Positions 1 through 32,567 of a stretch of DNA of 32,567 bases are shown piece after piece. A program made the position numbers and the translations under genes. Position 1 is the stretch's first letter. Each line of letters begins with the position of its first letter. The stretch covers positions 1 through 32,567 of the IMG/VR virus record IMGVR_UViG_3300035703_000300. One strand, 5' to 3'. Under the pieces are notes generated by a model. The model did not search any database. It saw only the letters and a program-made list of their open reading frames with translations, and had not been told where the DNA came from. Source of the DNA: a virus.

Positions 1-127
1 CAGTTCGGGGCGGCAGGCGCGGAACTCGAGCAGGGGATGTTGACGGTCGGCGGGTTCCGTCCGGAACCGCTGCCGGGCTTCGTGACCGGGGCACCGGGGC
101 AAGGCATCCTGTCCCCTGGGACTGCCC
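1..127. repeat. Terminal direct repeat, left copy (circular contig overlap)
   Basis: These 127 bases are identical to 32441-32567. The repeat lies inside the tape-measure coding sequence and joining the ends keeps its frame open, so it marks a circular or circularly permuted molecule of 32,440 bp. The length 127 equals the largest k-mer used by common short-read assemblers, so it is most simply an assembly overlap and not a packaged terminal repeat. The permuted-genome reading is inference. Confidence 0.95.
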
Positions 128-411
128 CGTCCGGACAGATCGGTGCCGATACGAGCGGGGCCTTCGCGGATCTCGTTCGCATCCTGCGAGAACTGTTCGC
201 GGTGCAACTCGACGAGGCCGGGGCGGGGATGACCGAGCGGCAACCCCTGTATGTCTTCGACGTGGCGGCAGGACGTGACGAGTTCACCCGGGCTCCGCGT
301 GGTCTGTTCTTCCGTCCGGTCGGGTCCGGTCGCGGGGTCGACGGCGGGCAGTCGCTGTCCGGGGTATCCTCGAACACGACGAACCGGGCGATGAGCAGGA
401 GGACCGGATGA
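1..411 (+). CDS. Tape measure protein, C-terminal part (gene continues from window end)
   Basis: This is the last 136 codons of the tape-measure gene that begins at 30740; the frame joins exactly across the circular junction to give about 703 residues in total. The segment is rich in Gly, Pro and Ala and has no recognisable enzymatic motif, as expected for the tail-tip end of a tape measure. Its TGA stop at 409-411 overlaps the ATG of the tail hub gene at 408, so the two are translationally coupled. The ATG at 37 is internal and is not a real start, because upstream sequence in the circular molecule is open. Confidence 0.9.
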   Translation, partial: QFGAAGAELEQGMLTVGGFRPEPLPGFVTGAPGQGILSPGTAPSGQIGADTSGAFADLVRILRELFAVQLDEAGAGMTERQPLYVFDVAAGRDEFTRAPRGLFFRPVGSGRGVDGGQSLSGVSSNTTNRAMSRRTG

Positions 412-3035
412 ACACGACCGATCGGAACGGGGTCGCCCTACCGTCGGACCTCGGCGAGATCATCGACTTCGTCTGGTCCGTCCGGATCGCGGCGACGAAC
501 GGGGTCTTGAACTCTTCGACGGGGTGGACCTACTACGAGATCCCGGCCGAGGCGGTCATCCAGCGTTCCCGGTCGACGGCCCTCGACGAAGGGACTTGGT
601 CTTTGACCCTCGGCATTCTGGCCGATGCCTTGCCGGACTTGACCGAGCCCCTCGCCTATTATCAACTCGAAGTCGACCTCGTCGACGACGCGGGGAACCA
701 GTGGCCGTATCACACAGGTCCGATCGATACGGTCTCGGAGTCCTGGACGCTCGACGGCGGTGCCCTCGTCCGGGTCTATGAGGTGCAGTCCTTCGGGGTG
801 TTGCAGCGGACCAAGGGGTTCGACTTCCTTTCTCTCAACGTCGTCCCTTTATCGGCCACCTTCTCGGGAACGATGACCGGGTTCGCGCAAGCGCACTATG
901 TCACGATGACCGGACCTTTCGCCGTCGGGACCCGGTATCTCATCCCCGGGACGAACGCAGGCGGGACCGTCGATATCACCGTCGGGACCGGGTCCTTCCC
1001 CGGGGTCATCGTCGACAATGACTCGGCCTTCGGTTCACCGCTTGTCTACGGGGTGGACTATACCGTCACGAACGCGGCCGGAACCGCGGTCCCCGCGGCC
1101 AACGAGCCCGCGTATCTGAACCCCCTTGTCGCGATCGCGGCGGGGACTTGGTATGTCCGGTTCTTCGCGGTCGCATACTGGGGCATCCTACAGAACTCCC
1201 CGGTCTCTCGACCGTTCTTCATCCGGGTTCCCCCCGGGGCCGTGACCTATACCTTCGGCACGACCAGGCCTAAGCGAACCATCGCGGATGACTTCGCCAC
1301 ACTCGCGGCCTCGGGCTGTACCACGACCGTGATCTCGGTCAAGGACCCCGAACCGTACAAGTCGGGAACCGGGGTCGTCGCGGTCACGTCCGGGCCGACC
1401 GAGTTCCTTGAATGGACCTCGGCATCGACCGGGGCCGTCGAGGTCCGGCAGATATCGTCCGTCGATGCCTCGGGCAACATCACGGTGACGGCCTTCTCTG
1501 CGGCCCCTGCCGAGGGGGACTTGATTCGCCTGGTCACGACTCAATCCTTCAGGGCGTGGCAACGGAACAACACGTCCTTCCCGTCTTACTCTGGGGTCAA
1601 TCCGGGCTTCTTCACGAGTTCGGCACGCGTCACGGAGTACCCGAAGGGTCTCTTCGAGCTCCTGCCGCAGTCCGGGATCATGCGGGCGAGATCTACTCGG
1701 CATTGGCTCACGGCCTCGACCGAGGTGTACGGTTATCAGCTTGAGTACCTGTCAGATACCGTCGGGTCAATCGGTGCGGACAACCGTTTAGAGTCGCTTT
1801 ACTATTACGTCCTGATCACGGCCACGAGCCTGTATGCCGCGGGTGACTTCGAGACCGGGAATGCCCTTCTCGCGTACTTCAAGAACTTCACGCGGACCCT
1901 GTCATCGGTCGACCAGGTCCTCGACGACATCGGCAAGGACGGCCTTCCCCCGAACGGGTACATCCACGACCGACCCGCGGGCAAGCTGCTTGTGTCGGCC
2001 TTCCGGCAGAAGACATCACCGGACCTTGTCCTTGGGAACGTCCTCGGCGTCCAGATCGGAAGCCTGCCGGAGCCTGTATCCTCGGTGACGGTCCGGTCTG
2101 TCGGTGACCCGCGGATCATCACGCCGGACCTCGAACCGACCCTTGCCGGGACTTGGACGAACGGGCAAAGGATCTTCGACGGGGTCCAGTCCGTCGACTA
2201 CGCCGAGGCCACGAGCGGGGCGTCGGTGACGTTCCGGATCAGGATGTCCGAGGGTGCCTTGTTCCCCCCGGTCTCGTCCTTCGAGATCATCGGCCGTCAA
2301 GGGGTCGTCGAGGTCTACGCGGAACGGTTCGACGGGACAAGCACGGCATCGAGGACCGGGTTCCTCGAGGGGTCCGGCTACTTCGTCTTGTCCGAGGGCA
2401 AGCCCGTGGTCATCGGCAAGCAGGAACTAGAGAACCTGTTCGCCCTTATCGGGGGCTTTCAAACTGCCGAGTGGCGCGTGACCATGAAGTTCTACGATGA
2501 CACGATGAACGGTACCAAGGCCGCTCAGGTCTACGAGATCCGGGCCTACTCAGAGATCGAGACGGGATGGTCCGCGTACCTGACAGATGATCTTGCGGAC
2601 ACGGCCGACACTGGGACCTACCCTACCGGGTGGAATACGCTCAATACCGAGGGCTTCGGGCCGTTCTGGTGGGTTCGGGATGTCGGTCGGGCCCGGTCCT
2701 TCCGGTATGCCTCATCGGACTACTTGAAACGGGTCCTTCCGTCCTACAACGCTTCATGGTCCTTGGCCGGATTCCGTCGCGAGATTGTCGACTTGACCCG
2801 GATCAATCAGGTCGAATGCAGGCGGATCGCGGAATCGTACCTTGACGAGTACGTCCGGCAGGGCCGGACCTACACGGTCTCGGCAATCCTCGACCCGAGG
2901 ATCGACCTCGGGGATACCGTCAACGTGACCCTCGGTGACGGGTCATCGCGGGATCTGTTCGTCTGGTCGATTGCGGACAGCGGGGCCCGCGAGGACTTCG
3001 AGGCGACGTATACCCTGCTCGACTACTCGGCGTGA
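408..3035 (+). CDS. Tail tip / baseplate hub protein
   Basis: An 875-residue protein directly downstream of the tape measure, the usual place for the distal tail and hub proteins. The N-terminal ~140 residues are beta-rich with a pattern (HTGPIDT, then VYEVQSFG) seen in hub or tail-tip proteins. The last ~80 residues contain a segment in which 'DPRIDLGDTVNVTL' precedes a short terminal beta domain, typical of gp27/Tal-like hubs that report position dependence. No peptidase or lysozyme motif is evident. The ATG at 408 overlaps the previous stop (ATGA). No separate distal tail protein gene is seen, so this large protein may combine those roles; that is inference. Family assignment rests on position and general pattern, not on a diagnostic motif. 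Confidence 0.75.
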   Translation: MNTTDRNGVALPSDLGEIIDFVWSVRIAATNGVLNSSTGWTYYEIPAEAVIQRSRSTALDEGTWSLTLGILADALPDLTEPLAYYQLEVDLVDDAGNQWPYHTGPIDTVSESWTLDGGALVRVYEVQSFGVLQRTKGFDFLSLNVVPLSATFSGTMTGFAQAHYVTMTGPFAVGTRYLIPGTNAGGTVDITVGTGSFPGVIVDNDSAFGSPLVYGVDYTVTNAAGTAVPAANEPAYLNPLVAIAAGTWYVRFFAVAYWGILQNSPVSRPFFIRVPPGAVTYTFGTTRPKRTIADDFATLAASGCTTTVISVKDPEPYKSGTGVVAVTSGPTEFLEWTSASTGAVEVRQISSVDASGNITVTAFSAAPAEGDLIRLVTTQSFRAWQRNNTSFPSYSGVNPGFFTSSARVTEYPKGLFELLPQSGIMRARSTRHWLTASTEVYGYQLEYLSDTVGSIGADNRLESLYYYVLITATSLYAAGDFETGNALLAYFKNFTRTLSSVDQVLDDIGKDGLPPNGYIHDRPAGKLLVSAFRQKTSPDLVLGNVLGVQIGSLPEPVSSVTVRSVGDPRIITPDLEPTLAGTWTNGQRIFDGVQSVDYAEATSGASVTFRIRMSEGALFPPVSSFEIIGRQGVVEVYAERFDGTSTASRTGFLEGSGYFVLSEGKPVVIGKQELENLFALIGGFQTAEWRVTMKFYDDTMNGTKAAQVYEIRAYSEIETGWSAYLTDDLADTADTGTYPTGWNTLNTEGFGPFWWVRDVGRARSFRYASSDYLKRVLPSYNASWSLAGFRREIVDLTRINQVECRRIAESYLDEYVRQGRTYTVSAILDPRIDLGDTVNVTLGDGSSRDLFVWSIADSGAREDFEATYTLLDYSA

Positions 3036-3077
3036 CCGGGGGGTGACCCGTTGCCCGGTCCCCGTTAAGCTAAGGGA

Positions 3078-5591
3078 ATGACGCAACCCGCAGGACCGAT
3101 CTTGGGCGCGGCTCATCTCGACGACGGAATCAACACGCGATTCCGTTGGAACGAGGAGTCCGGCCTTGCCTCGCCCGCGTCCCGGGCCGTCGGCTCGATT
3201 CAACAGACCTTCGGCGGTCCTGTCCGGGTCGTGCCGACCCCGGTCACCTACCCCCCGAAGGACCTTGACCTTCCGGGGTATCTGCTACAGGTCAACGGCC
3301 TCGCCGAAGGATACGATCGGCTTGACCGTCTCTACAACCTTGCCGGGACCGCGGGGTCGGTCTCGATCTTGCAGATGGGTGCCCTCGGCCTCGAGGTCAT
3401 CCCCGAGACTCCGATCGTCGAACGGCTCAAGGCGCACCGAGTGCAACTTGACTTCTCGATGAAGGGGATCGCGATTCCTGCGACCTGGACCGCTCTCTTC
3501 GGAAGCTACATTGGGGCAGCGTACGGGATGGTGGCCAACGGCGAGTCATTGATCAATACGTCGGCCTTCGCCTTGGCTTCTGGGGCCTCTCCTAGCGTCA
3601 CGAACGCGGGCTCGGCCCCTACCCCTATTGTCCTGACCATCTCTGTCTCGGGGCCCCGTACAACGCGGTTCTATGTCCGATGCACGGCCCCGGGCTATAC
3701 CAAGCGGATCTCGGTCACCCCGACATCGGGCGGGGTCGTGAGCATCGGCGAGAAGGACGGTCTCTTCGTCCCACCCGGAGCCTCGGTCCTGCGATACGAG
3801 GAAGCGAGCGGGGCCTTGATCACGGGCACCATCGCGTCGTCCATCTATGGTACGCGGTGGCGATACGAAGGCCTCGATGATGCCTTGTCCGAAGTCGGCC
3901 CTGTCGTGGTTTACAACACCCGGCAGATGCGAGCATACGCGGCGACCTCGGCCTTCACGACTTCGGCAGGCCTGACGCTGTACGGGCCAGACGTGCCGCG
4001 CTTCGGCAACAGTGGCACCTTCGATGCCGCCGATGCCGGGCTGGTGGTGGAGCCTGACCGCACTAACCTGCTGCTGCAGTCTCAGGCACTCGGCACCACA
4101 TGGGTTCAGGCTGGCACAATCACGGTGACAAACAACAACAGCACCGCACCTGACGGAACGACCACGAGCACGCGCGTGCAGCTGACGGCAGGGGCAACAG
4201 GCAGTCTGTCGCAGGCTTCGCCTACGCTGACAGCTGCGCCGTATGTGTTGAGCTTCTACGCGCGGGGCACCGGCAGCTTCACCGTGGCGATGGGTGCCAT
4301 CCTGTCGGCGCAGGTTGTCACGCCCGGCACCAACTGGACACGGTACCAGTACCTTGTGACGGGCACGGCCGCGTCCTACACCGTGACATTTGCCGACAAT
4401 GCGCTGGCAGCAGCCGACGTGCAGCTGTGGGGCGTCCAGCTGGAGCTGGCCACGGGCCAGACCGCGGCGAACGCGACGAGCTACATCCCGACGACGACCA
4501 CGACTCAACAGAGGATGGCAGACTTTATCGGCATCCGTCCGGTCGAGAACTTGCTTGCATGGTCGAATCGGTTCGACAAGCAGACCGCATCGGCCACAAC
4601 CCGGGGGCTTTGGTATGTCCTGGGCGGAACAATAACAACAAGTCCTCGGCAGACCGGGCCTTCCGGCGTGACGGATGCCACCACCTTAACCGCTGCCGCC
4701 GGTGCTCAAGGCGTGAGCCAGCGGCTTTTAAATGCCGAGAATCTATCCGGCAAAACCGTCGTTTTCAGTGTCTGGATGAAGCTCAACAGTGCAACACCAG
4801 ACGCCGATGGCAGGATCGTTATTGAAGAAGTCGGAGCATCGGCAGGAACGACTACATCAAGCGCGGGAAACCTTGACGATCAATGGCGACGGATCACTGT
4901 TCAACGAAAGCTGGGAGCAGGGGTTACGGACGTTTTGGTTCAAATTCGTTGTGCGGCCGCTATTACCTACTACTTCGCTCATGCTCATGCGTGGGTAGGG
5001 TCCGAAGGAACGTATAATCTTGCATCCGCATCCACGGCAGCAATATCAGCCCCATACATCGAGACGCAGGCGAACCCGGTCTATCGGGCGAGGGGCTGGG
5101 AATGGCCGGACTGGTTGACTCAGAACGGGTACGTCGAGGCTGATGTCTGCTTGTCCGAGACCGCGAATCCGAATCTCTCGTCTCGGTTCTTGCTTGGCAA
5201 CGCTACAGGCCAGTTCACCCCTTCCTTGGCGGCCTTCTATATCGCGAGGCCGAGCAGCGATGCGACGGCGAGCAACACTTTGCAATTCAGCAAGACCCAT
5301 ACCACGGGGACTCCGGCGGTCAATCATTCTGTCGGGTATTCGGTCTTTGACGGGGTCTTTCGCAAGTACCGGATCGAGTGGACGAACTACACCATTTCAG
5401 GCGTCCGGACCGTTCAACTCAAGCTCTACATCGACGGGACTCTAGTCAACACGAACACTCCGTCCGCGACCTCGTGGGTGCGGCCCCCGAGCCTTGAGAT
5501 CATCAACGGATCGACGACCTTCCAGACCATGAAGAACATCGCGATCGGCTCCCCGGTACTTCCGGCGAACGCGATTCCGGCCCCGTACTAG
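3078..5591 (+). CDS. Tail fibre / receptor-binding protein with tandem carbohydrate-binding-like domains
   Basis: An 837-residue protein starting at ATG 3078 behind AAGGGA. Residues 1-300 look like a structural base. Two related beta-sandwich modules follow: one starts near residue 326 (RTNLLLQSQAL) and one near 487 (VENLLAWSNRF). Each opens with an 'NLL-x-x-S' box and has a later strand pattern like that of CBM or concanavalin-like domains in tail fibres. A laminin-G-like segment occupies about 675-837 (YVEADVCLS, YRIEWTNYTI, LKLYIDGTLV). Base use in about 3930-5060 differs from neighbours (more CTG, GCA and AT-rich codons), suggesting domain acquisition. The probable role is host-surface recognition at the tail tip. 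Receptor and host are unknown. Confidence 0.75.
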   Translation: MTQPAGPILGAAHLDDGINTRFRWNEESGLASPASRAVGSIQQTFGGPVRVVPTPVTYPPKDLDLPGYLLQVNGLAEGYDRLDRLYNLAGTAGSVSILQMGALGLEVIPETPIVERLKAHRVQLDFSMKGIAIPATWTALFGSYIGAAYGMVANGESLINTSAFALASGASPSVTNAGSAPTPIVLTISVSGPRTTRFYVRCTAPGYTKRISVTPTSGGVVSIGEKDGLFVPPGASVLRYEEASGALITGTIASSIYGTRWRYEGLDDALSEVGPVVVYNTRQMRAYAATSAFTTSAGLTLYGPDVPRFGNSGTFDAADAGLVVEPDRTNLLLQSQALGTTWVQAGTITVTNNNSTAPDGTTTSTRVQLTAGATGSLSQASPTLTAAPYVLSFYARGTGSFTVAMGAILSAQVVTPGTNWTRYQYLVTGTAASYTVTFADNALAAADVQLWGVQLELATGQTAANATSYIPTTTTTQQRMADFIGIRPVENLLAWSNRFDKQTASATTRGLWYVLGGTITTSPRQTGPSGVTDATTLTAAAGAQGVSQRLLNAENLSGKTVVFSVWMKLNSATPDADGRIVIEEVGASAGTTTSSAGNLDDQWRRITVQRKLGAGVTDVLVQIRCAAAITYYFAHAHAWVGSEGTYNLASASTAAISAPYIETQANPVYRARGWEWPDWLTQNGYVEADVCLSETANPNLSSRFLLGNATGQFTPSLAAFYIARPSSDATASNTLQFSKTHTTGTPAVNHSVGYSVFDGVFRKYRIEWTNYTISGVRTVQLKLYIDGTLVNTNTPSATSWVRPPSLEIINGSTTFQTMKNIAIGSPVLPANAIPAPY

Positions 5592-5600
5592 GAGAAAGAG

Positions 5601-5837
5601 ATGGACGCGAGACAAGAAAGGATGCTCGAGGAGTTGCATGACGCCATCCTCGGGTCAGTCGGTCGCCCCGGGCTCGCCGAGCAGGTCAGGTCACTTGAGT
5701 CCCGTCTTTCGCGGGTTGAAGGCCTCGTCACCGCGGCTCAAACAACCCTTTGGGCTAAGTTCTGGCAGGCCTTGAGCCTCGTCGGTGCGGCCGGAGCGTC
5801 CTGGTTCGTGGCGCACTTCCACGGTACCCGGCCATGA
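5601..5837 (+). CDS. XhlA-like membrane protein of the lysis cassette
   Basis: A 78-residue protein with AGGAGAAAG upstream of ATG 5601. Residues ~4-48 are predicted coiled coil (heptad-like Leu, Val in EELHDAILGSV and VRSLESRLSRVEGLV). Residues ~53-72 form one hydrophobic segment (ALSLVGAAGASWFVAHF). A soluble coiled coil followed by one C-terminal membrane span is the layout of haemolysin XhlA-type proteins next to endolysins. It ends inside the ATGA shared with the endolysin, so the pair is coupled. It could be a holin, an accessory lysis protein or an anchor for the fibre; lysis accessory is the best guess. Confidence 0.7.
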   Translation: MDARQERMLEELHDAILGSVGRPGLAEQVRSLESRLSRVEGLVTAAQTTLWAKFWQALSLVGAAGASWFVAHFHGTRP

Positions 5838-6292
5838 TGCTGTCCGAGCACTTCAACTCGGCCGAGTTCGTGGCCCCCGGCGACCCGGTCCGGCCTTCGG
5901 AAGACGTTCTCGAACGGCTCAAGGATCTATGCGAGCTCGCCCTTGAGCCCCTTCGCGAGGCCCTCGGGCGGCCGATCAAGGTCTCTTCCGGGTATCGGTC
6001 GGCCGTCTATAACAAGAAGATCGGGGGGGCTCCCGGGTCGCAGCATTGTGCGGGCATCGCGGCCGACATTGTCATGGCGAGCGATGCCGAGCAACTCAAG
6101 GCCGCGGCCATCGCAAGTAACATCCCCGGCATCGGGGGGATCGGCATCTACCCCGGCCGTGGGTTCATTCACGTGGACATCCGGCCTCGGGTCGGGAAGA
6201 AGCCGACGACATGGGCTCAGGTCAAAGGCAAGTATCAGGCGATCCCGCGGGAACTGCTTCTCGCGATTCGTGCGCACGGGGGGAAGGTCTAA
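5834..6292 (+). CDS. Endolysin, M15-family zinc peptidase (VanY/D-Ala-D-Ala carboxypeptidase type)
   Basis: A 152-residue single-domain enzyme expected to cut peptide stems of peptidoglycan. The family zinc signature is visible: SSGYRS, then S-Q-H71-C-A-G-I-A-A-D78, then H113-x-D115 in the strand FIHVDIRP. H71, D78 and H113 would bind the metal. There is no separate wall-binding domain and no signal peptide, so export needs a holin. The ATG at 5834 overlaps the upstream stop and its TAA overlaps the ATG of the next gene. Length is normal for phage M15 endolysins such as M15_3 proteins. Confidence 0.92.
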   Translation: MMLSEHFNSAEFVAPGDPVRPSEDVLERLKDLCELALEPLREALGRPIKVSSGYRSAVYNKKIGGAPGSQHCAGIAADIVMASDAEQLKAAAIASNIPGIGGIGIYPGRGFIHVDIRPRVGKKPTTWAQVKGKYQAIPRELLLAIRAHGGKV

Positions 6293-6597
6293 TGGACTGG
6301 TTGAGCGTAGCAGGGCAGGCGGCAGGATGGCTCGTCCAGCAACCCGCGGTACAGGGCGTGGCCGTGGCAGCGGTCACCGAGGCCATCAAGAAGGCCCCTG
6401 CGGGGCCGTCAGGCGGTCACGGCGTGCGACTGGTTGCCGCGGTCCTGGCCGTGGCCTCGACGGTAGCAGCATCGGCCGCGGCTGGCGGGCTTGATCAGGC
6501 GGACCCGCAGGTCATCGGGGGACAGGTCATCGAGGCCTTGTCCGCGTTCCTTGCGGCCGTCGGTGCGTGGCAGCTTGCGCGAAAAGCGAAAGCCTGA
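6292..6597 (+). CDS. Putative holin / lysis membrane protein
   Basis: A 101-residue protein that starts at ATG 6292, sharing one base with the endolysin TAA and preceded by GGGAAGG. Two hydrophobic segments are visible, about residues 46-64 (VRLVAAVLAVASTVAASAAAG) and 76-94 (VIGGQVIEALSAFLAAVGAW), and the C-terminus is basic (ARKAKA). Small size, two spans, a basic tail and position directly after the endolysin fit a class II holin. The assignment is by context only because holins have no universal motif. An upstream in-frame ATG at 6211 lies inside the endolysin and lacks a good ribosome site, so I did not use it. Confidence 0.65.
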   Translation: MDWLSVAGQAAGWLVQQPAVQGVAVAAVTEAIKKAPAGPSGGHGVRLVAAVLAVASTVAASAAAGGLDQADPQVIGGQVIEALSAFLAAVGAWQLARKAKA

Positions 6598-6603
6598 TAG
6601 TAT
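6575..6603 (+). promoter_or_regulatory. Sigma70-type promoter for a candidate small RNA
   Basis: TTGCGC (6575-6580), a 17-base spacer and TAGTAT (6598-6603). The sequence after the -10, TAGTATAGAAA, is shared with the early promoter at 19930, which supports it. The -35 lies inside the end of the holin gene. Transcription would start near 6610, with no gene before the terminator at 6743. Confidence 0.55.
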
Positions 6604-6609
6604 AGAAAT

Positions 6610-6775
6610 CCGGCGGCGGCTCACCCCGTTTCCGTGTCCCGGGTTCTTTATCCTCCGCGAAGGGGAAACGGTCCCCCAGGTCTGGCGGTCCCCCTCGACG
6701 GCGTCTCTACCCAGAGAACCAGAAGACTGCGGACCGTCGCTCAAAGCCCCCTTTCCTCGGAACGGGGGCTTTCGT
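6610..6775 (+). ncRNA. Candidate small structured non-coding RNA (~165 nt)
   Basis: This stretch sits between a promoter (6575-6603) and a 9-bp rho-independent-type hairpin (6743-6772), and no ORF with a ribosome site fills it. It can fold on itself: CCGTTTCC near 6625 pairs with GGAAACGG near 6664, and GCGGTCC near 6686 pairs with GGACCGT near 6730 through one wobble pair. Non-coding space of this size is rare in this packed genome. An untranslated leader or a decoy/sponge RNA are alternatives. The presence of an RNA is inferred from the sequence alone. Confidence 0.4.
6743..6772 (+). terminator. Rho-independent-type terminator
   Basis: AAAGCCCCC (6743-6751) pairs with GGGGGCTTT (6764-6772) around a 12-base loop. 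The following tract is short and interrupted (TTTCGTGTATTAT), so strength is uncertain. It would end the 6610 transcript and the lysis operon. Confidence 0.65.
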
Positions 6776-6862
6776 GTATTATCTAGACGACCGAAGCACG
6801 GTGTCCATGCCGACGATTCCAACAATCAGGGCGGGCGCGGTTATCCGCCGAGAAGGTCAACG
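6776..6862 (+). other. Intergenic segment between two terminators, no supported gene
   Basis: A -10-like TATTAT lies at 6777-6782 but without a clear -35. A GGCGG/CCGCC inverted repeat sits near 6830-6850. The only ATG reading frame (from 6814) has no ribosome site and runs through the downstream terminator hairpin. This may be a second small transcript ending at 6863-6903, but I cannot support a promoter. Confidence 0.3.
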
Positions 6863-6903
6863 AAATCCCCCCGGGCCGCAAGGCACAGGAACCGGGGGGG
6901 TTT
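6863..6903 (+). terminator. Strong rho-independent terminator
   Basis: AAATCCCCCCGG (6863-6874) pairs with CCGGGGGGGTTT (6892-6903), a 12-bp stem with one G-U pair, followed by CTCTTT. It isolates the early promoter at 6930 from upstream transcription. Confidence 0.8.
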
Positions 6904-6906
6904 CTC

Positions 6907-6958
6907 TTTGGGAAACTTTCTCAAACATATTGACGGGATAAGACAAACCCGTCATTAT
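6907..6958 (+). promoter_or_regulatory. Early promoter P1 with two operator-like palindromes
   Basis: TTGACG (6930-6935) and CATTAT (6953-6958) are spaced by 17 bases. Between them lies the inverted repeat ACGGG (6933-6937) / CCCGT (6948-6952). Upstream is an imperfect palindrome TTTGGGAAACTTTCTCAAA (6907-6925). Both motifs recur at other promoters of this genome. It drives the ribbon-helix-helix gene at 6984, which suggests autoregulation by inference. Confidence 0.8.
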
Positions 6959-6983
6959 CAGACAACGGCTTTAGGAGGTCGTT

Positions 6984-7157
6984 ATGAGAGTTGGCGGAAG
7001 GGGCCGCAAGGCCGACACGGTGGCGATCGGGTTCCGCATCCCTGCGGAACTCGACCGGAAGTTGCGAGAGATGGCGCAAGACCGGGGGGTGACCCCCGGA
7101 GCGATCATCGAAGAGCTCATCAAGAAGGAGATAGAGCGTGAGACTCAAGAGCGATAG
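6984..7157 (+). CDS. Ribbon-helix-helix (CopG/Arc-type) DNA-binding regulator
   Basis: A 57-residue protein with a textbook AGGAGG ribosome site before ATG 6984. After a basic N-terminus, a strand TVAIGFRIP (about residues 12-20) precedes helices AELDRKLREMAQDRG and TPGAIIEELIKKEIERE. This is the classic RHH fold, which binds palindromic DNA as dimers through the paired beta strands. It is the first gene after promoter P1, whose -35/-10 spacer holds the ACGGG..CCYGY inverted repeat found at four other promoters, so it is the best candidate for the phage's early regulator. That target is inference. The end overlaps the next gene by 20 bases. Confidence 0.85.
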   Translation: MRVGGRGRKADTVAIGFRIPAELDRKLREMAQDRGVTPGAIIEELIKKEIERETQER

Positions 7158-7326
7158 AAAGTATCGGGTACGGCGAGGCGTGGCCCTCGGGGTCATCCTG
7201 ACCCTCTGGTCGGTCTTCGGACTCGATGTCATCAAGGCAGGGGTCGGGGCCGCGTTCCCTGTCCTGACGGCCGCAGGGCAGGCCCTCGGGGTATGGCATC
7301 CCCTGACCACGGAGCGCGGCCGATGA
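7138..7326 (+). CDS. Small single-span membrane protein
   Basis: A 62-residue protein read from GTG 7138, preceded by AAGGAGATAGAGC. A very basic N-terminus (MRLKSDRKYRVRRG) is followed by a hydrophobic stretch at about residues 16-35 (ALGVILTLWSVFGLDVI) and another weaker one to ~52. The charge pattern predicts the N-terminus in the cytoplasm. Its function is not recognised. Early expression and membrane location are compatible with host takeover or superinfection exclusion, but nothing in the sequence proves it. Stop overlaps the next ATG (ATGA). Confidence 0.7.
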   Translation: MRLKSDRKYRVRRGVALGVILTLWSVFGLDVIKAGVGAAFPVLTAAGQALGVWHPLTTERGR

Positions 7327-7577
7327 TCGCTCGTGGGCTTGACCAGGTCTTCCGGGCCCTTCAACGGGCTGAGATCGACCTCGCGGCACGGGATCAGGCC
7401 TTGCGGCTGGCGTGGGAGTTCTGGGCGGTCGTGAAGGAAGTCTCGACCGAGCCACCGAACCGCGAGCTCCTGCGGAAGCTCGACGAGGCCGAGCGTCGGT
7501 TCCTCGATGCGTTGGACGTCATGGGATGGGAGCGTCCGGCACGGGGCCGGGTGTCCGTAGAAAGGATTGAGAAATGA
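7323..7577 (+). CDS. Hypothetical helical protein
   Basis: An 84-residue, mostly alpha-helical protein (RGLDQVFRALQRAEIDL, then LLRKLDEAERRFLDAL), starting at ATG 7323 inside the preceding gene's stop (ATGA). The upstream ATG at 7293 would overlap the membrane protein gene and is less likely. I recognise no family. It is cotranscribed with the regulators on either side, and its own stop overlaps the next ATG, so its dose is tied to them. Confidence 0.75.
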   Translation: MIARGLDQVFRALQRAEIDLAARDQALRLAWEFWAVVKEVSTEPPNRELLRKLDEAERRFLDALDVMGWERPARGRVSVERIEK

Positions 7578-7906
7578 ACAAGGCACAACTCGAAAGACTC
7601 GTCGATCTCGCAGTCGAGAGCAGAGATCCCGACTTGATGGCGATTGCCCTTCGTTCCTTGCTTAGCAAGATCAACGATCAGGCGGAACAGGTCATCGAGG
7701 GTCGTTTCGCTACCCCTCGCGGACGGTTGACCGATGACATCATCAACCTTCTCAACGACCGGATCACGCCGATGCGAATCCGGGAAATCTCGGAAGCCCT
7801 TCCGCAACATCCGCTCTCTTCGGTCTATCGGCAGATTGCGAAACTCGCCGAGATCGGGAAGGTCAGTCGCGTTCATCACGGCATGTATCAGGGGAAGCGG
7901 GCATGA
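7574..7906 (+). CDS. Winged helix-turn-helix DNA-binding protein
   Basis: A 110-residue protein. Residues 1-48 are helical. Residues ~52-108 have the winged-helix pattern: a helix TDDIINLLND, an HTH pair MRIREISEAL and PLSSVYRQIAKLAEIG, then a wing VSRVHHGMYQ. The recognition helix would be SVYRQIAKL. It probably binds DNA as a transcription regulator or host-takeover factor. Start is the ATGA overlap at 7574 and it ends at the next ATG (7903). Together with the ribbon-helix-helix protein this gives two small DNA-binding proteins in the early operon. Confidence 0.8.
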   Translation: MNKAQLERLVDLAVESRDPDLMAIALRSLLSKINDQAEQVIEGRFATPRGRLTDDIINLLNDRITPMRIREISEALPQHPLSSVYRQIAKLAEIGKVSRVHHGMYQGKRA

Positions 7907-8577
7907 GAAGCATCCTCCCGACACAGGCGGTCCGGGATATCTACCAGGCGGTCAAGGCCCTCGACGCCGACCGGGTCATCATCGACCCCGAGAAGGACAT
8001 CGCGCATGTCTGGTCCCCCGATCGGGGGGCCGTCATCGGGGTGAAGTTGTGGAAGAAGGATGACCCGGGCGGGCCTGCACCGCTCGAGGTCATCGACCAG
8101 ACCATGGGGACTCCCGAGACCCCGCACGATGCCGAGCTCGGCAGGGCCGTGGCCGTCACGATCCTCCCCGGTCGCGAGGCCTCGCCGATGATCCGGTCTG
8201 CCCTTGCGGACTTGGCCGAGCGTCGCAGGATGGCGATGATCCACGGATCGAAGGACAAGTCTGTCTCCATCAGGATCGAAGGCGGTCACGTCGAGATCGG
8301 TCCGTTCCGGGTCGAGGCCCCGACGTGGGGGAACGGCGAGACCGTGGTCAACGGTGGCTATCTCATGGCCGCGATTGACCGCGCCTTCGGGATGCAGGCC
8401 TACGGCGTCCAGATCGAGATTCACGAGGGCGGCGTCCTTCGCATCGTGATGCAGTCCCCGAATCAGCAGACCGAGCCCGACACGCGTTGGCGCGGGCAAG
8501 GGGTCATCGCTCCCGTGGTCAATCGTGACCGCCTCGAGGGGCTCAGGAAGGCGGGTTCCGATGCCGCGAGGGCTTGA
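7903..8577 (+). CDS. Hypothetical protein, possible divergent sliding-clamp-like protein
   Basis: A 224-residue protein. The second half (about residues 120-190) has alternating strands with the motif 'VNGGYLMAAIDRAFG', then 'VQIEIHEGGVLRIVM'. This resembles the last clamp domain of DnaN (N-x-x-Y-L-x-x-A-L followed by strands ending in the PL-like rim). The match is short and I see no complete three-domain clamp, so it may be a reduced clamp, a clamp loader partner or unrelated. It is in the early operon just before the replication genes, which fits. Confidence in the clamp reading is low; confidence that it is a gene is high. Confidence 0.8.
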   Translation: MRSILPTQAVRDIYQAVKALDADRVIIDPEKDIAHVWSPDRGAVIGVKLWKKDDPGGPAPLEVIDQTMGTPETPHDAELGRAVAVTILPGREASPMIRSALADLAERRRMAMIHGSKDKSVSIRIEGGHVEIGPFRVEAPTWGNGETVVNGGYLMAAIDRAFGMQAYGVQIEIHEGGVLRIVMQSPNQQTEPDTRWRGQGVIAPVVNRDRLEGLRKAGSDAARA

Positions 8578-9223
8578 GTCCTGTAACGTTTGCGCTCGGC
8601 TGTTCTCGGTCCTTGTAGGCGGTCTCTGCGATGGGTGCATCCGAGCCCGGTCGGCGATCACCAAGGACAAGATCTGTTCGCGGTGCCACGTCGTCCGGCC
8701 CGTGACCGACTTCTACAAGCGGACCGACGGGTCGATCATGGCGACCTGCAAGCCGTGTTTCCTCGAGGCCGATCGTCGGTCGAAGGAAGCCCGGGCGAAG
8801 GCCGCGGCGAAGAAGGCCGAGCCGAAGCCCGCGGACCCTGTCCCGGGTCCTCTGGCCGGGCCGACCCGGGAAGAGATCCTCGCGGCTCGGGCCGAGGCCC
8901 GGTCTATCGCGGCTCGTGCCAGGATTGAGGCGGCGAAGGTCGCGGATTCAAGGCCCCGGCTCAAGAAGGGCGGCAGACCGCGCATCCGGCATCTCGAGGA
9001 CCCGATGCACACCTGCACGGCATGCCTCGAGACGCTGCCCGCGGAACTGTTCTATGTCAACGTGCGGACCGGGGCCGTCCATCCCCAGTGCAACGCCTGC
9101 ACCCGGCAACGGCAACGCAACCGGAAGAACACGAACGAGATCACCTATGTTCTCGGGAAGTTGCTTCTCTGGCGCATGGCCTATGACGCGGCATTTCCGA
9201 AGAACTTCTTGCAAACCCCTTGA
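8561..9223 (+). CDS. Multi-zinc-ribbon protein (endonuclease VII-like N-terminal repeats)
   Basis: A 220-residue protein starting at ATG 8561 behind AGGAAGG, overlapping the previous gene by 17 bases. Three paired-cysteine knuckles are visible: CNVC..CDGC near residues 6-26, CSRC..CKPC near 36-64 (the F-Y-K-R-T-D-G spacer is typical of phage 'recombination endonuclease' zinc heads) and CTAC..CNAC near 152-180. Between them lies an Ala/Glu/Lys-rich helical linker. No HNH catalytic core follows. A DNA- or RNA-binding scaffold or broken endonuclease are the options. It ends immediately before promoter P2. Confidence 0.75.
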   Translation: MPRGLESCNVCARLFSVLVGGLCDGCIRARSAITKDKICSRCHVVRPVTDFYKRTDGSIMATCKPCFLEADRRSKEARAKAAAKKAEPKPADPVPGPLAGPTREEILAARAEARSIAARARIEAAKVADSRPRLKKGGRPRIRHLEDPMHTCTACLETLPAELFYVNVRTGAVHPQCNACTRQRQRNRKNTNEITYVLGKLLLWRMAYDAAFPKNFLQTP

Positions 9224-9248
9224 CGGGTAAATGTTCCCCGTGATACAT
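9220..9248 (+). promoter_or_regulatory. Early promoter P2 with inverted repeat in the spacer
   Basis: TTGACG (9220-9225) and a GATACAT box (9242-9248). ACGGG (9223-9227) and CCCGT (9237-9241) form the same spacer palindrome as P1. The -35 begins inside the stop end of the upstream gene (TGA 9221-9223). It drives the replication operon 9331-11838. Confidence 0.75.
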
Positions 9249-9256
9249 TGAGAACA

Positions 9257-9294
9257 CGGTCGGGGCGCACACGTCTCCACGGTTGCCCCGACCG
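9257..9294 (+). promoter_or_regulatory. 10-bp stem-loop at the 5' end of the P2 transcript
   Basis: CGGTCGGGGC (9257-9266) and GCCCCGACCG (9285-9294) are perfect complements around an 18-base loop. Starting right at the expected transcription start, it would sit at the very 5' end of the mRNA and may protect it from decay. It has no T tract, so it is not a terminator. The CGGTC/GACCG base of the stem is shared with leaders at 19318 and 19942. Confidence 0.65.
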
Positions 9295-9330
9295 GCTCAA
9301 ACAGTTCCCCAGTTCCCCAAGGAGATTCAA

Positions 9331-9528
9331 ATGACCTTCACCATGTCGAACGGTGCTCCCGCGACTTTCGCGGTCGACCGCACCTCTGCCGAAGTTATCC
9401 TCGGCACCGACGAGATTCAGGAGATTTACATCTGCGAGCTCTCGGCTCGCGACTGGGCGGCGGTTGACTCCGTGTTCGTAGCGCTCAACAGCTTCGAGGG
9501 TCTCCGTTGCTACGCGGTGGCCTGCTAA
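9331..9528 (+). CDS. Hypothetical protein, first gene of the P2 operon
   Basis: A 65-residue acidic protein; the start is ATG 9331 with CAAGGAGATT eight bases upstream, better than an in-frame ATG at 9283 inside the leader stem. The sequence alternates strands and a helix (VILGTDEIQEIYICELSARDWAAVDSVFVAL) and has two late cysteines. No family recognised. As the first gene after a strong early promoter with a stabilising leader hairpin it should be highly expressed, so an abundant early function such as host inhibition is possible. Confidence 0.75.
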   Translation: MTFTMSNGAPATFAVDRTSAEVILGTDEIQEIYICELSARDWAAVDSVFVALNSFEGLRCYAVAC

Positions 9529-9722
9529 TGCGGGCCTCCATCGAGGCGCTCATCGAGGACATCCTCGCGAATCCCGAGGCCCACGATGTCGAGCGCGTGT
9601 TGCTCGCCTTGCATCTCGCAGACCGGATCGGGATGAACGTCCCGCACCGCGTCTGGGACATGCGTCCCCTCTTGCTCGATGCCCTCGAGCAGGTCAACCC
9701 CAGCGGCGAAGGAGGCCGCTAG
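9528..9722 (+). CDS. Hypothetical helical protein
   Basis: A 64-residue protein, starting at ATG 9528 which shares one base with the previous TAA. Almost wholly helical (SIEALIEDILAN, then VERVLLALHLADRIG, then MRPLLLDALEQV), with no catalytic or metal motif. No family recognised. It is a coupled member of the P2 operon between two other small unknown genes. Confidence 0.7.
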   Translation: MRASIEALIEDILANPEAHDVERVLLALHLADRIGMNVPHRVWDMRPLLLDALEQVNPSGEGGR

Positions 9723-9724
9723 TC

Positions 9725-10012
9725 ATGCCCGATATGATCCCCTCGCCGGAAGCAATCCGGCTGTCCAATGCCCTCGACAACCTCGGGGCCGCGGCCCTCG
9801 ACCTCGAGGGATTCCACGATGTCGCGGAACGCGCCTTGATCGATGTCGTCCGCAGGGTCTACGAGCTTGACCCGGGATCCGCGGCCGAGGTCTTCGGCGG
9901 TCTTGATCGGAACACGCTCAAGGCGATCATCCGGGCGTCGGTCCGCTACAGTGTCCCCGTCGCCTTCGTCGAATCGATCCTTGCAGCTAAGGAGGGCTTC
10001 CGTCGTGTCTAA
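9725..10012 (+). CDS. Hypothetical helical protein
   Basis: A 95-residue protein preceded by GAAGGAGG; ATG 9725 follows the previous stop by two bases. Predicted all-helical with the pattern 'ALDNLGAAALDLEGFHDVAERALIDVVRRVYELD'-like segments broken at Pro/Gly. The C-terminal half (NTLKAIIRASVRYSV) resembles a small four-helix bundle. I recognise no family. It overlaps the next gene's GTG by eight bases. Confidence 0.75.
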   Translation: MPDMIPSPEAIRLSNALDNLGAAALDLEGFHDVAERALIDVVRRVYELDPGSAAEVFGGLDRNTLKAIIRASVRYSVPVAFVESILAAKEGFRRV

Positions 10013-10361
10013 TTTCATCAAGGTAACGGGCGGGGATTACCCGCTCTTTCGAGTCGCGCTTTCGGTGACGGTCCTCGAAGACGTCGTTCAACTCCAGGTC
10101 ACGAGCGTTTTCCCGACTTCGGACGCATGGGCTATTCTGTCCTTCTGCCGTCCGGAAGAAGTAATCGTCAATGACCCCGCGGGCATGACCGAGATCACCG
10201 TCGGCGGCGTGACCTTGACCTATCAAAGCGGGATCTTCATCGGGAACAACGTCGCGGTGACCCCGACCCGGCTTGGCGAGTGGCACGACGTCTACGCCGA
10301 GGCCGTCGCATACCTGATCGATGAACTCGACATCGAGTGCGACGCGGAGGCAACGGTATGA
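10005..10361 (+). CDS. Hypothetical protein of the replication operon
   Basis: A 118-residue protein read from GTG 10005 with AAGGAGGG nine bases upstream. The sequence is beta-rich in the middle (ALSVTVLEDVVQLQV; EITVGGVTLTYQSGI; GNNVAVTPT) and ends with an acidic helix (VAYLIDELDIECDAEA). It might be a small OB- or jelly-roll-like fold, but no family is recognised. ATGA overlap with the nuclease gene that follows suggests a coupled accessory to the nuclease. Confidence 0.75.
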   Translation: MSNFIKVTGGDYPLFRVALSVTVLEDVVQLQVTSVFPTSDAWAILSFCRPEEVIVNDPAGMTEITVGGVTLTYQSGIFIGNNVAVTPTRLGEWHDVYAEAVAYLIDELDIECDAEATV

Positions 10362-11407
10362 CCCCGGACGACATCAAGGCCGCGTGCTCTCGGACCATGG
10401 ACCTTGCCCTCGACCGCCTCGGACAACGTGTCCGGGGCGAGTGGAAGGTCCGTCCGTCCGGGATTCATCGGTGCGACCGAGCCCAGGTCCTCGCGGCCCG
10501 ACTTGACCCGACTGAGATGATTCAGCTTCCCCGGAAGCTTGCCCTCGCCTTCGAGGTCGGGACGAAGACCCACGAGATCGTCCAAGGCAACCTGCCCGAG
10601 GTCCCGTCGGAAGAGACGTGGGACAGCGGGGTCATGACCGGGCATTCGGACCTGCGCTTGGTCCGGGAAGGTATCTTGCTCGATCTCAAGACGATCAATG
10701 TCGAAGGGTACGTCGAGGTATTCAAGAACGGGCCGAAGGCCGAGCACGTCGCACAGGTCACCTGGTACGCCGTGCAGGCCGGATGCGGGGCCGCGGCAAT
10801 CGTCTACATCAACAAGAACGGCACGATCCCCGCGGGGCTCAAGCCGAAGACCGGGGAACTTGACCCGACATATCAGGTCTTGCCGATCGAGGTCGACGAG
10901 ACGATTGCCGCGGGGATGGACAAAAAGGCCCATCGGATCTTGACGCACGTCGAGAGCGAAACGCTCCCGCGGTATGAACAGGTCCTCGAGTGCCGCTGGT
11001 GCGATCACAAGGCCGCATGTCACAAGGCCTTGGCCGACGATGCTCGGTCGACCGGGGCGCAGCGGTTCCGGCACATCAATACCAAGGTCGTCGGGACGAC
11101 GTTCCGGAATGGTGGCCCGGACTGGACGACTTGTGATGCCGGGTATCCGCTCGAGCTCGAATGGGACAAGGACAACCCGCACGGTCCCCGCAGGGCCGAC
11201 GGGACAGCGCAGGCCGTCAAGGTCCTGCTAGAGGGCGCGCATATCGGGTTCCTTCCGGCGACGGGGTCCCCGACCGCAGAGATCGTCTCGGATCACTTGG
11301 CAGCAGGCGGAACGGCCTCTTGCCGCGTGACCGAGTTGACCGGGGGTGGTCCCGGCAAAAACCACGGACTCAACATCGAGATCGAGCTTCACGGCTCGGA
11401 TCTGTAA
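10358..11407 (+). CDS. Cas4/RecB-type PD-(D/E)XK nuclease fused to a HIRAN-like domain
   Basis: A 349-residue protein (ATG 10358 with GGAGG upstream). Residues ~60-225 have the RecB-family core: G-H96-S-D98, then D109-L-K111 for metal and catalysis, then Q133-x3-Y137. Three cysteines near 212, 215 and 221 are typical of Cas4-like iron-sulphur ends, though only three are obvious in that cluster. From about 241 (TKVVGTTF) to 345 the sequence follows the HIRAN pattern: VVGTTF, then LELEWDKDNPHGP, a strand pair VKVLLEGAHIGFLP, and a final EIEL strand. HIRAN domains bind DNA ends or forks. It probably processes DNA ends in replication or recombination. The fusion is unusual in a phage. Confidence 0.85.
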   Translation: MTPDDIKAACSRTMDLALDRLGQRVRGEWKVRPSGIHRCDRAQVLAARLDPTEMIQLPRKLALAFEVGTKTHEIVQGNLPEVPSEETWDSGVMTGHSDLRLVREGILLDLKTINVEGYVEVFKNGPKAEHVAQVTWYAVQAGCGAAAIVYINKNGTIPAGLKPKTGELDPTYQVLPIEVDETIAAGMDKKAHRILTHVESETLPRYEQVLECRWCDHKAACHKALADDARSTGAQRFRHINTKVVGTTFRNGGPDWTTCDAGYPLELEWDKDNPHGPRRADGTAQAVKVLLEGAHIGFLPATGSPTAEIVSDHLAAGGTASCRVTELTGGGPGKNHGLNIEIELHGSDL

Positions 11408-11424
11408 GAAAGCAGGCAAAACAC

Positions 11425-11838
11425 ATGAAGATGAAGCGGACCACGACCTTCGCCCAGGTCACCCCGGGCACGTATCAGGCGATCTTGCACAACCTCGACG
11501 CGAAGACCATCACGACGGCCGAGGGACCGACCGATATCGTCGAGTGGGTTTTCCGGATTGCCGACGGCGATCACGAAGGCGACATGGTCTCGGGCTCGAC
11601 CTCGCAGGCGTGGAGCGAGAAGTCCAAGGCTTTTGCGTGGGCCAAGAGCCTGAACGGCAACAAGGCATGGGACGGCGTCGACGCGGACGGGGACCCGGAC
11701 ATCGCGGGCCTCGTCGGTCTGTCCTGCTTCGTCGAGGTCAAGGAAAAGGTCTCGGCCAACGGCACCGCAAGGACCAAGGTCGAAGCCGTTCTCCCCGATC
11801 TGTCGGCGAAGAAGGCCGCGCAGAAGATCCCGTTCTAG
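11425..11838 (+). CDS. Single-stranded DNA-binding-like protein with an SSB-type C-terminal tip
   Basis: A 137-residue protein from ATG 11425. The strands GTYQAILHNLDAK, IVEWVFRIADG and CFVEVKEKVSANG...TKVEAVL fit an OB fold. A central loop carries Lys/Ser-rich segments. The last residues are KIPF: the conserved tip of bacterial SSB that docks partner proteins is D-D-I-P-F, so Ile-Pro-Phe is kept while the acidic stretch is basic here. It lies between the nuclease and the primase-helicase. A role in coating single strands is inferred from fold pattern and context; another OB protein of replication is possible. Confidence 0.7.
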   Translation: MKMKRTTTFAQVTPGTYQAILHNLDAKTITTAEGPTDIVEWVFRIADGDHEGDMVSGSTSQAWSEKSKAFAWAKSLNGNKAWDGVDADGDPDIAGLVGLSCFVEVKEKVSANGTARTKVEAVLPDLSAKKAAQKIPF

Positions 11839-11860
11839 GGGTCAGGACTCAGGTATGATG

Positions 11861-11893
11861 AAACCCCCGGGGCGAAGGAGGCCTCGGGGGTTT
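11861..11893 (+). terminator. Rho-independent terminator of the P2 operon
   Basis: AAACCCCCG (11861-11869) pairs with CGGGGGTTT (11885-11893) around a loop of 15 bases; the SD-like GGAGG in that loop is not followed by a start. It sits 23 bases after the SSB-like gene. Confidence 0.75.
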
Positions 11894-11920
11894 CGGTTAT
11901 CGCTCCCCGACTAGAAGAGG

Positions 11921-14089
11921 ATGTCTAGATTGTACCCCATTGAATCCCGTTTGAGAGAGCTCCAGTCCGTCGCCGGGCTCGGGCAAGTCTTCATCGCGGT
12001 GCACCATGTCAGGCCCGACGGACGGTGCACTTGCGGCCGTCCCGACTGCGAGTCTCAAGGCAAGCATCCGATCGACCGGGGATGGCAGGCCCCCGGTGCC
12101 CAGCACGACTCGACCAAGGCGGCCCAGTGGTACCGGGACGGCCGGAACGCGGGCATCGTGACCGGGGCTGATACAGGGCTCTTGTTGCTCGATCTCGACA
12201 ATGAGGACGCGGTCGTCTGGTTCGAGAACCGCAACCAGGACCGACCCTTCTTCATGGTCAGGACCGGGCGCGGGGCGCATGTCTACTACCAGCACCCGGG
12301 ATGGGACGTCCGGAACTCGGCGGGTCTCGTGGCCTCGGGCGTCGATGTCCGCGGCGAGCGGGGCTTTGTCGTGGCCCCGGGGTCAATCCACAAGACAGGC
12401 CGCATGTACGCGGTCGATGTCGAGTCGGCCGACGGACCGCAACCCGTCCCGGCGTGGCTCGACGAGGCCCTTCGCAACCTGAAGAAACCGGAAAACGCAG
12501 GGTCTAAGGTACGGGCAGACGGGGACGGGGTCATCCGCGAGGGCGGCCGGAATCAAGCGGTCTGGTCTCTCGGTAGCTCGATGCGGGCGGCGGGTCTCGG
12601 GTACGAGGCCATCCTTGCGGCTCTTCGTTCGACGAATGAGACGGCGGTCATTCCCCCGTTGCCGGACCGAGTCATCGTCGACATGGCCGAACGCATCGTC
12701 GATGGGTTCGCCCCGGGCACCGCGGCACGGACTGTCCGGGTCGGTCTGGCCTCGGGGCTGAGGATGCCGGAGCCCGAGGGCGACGGGAAGAAGGACAAGA
12801 TCGAGCCTATCAGCGTGGCCGCGGCATTCCTTGAGGCCGTCGAGGACCGACCCTTCGTCCTACACAAGGGCTTTTGGTACAGGTTCAACGGGAAGTGCTA
12901 CGAGGCGACAACGGAAGAGGACGTCGGGCACGAGGTGCTCGGAAGGATGCAGCAGGCCCCTGACCTCGCGAGCAAGTGCAAGCGGGCCTTCGTGGGCGAC
13001 GTCGTGGCCAACATCGCAACCCGGGTCCGCATCCCGGCCTCGGTCAACCATGGCGAGTGGATCGAGGGCGGGCCACTGTCCATCGTTGCCCGGAACGGGA
13101 TCGTCGATGTCAAGGCGTACCTCGAGGAGCGGCCCGACTGGTTGCGGCCGCACGACCCGGGGCTATTGTCGACGGTTTGTGTGCCCTTCGAGGTCGACCC
13201 GGATGCGGACTGCCCGTTGTGGCTGTCGGTCATCGAGAAGATCGTCCCGGACCCGGGGACCCGCGATCAACTCAAGCGATGGTTCGGGCTCAATCTGATT
13301 CCGGACGTGTCCTACCAGAAGGCCGCGGTTCTTGTCGGCGACGGGTCGAACGGCAAGTCGACCGTCCTACTCATCCTTCAAGAGCTCGTAGGGCGGGGGA
13401 ACTACTCGACGGTGCCTCTTGAACGGTTCGGGGAACGGTTCGACCTCGCGGCGATGGTCGGCAAGGCGGCGAACATCGCGCACGAGATGGGCGAGCTCGA
13501 CAAGGCGGCCGAGGGGGTCTTGAAGCAACTGGTCTCGGGCGAGGAAATGACCTTCGAGCGGAAGCACCGCGACCCCTATCAGGCTGTCCCGACCGCTCGG
13601 TTGACCTTCTCGACGAACGTCCTTCCTCGGTTCTCGGACCGGACCGATGCCATCTGGCGGCGACTGATGATCTTCCCCTTCAACACGAAGATTCGCGAAG
13701 AGGACAAGGACTACAGCATCCTCGACAAGCTGCGGGCGGAGCTACCCGGGATCTTTAACTGGGCGATTGACGGCCTCGACCTGCTCAAGGCCGACGGGCT
13801 CGGCGAGTCGCTTGAGATGAGCAACGTCAAGACCCGTTACCGTGAAGCCGTAAATCCGTTCCTTCAGTGGGTCGAGGACAGGGTCGATGATACAGGCCTC
13901 GGCACCATCGAGACAGCGCGACTCCATGAGGACTATCGGTCTTGGTGTGGGTCCGCCGGGTACCATCCCCTCGCCGCTCGGACCTTCGAGTCGGAGCTCG
14001 AACGGCACTTCCGGCGAGAGGTGACCAGGCCGCGCGAGGGGTCCGGAAGTCGGCCGAGAGTCATCGGCGGTCTTCGTCTCGCTAGATAG
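11921..14089 (+). CDS. PrimPol-type primase / SF3 helicase (phage-plasmid replication protein)
   Basis: A 722-residue replication protein from ATG 11921 (AGAAGAGG upstream). N-terminal AEP primase-polymerase domain, residues ~15-190: early cysteines (CTCGRPDC), catalytic D91-L-D93, 'TGRGAHVYY' and the 'GVDVRGERGFVVAPGS' box. A D5-like linker region spans ~290-450. The C-terminal SF3 helicase has Walker A GDGSNGKST (473-481), a Walker B-like segment ANIAHEMGELD, motif C in 'LTFSTNVLPRF' and the arginine finger in 'DAIWRRLMIFPF'. It should open the origin, prime and perhaps extend DNA. No phage DNA polymerase was seen, so this protein is central. It ends at 14089 next to a candidate origin. Confidence 0.93.
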   Translation: MSRLYPIESRLRELQSVAGLGQVFIAVHHVRPDGRCTCGRPDCESQGKHPIDRGWQAPGAQHDSTKAAQWYRDGRNAGIVTGADTGLLLLDLDNEDAVVWFENRNQDRPFFMVRTGRGAHVYYQHPGWDVRNSAGLVASGVDVRGERGFVVAPGSIHKTGRMYAVDVESADGPQPVPAWLDEALRNLKKPENAGSKVRADGDGVIREGGRNQAVWSLGSSMRAAGLGYEAILAALRSTNETAVIPPLPDRVIVDMAERIVDGFAPGTAARTVRVGLASGLRMPEPEGDGKKDKIEPISVAAAFLEAVEDRPFVLHKGFWYRFNGKCYEATTEEDVGHEVLGRMQQAPDLASKCKRAFVGDVVANIATRVRIPASVNHGEWIEGGPLSIVARNGIVDVKAYLEERPDWLRPHDPGLLSTVCVPFEVDPDADCPLWLSVIEKIVPDPGTRDQLKRWFGLNLIPDVSYQKAAVLVGDGSNGKSTVLLILQELVGRGNYSTVPLERFGERFDLAAMVGKAANIAHEMGELDKAAEGVLKQLVSGEEMTFERKHRDPYQAVPTARLTFSTNVLPRFSDRTDAIWRRLMIFPFNTKIREEDKDYSILDKLRAELPGIFNWAIDGLDLLKADGLGESLEMSNVKTRYREAVNPFLQWVEDRVDDTGLGTIETARLHEDYRSWCGSAGYHPLAARTFESELERHFRREVTRPREGSGSRPRVIGGLRLAR

Positions 14090-14343
14090 CGTGTACCGTG
14101 GGGACCGCCTGGGACCACTTGAATGGGGCTGAAACGCAACAACAACGCGCGTTTCGGCCCCTACTGGTACACGGTCCCAGCTTTTTTTATTATTTCTAAG
14201 GAGGAGGTATAAATAAAAAAAGGAAAGAGGAGTTATAGAAAGAGAAGTCGCGAGAAAAAACGGGGACCAAGAATCGAGAAAACCAGCACGGCCATTGAAT
14301 CCTAGCCAAAAAAACTGGTCCCCAGCGGTCCCGAGAGTGAAGC
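14090..14343 (+). other. Intergenic region, candidate replication origin with GGGACC/GGTCCC boxes
   Basis: About 250 bases with no gene, in contrast to the packed remainder. Six GGGACC or GGTCCC boxes lie at about 14101, 14111, 14173, 14263, 14317 and 14327; the left pair and right pair are near mirror images. A 13-bp hairpin with one wobble pair (14125-14137 / 14149-14161) and GTGTACC/GGTACAC arms (14091 / 14166) sit at the left. An AT- and purine-rich stretch from ~14179 to 14255 follows. Iteron-like boxes plus easily melted DNA next to the primase-helicase suggest an origin. GGGACC is common elsewhere in this GC-rich genome, so the box density alone is weak evidence. Confidence 0.45.
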
Positions 14344-14371
14344 TTGACAAAAAGTGCAACTCGTCTAGCAT
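14344..14371 (+). promoter_or_regulatory. Sigma70-type promoter upstream of the 14392 gene
   Basis: TTGACA (14344-14349), a 16-base spacer and TAGCAT (14366-14371). It lacks the ACGGG..CCYGY spacer palindrome of the early promoters, so it may answer to a different control. It could drive 14392 onward through the terminase genes. Confidence 0.7.
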
Positions 14372-14391
14372 TAGAACAAAGGAGATACACA

Positions 14392-14874
14392 ATGAGAATG
14401 TCCAACGAGTTGCTAGAGCAGATTGCCATCGCGATTCATGAACTCGGCGGGTACGAGGCCGAGGTCGTCCGGATGGTTCGCAACGTGTCGAGCAAGCCGA
14501 GGGTCCGTGCTCTGTGCTTCATGAACGAGAAGGTCATGAAGGCCGAGATCGAATGCAAGCGGCGCAAGCAAGAGGCGGTCAACAAGCTTCTTGAAGGTAC
14601 GGTCTTTCGTCTTGTCGGCGACCTGATCGTTGTCGACGAAGAGAAGCTTCAGGAAGAGACCGACATCGAGGTCGCGATGATGAAGGGATACGTCGACGGA
14701 TACGCAAGGCAGAATGGCATCTATAAGGCCGACGGGTCTCTCGACAAGTTCGGGAAGCTTTCGCTCTGTGCGTTTGTTGACGGCCTCAAGGCAAACGGCA
14801 ATCAGCAGCACAAGGAGCACATGAGAGAGGTCCGGGCGATCGTCAAGAAGTCGATCATGGAGCACGGCGAATGA
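14392..14874 (+). CDS. Hypothetical helical protein
   Basis: A 160-residue protein with AAAGGAG before ATG 14392. An upstream in-frame start at 14344 would lie on the promoter and is rejected. Predicted almost wholly helical, rich in Lys, Glu and Met (MSNELLEQIAIAIHELG, MNEKVMKAEIECKRRKQEAVNKLLE), with two cysteines and no enzymatic motif. Its codon use is slightly more AT-rich than that of neighbours. I recognise no family. First gene after promoter 14344; stop overlaps the next ATG. Confidence 0.8.
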   Translation: MRMSNELLEQIAIAIHELGGYEAEVVRMVRNVSSKPRVRALCFMNEKVMKAEIECKRRKQEAVNKLLEGTVFRLVGDLIVVDEEKLQEETDIEVAMMKGYVDGYARQNGIYKADGSLDKFGKLSLCAFVDGLKANGNQQHKEHMREVRAIVKKSIMEHGE

Positions 14875-15191
14875 GAAAGAGACCAGGAACCCCAGCCGGA
14901 CCCGTCCTCGTGGACTCGTCCGAGTGGACCCGAGAGACGGCGATCGAGAGTTGGACCCCCGAGGCCGGGTCACGGGAAGTTGCCGAGTTGATCCTAGATG
15001 TCATCGCGGCCGACGCGTGGTTCGAGTTCGACGACCTCGGGCGGATGCTACTCATCACGGGCGACCGTGAGGTACCCGGTGACATCCTCGAAAGACTCCG
15101 GCATCATCGGGAAGGCCTCGTCCGGTGGTTCACGCAGTGGCAAGCAGACAACCGGACTCGCTACGAGCCCCTAGAAGCCGCGAGAGGTTAA
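14871..15191 (+). CDS. Hypothetical protein, TubC-docking-like C-terminal half
   Basis: A 106-residue protein coupled to the previous gene by ATGA. The segment from about residue 40 to 90 (WFEFDDLGRMLLITGD, then PGDILERLRHHREGLVRWF) resembles the small docking domain often found beside phage and plasmid replication genes, where a 'G-x-L-x-x-x-G-x-x-P' strand pair precedes a helix reading 'L+xH+xxLv+W'. This is a pattern resemblance only. The N-terminal 35 residues are Pro/Thr/Ser-rich. It may link replication or repair proteins. Confidence 0.75.
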   Translation: MRKRPGTPAGPVLVDSSEWTRETAIESWTPEAGSREVAELILDVIAADAWFEFDDLGRMLLITGDREVPGDILERLRHHREGLVRWFTQWQADNRTRYEPLEAARG

Positions 15192-15207
15192 CGGGGGGTG
15201 CTAGGGG

Positions 15208-15441
15208 ATGGGTGGATCGGTCAAGTCCCGCTCTGGGGGCAACCAGCCGCGGCAGAATCGAAACCAGAGGCACGACGGGTTCCCGTGGCAGTGCCTCGGG
15301 TGCGGACAGTTCATGACGGCGAGCCATCATCACTGCCGCGCGTGCGGGTTCCACGAGATCAGCGCAAGCCGGGGGCCGACGACCTGCCGCGGGTGCGGAA
15401 AGCGGCTGAGCGACGATCTGAAAACGATCTGGAACCCCTGA
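15208..15441 (+). CDS. Small zinc-ribbon protein
   Basis: A 77-residue protein (ATG 15208). After a basic tail of ~25 residues come three CxxC knuckles: CLGC near 29-32, CRAC near 43-46 and CRGC near 59-62. Two would form one zinc ribbon and the third is unpaired or shared. Basic N-terminus suggests nucleic-acid binding. The overlapping frame (from 15198) has an Arg/Pro-rich composition and is treated as a shadow, with the RusA gene beginning later. Confidence 0.65.
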   Translation: MGGSVKSRSGGNQPRQNRNQRHDGFPWQCLGCGQFMTASHHHCRACGFHEISASRGPTTCRGCGKRLSDDLKTIWNP

Positions 15442-15464
15442 CGGTTGCCCTCGAAGACGGGGTC

Positions 15465-15821
15465 TTGACCATTCGCTCGGACGGGATGCCGATCCGGGTA
15501 AAGCCCCGGCCTCGGACGACCCAGACCGGACATGTCTACATGCCCGCGGATTATATGGCTTGGAAGCGAACCATCGCGGGAAAGGTGGCCTTCCGGTTGC
15601 AAGAGTGCCCGGTTTTCCGGCAAGGTGGTATCAGGCTGGACCTCTGGATCTGGTCAGGAAGGGGAGACGTCGACAATCTAGCGGGGGGCGTCATGGACGC
15701 GCTGAACGGGATCGCGTGGCGAGATGATGACCAGATAACGGACCTGACAGTCCGGAAGCGGCCGAGGACGAAGACTGCCCCGCGGTGGATGGCAATCGTC
15801 CAGGCGGCCACCGATGCTTAA
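15465..15821 (+). CDS. rusA: RusA-family Holliday junction resolvase
   Basis: A 118-residue enzyme expected to cut four-way DNA junctions, for recombination or to tidy DNA for packaging. The signature is clear: G-D68-V-D70-N-L, D78-A-L-N-G and then D87-D-D-Q-I with K/R-rich flanks (VRKRPRTK). The acidic residues match the three catalytic aspartates of RusA. Start: I chose TTG 15465 because it places the first strand (TIRSDGMPIRVKPRPR) at the N-terminus as in the family, at the usual ~120 residues. ATG 15486 is the alternative. An ORF extension back to 15198 would add an unrelated arginine-rich stretch that overlaps the zinc-ribbon gene. Overlaps the next gene by eight bases. Confidence 0.88.
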   Translation: MTIRSDGMPIRVKPRPRTTQTGHVYMPADYMAWKRTIAGKVAFRLQECPVFRQGGIRLDLWIWSGRGDVDNLAGGVMDALNGIAWRDDDQITDLTVRKRPRTKTAPRWMAIVQAATDA

Positions 15822-16008
15822 GCCGACCGAGATTAAGTGCTCAGGATGCGGCAAGCAAGCGATCGTCCCCGAGGGTACCCGGTATCACCGAGAAGTCCTC
15901 TGTCGACCCTGCTACGATGCGTGGATGGACCTCGACCGCAAGGCGTCGGCCGAGTTGAGACGGGAGCGCCGGAAGTGGGTCACCATCGACCAGAGGGGCA
16001 GACAGTGA
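15814..16008 (+). CDS. Small zinc-finger protein
   Basis: A 64-residue protein starting at ATG 15814 within the end of the resolvase gene. CSGC near residues 9-12 and CRPC near 30-33 form one four-cysteine zinc ribbon, followed by a basic helix (ASAELRRERRKWVTI). This architecture suggests DNA or RNA contact or a protein adaptor. It has no strong ribosome site, so it is probably translated by coupling to the resolvase. Stop overlaps the next GTG (GTGA). Confidence 0.75.
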   Translation: MLKPTEIKCSGCGKQAIVPEGTRYHREVLCRPCYDAWMDLDRKASAELRRERRKWVTIDQRGRQ

Positions 16009-16340
16009 ACGCCCTTTCCCTGTTCCGGTCGCTTGTGGCTCAGGGCATCGAGTTTCAAATCGGACAGACCGAGGAAGGGGATATCACCCTCGGCATCGCG
16101 GGCGAGATCGACAAGGCCACGAGCAAGCGGATCGAGAAAGACCCCGAGAGCCTGGCGGCGGTCGTCCTCGAACATCTGCCCGAGTTGACCCCGGGCATCG
16201 GGGATGCGACCCCTGTCCGGGTGATGTTCATGAGAGCGAAGGATGGTCTCGTCGCACGGTGGAAGACCGAGCGGGGGCAGGTGCGGATCTCGGAAGTTGC
16301 AGACCCGGACCGCAAGAAGAGAGGGAAGGACCATGGCTAA
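16005..16340 (+). CDS. Hypothetical protein upstream of the terminase
   Basis: A 111-residue protein read from GTG 16005 in a GTGA overlap. The N-terminal half (SLFRSLVAQGIEFQIG, then a strand and the helix KRIEKDPESLAAVVLEHLPEL) has the 'short helix, hydrophobic strand, long helix' form of small docking domains like that at 14871. The tail is basic (VADPDRKKRGKDHG). No catalytic motif. Function unknown; it may be an adaptor of the packaging or repair genes on either side. Confidence 0.7.
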   Translation: MNALSLFRSLVAQGIEFQIGQTEEGDITLGIAGEIDKATSKRIEKDPESLAAVVLEHLPELTPGIGDATPVRVMFMRAKDGLVARWKTERGQVRISEVADPDRKKRGKDHG

Positions 16341-16689
16341 GAGCAAGCGGACCCCCGAGACCCGCGAGCGGATCTTGATGCTTTTGCGGGCGGGCAACTA
16401 TCACAAGGAAGCGTTCGGCGCGGCGGGTCTGTCGGCTGATACGTTCTACCAGTGGATCAAGGATGACCCCGATTTTTCCGATGCCGTACAAAAGGCCGAG
16501 GCCGAGGCGGTTGCCTTCCACATGGCGCAGATACTCAAGGCGTCGCAGGGTGGTGCATGGCAGGCCTCGGCGTGGTATCTCGAACGGAAGCATCCGGACC
16601 GATTCGGTCGTCAAGACCGCAGACCCGAGGGTGCCGATAAGACCGAGGTCGTCATCAAGTGGGCCGATGAAGAAGGGAGCCGGGATTGA
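16333..16689 (+). CDS. terS: Terminase small subunit
   Basis: A 118-residue protein from ATG 16333 (GAGGGAAGG upstream). Residues ~9-45 form a helix-turn-helix (RERILMLLRAGNYHKEAFGAA-type pattern, then LSADTFYQWIKDDPDF), the usual DNA-recognition head of small terminases; the central helix (VQKAEAEAVAFHMAQILKA) makes oligomer contacts; the C-terminus includes the 'AWYLERKHPDRFGR' box common in this family. It would recognise the packaging site and feed DNA to TerL. The large terminase is two genes downstream. Stop overlaps the next TTG (TTGA). Confidence 0.88.
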   Translation: MAKSKRTPETRERILMLLRAGNYHKEAFGAAGLSADTFYQWIKDDPDFSDAVQKAEAEAVAFHMAQILKASQGGAWQASAWYLERKHPDRFGRQDRRPEGADKTEVVIKWADEEGSRD

Positions 16690-18005
16690 ACGTCAATTTG
16701 CCCGAAGAGATCGTGATGAGGCGGGTCGAGGACTTGATCCCGTATGCGAGGAACTCGAGGACCCATTCCCCCGAGCAGGTGGCAAAGTTGGCCGGGGCGA
16801 TCAAGGAGTTCGGCTGGACGGTCCCGGTCCTGGTCGACAAGGACGGGGTCATCGTGGCCGGGCATGGCAGGGTGATGGCCGCTCGGAAGCTCGGTCTTGA
16901 TGTCGTCCCGACCATTGTCCTCGAGCACCTGTCCGAGGCCCAGAAGCGGGCCTATGTCATCGCGGACAATCGTCTTGCCCTTGATGCCGGATGGGATGAC
17001 GAGATGCTCAAGGTCGAGCTCGGCGAGTTGACGGGGGAAGGGTTCGATCTGGCCTTGACCGGATTCTCTGAGGAGGAGATCAACCGACTAACTCAATCGG
17101 TCGAAGCGCTCCCCCCGGCAGGAGACGAGAACGCGATCCCTGATGTTCAAGATGATCCGATTAGCAAGCCCGGGGATGTCTGGCTTCTTGGCGATCATCG
17201 CGTCGTTTGCGGAGACTCAACGGACCCGTCATCCTTTGCTAAGGCTGCAAATGGGAATGTCGCAGACATTCTTTTTACAAGTCCCCCTTATGCACTCGGC
17301 GAAAACATCAAGTTAAGCGGAAACAAGTCTATCAAGTTTAGTCAAACGAGCATCTCGCAATCGAGAAAGAAGTCTATAAGCGCATACTCATCTCACGAAG
17401 ACAGCGCGGAAGAATGGCCTAATCTGATGTCCGGCTGGTGGTCTGCCGCGCAAGGGTCAGTTCAAGACGCGATGTTCGTCAATGTTCAACTCTTGGCGAA
17501 CAACAAGCGCAATCTCTGGCGATGGGTAGCGGATCGCATTGACCATCTGGTTGATGTCGTAACATGGGACAAGGGAAATGCAGCTCCGCAGATACAACAA
17601 GGCGTCTTGACGAATGCTGCCGAGTGGATTCTTGTCTTCGGCAAGCATGGCGCGTCTCGGGTGATTCCGTTCTCGTCTTGGCAAGGCAACGTTACTACTG
17701 TTTACACCGGACCGCCGCAACGCGGGAATGAGTATGCGGCGATCCACGCGGCAACGTTCCCAATGCACTTGCCCGAATGGATTCTCGGAACGCTGGCCGA
17801 TAAGTCAAGATCGGTCATTGACCCGTTCCTCGGAACCGGAACTACATTGATCGCGGCCGAGAAGCTCGGGAAAACTTGTTACGGGATTGAGATCGATCCT
17901 CGCTATGTTGATGTCATCGTCAAGAGATGGCAAGACTACTCAGGCAAGGAAGCGGTCCTAGAATCAACCGGGCGAACATTCCGCGAGGAAGGCGGGGTAG
18001 GATGA
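16686..18005 (+). CDS. ParB-nuclease-like domain fused to a DNA methyltransferase (adenine or N4-cytosine)
   Basis: A 439-residue fusion read from TTG 16686. Residues 10-110 are a ParB/Srx-like domain, with G59-H60-G61-R62 and AARKLG. The methyltransferase follows: catalytic T198-S-P-P-Y202 precedes the SAM motif D379-P-F-L-G-T-G-T-T, which is the beta-class order used for N6-adenine or N4-cytosine marking. The region between (about 205-375) is the likely target-recognition domain. No paired restriction nuclease is nearby, so it is probably an orphan that protects phage DNA or marks it. About 17150-17960 is more AT-rich and uses different codons, so this domain seems imported. The start overlap suggests low initiation by coupling. 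Confidence 0.9.
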   Translation: MNVNLPEEIVMRRVEDLIPYARNSRTHSPEQVAKLAGAIKEFGWTVPVLVDKDGVIVAGHGRVMAARKLGLDVVPTIVLEHLSEAQKRAYVIADNRLALDAGWDDEMLKVELGELTGEGFDLALTGFSEEEINRLTQSVEALPPAGDENAIPDVQDDPISKPGDVWLLGDHRVVCGDSTDPSSFAKAANGNVADILFTSPPYALGENIKLSGNKSIKFSQTSISQSRKKSISAYSSHEDSAEEWPNLMSGWWSAAQGSVQDAMFVNVQLLANNKRNLWRWVADRIDHLVDVVTWDKGNAAPQIQQGVLTNAAEWILVFGKHGASRVIPFSSWQGNVTTVYTGPPQRGNEYAAIHAATFPMHLPEWILGTLADKSRSVIDPFLGTGTTLIAAEKLGKTCYGIEIDPRYVDVIVKRWQDYSGKEAVLESTGRTFREEGGVG

Positions 18006-18109
18006 CCGCCGATCAAGGATGGACCCTCGGGGATACGGTGTCCTTGATCCTGATCCTATCTGGTCATGTCGCGGTCATGGTGGCGATTGCCTCGGGCGGT
18101 GGTTGTTGA
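18002..18109 (+). CDS. 35-residue single-span membrane peptide between MTase and terL
   Basis: ATG 18002 overlaps the methyltransferase stop (ATGA) and GGTAGG lies just upstream. Residues ~12-31 are strongly hydrophobic (VSLILILSGHVAVMVAIAS). It ends at TGA 18107-18109, which overlaps the TTG of terL. The tight double overlap argues that it is translated and that it mainly couples terL, but a real membrane peptide is possible. No family recognised. Confidence 0.6.
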   Translation: MTADQGWTLGDTVSLILILSGHVAVMVAIASGGGC

Positions 18110-19263
18110 TCATCCGGCTCCCCGAGCTTCACGAGGCGCAGGCCGCGGTTGCCCGGGACCCCGCTCGGTTCCGGGTCCTGGTCTGCGGCAGGCGGTGGGG
18201 CAAGACTCGGCTCGGGGTGGTCCTGGCCCTCAGGATGGCTCTCGAAGGCCGCAAGTCTTGGTGGGTCGCCCCGACGTACGCTATCTCGGGCATCGCGTGG
18301 GAGATGCTCCGGGTGATGTCTCGGGCGGTCGGGGCACAAGCGCACGAGTCGACCCGGACGCTCCGGTTCCCGAGCGGGGGCATCATCGCTTGCAAGTCGG
18401 CGGACAGCCCGGACAACCTGCGAGGCGAGGGTCTGGACTTCCTTGTCCTCGATGAGGCGGACTTCGTGCCCCGGCGGGTCTGGGAAGAGGTCTTGCGCCC
18501 TGCCCTCGCGGATCGGAAGGGGAAGGCGGTCATCATCTCGACCCCGAATGTCGAGGGGGGATGGTTTCACGAGCTCGTCCAGAAGGGACAGGGGGAAGAC
18601 CCCGAGGTCCGGTCTTGGTGCCTACCATCCTGGACAAACCCGCATCTCGACGAGGCCGAGGTCGACGCGGCCCGGTCGAGCCTGCCCGCGATCGTCTTCC
18701 GTCGGGAGTTCGGTGCCGAGTTCGTCTCGGCTGCGGGTGCCCTGCTCCGGCGCGAGTGGATCCGGGTCGGCGAGCCCCCGGCCCGGGAAGACCTCGATGT
18801 CTCGGTCGGGGTGGACCTCGCGATCTCGACGAAGGACGGGGCCGACTGGACTGCGGCGGTCGCCCTCGGTCGGGACAGGACCGGGGCCTTGTATGTCCTC
18901 GACGTGGCCCGGGGCCGGATGCCCTTCCACGGGGTGCTAGGGTTCATCAAGGCCTTCGCGGGGAAGTGGCGTCCGCAAGTCGTCGCGGTCGAGCAAGTCC
19001 AGTTTCAGGCGGCCGTGGTCACGGAGCTCCTGCGGACAACGGACCTTCCGGTCGTCGGGGTCCGGCCGGACAAGGACAAGGTAACCCGGTTCACGGGGAT
19101 TCAAGCCCGGTTCGAGCAAGGCCTCGTCACCCTGGCCCCGGACCTGCCACCGGACTTCTCGCGGGAGCTCCTAGGCTTCCCTGTCGCGGACCACGATGAC
19201 ATGGTCGATGCCCTTGTCTACGCTCATCGCGGGCTCGGTTCGGCCGACGTCGGAATGTCCTGA
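18106..19263 (+). CDS. terL: Terminase large subunit
   Basis: A 385-residue packaging motor read from TTG 18106, overlapping the previous stop as TTGA. ATPase: Walker A C-G-R-R-W-G-K-T (27-34), Walker B L-V-L-D116-E117 and coupling motif IISTP. Nuclease: first Asp in G-V-D237, acidic residue near V-A-V-E-Q, and the last H-D-D-M-V-D368 cluster, the RNase H-like triad. It would cut concatemers and pump DNA into heads through the portal. It is compact (most are 400-550), but both domains look complete. No strong ribosome site precedes TTG, so expression depends on coupling. Confidence 0.93.
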   Translation: MIIRLPELHEAQAAVARDPARFRVLVCGRRWGKTRLGVVLALRMALEGRKSWWVAPTYAISGIAWEMLRVMSRAVGAQAHESTRTLRFPSGGIIACKSADSPDNLRGEGLDFLVLDEADFVPRRVWEEVLRPALADRKGKAVIISTPNVEGGWFHELVQKGQGEDPEVRSWCLPSWTNPHLDEAEVDAARSSLPAIVFRREFGAEFVSAAGALLRREWIRVGEPPAREDLDVSVGVDLAISTKDGADWTAAVALGRDRTGALYVLDVARGRMPFHGVLGFIKAFAGKWRPQVVAVEQVQFQAAVVTELLRTTDLPVVGVRPDKDKVTRFTGIQARFEQGLVTLAPDLPPDFSRELLGFPVADHDDMVDALVYAHRGLGSADVGMS

Positions 19264-19282
19264 ACTTTTTTTCGGAAACCCA

Positions 19283-19334
19283 TTGACGGAATCACTAAAC
19301 CTGTTAGCATAGAAACACGGTCGAAGGAGGACCG
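19283..19334 (+). promoter_or_regulatory. Early promoter P3 with spacer palindrome and SD-presenting hairpin leader
   Basis: TTGACG (19283-19288), 16-base spacer, TAGCAT (19305-19310). The spacer carries ACGGA (19286-19290) and CCTGT (19300-19304). Downstream, CGGTC (19318-19322) pairs with GACCG (19330-19334), leaving GAAGGAG, the ribosome site, in a 7-base loop. Confidence 0.75.
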
Positions 19335-19339
19335 GCTTA

Positions 19340-19588
19340 ATGAGCGACGTTCTCAGAGCCCTAGAGCATATGGCTCAGCACGGCGGAAAGTGGTATAGCG
19401 ACAATCTTCTTGCAACTCATAACGGAGAGTCGGCTAAACAGTGGTTCCTCGCTCTTGAGGTTGAGCCGGACCCGACCGGGAAGGCTCTTTTAGGCGGCAT
19501 CGCGATCACGGACATTGAGATTCAGAACTTCCTCGCCGAGTACAAGGCGATGAAGCGTCAACTTCAAGGGTGGCTCCCGCGGGCGTAA
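19340..19588 (+). CDS. Hypothetical protein, member 1 of a three-protein paralogous family
   Basis: An 82-residue protein (ATG 19340; SD in the leader hairpin loop). N-terminus MSDVLRALEHMAQHGG and C-terminus ITDIEIQNFLAEYKAMKRQLQ. The end is nearly the same as in the genes at 20203 and 20481 (ITDTEI, AEYK or ERYR, then K/R/E-rich helix), while the middle differs. No known family. It sits alone in a promoter/terminator cassette directly after terL, the layout of a moron gene. Confidence 0.75.
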   Translation: MSDVLRALEHMAQHGGKWYSDNLLATHNGESAKQWFLALEVEPDPTGKALLGGIAITDIEIQNFLAEYKAMKRQLQGWLPRA

Positions 19589-19601
19589 CCCACAGCCCGC
19601 G

Positions 19602-19619
19602 GCCCCCCGCAAGGGGGGC
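19602..19619 (+). terminator. Rho-independent terminator after the 19340 gene
   Basis: GCCCCCC-GCAA-GGGGGGC (19602-19619) is a 7-bp G/C stem with a GNRA-type loop, followed by TTTCCCTT. A second hairpin CCGCGGGC/GCCCGCGG (19577-19584 / 19595-19602) at the stop codon shares its last two bases. Confidence 0.8.
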
Positions 19620-19645
19620 TTTCCCTTGGCTCGAAAGAGGGGCCG

Positions 19646-19783
19646 ATGATGAGATTAAAGAATGCAAGATTATGGAAATGGGTTGAAGCATTCGCGCTCG
19701 CCGCATTCGTGTCAGACTGCATTTTTATAGCGCTTTTGACTGCTTTTTCTATATATAAAACACTTAAGTTTTGCCTGGGATGA
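19646..19783 (+). CDS. 45-residue single-span membrane protein, AT-rich
   Basis: A small protein from ATG 19646 (a second ATG follows at once), with AAAGAGGGG about five bases upstream. Residues ~10-38 contain hydrophobic stretches (WVEAFALAAFVSDCIFIALLTAFSIY) bracketed by basic ends (MMRLKNARLWK and KTLKF). The DNA is markedly more AT-rich than average, with many codons rare in this genome (TTA, ATA, TTT), which points to recent import. Function unknown. Coupled to the next 21-residue gene by ATGA. Confidence 0.6.
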   Translation: MMRLKNARLWKWVEAFALAAFVSDCIFIALLTAFSIYKTLKFCLG

Positions 19784-19845
19784 CCTATATCACCCGCCGC
19801 ATCGAGGCGTACGACGATGACGGCGAGTTCGTCGGTTGCCTCTAG
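19780..19845 (+). CDS. 21-residue microprotein coupled to the membrane gene
   Basis: ATG 19780 overlaps the stop of the membrane protein (ATGA) and the frame ends with TAG at 19845, 13 bases before the terminator. The product is acidic in the middle (EAYDDDGEFVG) after a short basic head. It is too short for a family call; the strict overlap and the terminator directly afterwards are the only evidence that it is used. Confidence 0.4.
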   Translation: MTYITRRIEAYDDDGEFVGCL

Positions 19846-19858
19846 GCTCCAGCCCACG

Positions 19859-19880
19859 GCCCCCCTACCCGGGGGGCTTT
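19859..19880 (+). terminator. Rho-independent terminator
   Basis: GCCCCCC (19859-19865) TACCC GGGGGGC (19871-19877) followed by TTTCTGCTTT. The same hairpin with loop TATCC recurs after 20966 and 21381. Confidence 0.85.
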
Positions 19881-19884
19881 CTGC

Positions 19885-19960
19885 TTTGGGAATCTTTTCC
19901 AAACCCCTTGACGGGTTATACAAACCTGTTAGTATAGAAACACGGTCGAAGGAGGGCCGT
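19885..19960 (+). promoter_or_regulatory. Early promoter P4 with two operator palindromes and SD-presenting hairpin
   Basis: Upstream palindrome TTTGGGAATCTTTTCCAAA (19885-19903). TTGACG (19908-19913), 16-base spacer, TAGTAT (19930-19935); the spacer holds ACGGG (19911-19915) and CCTGT (19925-19929). The leader forms ACGGTC (19942-19947) / GGCCGT (19955-19960) with loop GAAGGAG, the ribosome site, exposed as at P3. Confidence 0.8.
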
Positions 19961-19963
19961 TTG

Positions 19964-20206
19964 ATGAACCGAGACCAGATTCAACGGCTTGCAGTACTCG
20001 CGATTGAGACGCAGGACAGCGTCCTGCTTGATCATGCTGCGTACTTACTGCATCGGCTTGGGCACAAGCACAGTCTTCCTCGCTACATGCGGATGAACCC
20101 CAATACGGGCGAAAGAGAATACAGCGACACACCAGACTTCAAGAACGTCACCAAGCGCATGGATCGCGATGAGTTTAACCGTCTTTATAAGGGGGACTGG
20201 GTATGA
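19964..20206 (+). CDS. Hypothetical protein of the accessory island
   Basis: An 80-residue protein from ATG 19964, behind the leader hairpin. The N-terminus is helical (DQIQRLAVLAIETQDSVLL), the middle is His- and Arg-rich (HRLGHKHSLPRYMRM) and the rest is charged (TKRMDRDEFNRLYKGDW). No cysteine pairs or catalytic motif. Its opening resembles the first residues of the winged-helix protein at 7574 (LERLVDLAVESRDPDLMAIALR), which may hint at a common N-terminal helix pair. Function unknown. Confidence 0.75.
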   Translation: MNRDQIQRLAVLAIETQDSVLLDHAAYLLHRLGHKHSLPRYMRMNPNTGEREYSDTPDFKNVTKRMDRDEFNRLYKGDWV

Positions 20207-20484
20207 GCGACGATATTCTTGATGAAATCGAAAAGCATGCTAAGTATGTGCTAGAGCTTGTCGAATACTGCAAGAGCCTTGAACAACAGGTTAGAAGGTA
20301 TCGCAAATATGCTGACGACTATAAAGATGTTCTACATGGGCCGGGGTCTGGCGGGGGCGGTGACAACGTGCTTCGTCTGTTGGAGCAATTGGCAATTGCT
20401 GACTTTGAGAAGCTGACCATCACCGACACTGAGATCAAGACCTTCCTCGCCGAGTACAAGAAGTTGAAAGGGCAAGCCCAATGA
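20203..20484 (+). CDS. Hypothetical coiled-coil protein, member 2 of the paralogous family
   Basis: A 93-residue protein; ATG 20203 overlaps the previous stop (ATGA). Residues 1-45 are predicted coiled coil (DDILDEIEKHAKYVLELVEY, then SLEQQVRRYRKYADDYK). A Gly-rich hinge (GPGSGGGGD) links to the family core 'NVLRLLEQLA', then ITDTEIKTFLAEYKKLK, shared with members 1 and 3 except that their variable middle is missing. No known family. DNA is AT-richer than neighbours. Confidence 0.8.
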   Translation: MSDDILDEIEKHAKYVLELVEYCKSLEQQVRRYRKYADDYKDVLHGPGSGGGGDNVLRLLEQLAIADFEKLTITDTEIKTFLAEYKKLKGQAQ

Positions 20485-20966
20485 GCGCTGAAAACGTGCT
20501 AGAGATCCTGGAGCACATGACCACGGGCGATGGTCGGTGGTTCGAGTTCGCGTCCACGTACAGGGGAAGGGATGGGTTCCATTGGAACTTCGAGAAGGAG
20601 CCCGGAAGAGGGGATATTGTCACGATCACCGACACCGAGATCAGGACCTTTATCGAGCGTTACCGCAGGATGGAACGCGAGATCGAGGCATGGCAAAATG
20701 TTACTGTCAAGTCTTACGAGTCCTCGAAAGAAGGCCTTCTTTCAAAGCTTCGTGACGTCCTGCAATGGGCTCCATATCCCGGAAGTCTTTCACTCAGCGA
20801 AGAGTCCGTGATTAATGTTTGCAAGCAACTTGTTCAGGAGCGTCGGGCCTACAACAAGATCTCGGTGCTTTGCAATGAAATTGTCAAAGAGCGTCGGGAA
20901 TTCGATAAGAAGGTAATTTCTACTCCTGCGGACTGGGGCGAGACCAGCATCCCAAAAGGTCTATAG
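20481..20966 (+). CDS. Hypothetical protein, member 3 of the paralogous family with an added C-terminal domain
   Basis: A 161-residue protein; ATG 20481 overlaps the stop of member 2 and the last bases GCCCA upstream give a weak ribosome site. Residues 1-70 contain the family core (AENVLEILEHM, then GDIVTITDTEIRTFIERYRRME). Residues ~75-161 are an extra helical domain (SKLRDVLQWAPYPGS, then INVCKQLVQERRAYNKI, then IVKERREFDKK). No enzymatic motif recognised. Last gene before the terminator at 20974. Confidence 0.8.
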   Translation: MSAENVLEILEHMTTGDGRWFEFASTYRGRDGFHWNFEKEPGRGDIVTITDTEIRTFIERYRRMEREIEAWQNVTVKSYESSKEGLLSKLRDVLQWAPYPGSLSLSEESVINVCKQLVQERRAYNKISVLCNEIVKERREFDKKVISTPADWGETSIPKGL

Positions 20967-20973
20967 CTCCCCG

Positions 20974-20999
20974 AGCCCCCCTATCCGGGGGGCTTTCTT
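20974..20999 (+). terminator. Rho-independent terminator
   Basis: AGCCCCCC (20974-20981) TATCC GGGGGGCT (20987-20994) followed by TTCTTC. The stem is almost identical to that at 19859 and directly precedes P5. Confidence 0.85.
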
Positions 21000-21000
21000 C

Positions 21001-21051
21001 TTTGGGAATCTTTCCCAAACCCCTTGACGGGTTATACAAACCTGCTAATAT
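21001..21051 (+). promoter_or_regulatory. Early promoter P5 with a perfect upstream palindrome and spacer repeat
   Basis: TTTGGGAATCTTTCCCAAA (21001-21019) is a perfect 8-bp palindrome with a 3-base centre. TTGACG (21024-21029), 16-base spacer, TAATAT (21046-21051); ACGGG (21027-21031) and CCTGC (21041-21045) lie in the spacer. The leader has CGGC/GCCG arms near 21060 and CAGTTCCCCA before the ribosome site, as in the P2 leader. Confidence 0.85.
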
Positions 21052-21096
21052 GAATACATCGGCACCGCGCCGCAGTTCCCCAGAAGGAGAGACAAG

Positions 21097-21381
21097 ATGA
21101 CGAAGGCAGAAACGATTCTCAAGCAGCTCGGCGGTGGTCGCTTCGTGATGATGACCGGAGCGAAGGATCTGGTCGCAGGCGAAAGCAAGCTTCAGTTCTG
21201 CATCCCAGGCGGGAAGAAGGTCATCATCGAGTTGACCGCGGACGATCTCTACACCGTGACCCTCGGCAAGTTCAACCGCAAGACCTTTGAGTTCAAGGTC
21301 ATCTCGGAACAGCCCTTCGTCTACAATGACCAACTGACCAAGGTCTTCGAGAAGATGACGGGACTCTATACCAGCATCTAA
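21097..21381 (+). CDS. Conserved phage protein of unknown function (MTGAK motif)
   Basis: A 94-residue protein (ATG 21097 after AGAAGGAGAGACAAG). The opening 'ETILKQLGGGRFVMMTGAKDL' and later 'LTADDLYTVTLGKF' are typical of a widespread small phage protein found in many phages, whose function I do not know. The fold should be alpha plus a strand-rich core; the end is 'FEKMTGLYTSI'. It occupies its own promoter-terminator cassette, so it is expressed early and separately from the head genes that follow. Confidence 0.85.
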   Translation: MTKAETILKQLGGGRFVMMTGAKDLVAGESKLQFCIPGGKKVIIELTADDLYTVTLGKFNRKTFEFKVISEQPFVYNDQLTKVFEKMTGLYTSI

Positions 21382-21394
21382 CACGCGTCCCCCG

Positions 21395-21416
21395 GCCCCC
21401 CTATCCGGGGGGCTTC
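21395..21416 (+). terminator. Rho-independent terminator before the portal gene
   Basis: GCCCCCC (21395-21401) TATCC GGGGGGC (21407-21413) then TTCTGCTTT. It separates the accessory island from the late genes. A possible late promoter follows (TTGAGT near 21433, TATGCT near 21457, 18-base spacer), but this is weak. Confidence 0.8.
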
Positions 21417-21469
21417 TGCTTTGGGGCCCGTCTTGAGTCCCCCGGCCTCGGGCGGGTATGCTCGGGGGC

Positions 21470-22753
21470 ATGGGCATGCTCGATCGGTGGAATGCGGCGG
21501 TCAAGGCGTGGCGGCTCGGTGCGGCCGTCGTCACGACCGACACCGGGTTCGGCAACTTCTCGTTCGGTGACGAGCGGCGAGGCCTCGCGGCCCATCGGGT
21601 CGTCGAGCTCTCGACGGCGGTCTATGCCGCGGTTGATCTGCGGTCCTCGGCCCTTGCCGCGATACCCGTCCGGATCATGGACAACTCGGGCGAGCACGGC
21701 GAGGAGGTCTTCTCGGGGTCGGCATACGACCTCTTCCGGAACGTCAATCCGCATTGGACCCTCGGGCGGCTCCTCGAGGCCGTCGAGGTCAGCATGTGCA
21801 CCTACGGGGAGGCCTTCATCGTCGTCGAGAAGGACCGCTCGGGCGTTCCTATCGAGCTCTGGTTCGCCAACGCGTCGAAGATGAAGGTCATTCCGCACCC
21901 TACCGAATACATCGCGGGGTTCATCTACAAGGCCGAGAACAAAGAGATCCGGCTCGCCGCCGATGACGTGGTATGGATTCACGGCATCCAAGACCCGTCG
22001 AACGAGTTCCGATGCCTGTCCCCGCTCGAAGCGGCCCGGCTCTCGGTCGAGTCGAACCTCGACGCCCTTGAGTCGAACCGGAACATCTTCCGGAACGGGC
22101 TCAACCCGGGCGGCATCATGTACCCAGCGGATCAGGGCATCAGCCTGACCAAGGAACAACGGCTCTCGATCGAGGAGCAACTCAACACCCGACTCAAGGG
22201 CAAGGACCGGGCTCATAGGCTCGCGGTCTTCTCGCATCCGATGAAGATTGAGTCCCCGGCCTTGTCGCCCTCGGATGCTCAGTTCATGGAGTTGCTCAAC
22301 TGGACTTTGTCCGACGTGGCCCGGGCATACAAGATCCCCCCGACCAAGTTGCAGGACTTCTCTCGGGCGACTTACTCGAACGTCGAGCAGGCGGACAAGG
22401 CCTTCTTCACGGATTGCATCATCCCCGAGGCCCGCAGGATCGCGGGGGCCATCAACGAGCAACTCATGCCGATGTTCGGCGGTGACCTCGAACTCGTCTT
22501 CGACTTCTCAAAGATCCCGGCCCTTCAAGAGGATCAGACCGAGATCACCGATCAGATGCAGAAGCTTTACGCGATGGGGGTCCCCCTGAACAAGCTTCTT
22601 GAGGTCTACCGTCCGGACCTGCTGCCCGAGGGCGGGGAAGGGTACCCTTGGGGTGACGAGCCCCCGCTCGCCCCGGGTCTGTTCTCGGTCCCCCCTGCCC
22701 CGGTCGAGGAACAGGCCCCCCCGGAACTGCGACTCCTTCGGGGAAAAGCCTAG
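21470..22753 (+). CDS. Portal protein, HK97 family
   Basis: A 427-residue portal that forms the dodecameric DNA channel and docks TerL. Recognisable stretches include 'STAVYAAVDLRSSALAAIPVRI', 'WTLGRLLEAVEVSMCTYGEAF', 'VVWIHGIQDPS' and a C-terminal clip to wing region 'TDCIIPEARRIAGAINEQLMP', all usual for HK97-type portals. Start: I used ATG 21470 (MGMLDRWNAAV) behind GGGGG; ATG 21458 would add four residues. Stop TAG at 22751-22753. Confidence 0.9.
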   Translation: MGMLDRWNAAVKAWRLGAAVVTTDTGFGNFSFGDERRGLAAHRVVELSTAVYAAVDLRSSALAAIPVRIMDNSGEHGEEVFSGSAYDLFRNVNPHWTLGRLLEAVEVSMCTYGEAFIVVEKDRSGVPIELWFANASKMKVIPHPTEYIAGFIYKAENKEIRLAADDVVWIHGIQDPSNEFRCLSPLEAARLSVESNLDALESNRNIFRNGLNPGGIMYPADQGISLTKEQRLSIEEQLNTRLKGKDRAHRLAVFSHPMKIESPALSPSDAQFMELLNWTLSDVARAYKIPPTKLQDFSRATYSNVEQADKAFFTDCIIPEARRIAGAINEQLMPMFGGDLELVFDFSKIPALQEDQTEITDQMQKLYAMGVPLNKLLEVYRPDLLPEGGEGYPWGDEPPLAPGLFSVPPAPVEEQAPPELRLLRGKA

Positions 22754-22754
22754 T

Positions 22755-22784
22755 CCCCCGAGGCCCGGTCTCGATTCTCGGGGG
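22755..22784 (+). promoter_or_regulatory. Hairpin between portal and MuF genes
   Basis: CCCCCGAG (22755-22762) pairs with CTCGGGGG (22777-22784), loop of 14 bases, no T tract. It lies at the portal stop and may slow decay or partly stop polymerase, setting the ratio of portal to downstream head proteins. That role is inference. Confidence 0.45.
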
Positions 22785-22830
22785 GGTCGACAAAGTCCCG
22801 GCTTACGGGTCCGTCGTTCATCGTGCGGCG

Positions 22831-23613
22831 ATGTCTGCCCGTGACGCGGCCGTCCGGCCCTTCGAGCGGGATATGTTTGACGCGGTCCGGCGGGTTCAAA
22901 AAGACCTCATCGAGAAATACAAGCGGGCGATCGGCTCTGCGGTCAAGGCGGACGCCGGGGGGCTCGACCTCGACGACGACGACGAGAACGAGGCGCAGAT
23001 CGCGGCGGCCTACCGGACGACCTTCCCGGTCATAGACCGGACGTTCCGAGCGGGTGGCCTCGGCGGTCTGCGGAAGGCCCGGGTCGGGCTCGACTTCGAC
23101 ATGCGTTCCCCGGCCGCAGAGCGGTTCCTTCGGGAGCGCGGGCAACGGTTCGCCCAGCAGGTGGCCGAGACGACCTGGCGCGAGCTCAAGCGGAAGTTGA
23201 CCCGCGAGATGGAGCGGGGGACATCGGTCGAGAACCTCATCGAGATCGTCGAGACGGTTCCAGCCTTCAACCCGGCACGGGCCGAGATGATCGCTCGGAC
23301 CGAGGTCCTCGGGGCCTACAATGGCGGGCTAGAGGAAGGCTTCCGGCAGTCGGGAAACGTGACCGCGAAAGTGTGGCTCTCGGCCCTCGATGACCGGACC
23401 CGGGAAACGCATCTCGCGATGCATGACCAGACCGTCCCGGTCGGCGAGGACTTCGAATCCCCGGACGGGGGAACGACGAAGGCCCCGGGTCAGTTCGGGA
23501 TCGCGGCCGAGGACATCAACTGTCGGTGCTCGATGGAAGCGATCGTCGGGGTCCCCGGGCCCGAGATCGAGGAAGTGCCGTTCGGGGTCAATGAGACCGA
23601 GGTTCTGGACTGA
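22831..23613 (+). CDS. MuF-like minor head protein
   Basis: A 260-residue protein between portal and protease. The C-terminal half has the MuF pattern: PAFNPARAEMIARTEVLGAYN (the A-R-T-E box), then DDRTRETHLAMHDQ and the final 'GIAAEDINCRCSMEAI' with the C-R-C motif. MuF proteins attach to the portal interior and are often injected. The only good start in frame is ATG 22831, but the frame is open for ~80 bases further upstream with no ATG, GTG or TTG, so the start is not secure. No toxin domain follows the MuF part. Confidence 0.85.
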   Translation: MSARDAAVRPFERDMFDAVRRVQKDLIEKYKRAIGSAVKADAGGLDLDDDDENEAQIAAAYRTTFPVIDRTFRAGGLGGLRKARVGLDFDMRSPAAERFLRERGQRFAQQVAETTWRELKRKLTREMERGTSVENLIEIVETVPAFNPARAEMIARTEVLGAYNGGLEEGFRQSGNVTAKVWLSALDDRTRETHLAMHDQTVPVGEDFESPDGGTTKAPGQFGIAAEDINCRCSMEAIVGVPGPEIEEVPFGVNETEVLD

Positions 23614-24722
23614 TGCCGATCACCGACTTTCCCGAGCAGGGCGGCGACTCTCGGGTATCCTTGCAGGCCTCGCGGTATCCGCTCTTCCCCGTCGGCGAGG
23701 CGCAGGAGCTCAAGGACGAATGGCCCGAGATCTGGGACCGGGGCGGGAACATCCTCGGGGACACTCAGTTCAACCGACTCGCACCGATGGCCCGGGACCG
23801 CAGGGTACCCGAGACCGAGACAGAGGAAGAAGCGGTCCGGCTCCGCGAGGCATGGGCCGCAAGGCATCTCGGCGACTTCCGGCTTGCGGGGGTGGTTGCC
23901 CAGATTAAATGGCTCGTTATAGGCTCAAGGGGACTGGACCATATGAGACAGGTCATCATGGACGAGAAAGAACGGCTCCGGGCGAAGAGCATCATGGATG
24001 CCCCCCTGTCCATCAAGGACGGGAAGGCGTCGTTCGTGATGACCTCGGATGCCCTCGATCGGCAAGGCGAAGTCGTCGAGATGGACGGATGGGAGTTCGG
24101 CAACTTCATGCGGAACCCTGTCATCCTCGACACGCACCGATACGAGAGCATTGAGGATATCGTCGGCCGGGCCGTGGGTGAGCCCCGGCGGGAGGGTTCC
24201 GGGTGGGTCGTGGACATCGAGTTCGCGCCGACGGAACGGGGCAAGACGGCGAAGGAACTGGTCGACCGCGGGATGCTGAACGCGGTCTCCGTCGGCTTCC
24301 GGTCGATGCAGCGCCGGAAGGTCGGATCTGCCATCCATCACGTCAAGAAGGAGCTCCTCGAAGTGTCACTCGTCGCGATTCCCGCGAATCCCACGGCCCT
24401 TCGGGTCAAGATGAACGACGGCGAAGAGCCGCAGGAGGCAGGCATGGATCAGATGGACGACGACAAGGGCGGCCATGATAAGGAGCCCCGGATGAAGAAC
24501 GAGCAGATGATGGAACTCCGCGATCATCTGGTCGCGGCCGCGGCCCTCGTCGACGCGATGCTCGAGGGGTACGAGGAAGGCGAAGAGGAAGAGATGCCCG
24601 AGGACGAGGCCCCGATGGTCGAGGACTCGGCAAAGGCGGGGGGGTCTGGACAAGAATCCGCAACCTCCGTGAATCTGGTTGAAGCACTGTCCGCGGCCAT
24701 GGCCGCTATCAAGGGGAAGTAA
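23613..24722 (+). CDS. Prohead protease (S78) with N-terminal head module and C-terminal scaffold-like tail
   Basis: A 369-residue fusion. Residues 1-110 form a module found in HK97-type head clusters (NILGDTQFNRLAPMARDR, EAWAARHLGDFRLAGVVAQ, IKWLVIGSRGLDHM). Residues ~115-265 are the S78 protease: H175 in L-D-T-H-R-Y and S226 in N-A-V-S-V-G-F are the visible catalytic pair, with ELLEVSLVAIPANP as the family's closing strand. From ~270 on, the chain is acidic and helical (scaffold-like). The protease would digest the scaffold and itself in assembly. ATG 23613 shares its first base with the MuF stop. Confidence 0.88.
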   Translation: MPITDFPEQGGDSRVSLQASRYPLFPVGEAQELKDEWPEIWDRGGNILGDTQFNRLAPMARDRRVPETETEEEAVRLREAWAARHLGDFRLAGVVAQIKWLVIGSRGLDHMRQVIMDEKERLRAKSIMDAPLSIKDGKASFVMTSDALDRQGEVVEMDGWEFGNFMRNPVILDTHRYESIEDIVGRAVGEPRREGSGWVVDIEFAPTERGKTAKELVDRGMLNAVSVGFRSMQRRKVGSAIHHVKKELLEVSLVAIPANPTALRVKMNDGEEPQEAGMDQMDDDKGGHDKEPRMKNEQMMELRDHLVAAAALVDAMLEGYEEGEEEEMPEDEAPMVEDSAKAGGSGQESATSVNLVEALSAAMAAIKGK

Positions 24723-24725
24723 GCG

Positions 24726-26072
24726 ATGAGCGAAGTCGAAAAGCTCCTCGGCGACCTCGTCGCCAAGGTGAATGCCCAGGGTCAGTCCCTCGAAGGCCGG
24801 ATGGCCGAGATCGAGGCGACCGTCAAGGCTAACCCCGGCATGGCCCGGAAGATTGCCTTCGGCGGCGATGCCAACACCGCGGGCTCGAAGTTCGCCGGGT
24901 TGACCTCGGGCGATGTCCAGATGCTCCACGACATCATGAAGTCCAGCGGCAAGCCGATGTCCGAGGAACTGGTCAACGCTTACGAGGCCGTCTCGAACCG
25001 TTACATCTACAACACCCCGAAGGGCGTTGATGCCATCCCATACCGCAAGAGCACTCAGAACGAGGGCGCGGCCGGATACGGTCAGGAGCTCGTCGGCGTC
25101 CAGTACGTCTCGGAGCTCTGGGATGCCGCTCGCCAGGATAGCCGCATCTTCGGTCTTATCGACACCTTCGAGATGCTGCATCCGTCGGCTTATCTGCCCG
25201 TCGTGGCGGATCTGCCGGAGCCCATCCTGTCGGCCGAGAACACGACCGACAACCAGTTCCTGAGCGGCACTGGCCGGGTCGGTTCGAACCGGGTCAGCGT
25301 CACCGCGAAGAAGATGCTCATCAATCAGATCTGGACCTACGAGCTCGAAGAGGATGCGATCATCCCCTTCCTGCCCTTCGTCCGGCAGCAGGTTGCCGCA
25401 TCGCTGGCATTCTACAGCGACTCGGTCATCCTGAACGGTGACACCACGAACGCGGCCACGGGCAACATCAACAGCGATGACGCCGACCCCGCGGATGACA
25501 AGTTCTACCTTGCCTTCGATGGTCTCCGTCACGTCGGTCTCGTGGACAACACGGGAAACAGCACCAATGCCGCGGGCTCGGTGGCTCTCAGCCAGCTTGC
25601 CGGACTCAAGGGCAAGATGCTGGACAACACGTATAAGATCGACTGGGGCCACCCGGTCCGGTCGAGCGACCTCATCTATGTCTGCGACCCGCAGACCGCG
25701 GATGCTATCGCTCAGCTTGACCAGGTCGTCACGGTCGACAAGTTCGGTCCGCAGGCTGGCGTCCTCGTCGGTCAGATCGGCAACATCCTCGGGAACCCCG
25801 TCATCAGCACGATGGCTATGGGTCTCACCGAGGCCGACGGCAAGATCAGCGCGACCGCGGCCAACAATACCAAGGGTCAGATCGTTGCCTTCAACCGCAA
25901 CGCGTTCAAGGTTGGCATCCGCAAGGCCGTCACCCTCGAGCTCGAGCGGATGCCCGGTATGCAGCAGTCCCGCTTGGTTGCGTCCTTCCGTCTCGGCTTC
26001 GGCCGCTACGCTCCCACGGGCGCGGCGTCCGGCATCGAGGGCGCGGGCGTCATCTACAACATCAGCCTGTAG
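24726..26072 (+). CDS. Major capsid protein, HK97 fold
   Basis: A 448-residue protein. The first ~45 residues (EVEKLLGDLVAKVNAQGQ, coiled coil) are the assembly-domain tail, likely removed by the protease. The HK97 body shows the family landmarks: E-loop and N-arm (VPV-like 'YLPVVADLP'), spine helix ('EEDAIIPFLPFVRQQVAASLAFY') and the P-domain strands (LDQVVTVDKFGPQ, 'GQIVAFNRNAFKVGIRKAVTLEL'). ATG 24726 follows the protease stop by 3 bases. High expression is likely, and codon use is the most regular in this window. Confidence 0.93.
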   Translation: MSEVEKLLGDLVAKVNAQGQSLEGRMAEIEATVKANPGMARKIAFGGDANTAGSKFAGLTSGDVQMLHDIMKSSGKPMSEELVNAYEAVSNRYIYNTPKGVDAIPYRKSTQNEGAAGYGQELVGVQYVSELWDAARQDSRIFGLIDTFEMLHPSAYLPVVADLPEPILSAENTTDNQFLSGTGRVGSNRVSVTAKKMLINQIWTYELEEDAIIPFLPFVRQQVAASLAFYSDSVILNGDTTNAATGNINSDDADPADDKFYLAFDGLRHVGLVDNTGNSTNAAGSVALSQLAGLKGKMLDNTYKIDWGHPVRSSDLIYVCDPQTADAIAQLDQVVTVDKFGPQAGVLVGQIGNILGNPVISTMAMGLTEADGKISATAANNTKGQIVAFNRNAFKVGIRKAVTLELERMPGMQQSRLVASFRLGFGRYAPTGAASGIEGAGVIYNISL

Positions 26073-26084
26073 GACTGAATCACA

Positions 26085-26516
26085 ATGAAGCAGTTCGAAC
26101 AGATTGCGGCGCGGGGCCAGATCGTCCCCTTCCTGTTCTGTCAGGATGCGGTCGCGGCTTCGCAGACGGACGCCCAGTTGAACATCGTCGAGGTCGCTTC
26201 CGCGGCGGCCTTGGCGGTGGACGGCATCACGATGCCTTGGGCCGGGCGTGTCGTCGGCCTCTCGGTAGACTTGTCCGCGGCAGCTACCGCGGGCCAGTTG
26301 ACCGTGGGTGTGACCATCGGCGGAACGGAGCAGGCGGCTACCACGCAGACCATCACGACGGCTCAGGCCGCTCGTGCGGTCTTCTCGCAGAACGCAGTGC
26401 CCTTCGTCGCGGGCGACAAGCTCGGCGTCGAGATCACCACGAACGCGGGATGGGACGCTACCACGGCAGACCTCGCGGTCTTCGTGTACGTCCTGCTTGA
26501 TTGCCAGGGCGTGTAA
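26085..26516 (+). CDS. Probable capsid decoration or head fibre protein
   Basis: A 143-residue beta-sandwich protein immediately after the capsid gene: MPWAGRVVGLSVDLSAAAT, then QLTVGVTIGGTEQAAT, then VAGDKLGVEITTNAGW and 'TADLAVFVYVLLDCQ'. Regular strands with Gly/Thr turns and no cysteine pairs, typical of decoration proteins that clamp capsomers. It could be a head fibre instead. No strong ribosome site; 12 bases separate it from the capsid stop, so readthrough by coupling is likely. Confidence 0.7.
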   Translation: MKQFEQIAARGQIVPFLFCQDAVAASQTDAQLNIVEVASAAALAVDGITMPWAGRVVGLSVDLSAAATAGQLTVGVTIGGTEQAATTQTITTAQAARAVFSQNAVPFVAGDKLGVEITTNAGWDATTADLAVFVYVLLDCQGV

Positions 26517-26520
26517 GTAA

Positions 26521-26549
26521 GGGCCGGGGGGGTCGGGGCAACCCGGCCC
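26521..26549 (+). promoter_or_regulatory. Hairpin downstream of the decoration gene
   Basis: GGGCCGGG (26521-26528) pairs perfectly with CCCGGCCC (26542-26549), loop of 13 bases. It lacks a T tract and precedes another head gene, so it is more likely an mRNA-stability or attenuation element than a true end of transcription. Confidence 0.5.
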
Positions 26550-26573
26550 CCTCGAACCACAAGAGGGGGATAG

Positions 26574-26984
26574 ATGAACGGTCCTGTCTTTGGAGTCGCC
26601 AAGGCGGTTGACGCCCTTCCGCTTCTTCAGCGGACGGCCTCGGCCAACGGGGATATGTTCCGGTCTTACTGGACGCTGAACGACCCGCAGGAGCGGATCT
26701 ATCGCGGCTTCTTCAAGGACGCGGGCGTCTTCGTCAACCAGACCGCCGGGTCCGGGAACAACCCCGGGGTGAACCAGTTCACGGTAAAGCTTCAGGGCCG
26801 GATCGACGACACTCACGGATGGGCCGATCTGTCGATGACCCCGATCGCGGTCACGGCGAACGGTGCCGCGGCCTATTATGCCCTCTGTACCGGACCGCTC
26901 CTGCCGGAGCTCCGGATCGTGGCAACCGAGAGCGGAACCGCGGATGCGACCTTCGAGGTCCATGTCATGCTTCAGTCGGACTAA
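26574..26984 (+). CDS. Probable head structural protein
   Basis: A 136-residue beta-rich protein (ATG 26574; AAGAGGGGG upstream). Segments GVFVNQTAGSGNNPGVNQ, 'FTVKLQGRIDDTHGW' and 'PELRIVATESGTADATFEVHVML' look like a single beta sandwich. Position between the decoration protein and the connector genes suggests a second capsid accessory protein. No specific family recognised. Confidence 0.65.
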   Translation: MNGPVFGVAKAVDALPLLQRTASANGDMFRSYWTLNDPQERIYRGFFKDAGVFVNQTAGSGNNPGVNQFTVKLQGRIDDTHGWADLSMTPIAVTANGAAAYYALCTGPLLPELRIVATESGTADATFEVHVMLQSD

Positions 26985-26999
26985 AGAAAGGATCTTGTC

Positions 27000-27200
27000 A
27001 TGTTGAAGTGCGTTAGCCGTTACGCTTCCTCGGCGGGTCAGTTCGCCCCGGGTGACATCATCGAGGACCCGCGTCTTGAAGCGGTCCTCGTCCAGGACTC
27101 TCCCGAGTCCTTCGCCAAGGTCGAGAGCCGCGAGCAGGCGGCCGAGGTCGAGGTTATCGAGGCGGCTCCGAAGATCCGCGGATTGCGCCGGAAGGCATAA
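27000..27200 (+). CDS. Small head-region protein
   Basis: A 66-residue protein (ATG 27000; AAGAAAGGAT upstream). N-terminal strand pair (RYASSAGQFAPGDIIEDP) and a short turn 'LVQDSPESFAKV' followed by an acidic helix and a basic tail (RGLRRKA). The strand pattern, with a gap after 'GQF-x-x-GD', resembles small head-completion proteins that cap a larger one, and the gene at 28737 begins in the same way. Specific family not recognised. Confidence 0.7.
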   Translation: MLKCVSRYASSAGQFAPGDIIEDPRLEAVLVQDSPESFAKVESREQAAEVEVIEAAPKIRGLRRKA

Positions 27201-27203
27201 CCC

Positions 27204-27812
27204 GTGGCGATCACCAACGGGTACGCGACCCTCGCCGAGTTGAAGGCTCGGATGGGGGTCCCTGTCTCGGACACGGCCGATGACGCGATCATGGAAGCGG
27301 TCATCGAGGCCGCGTCTCGGATGATCGACAAATACTGTAACCGCGTCTTCTACTCGACCGCGGGCCAGGTCCGGTACTTCACCCCGGCGACCGAGGTTCT
27401 CGTCTTCACGGATGACTTACAGTCGGTGTCCGCGATTGCCACGGATCGGAACCTCGACCGGACTTGGTCGAACGTCATCCCGGCGGCGGACTTCGAGCTC
27501 GGTCCCCTGAACAACCTGTCTCTAGGATTCCCCTACACCGAGATCCGGATGAAGCCCCTCGCGGGCGAGTCCTTCGATCTCGGGATGGAGATGGTCAAGG
27601 TTACCGGGACATGGGGCTTTGCCTCGGTCCCCGACGCTATCAACGAGGCATGCCTAATCACGGCTGCCCGGTACTTCAAGAGAAAGGACGCCCCGTTTGG
27701 CGTTGCCGGTGGCGGCGAGGTGGGACAGTCGGTTGCGTTGAGAGCGGTCGACCCGGATGCATCCGTGTTGCTTGCTCCGTTCCGTAAGATCGGTCTTGTG
27801 GATCTGGTCTGA
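27204..27812 (+). CDS. Head-tail adaptor (gp6-like)
   Basis: A 202-residue protein read from GTG 27204, four bases after the previous stop. Long helices (YATLAELKARMGV, 'DDAIMEAVIEAASRMIDKYCNRVF', 'INEACLITAARYFKRKD') enclose a strand-rich loop (QVRYFTPATEVLVFTDD). This is the Phage_connect/gp6 pattern, the ring that docks under the portal. It is followed by the gp10-like and terminator genes in the canonical order. Confidence 0.85.
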   Translation: MAITNGYATLAELKARMGVPVSDTADDAIMEAVIEAASRMIDKYCNRVFYSTAGQVRYFTPATEVLVFTDDLQSVSAIATDRNLDRTWSNVIPAADFELGPLNNLSLGFPYTEIRMKPLAGESFDLGMEMVKVTGTWGFASVPDAINEACLITAARYFKRKDAPFGVAGGGEVGQSVALRAVDPDASVLLAPFRKIGLVDLV

Positions 27813-28339
27813 TGGCGCAGGACATACAGGTACGCGGCCTTGAGTCGATCGTGCGAAAGCTCGACTTCTCAAAGGCCGCTCCTGATGTCTTGGCCGAGTA
27901 TCTCGGGGCCGCGGCCCAGGTCGTCGCGGGCGAGGCCCGCAGGCGGGCTCCCGTTGATGTCGGCCTTCTCAAGTCGAGCATCAACTATCAGATCCGGAAG
28001 GGCGAGGATACGGTCGTCGCGTCCATCGGGACGAACGTCGCGAAGAACGGCAGACCGTACGGGGCTTTCATGGAGTTCGGGACGGGCCTTGTCCACGATC
28101 ACCCGACCTGGCCCCGGGCGCGTCACGTCGTCCCCCCTGCGGCCTTGATGGGATGGGCAGAACGGAAGGGCCGCGGGGGAACCTTCCACGATGCCGAGGT
28201 CATCGCGGATGCGATCACTCGGCGAGGGGGGCTCAAGCCGCGGCGGTATCTTCGCGGGTCGCTTGAAGCATACATCCCGGTCTTCCGTGGTCAACTGGAC
28301 AGGATCGCTCGGGCGATCCGGACGAGGCAGGGTCTATGA
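27812..28339 (+). CDS. Head closure / tail component (HK97 gp10-like)
   Basis: A 175-residue protein from ATG 27812 (sharing TGA/ATG overlap). 'EARRRAPVDVGLLKSSINY', 'YGAFMEFGTG' and the arginine-rich 'GGLKPRRYLRGSLEAYI' are the hallmarks of HK97 gp10-like proteins, which build the neck or help tail joining. Length is normal. Coupled to the adaptor and to the tail terminator. Confidence 0.88.
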   Translation: MAQDIQVRGLESIVRKLDFSKAAPDVLAEYLGAAAQVVAGEARRRAPVDVGLLKSSINYQIRKGEDTVVASIGTNVAKNGRPYGAFMEFGTGLVHDHPTWPRARHVVPPAALMGWAERKGRGGTFHDAEVIADAITRRGGLKPRRYLRGSLEAYIPVFRGQLDRIARAIRTRQGL

Positions 28340-28740
28340 ACATCGCGTCAATCCGGGCCGGGCTCAAGACGAGGCTCGCCACAATCACGGGTCTTCGGTG
28401 CTACGAGATTATCCCGGACCAGTTCTCGCCCCCCGCGGCGATCGTCGGGATGCCGACTTCCATCAACTTCGACTTCACCTATCAGCGTGCGACCGACCGA
28501 CTCACCTACCCGGTTCGACTGCTTGTGGCGAAGGCCACGGACCGCTCGGCACAAGAGCGACTCGAACAGTACCTCGACGGGTCCGGGTCCTTGTCGGTCA
28601 AGGCCGCGATCGAAGGTGACCCGTCGCTCGGTGGCGCGGCCAACGTCACCCGGGTCTTGAGTGCCCAAGGACTGGGCGTCTATGATATGGGTGGCGTCTC
28701 GTATCTGGGATGCGACTTTACCGTCGAGGTCATCGCGTGA
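28336..28740 (+). CDS. Tail terminator / completion protein
   Basis: A 134-residue protein from ATG 28336 overlapping the previous stop. 'GLKTRLATITGLRCYEIIPDQFSPPAAIVGMP' and the helix 'AQERLEQYLDGSGSLSVKAAIE' with a closing strand 'VSYLGCDFTVEVIA' fit gpU/gp17-type tail terminators, which cap the tube and set its join to the neck. Assigned by pattern plus canonical order. Confidence 0.8.
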   Translation: MNIASIRAGLKTRLATITGLRCYEIIPDQFSPPAAIVGMPTSINFDFTYQRATDRLTYPVRLLVAKATDRSAQERLEQYLDGSGSLSVKAAIEGDPSLGGAANVTRVLSAQGLGVYDMGGVSYLGCDFTVEVIA

Positions 28741-29093
28741 CGAAGGCAAAGAAGGTTTACAAGACCCGGGTCGAACTCCATAACGACCCGCTCGGTCTGG
28801 TCCTCTTGCCGGGCGACGAAGTCCCCGAGGCCTTGATCAAGATGTCCCCGTGGGTCATCGAGGAAGGTCTCGTCGTCGAGGCCTCGGTTTATGACACGGA
28901 ACAGGCCGCACCAGTCGAGGATGTCATTATTCCGGCCCCCGAGGTCACGGAAGATACGATTTCGGCGGTTGTTGACGACGTTAACGAAAATCCGACCGCG
29001 CAGGATGCCCCAGAAGACGACTTCTCGGGCGACCCGGTACCTTCGGATGGTCCGGTTGACGACGCCGCTTCTAGCGGCTACCAGGGGGCTTAG
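28737..29093 (+). CDS. Small tail-region protein with acidic, Pro-rich tail
   Basis: A 118-residue protein read from GTG 28737 in a GTGA overlap. Residues 1-50 form strands (KAKKVYKTRVELHNDPLGL, LLPGDEVPEALIKMSPWVIEEGLV) similar in layout to the 27000 gene. From ~55 onward the chain is low-complexity and acidic, rich in Asp, Glu, Pro, Val (VEDVIIPAPEVTEDTI), so it is likely unfolded. A flexible spacer or decoration is possible. Function not recognised. Confidence 0.7.
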   Translation: MTKAKKVYKTRVELHNDPLGLVLLPGDEVPEALIKMSPWVIEEGLVVEASVYDTEQAAPVEDVIIPAPEVTEDTISAVVDDVNENPTAQDAPEDDFSGDPVPSDGPVDDAASSGYQGA

Positions 29094-29098
29094 GATCG

Positions 29099-29812
29099 AT
29101 GGCCTTTGTAGCAGGTCGCAGAGCCAAGGTTCTCATCGGTGAGTTCGACCTTTCGGCCTTCCTGAACAACGTTTCTGCCGCTCGCACTGCGGATTTGGCC
29201 GATGTCTCGGTCTTCCACGGGAATGCGGACCGCGTGTTCTTGAAGACCATGCAGGCGGCGACCGTCACCCTGTCCGGATTCATCGACACAGTGGCCGGGG
29301 CAACGGAGCCTGTCTTGTCGTCGTTCCTGACCGGGACCTCGACCCGTGCGGTCTCGATCTTCTGGGATGCCGATGCTATCGGCTCGCCGGGTATCTGCGG
29401 CGCGGGCTGGGAAGGGTCTTACGAGGACTCGGCCCCGGTCGACGGCGTCCAGGCCATCGCGGCAAACCTGACCTTCAGCGGGCAGGTTGACCGGGCGGTA
29501 TCGCTTCACGCACTCGAGGCAGAGACTGGGACCGGGGCCTATACCTCGGTTGACGGGGGCGCGTCGAGCTCGAACGGGGCAGTCGCAAACCTTCACGTCA
29601 CCGCGGCCGGGGCATCTGGTACCGGGACCGTGGTCGTGCAGGACTCGGCAGACAACATGACCTTCGCAACGATCGGAACCTTCTCGAACTTCACCGCGGC
29701 GACCTCGCAGACGATCTACATCGCGGGGACGGTCCGCCGATATGTCCGGGCTAACTTGACCTCGGCCCGCAACACCCAGACCTTCGCGGTCGCGTTCGGC
29801 CGCAGGCCGTAG
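29099..29812 (+). CDS. Tail tube protein A with added C-terminal domain
   Basis: A 237-residue protein (ATG 29099; AGGATCG just upstream). Residues 1-155 match the smaller tail tube protein downstream: 'KVLIGEFDLSAFLNNVS', 'ADLADVSVFHGNADRVF', 'AATVTLSGFID' versus 'FLSNVSLTRNGDTLDV', 'DSDREFIQ', 'ATITISGYFD'. Residues ~160-237 are an extra beta domain ('VVVQDSADNMTFATI', 'TIYIAGTVRRYVRANLT'), likely exposed. Of the two, this looks like a decorated tube or a minor tube subunit. Confidence 0.85.
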   Translation: MAFVAGRRAKVLIGEFDLSAFLNNVSAARTADLADVSVFHGNADRVFLKTMQAATVTLSGFIDTVAGATEPVLSSFLTGTSTRAVSIFWDADAIGSPGICGAGWEGSYEDSAPVDGVQAIAANLTFSGQVDRAVSLHALEAETGTGAYTSVDGGASSSNGAVANLHVTAAGASGTGTVVVQDSADNMTFATIGTFSNFTAATSQTIYIAGTVRRYVRANLTSARNTQTFAVAFGRRP

Positions 29813-29821
29813 GAGGACCCC

Positions 29822-30217
29822 ATGGCTTTTAGCGCAGGAAAGAACGTCACCTTCTCGCTCAACGGGACCGCGATCGGCACGTTCCTGTCCAACGTGTCCC
29901 TGACCCGGAATGGCGATACCCTCGACGTGACCACCTTCGGCGACTCGGACCGCGAGTTCATCCAGGGTCTTCGCTCGGCGACCATCACGATCTCGGGCTA
30001 CTTCGACCCGACGGCCTCGACGGGCCCGGATGCGGTCCTCGCGACCTCCTTCGCCGATACCGACGGCGTGGCCTTCTCGCTCGTCTTCGGGACCGGAACC
30101 ACGGTGACGTACAGCGGCTCCTGCCTCGTCGCCAGCTACGAGACCTCGGCCGCGGTTGACGGGATCATCGCTTTCTCGGCTAGCCTGACGGCAACCGGGG
30201 CGATCACCCGTTCATAA
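29822..30217 (+). CDS. Tail tube protein B (probable major subunit)
   Basis: A 131-residue protein from ATG 29822 with AGGAGGACCCC upstream, a strong ribosome site. 'GKNVTFSLNGTAIGTFLSNVS', 'TLDVTTFGDSDREFIQGL', 'ATITISGYFDPT' and the closing 'VVYS-like' strand 'VTYSGSCLVASYETSAAVDG' are tube-protein features, and the compact size without extension suits hexameric stacking around the tape measure. It is a paralogue of the gene just upstream. Confidence 0.88.
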   Translation: MAFSAGKNVTFSLNGTAIGTFLSNVSLTRNGDTLDVTTFGDSDREFIQGLRSATITISGYFDPTASTGPDAVLATSFADTDGVAFSLVFGTGTTVTYSGSCLVASYETSAAVDGIIAFSASLTATGAITRS

Positions 30218-30232
30218 GAAAGACAGGAACCT

Positions 30233-30556
30233 TTGCGCGATTCACTCAAGGCCATCCTTGCCCCTCGGGTCGAGCCCTTCGAGCTCGGTCCGGGGGTCTC
30301 GGTCAAGGTCAAGGAGCTCTCTCTCAAGGAGCGGATCTCTTGGCGCGAGGCTTCCATCGAGGCCGACGGCAAGCTCAAGGACAACTGGATCGCGGAACTC
30401 CTGTTCCGTTGTGTCTGTGACGAGGACGGGTCCGCGGTCTGGGATGCCCCCGAGGATGTCGACGGTTCCGAGTCGGTCCTTGGCAGGCTCCTAGAGGCCG
30501 CACAGCGGGTCAACGGTCTAGCCGCGGACAGCACGAAGGAGGCCCAGGGAAACTAG
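30233..30556 (+). CDS. Tail assembly chaperone, short form (gpG-like)
   Basis: A 107-residue protein read from TTG 30233, with AAGACAGGAA upstream. It is helical with a strand start (FELGPGVSVKVKEL) and 'LKERISWREASIEADGKL'. Position between tube and tape-measure genes identifies it as the chaperone that coats the tape. It ends with TAG 30554-30556 right after the slippery sequence GGGAAAC, which allows a longer product. No ATG is available near this start, so TTG initiation is supported by the good ribosome site. Confidence 0.88.
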   Translation: MRDSLKAILAPRVEPFELGPGVSVKVKELSLKERISWREASIEADGKLKDNWIAELLFRCVCDEDGSAVWDAPEDVDGSESVLGRLLEAAQRVNGLAADSTKEAQGN

Positions 30557-30747
30557 AGCGGCTCCCGGAACTTCGCGTTGCGATGCGACTTTGCCGGGAG
30601 CTCGGGAAGACCCTCGGGGAACTGCTCGAAGGGATGACCGCGGCGGAATTCGAGTTGTGGATCGGGTTGTGGAAGATCGAGGCCCTCGAAGAAGCCGAGC
30701 GACAAGTCCGGGCGAAGGCACAAGCAGGGGGGCGGCGTCGTGGCTGA
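30233..30747 (+). CDS. Tail assembly chaperone, long frameshifted form (gpGT-like)
   Basis: A -1 slip on GGGAAAC at 30547-30553 joins the first 107 residues to 64 more in the -1 frame, ending with TGA 30745-30747; total about 171 residues. The added part carries 'RLPELRVAMRLCRELGKTLGELLEGM', then 'TAAEFELWIGLWKIEALEEA', the T-domain pattern of siphovirus chaperones with a Trp pair for contacting the tube. The position just before the tape measure is canonical (lambda G/GT type). A few percent of product is usual; efficiency here cannot be judged. Confidence 0.9.
30547..30601 (+). promoter_or_regulatory. Programmed -1 frameshift signal with stimulatory stem
   Basis: The heptamer GGGAAAC (30547-30553) fits X-XXY-YYZ in the zero frame (G GGA AAC), followed at once by TAG. 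After a 7-base spacer, GCTCCCGG (30561-30568) pairs perfectly with CCGGGAGC (30594-30601). Within the 25-base loop TCGC/GCGA may form a further stem. Slip sequence, spacer and stem are the standard arrangement. Confidence 0.92.
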
Positions 30748-32567
30748 GAGAGTAGAAGTCCTCATAACAGGGGACGCGTCCGGTCTAATCAGGACCACGG
30801 ACCAAGCCTCGGCAGCAATGGCCGACTTCGGGCGGTCGGCGGGCAAGCTTTCCGGGATCGCGGATGCCTTGCGGTCGGACTTCGGCCGGATGACCGGGGC
30901 CTTCGCTGCGGCGCAAGTCGGGGTATCCGCGGTCATCGGTGCCTTTAACCAGGCAGCGGCCGCGGTACAGGCGATGAATGCCGAGGTCATCGACGCCGAG
31001 CGGGTGGCCTCGAAGTTGATTGCGGTCTTCGATGGGGCCGAGGGTGCCGCGGCCCGGTTGACGGCTCAAGCGGAAGCCCTTGCCGGGTCGACCGTGTTCT
31101 TCGATGACGACGCCATCAAGTCCGCGGCCGCGGCCCTTCGTGCGTTCGATCTGACCGAGCAGGAGATATCTAGGCTCCTGCCTGCGGCCGTCAACCTTGC
31201 AACCGTGTTCGGGACGGACCTCGACTCGGCGGCCCAGAAGCTCGCCCTCGGTCTGAACGGGTCGACCCGCGGGCTCCGCGAGTTCGGGATCGTGGTCAAG
31301 GAAGGGGCCGATCGGTCCGATGTCTTCGCCCAGATCCTTGAGCGGGGCGAGAAGGCCGCGAAGGGTGCCGCGGATGCTCAGGGCGGATTGCGCGGGGCCA
31401 CCGAGGGACTCAGGAAGGCTCAAGGCGAGTTCAACCAGGCGATCGGGAACCTGCTCGCGGGTCCTCAGTCGGCCCTCCTTAACTTCTTGACGGACGCCAC
31501 GAACAGGGCCGCGGGTCTTGCTAACTCGATGGCCGGGGCGACCGAGCAACTCATCAAGACTGCCCGGGTCATCGACCCGTTGACCGGGAAGATCGTCGAG
31601 GCGACTGGGGTCGGCGGGAAGGATCTGTTCGGACCGGGGAGCCTGACCGCTCAGTTCGCAGGCAAGACGGCCCCCCCTGCGGAAGCAGACCCGGTCAAGA
31701 AGGCAGAGACCGCGGCCAAGGTGACAAAGAAGGCGGTCGACGATTCCGCCAAGATTCAAGCCGACTTGATCCGGCAGCAGGACGACCGGAACGCGTTCGA
31801 GCGTCGGCTCCTTGAAGACCGTATCGCGGCAAACGATGCCCAGATCGTCAAGGACAACAGGGCCGCTCAAGAGATCATCGACAACTTCGACGCGGCGAAC
31901 CGGAAGCGCAACGAGGATACGGTAAAGGCCTTCGAGCAGGCTCAAGCGTTGATCGAGCAGGCGAACCGGGACTTTGCATCGGGCATCACGGCCGCGGGTC
32001 GTTTGCTCATCGATATCGTTCGAGGCGATGCTTCGCTGGGCGGTATCATCCGGGCCTTCGGTGGTCTTGCCACGGGCGCGGGCGCGGCATTCGGTGGACC
32101 GATCGGGGCGGCCCTTGCCGGGGTCGGGGTCGAGGTTGCCGCGGCTATCGCGGACGGATTCGGCAAGCAGGAGTCCGCGGCCGACGAGCTCAGGAAGGCC
32201 GGGCAGAAGTTGACCGAGGCAGGCGAGACGATCACCGAGGCCGAGCGTGAACGGCGGATTGATCAGGCGAAGAACCTAGCACGGGCGGCAGGGTTGACCG
32301 AGGGGGATATCGCTCGGGCGGTTGCCGCGGCCCGGGGCAATGAAGCAGGCGTCCCCGGCCGTCGGACTCAGGGATTGCCCGGGGTCGGCGAGACGGTGTC
32401 CTTCGTCGGCGGGGTGCCTTCCGTCGGACCGAATGGCCAGCAGTTCGGGGCGGCAGGCGCGGAACTCGAGCAGGGGATGTTGACGGTCGGCGGGTTCCGT
32501 CCGGAACCGCTGCCGGGCTTCGTGACCGGGGCACCGGGGCAAGGCATCCTGTCCCCTGGGACTGCCC
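30740..32567 (+). CDS. Tape measure protein, N-terminal and central part (continues at position 1)
   Basis: Read from GTG 30740, overlapping the frameshifted chaperone end. The full product is about 703 residues after joining to 1-411. It is helical and Ala-rich throughout, with a coiled-coil region near residues 320-410 (LIRQQDDRNAFERRLLEDRI, ANRKRNEDTVKAFEQ) and a Gly/Ala-rich hydrophobic stretch near 430-465 (FGGLATGAGAAFGGPIG). At ~1.5 A per residue in an extended helix this would set a tail of about 100 nm. Part 32441-32567 repeats 1-127 as contig overlap. Confidence 0.9.
   Translation, partial: MAERVEVLITGDASGLIRTTDQASAAMADFGRSAGKLSGIADALRSDFGRMTGAFAAAQVGVSAVIGAFNQAAAAVQAMNAEVIDAERVASKLIAVFDGAEGAAARLTAQAEALAGSTVFFDDDAIKSAAAALRAFDLTEQEISRLLPAAVNLATVFGTDLDSAAQKLALGLNGSTRGLREFGIVVKEGADRSDVFAQILERGEKAAKGAADAQGGLRGATEGLRKAQGEFNQAIGNLLAGPQSALLNFLTDATNRAAGLANSMAGATEQLIKTARVIDPLTGKIVEATGVGGKDLFGPGSLTAQFAGKTAPPAEADPVKKAETAAKVTKKAVDDSAKIQADLIRQQDDRNAFERRLLEDRIAANDAQIVKDNRAAQEIIDNFDAANRKRNEDTVKAFEQAQALIEQANRDFASGITAAGRLLIDIVRGDASLGGIIRAFGGLATGAGAAFGGPIGAALAGVGVEVAAAIADGFGKQESAADELRKAGQKLTEAGETITEAERERRIDQAKNLARAAGLTEGDIARAVAAARGNEAGVPGRRTQGLPGVGETVSFVGGVPSVGPNGQQFGAAGAELEQGMLTVGGFRPEPLPGFVTGAPGQGILSPGTA
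32441..32567. repeat. Terminal direct repeat, right copy
   Basis: Identical over 127 bases to positions 1-127 at the start of the window. It lies inside the tape-measure gene, whose frame is kept across the join. See the left copy for why it is taken as assembly overlap and not a biological terminus. Confidence 0.95.

Follow-up and report, generated by a model that had tools for sequence, protein, structure and literature searches.

A phage Cas4-like nuclease joined to a divergent HIRAN domain

Introduction

Cas4 nucleases carry one N-terminal and three C-terminal cysteines that hold an Fe-S cluster (PMC3466216, PMC4283603), and the Cas4 protein SSO0001, with its four Fe-S-holding cysteines, is a 5'-3' exonuclease on single-stranded DNA (PMC3466216). 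The HIRAN domain is known from a different setting. In HLTF it binds the 3' end of single-stranded DNA, with stacking by Y72 and Y93 (PMC4666394, PMC11237066). The beta2-beta3 loop of the domain helps single-stranded DNA binding in HLTF and differs in Rad5, where 3'-end specificity is absent; the Rad5 HIRAN domain, which retains only 2 of the 10 HLTF contact residues, binds PCNA, and binds single-stranded DNA without a 3'-OH preference (PMC7804152). Phages that encode Cas4 and HIRAN as separate proteins have been described, and our literature search found no description of the two fused. Here we describe a phage gene in which a Cas4-like nuclease and a HIRAN domain are joined in one protein.

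Results

The fusion gene and its relatives

The stretch of DNA analysed, referred to below as the window, is a 32,567-base virus record with 62.5% G+C. It encodes endolysin, terminase, portal, capsid, connector and tail genes and is that of a tailed phage. The gene under study and its two domains are as follows.

10358..11407, + strand: Cas4-like nuclease-HIRAN fusion protein, 349 aa (from the ORF, its family matches and syntenic relatives)
10397..11041, + strand: PD-(D/E)XK (Cas4/RecB-type) nuclease domain, residues 14-228 (from PHROG matches and invariant residues)
11063..11395, + strand: HIRAN domain, residues 236-346 (from profile, fold and hhalign)

The reading frame is uninterrupted from the ATG at 10358 to the stop codon ending at 11407. 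Relatives of the protein were found on six IMG/VR contigs at 71-84% identity (the match being the same for L004 and L005); coverage of the protein is full or almost full in five of the six, and the sixth is truncated where its contig ends. The fusion is present in all six, and the order of the genes around it is shared. Nei-Gojobori estimates of dN/dS lie at about 0.22-0.28 in the nuclease half, centring near 0.24, and span 0.08-0.27 in the C-terminal one; all are below 0.3, so both halves are maintained by purifying selection. The original prediction of a Cas4-like nuclease fused to a HIRAN-like domain is thus confirmed as a real and conserved ORF, and its two-part identity is borne out by the PHROG matches, fold, profile and hhalign results given below.

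Identity among the relatives is 85-96% in the HIRAN half versus 67-79% in the nuclease half. We considered whether a frame overlapping the gene at 11161-11838 might cause the strong conservation of the HIRAN half, and rejected this, as most comparisons show no more than a modest drop in synonymous divergence there. A start for that frame at 11161 was likewise set aside; the downstream gene more plausibly begins at 11425, its homologue in relative L017 being 138 aa long. As a separate observation, two contigs (L017, 3300035670_001316, and L018, 3300034073_001898) match the window at 99% in the endolysin and 93% in the primase and at only 72% in the nuclease-HIRAN gene, a disparity that points to mosaic exchange affecting the region of this gene and its neighbours upstream.

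The nuclease half

Residues 14-228 matched phrog_1706 ("CRISPR/Cas system associated") at 1.1e-16 and phrog_1990 ("Cas4-domain exonuclease") at 4.2e-11, with a marginal match only to the Pfam family PDDEXK_1. The RecB-type motifs with QxxxY are complete, and H72, D98, D109-x-K111 and Q133-x3-Y137 are unchanged across six proteins of the fusion family. Only three of the usual four cysteines had been noticed originally; C39 had been overlooked, and four are in fact conserved. C39, C212, C215 and C221, laid out as one N-terminal and three C-terminal residues, are unchanged in all six family proteins and, together with K111, Q133 and Y137, are also kept in two distant, unrelated nucleases, a Bacillus phage Cas4 and a prophage nuclease. 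From this pattern the four cysteines are putative Fe-S ligands, and nuclease activity with 5'-3' polarity would be expected by analogy with the Cas4 family of SSO0001.

The HIRAN domain

Assignment of the C-terminal part required more than a standard family search, in that PF08797 did not match this domain and an NCBIfam search of the fusion protein returned no match. Nevertheless, profile-profile comparison with phage HIRAN proteins gave a probability of 90.7%, with 0.5% for the nuclease half as a control, and hhalign with a larger HIRAN set gave 98.6%. We also built an HMM on 87 HIRAN domains, taken from 78 bacterial loci, from phages and from HLTF, with the domain under study left out; it can be read as a HIRAN profile because PF08797 is present in 36 of the 36 bacterial proteins put through Pfam. 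This HMM scored 35-38 bits with five complete family proteins (37 bits for the window protein) and 25.8 bits with the truncated family member; across 2000 shuffles of the C-terminal domain the highest score was 6.0 bits. The profile search proposed originally was therefore silent in its Pfam form and positive by profile-profile comparison and the 87-domain HMM.

The proposed structure prediction agreed. An AlphaFold model of the C-terminal domain alone (pLDDT 72.8, pTM 0.68) was closest to the HIRAN domains of lp_0118 (3k2y; Z 12.2 over 97 residues), HLTF (Z 9.6 over 96 residues; Z 9.6-10 overall) and Rad5 (Z 8.6). Structures not annotated as HIRAN reached a Z of at most 6.8 (HamB of Hachiman at 6.8, Cas12f-type barrels at 5.7). 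In an AF2 model of the full-length protein (mean pLDDT 60.7, pTM 0.46), in which the relative placement of the domains is unreliable, lp_0118, HLTF and Rad5 were again the top structural matches for the same region. The predicted fold is a six-stranded beta-barrel with helices as in the HLTF HIRAN domain, and the profile score and hhalign agree with the HIRAN signature (G, aromatic, L, N-P-[HYF]-D-x-N-A, G-[YF]-x-P). Instead of a missing HIRAN match and a fold of another kind, then, we found 35-38 bits with the profile and a Z of 12.2. The position first proposed, residues 241-345, was about right, with the boundaries better drawn at 236-346. Fold, profile-profile comparison and the HIRAN profile together establish these residues as a genuine HIRAN domain, and as a divergent one, since the Asn of the motif aligns with a Gln and PF08797 does not match.

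The silence of PF08797, along with the presence of the fusion in one lineage only, might still be taken to mean that the fusion arose from an error of assembly or a frameshift, or that its C-terminal part is not HIRAN. Several independent metagenome contigs at the identities given above all carry the fusion, however, dN/dS is low in both halves, and fold and profile support HIRAN. Given the independent contigs and the profile score, we regard this reading as refuted and its remaining probability as negligible.

HIRAN residues and DNA contacts

The core signature reads N273-P274-H275, then D281 after a five-residue GPRRx loop insert, and G297-F298-L299-P300. Eleven HIRAN positions are kept (G246, F249, L267, N273, P274, H275, D281, A286, G297, F298 and P300), and three are changed: the Arg of L.REP to W269, the motif Asn to Q285, and the basic residue after GY.P to A301. 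When aligned to the HLTF pocket (Y72, Y93, N90/N91), the phage domain has F249, H275 and D272/N273, so that N91 and aromatic-type residues are kept; the HLTF row is misaligned at its N-terminal end, and the match of Y72 to F249 is taken from a shared V-V-G. HLTF R71 aligns with T248 and is thus lost. The GPRRx insert, which lies in the beta2-beta3 loop and brings two Arg, is invariant in the family except for its last residue. The net charge of the domain is -4, and 29% of HIRAN domains stand at -4 or lower. DNA binding by the phage domain is likely, and by analogy with HLTF it may include DNA ends; 3'-end specificity cannot be assumed, given that Rad5 HIRAN binds single-stranded DNA without it.

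The Rad5 precedent also suggests a different use of the domain, as mainly a docking platform that binds single-stranded DNA regardless of its end, or binds a replication protein, and so tethers the nuclease to the replisome. The PCNA binding of Rad5 HIRAN, the several changed contact positions together with the two-Arg loop insert, and the greater conservation of the HIRAN half, as expected of an interaction surface, all fit this. Against it, the positions of the aromatic pair (F249, H275), N273 and D281 are retained, and no docking partner is known. We consider it a serious but rather unlikely explanation.

Gene neighbourhood

The genes around the fusion gene were annotated as follows.

8525..9223, + strand: HNH / endonuclease VII-like protein, upstream (phrog_2340 2.6e-14, phrog_1035 4e-12)
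10005..10361, + strand: 118-aa protein without assigned function, its start fixed by homologues of 115-118 aa
11425..11838, + strand: candidate phage single-stranded DNA-binding protein (DUF669 / phrog_378 type), 137 aa, ending in ...KIPF
11921..14089, + strand: primase-helicase (phrog_1156 DNA primase, 8.5e-86)
15198..15821, + strand: RusA-like Holliday junction resolvase (phrog_140, 2.6e-15)

The 118-aa upstream protein had no family match. Its stop codon overlaps the ATG of the fusion gene (ATGA), and the two genes are therefore probably translationally coupled. For the downstream SSB-like protein, relative L017 matched phrog_378 ("single strand DNA binding protein") at 9.4e-4 and the window copy matched phrog_378 at 0.017 and DUF669 at 0.018, below the curated cut-off; these matches are suggestive of a single-stranded DNA-binding protein, a weak call. 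Judged from these annotations, the fusion gene reads as sitting in a replication/recombination cluster, in which no annealing recombinase was recognised.

Other observations in the window concern genes outside this argument. The 8525-9223 protein is strongly basic (+23), and its N-terminal stretch also matches a Lar-like restriction alleviation family. The gene at 16686-18005, which lies between those for the small and the large terminase, encodes a DNA methyltransferase with a ParB-like domain at its N-terminus (phrog_498 3.5e-103, PF01555 3.1e-25, ParB_N 1.4e-5). Two long proteins of 875 and 837 aa (408-3035 and 3078-5591) have no PHROG matches; in Pfam the first matches nothing and the second reaches DUF6330 only below threshold.

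No cas1, cas2 or other cas genes were found among the scanned ORFs of the window and no CRISPR array-like repeat in its 32.6 kb, and for these reasons we read the nuclease as a phage "solo" Cas4-like enzyme and not as a CRISPR Cas4. The same results bear on a use against host DNA or CRISPR adaptation, raised in the original prediction, in which the fusion would attack host DNA or supply decoy fragments to host CRISPR adaptation. In favour of this idea, host-derived spacers have been linked with Campylobacter phages that encode a Cas4-like protein (PMC4283603), and adaptation involves Cas4 itself. Nevertheless, besides the absence of array and cas genes, the fusion gene lies inside the replication cluster with SSB-like, primase-helicase and RusA neighbours, and for Stenotrophomonas phage DLP4, which has a Cas4-type nuclease of another family, a search of the host found no CRISPR array and cas4 was unexpressed in the lysogen (PMC6469090). 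The idea thus fared poorly, and we hold it to be highly improbable.

Distribution of nuclease-HIRAN fusions

A search of 50,697 phage records gave neither near nor protein-level relatives of the fusion, and tblastn with the C-terminal domain alone gave chance matches only. No relatives were found in genome_contigs, nor in a sample of 794 Pseudomonadota and Actinomycetota genomes, the latter a weak result with no positive control. Prophage nuclease L120 was rejected as a fusion relative, having a different C-terminus and no HIRAN domain. A Cas4-like nuclease joined to HIRAN was seen in 0 of the 78 bacterial and 0 of the 37 other viral HIRAN ORFs checked, in surveys that searched a limited library by short sequence patterns; a fusion not found there may still exist. 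The HIRAN survey pattern was N-P-H-D-x-N-A, which inflates motif conservation among the retrieved proteins and misses HIRAN domains without the motif, such as the fusion's own.

Other nuclease-HIRAN fusions were found, with DUF790, RecJ and T5orf172. One example is on a viral contig (L141:1993-3285), where a DUF790-type PD-(D/E)XK nuclease carries a C-terminal HIRAN domain; another viral-contig protein (L142:2647-3696) has HIRAN followed by BRCT. The repeated attachment of HIRAN to unrelated nuclease types is consistent with end-sensing control, in which the domain would serve as a regulatory lid that occupies or senses ends, keeps the nuclease in check pending binding of the correct junction, and protects phage DNA from the phage's own nuclease. 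No direct support for such a lid was found, however, and the modelled placement of the two domains is unreliable; we judge it improbable.

Discussion

The reading that we prefer, and to which we give an even chance, is that the protein is a phage exonuclease of the Cas4/AddB family, with HIRAN as a permanent attachment, and that it acts in the phage's own replication and recombination. Targeting to DNA ends or forks, as the original prediction had it, is plausible by analogy with described HIRAN domains. During phage replication, HIRAN would deliver the nuclease to DNA ends, gaps or forks with exposed single-stranded DNA. There it would hold the opposite 3'-ended single strand, or nearby single-stranded DNA, while the Cas4-like nuclease would degrade single-stranded DNA 5' to 3', trimming the 5' strand and leaving a 3' tail. 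The SSB-like protein from the adjacent gene could coat this tail, which would then serve in annealing or in priming by the replication machinery. A recombination role is favoured by the SSB-like, primase-helicase, RusA and EndoVII-like neighbours, syntenic in the relatives, and it is from these neighbours that we infer the link. Weighing against this reading are the changed HIRAN residues (W269, Q285, A301, and T248 and H275 at HLTF R71 and Y93), the acidic net charge of the domain, the Rad5 precedent for binding without regard to the 3' end, the weak SSB call and the failure to recognise an annealing recombinase in the cluster. A bolder claim, possible though somewhat doubtful, is that the protein represents an undescribed class of end-gripping exonuclease, in which HIRAN would hold the 3' strand of a DNA end and the Cas4-type nuclease would resect that end's 5' strand, with no helicase motor involved.

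HIRAN work so far has been mostly on eukaryotic fork remodellers and less on the many HIRAN proteins of bacteria and phages. A HIRAN domain on a nuclease family of understood chemistry offers a direct biochemical handle on the choice of end and strand. As divergent HIRAN domains escape PF08797, links between nucleases and HIRAN may also be undercounted.

Among described proteins, the phage solo Cas4-like nucleases (phrog_1706/phrog_1990; Campylobacter phage CP8 Cas4 and Bacillus phage KLEB27-3 gp092) share their family with the fusion, and have the same motif order and the same one N-terminal and three C-terminal cysteines (PMC4283603). The CP8 (243 aa) and KLEB27-3 (289 aa) nucleases stop at or soon after the third C-terminal Cys, whereas the fusion continues for about 130 residues beyond it, including the HIRAN domain. 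The DUF790, RecJ and T5orf172 fusions resemble the phage protein in having HIRAN attached to a nuclease, but the nuclease types are unrelated, and a Cas4-like enzyme with the four-Cys staple is not among them. In human HLTF and yeast Rad5, a HIRAN domain of the same predicted fold is attached to a SWI2/SNF2 translocase with RING; the phage domain departs from theirs at several DNA-contact residues and has a new loop insert. Phages of the Bradleyvirinae (DLP4, A1432 and relatives such as PaMx28 and AXL1) have a stand-alone HIRAN protein, a Cas4-type nuclease and an SSB-type protein as separate genes of one genome, with a nuclease of a different family (DUF2800 / phrog_69). That nuclease and HIRAN are encoded separately there and in one protein here supports, without proving, that these parts work together. 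The nuclease-HIRAN fusion thus combines known parts in a new way, within a single small lineage of phages.
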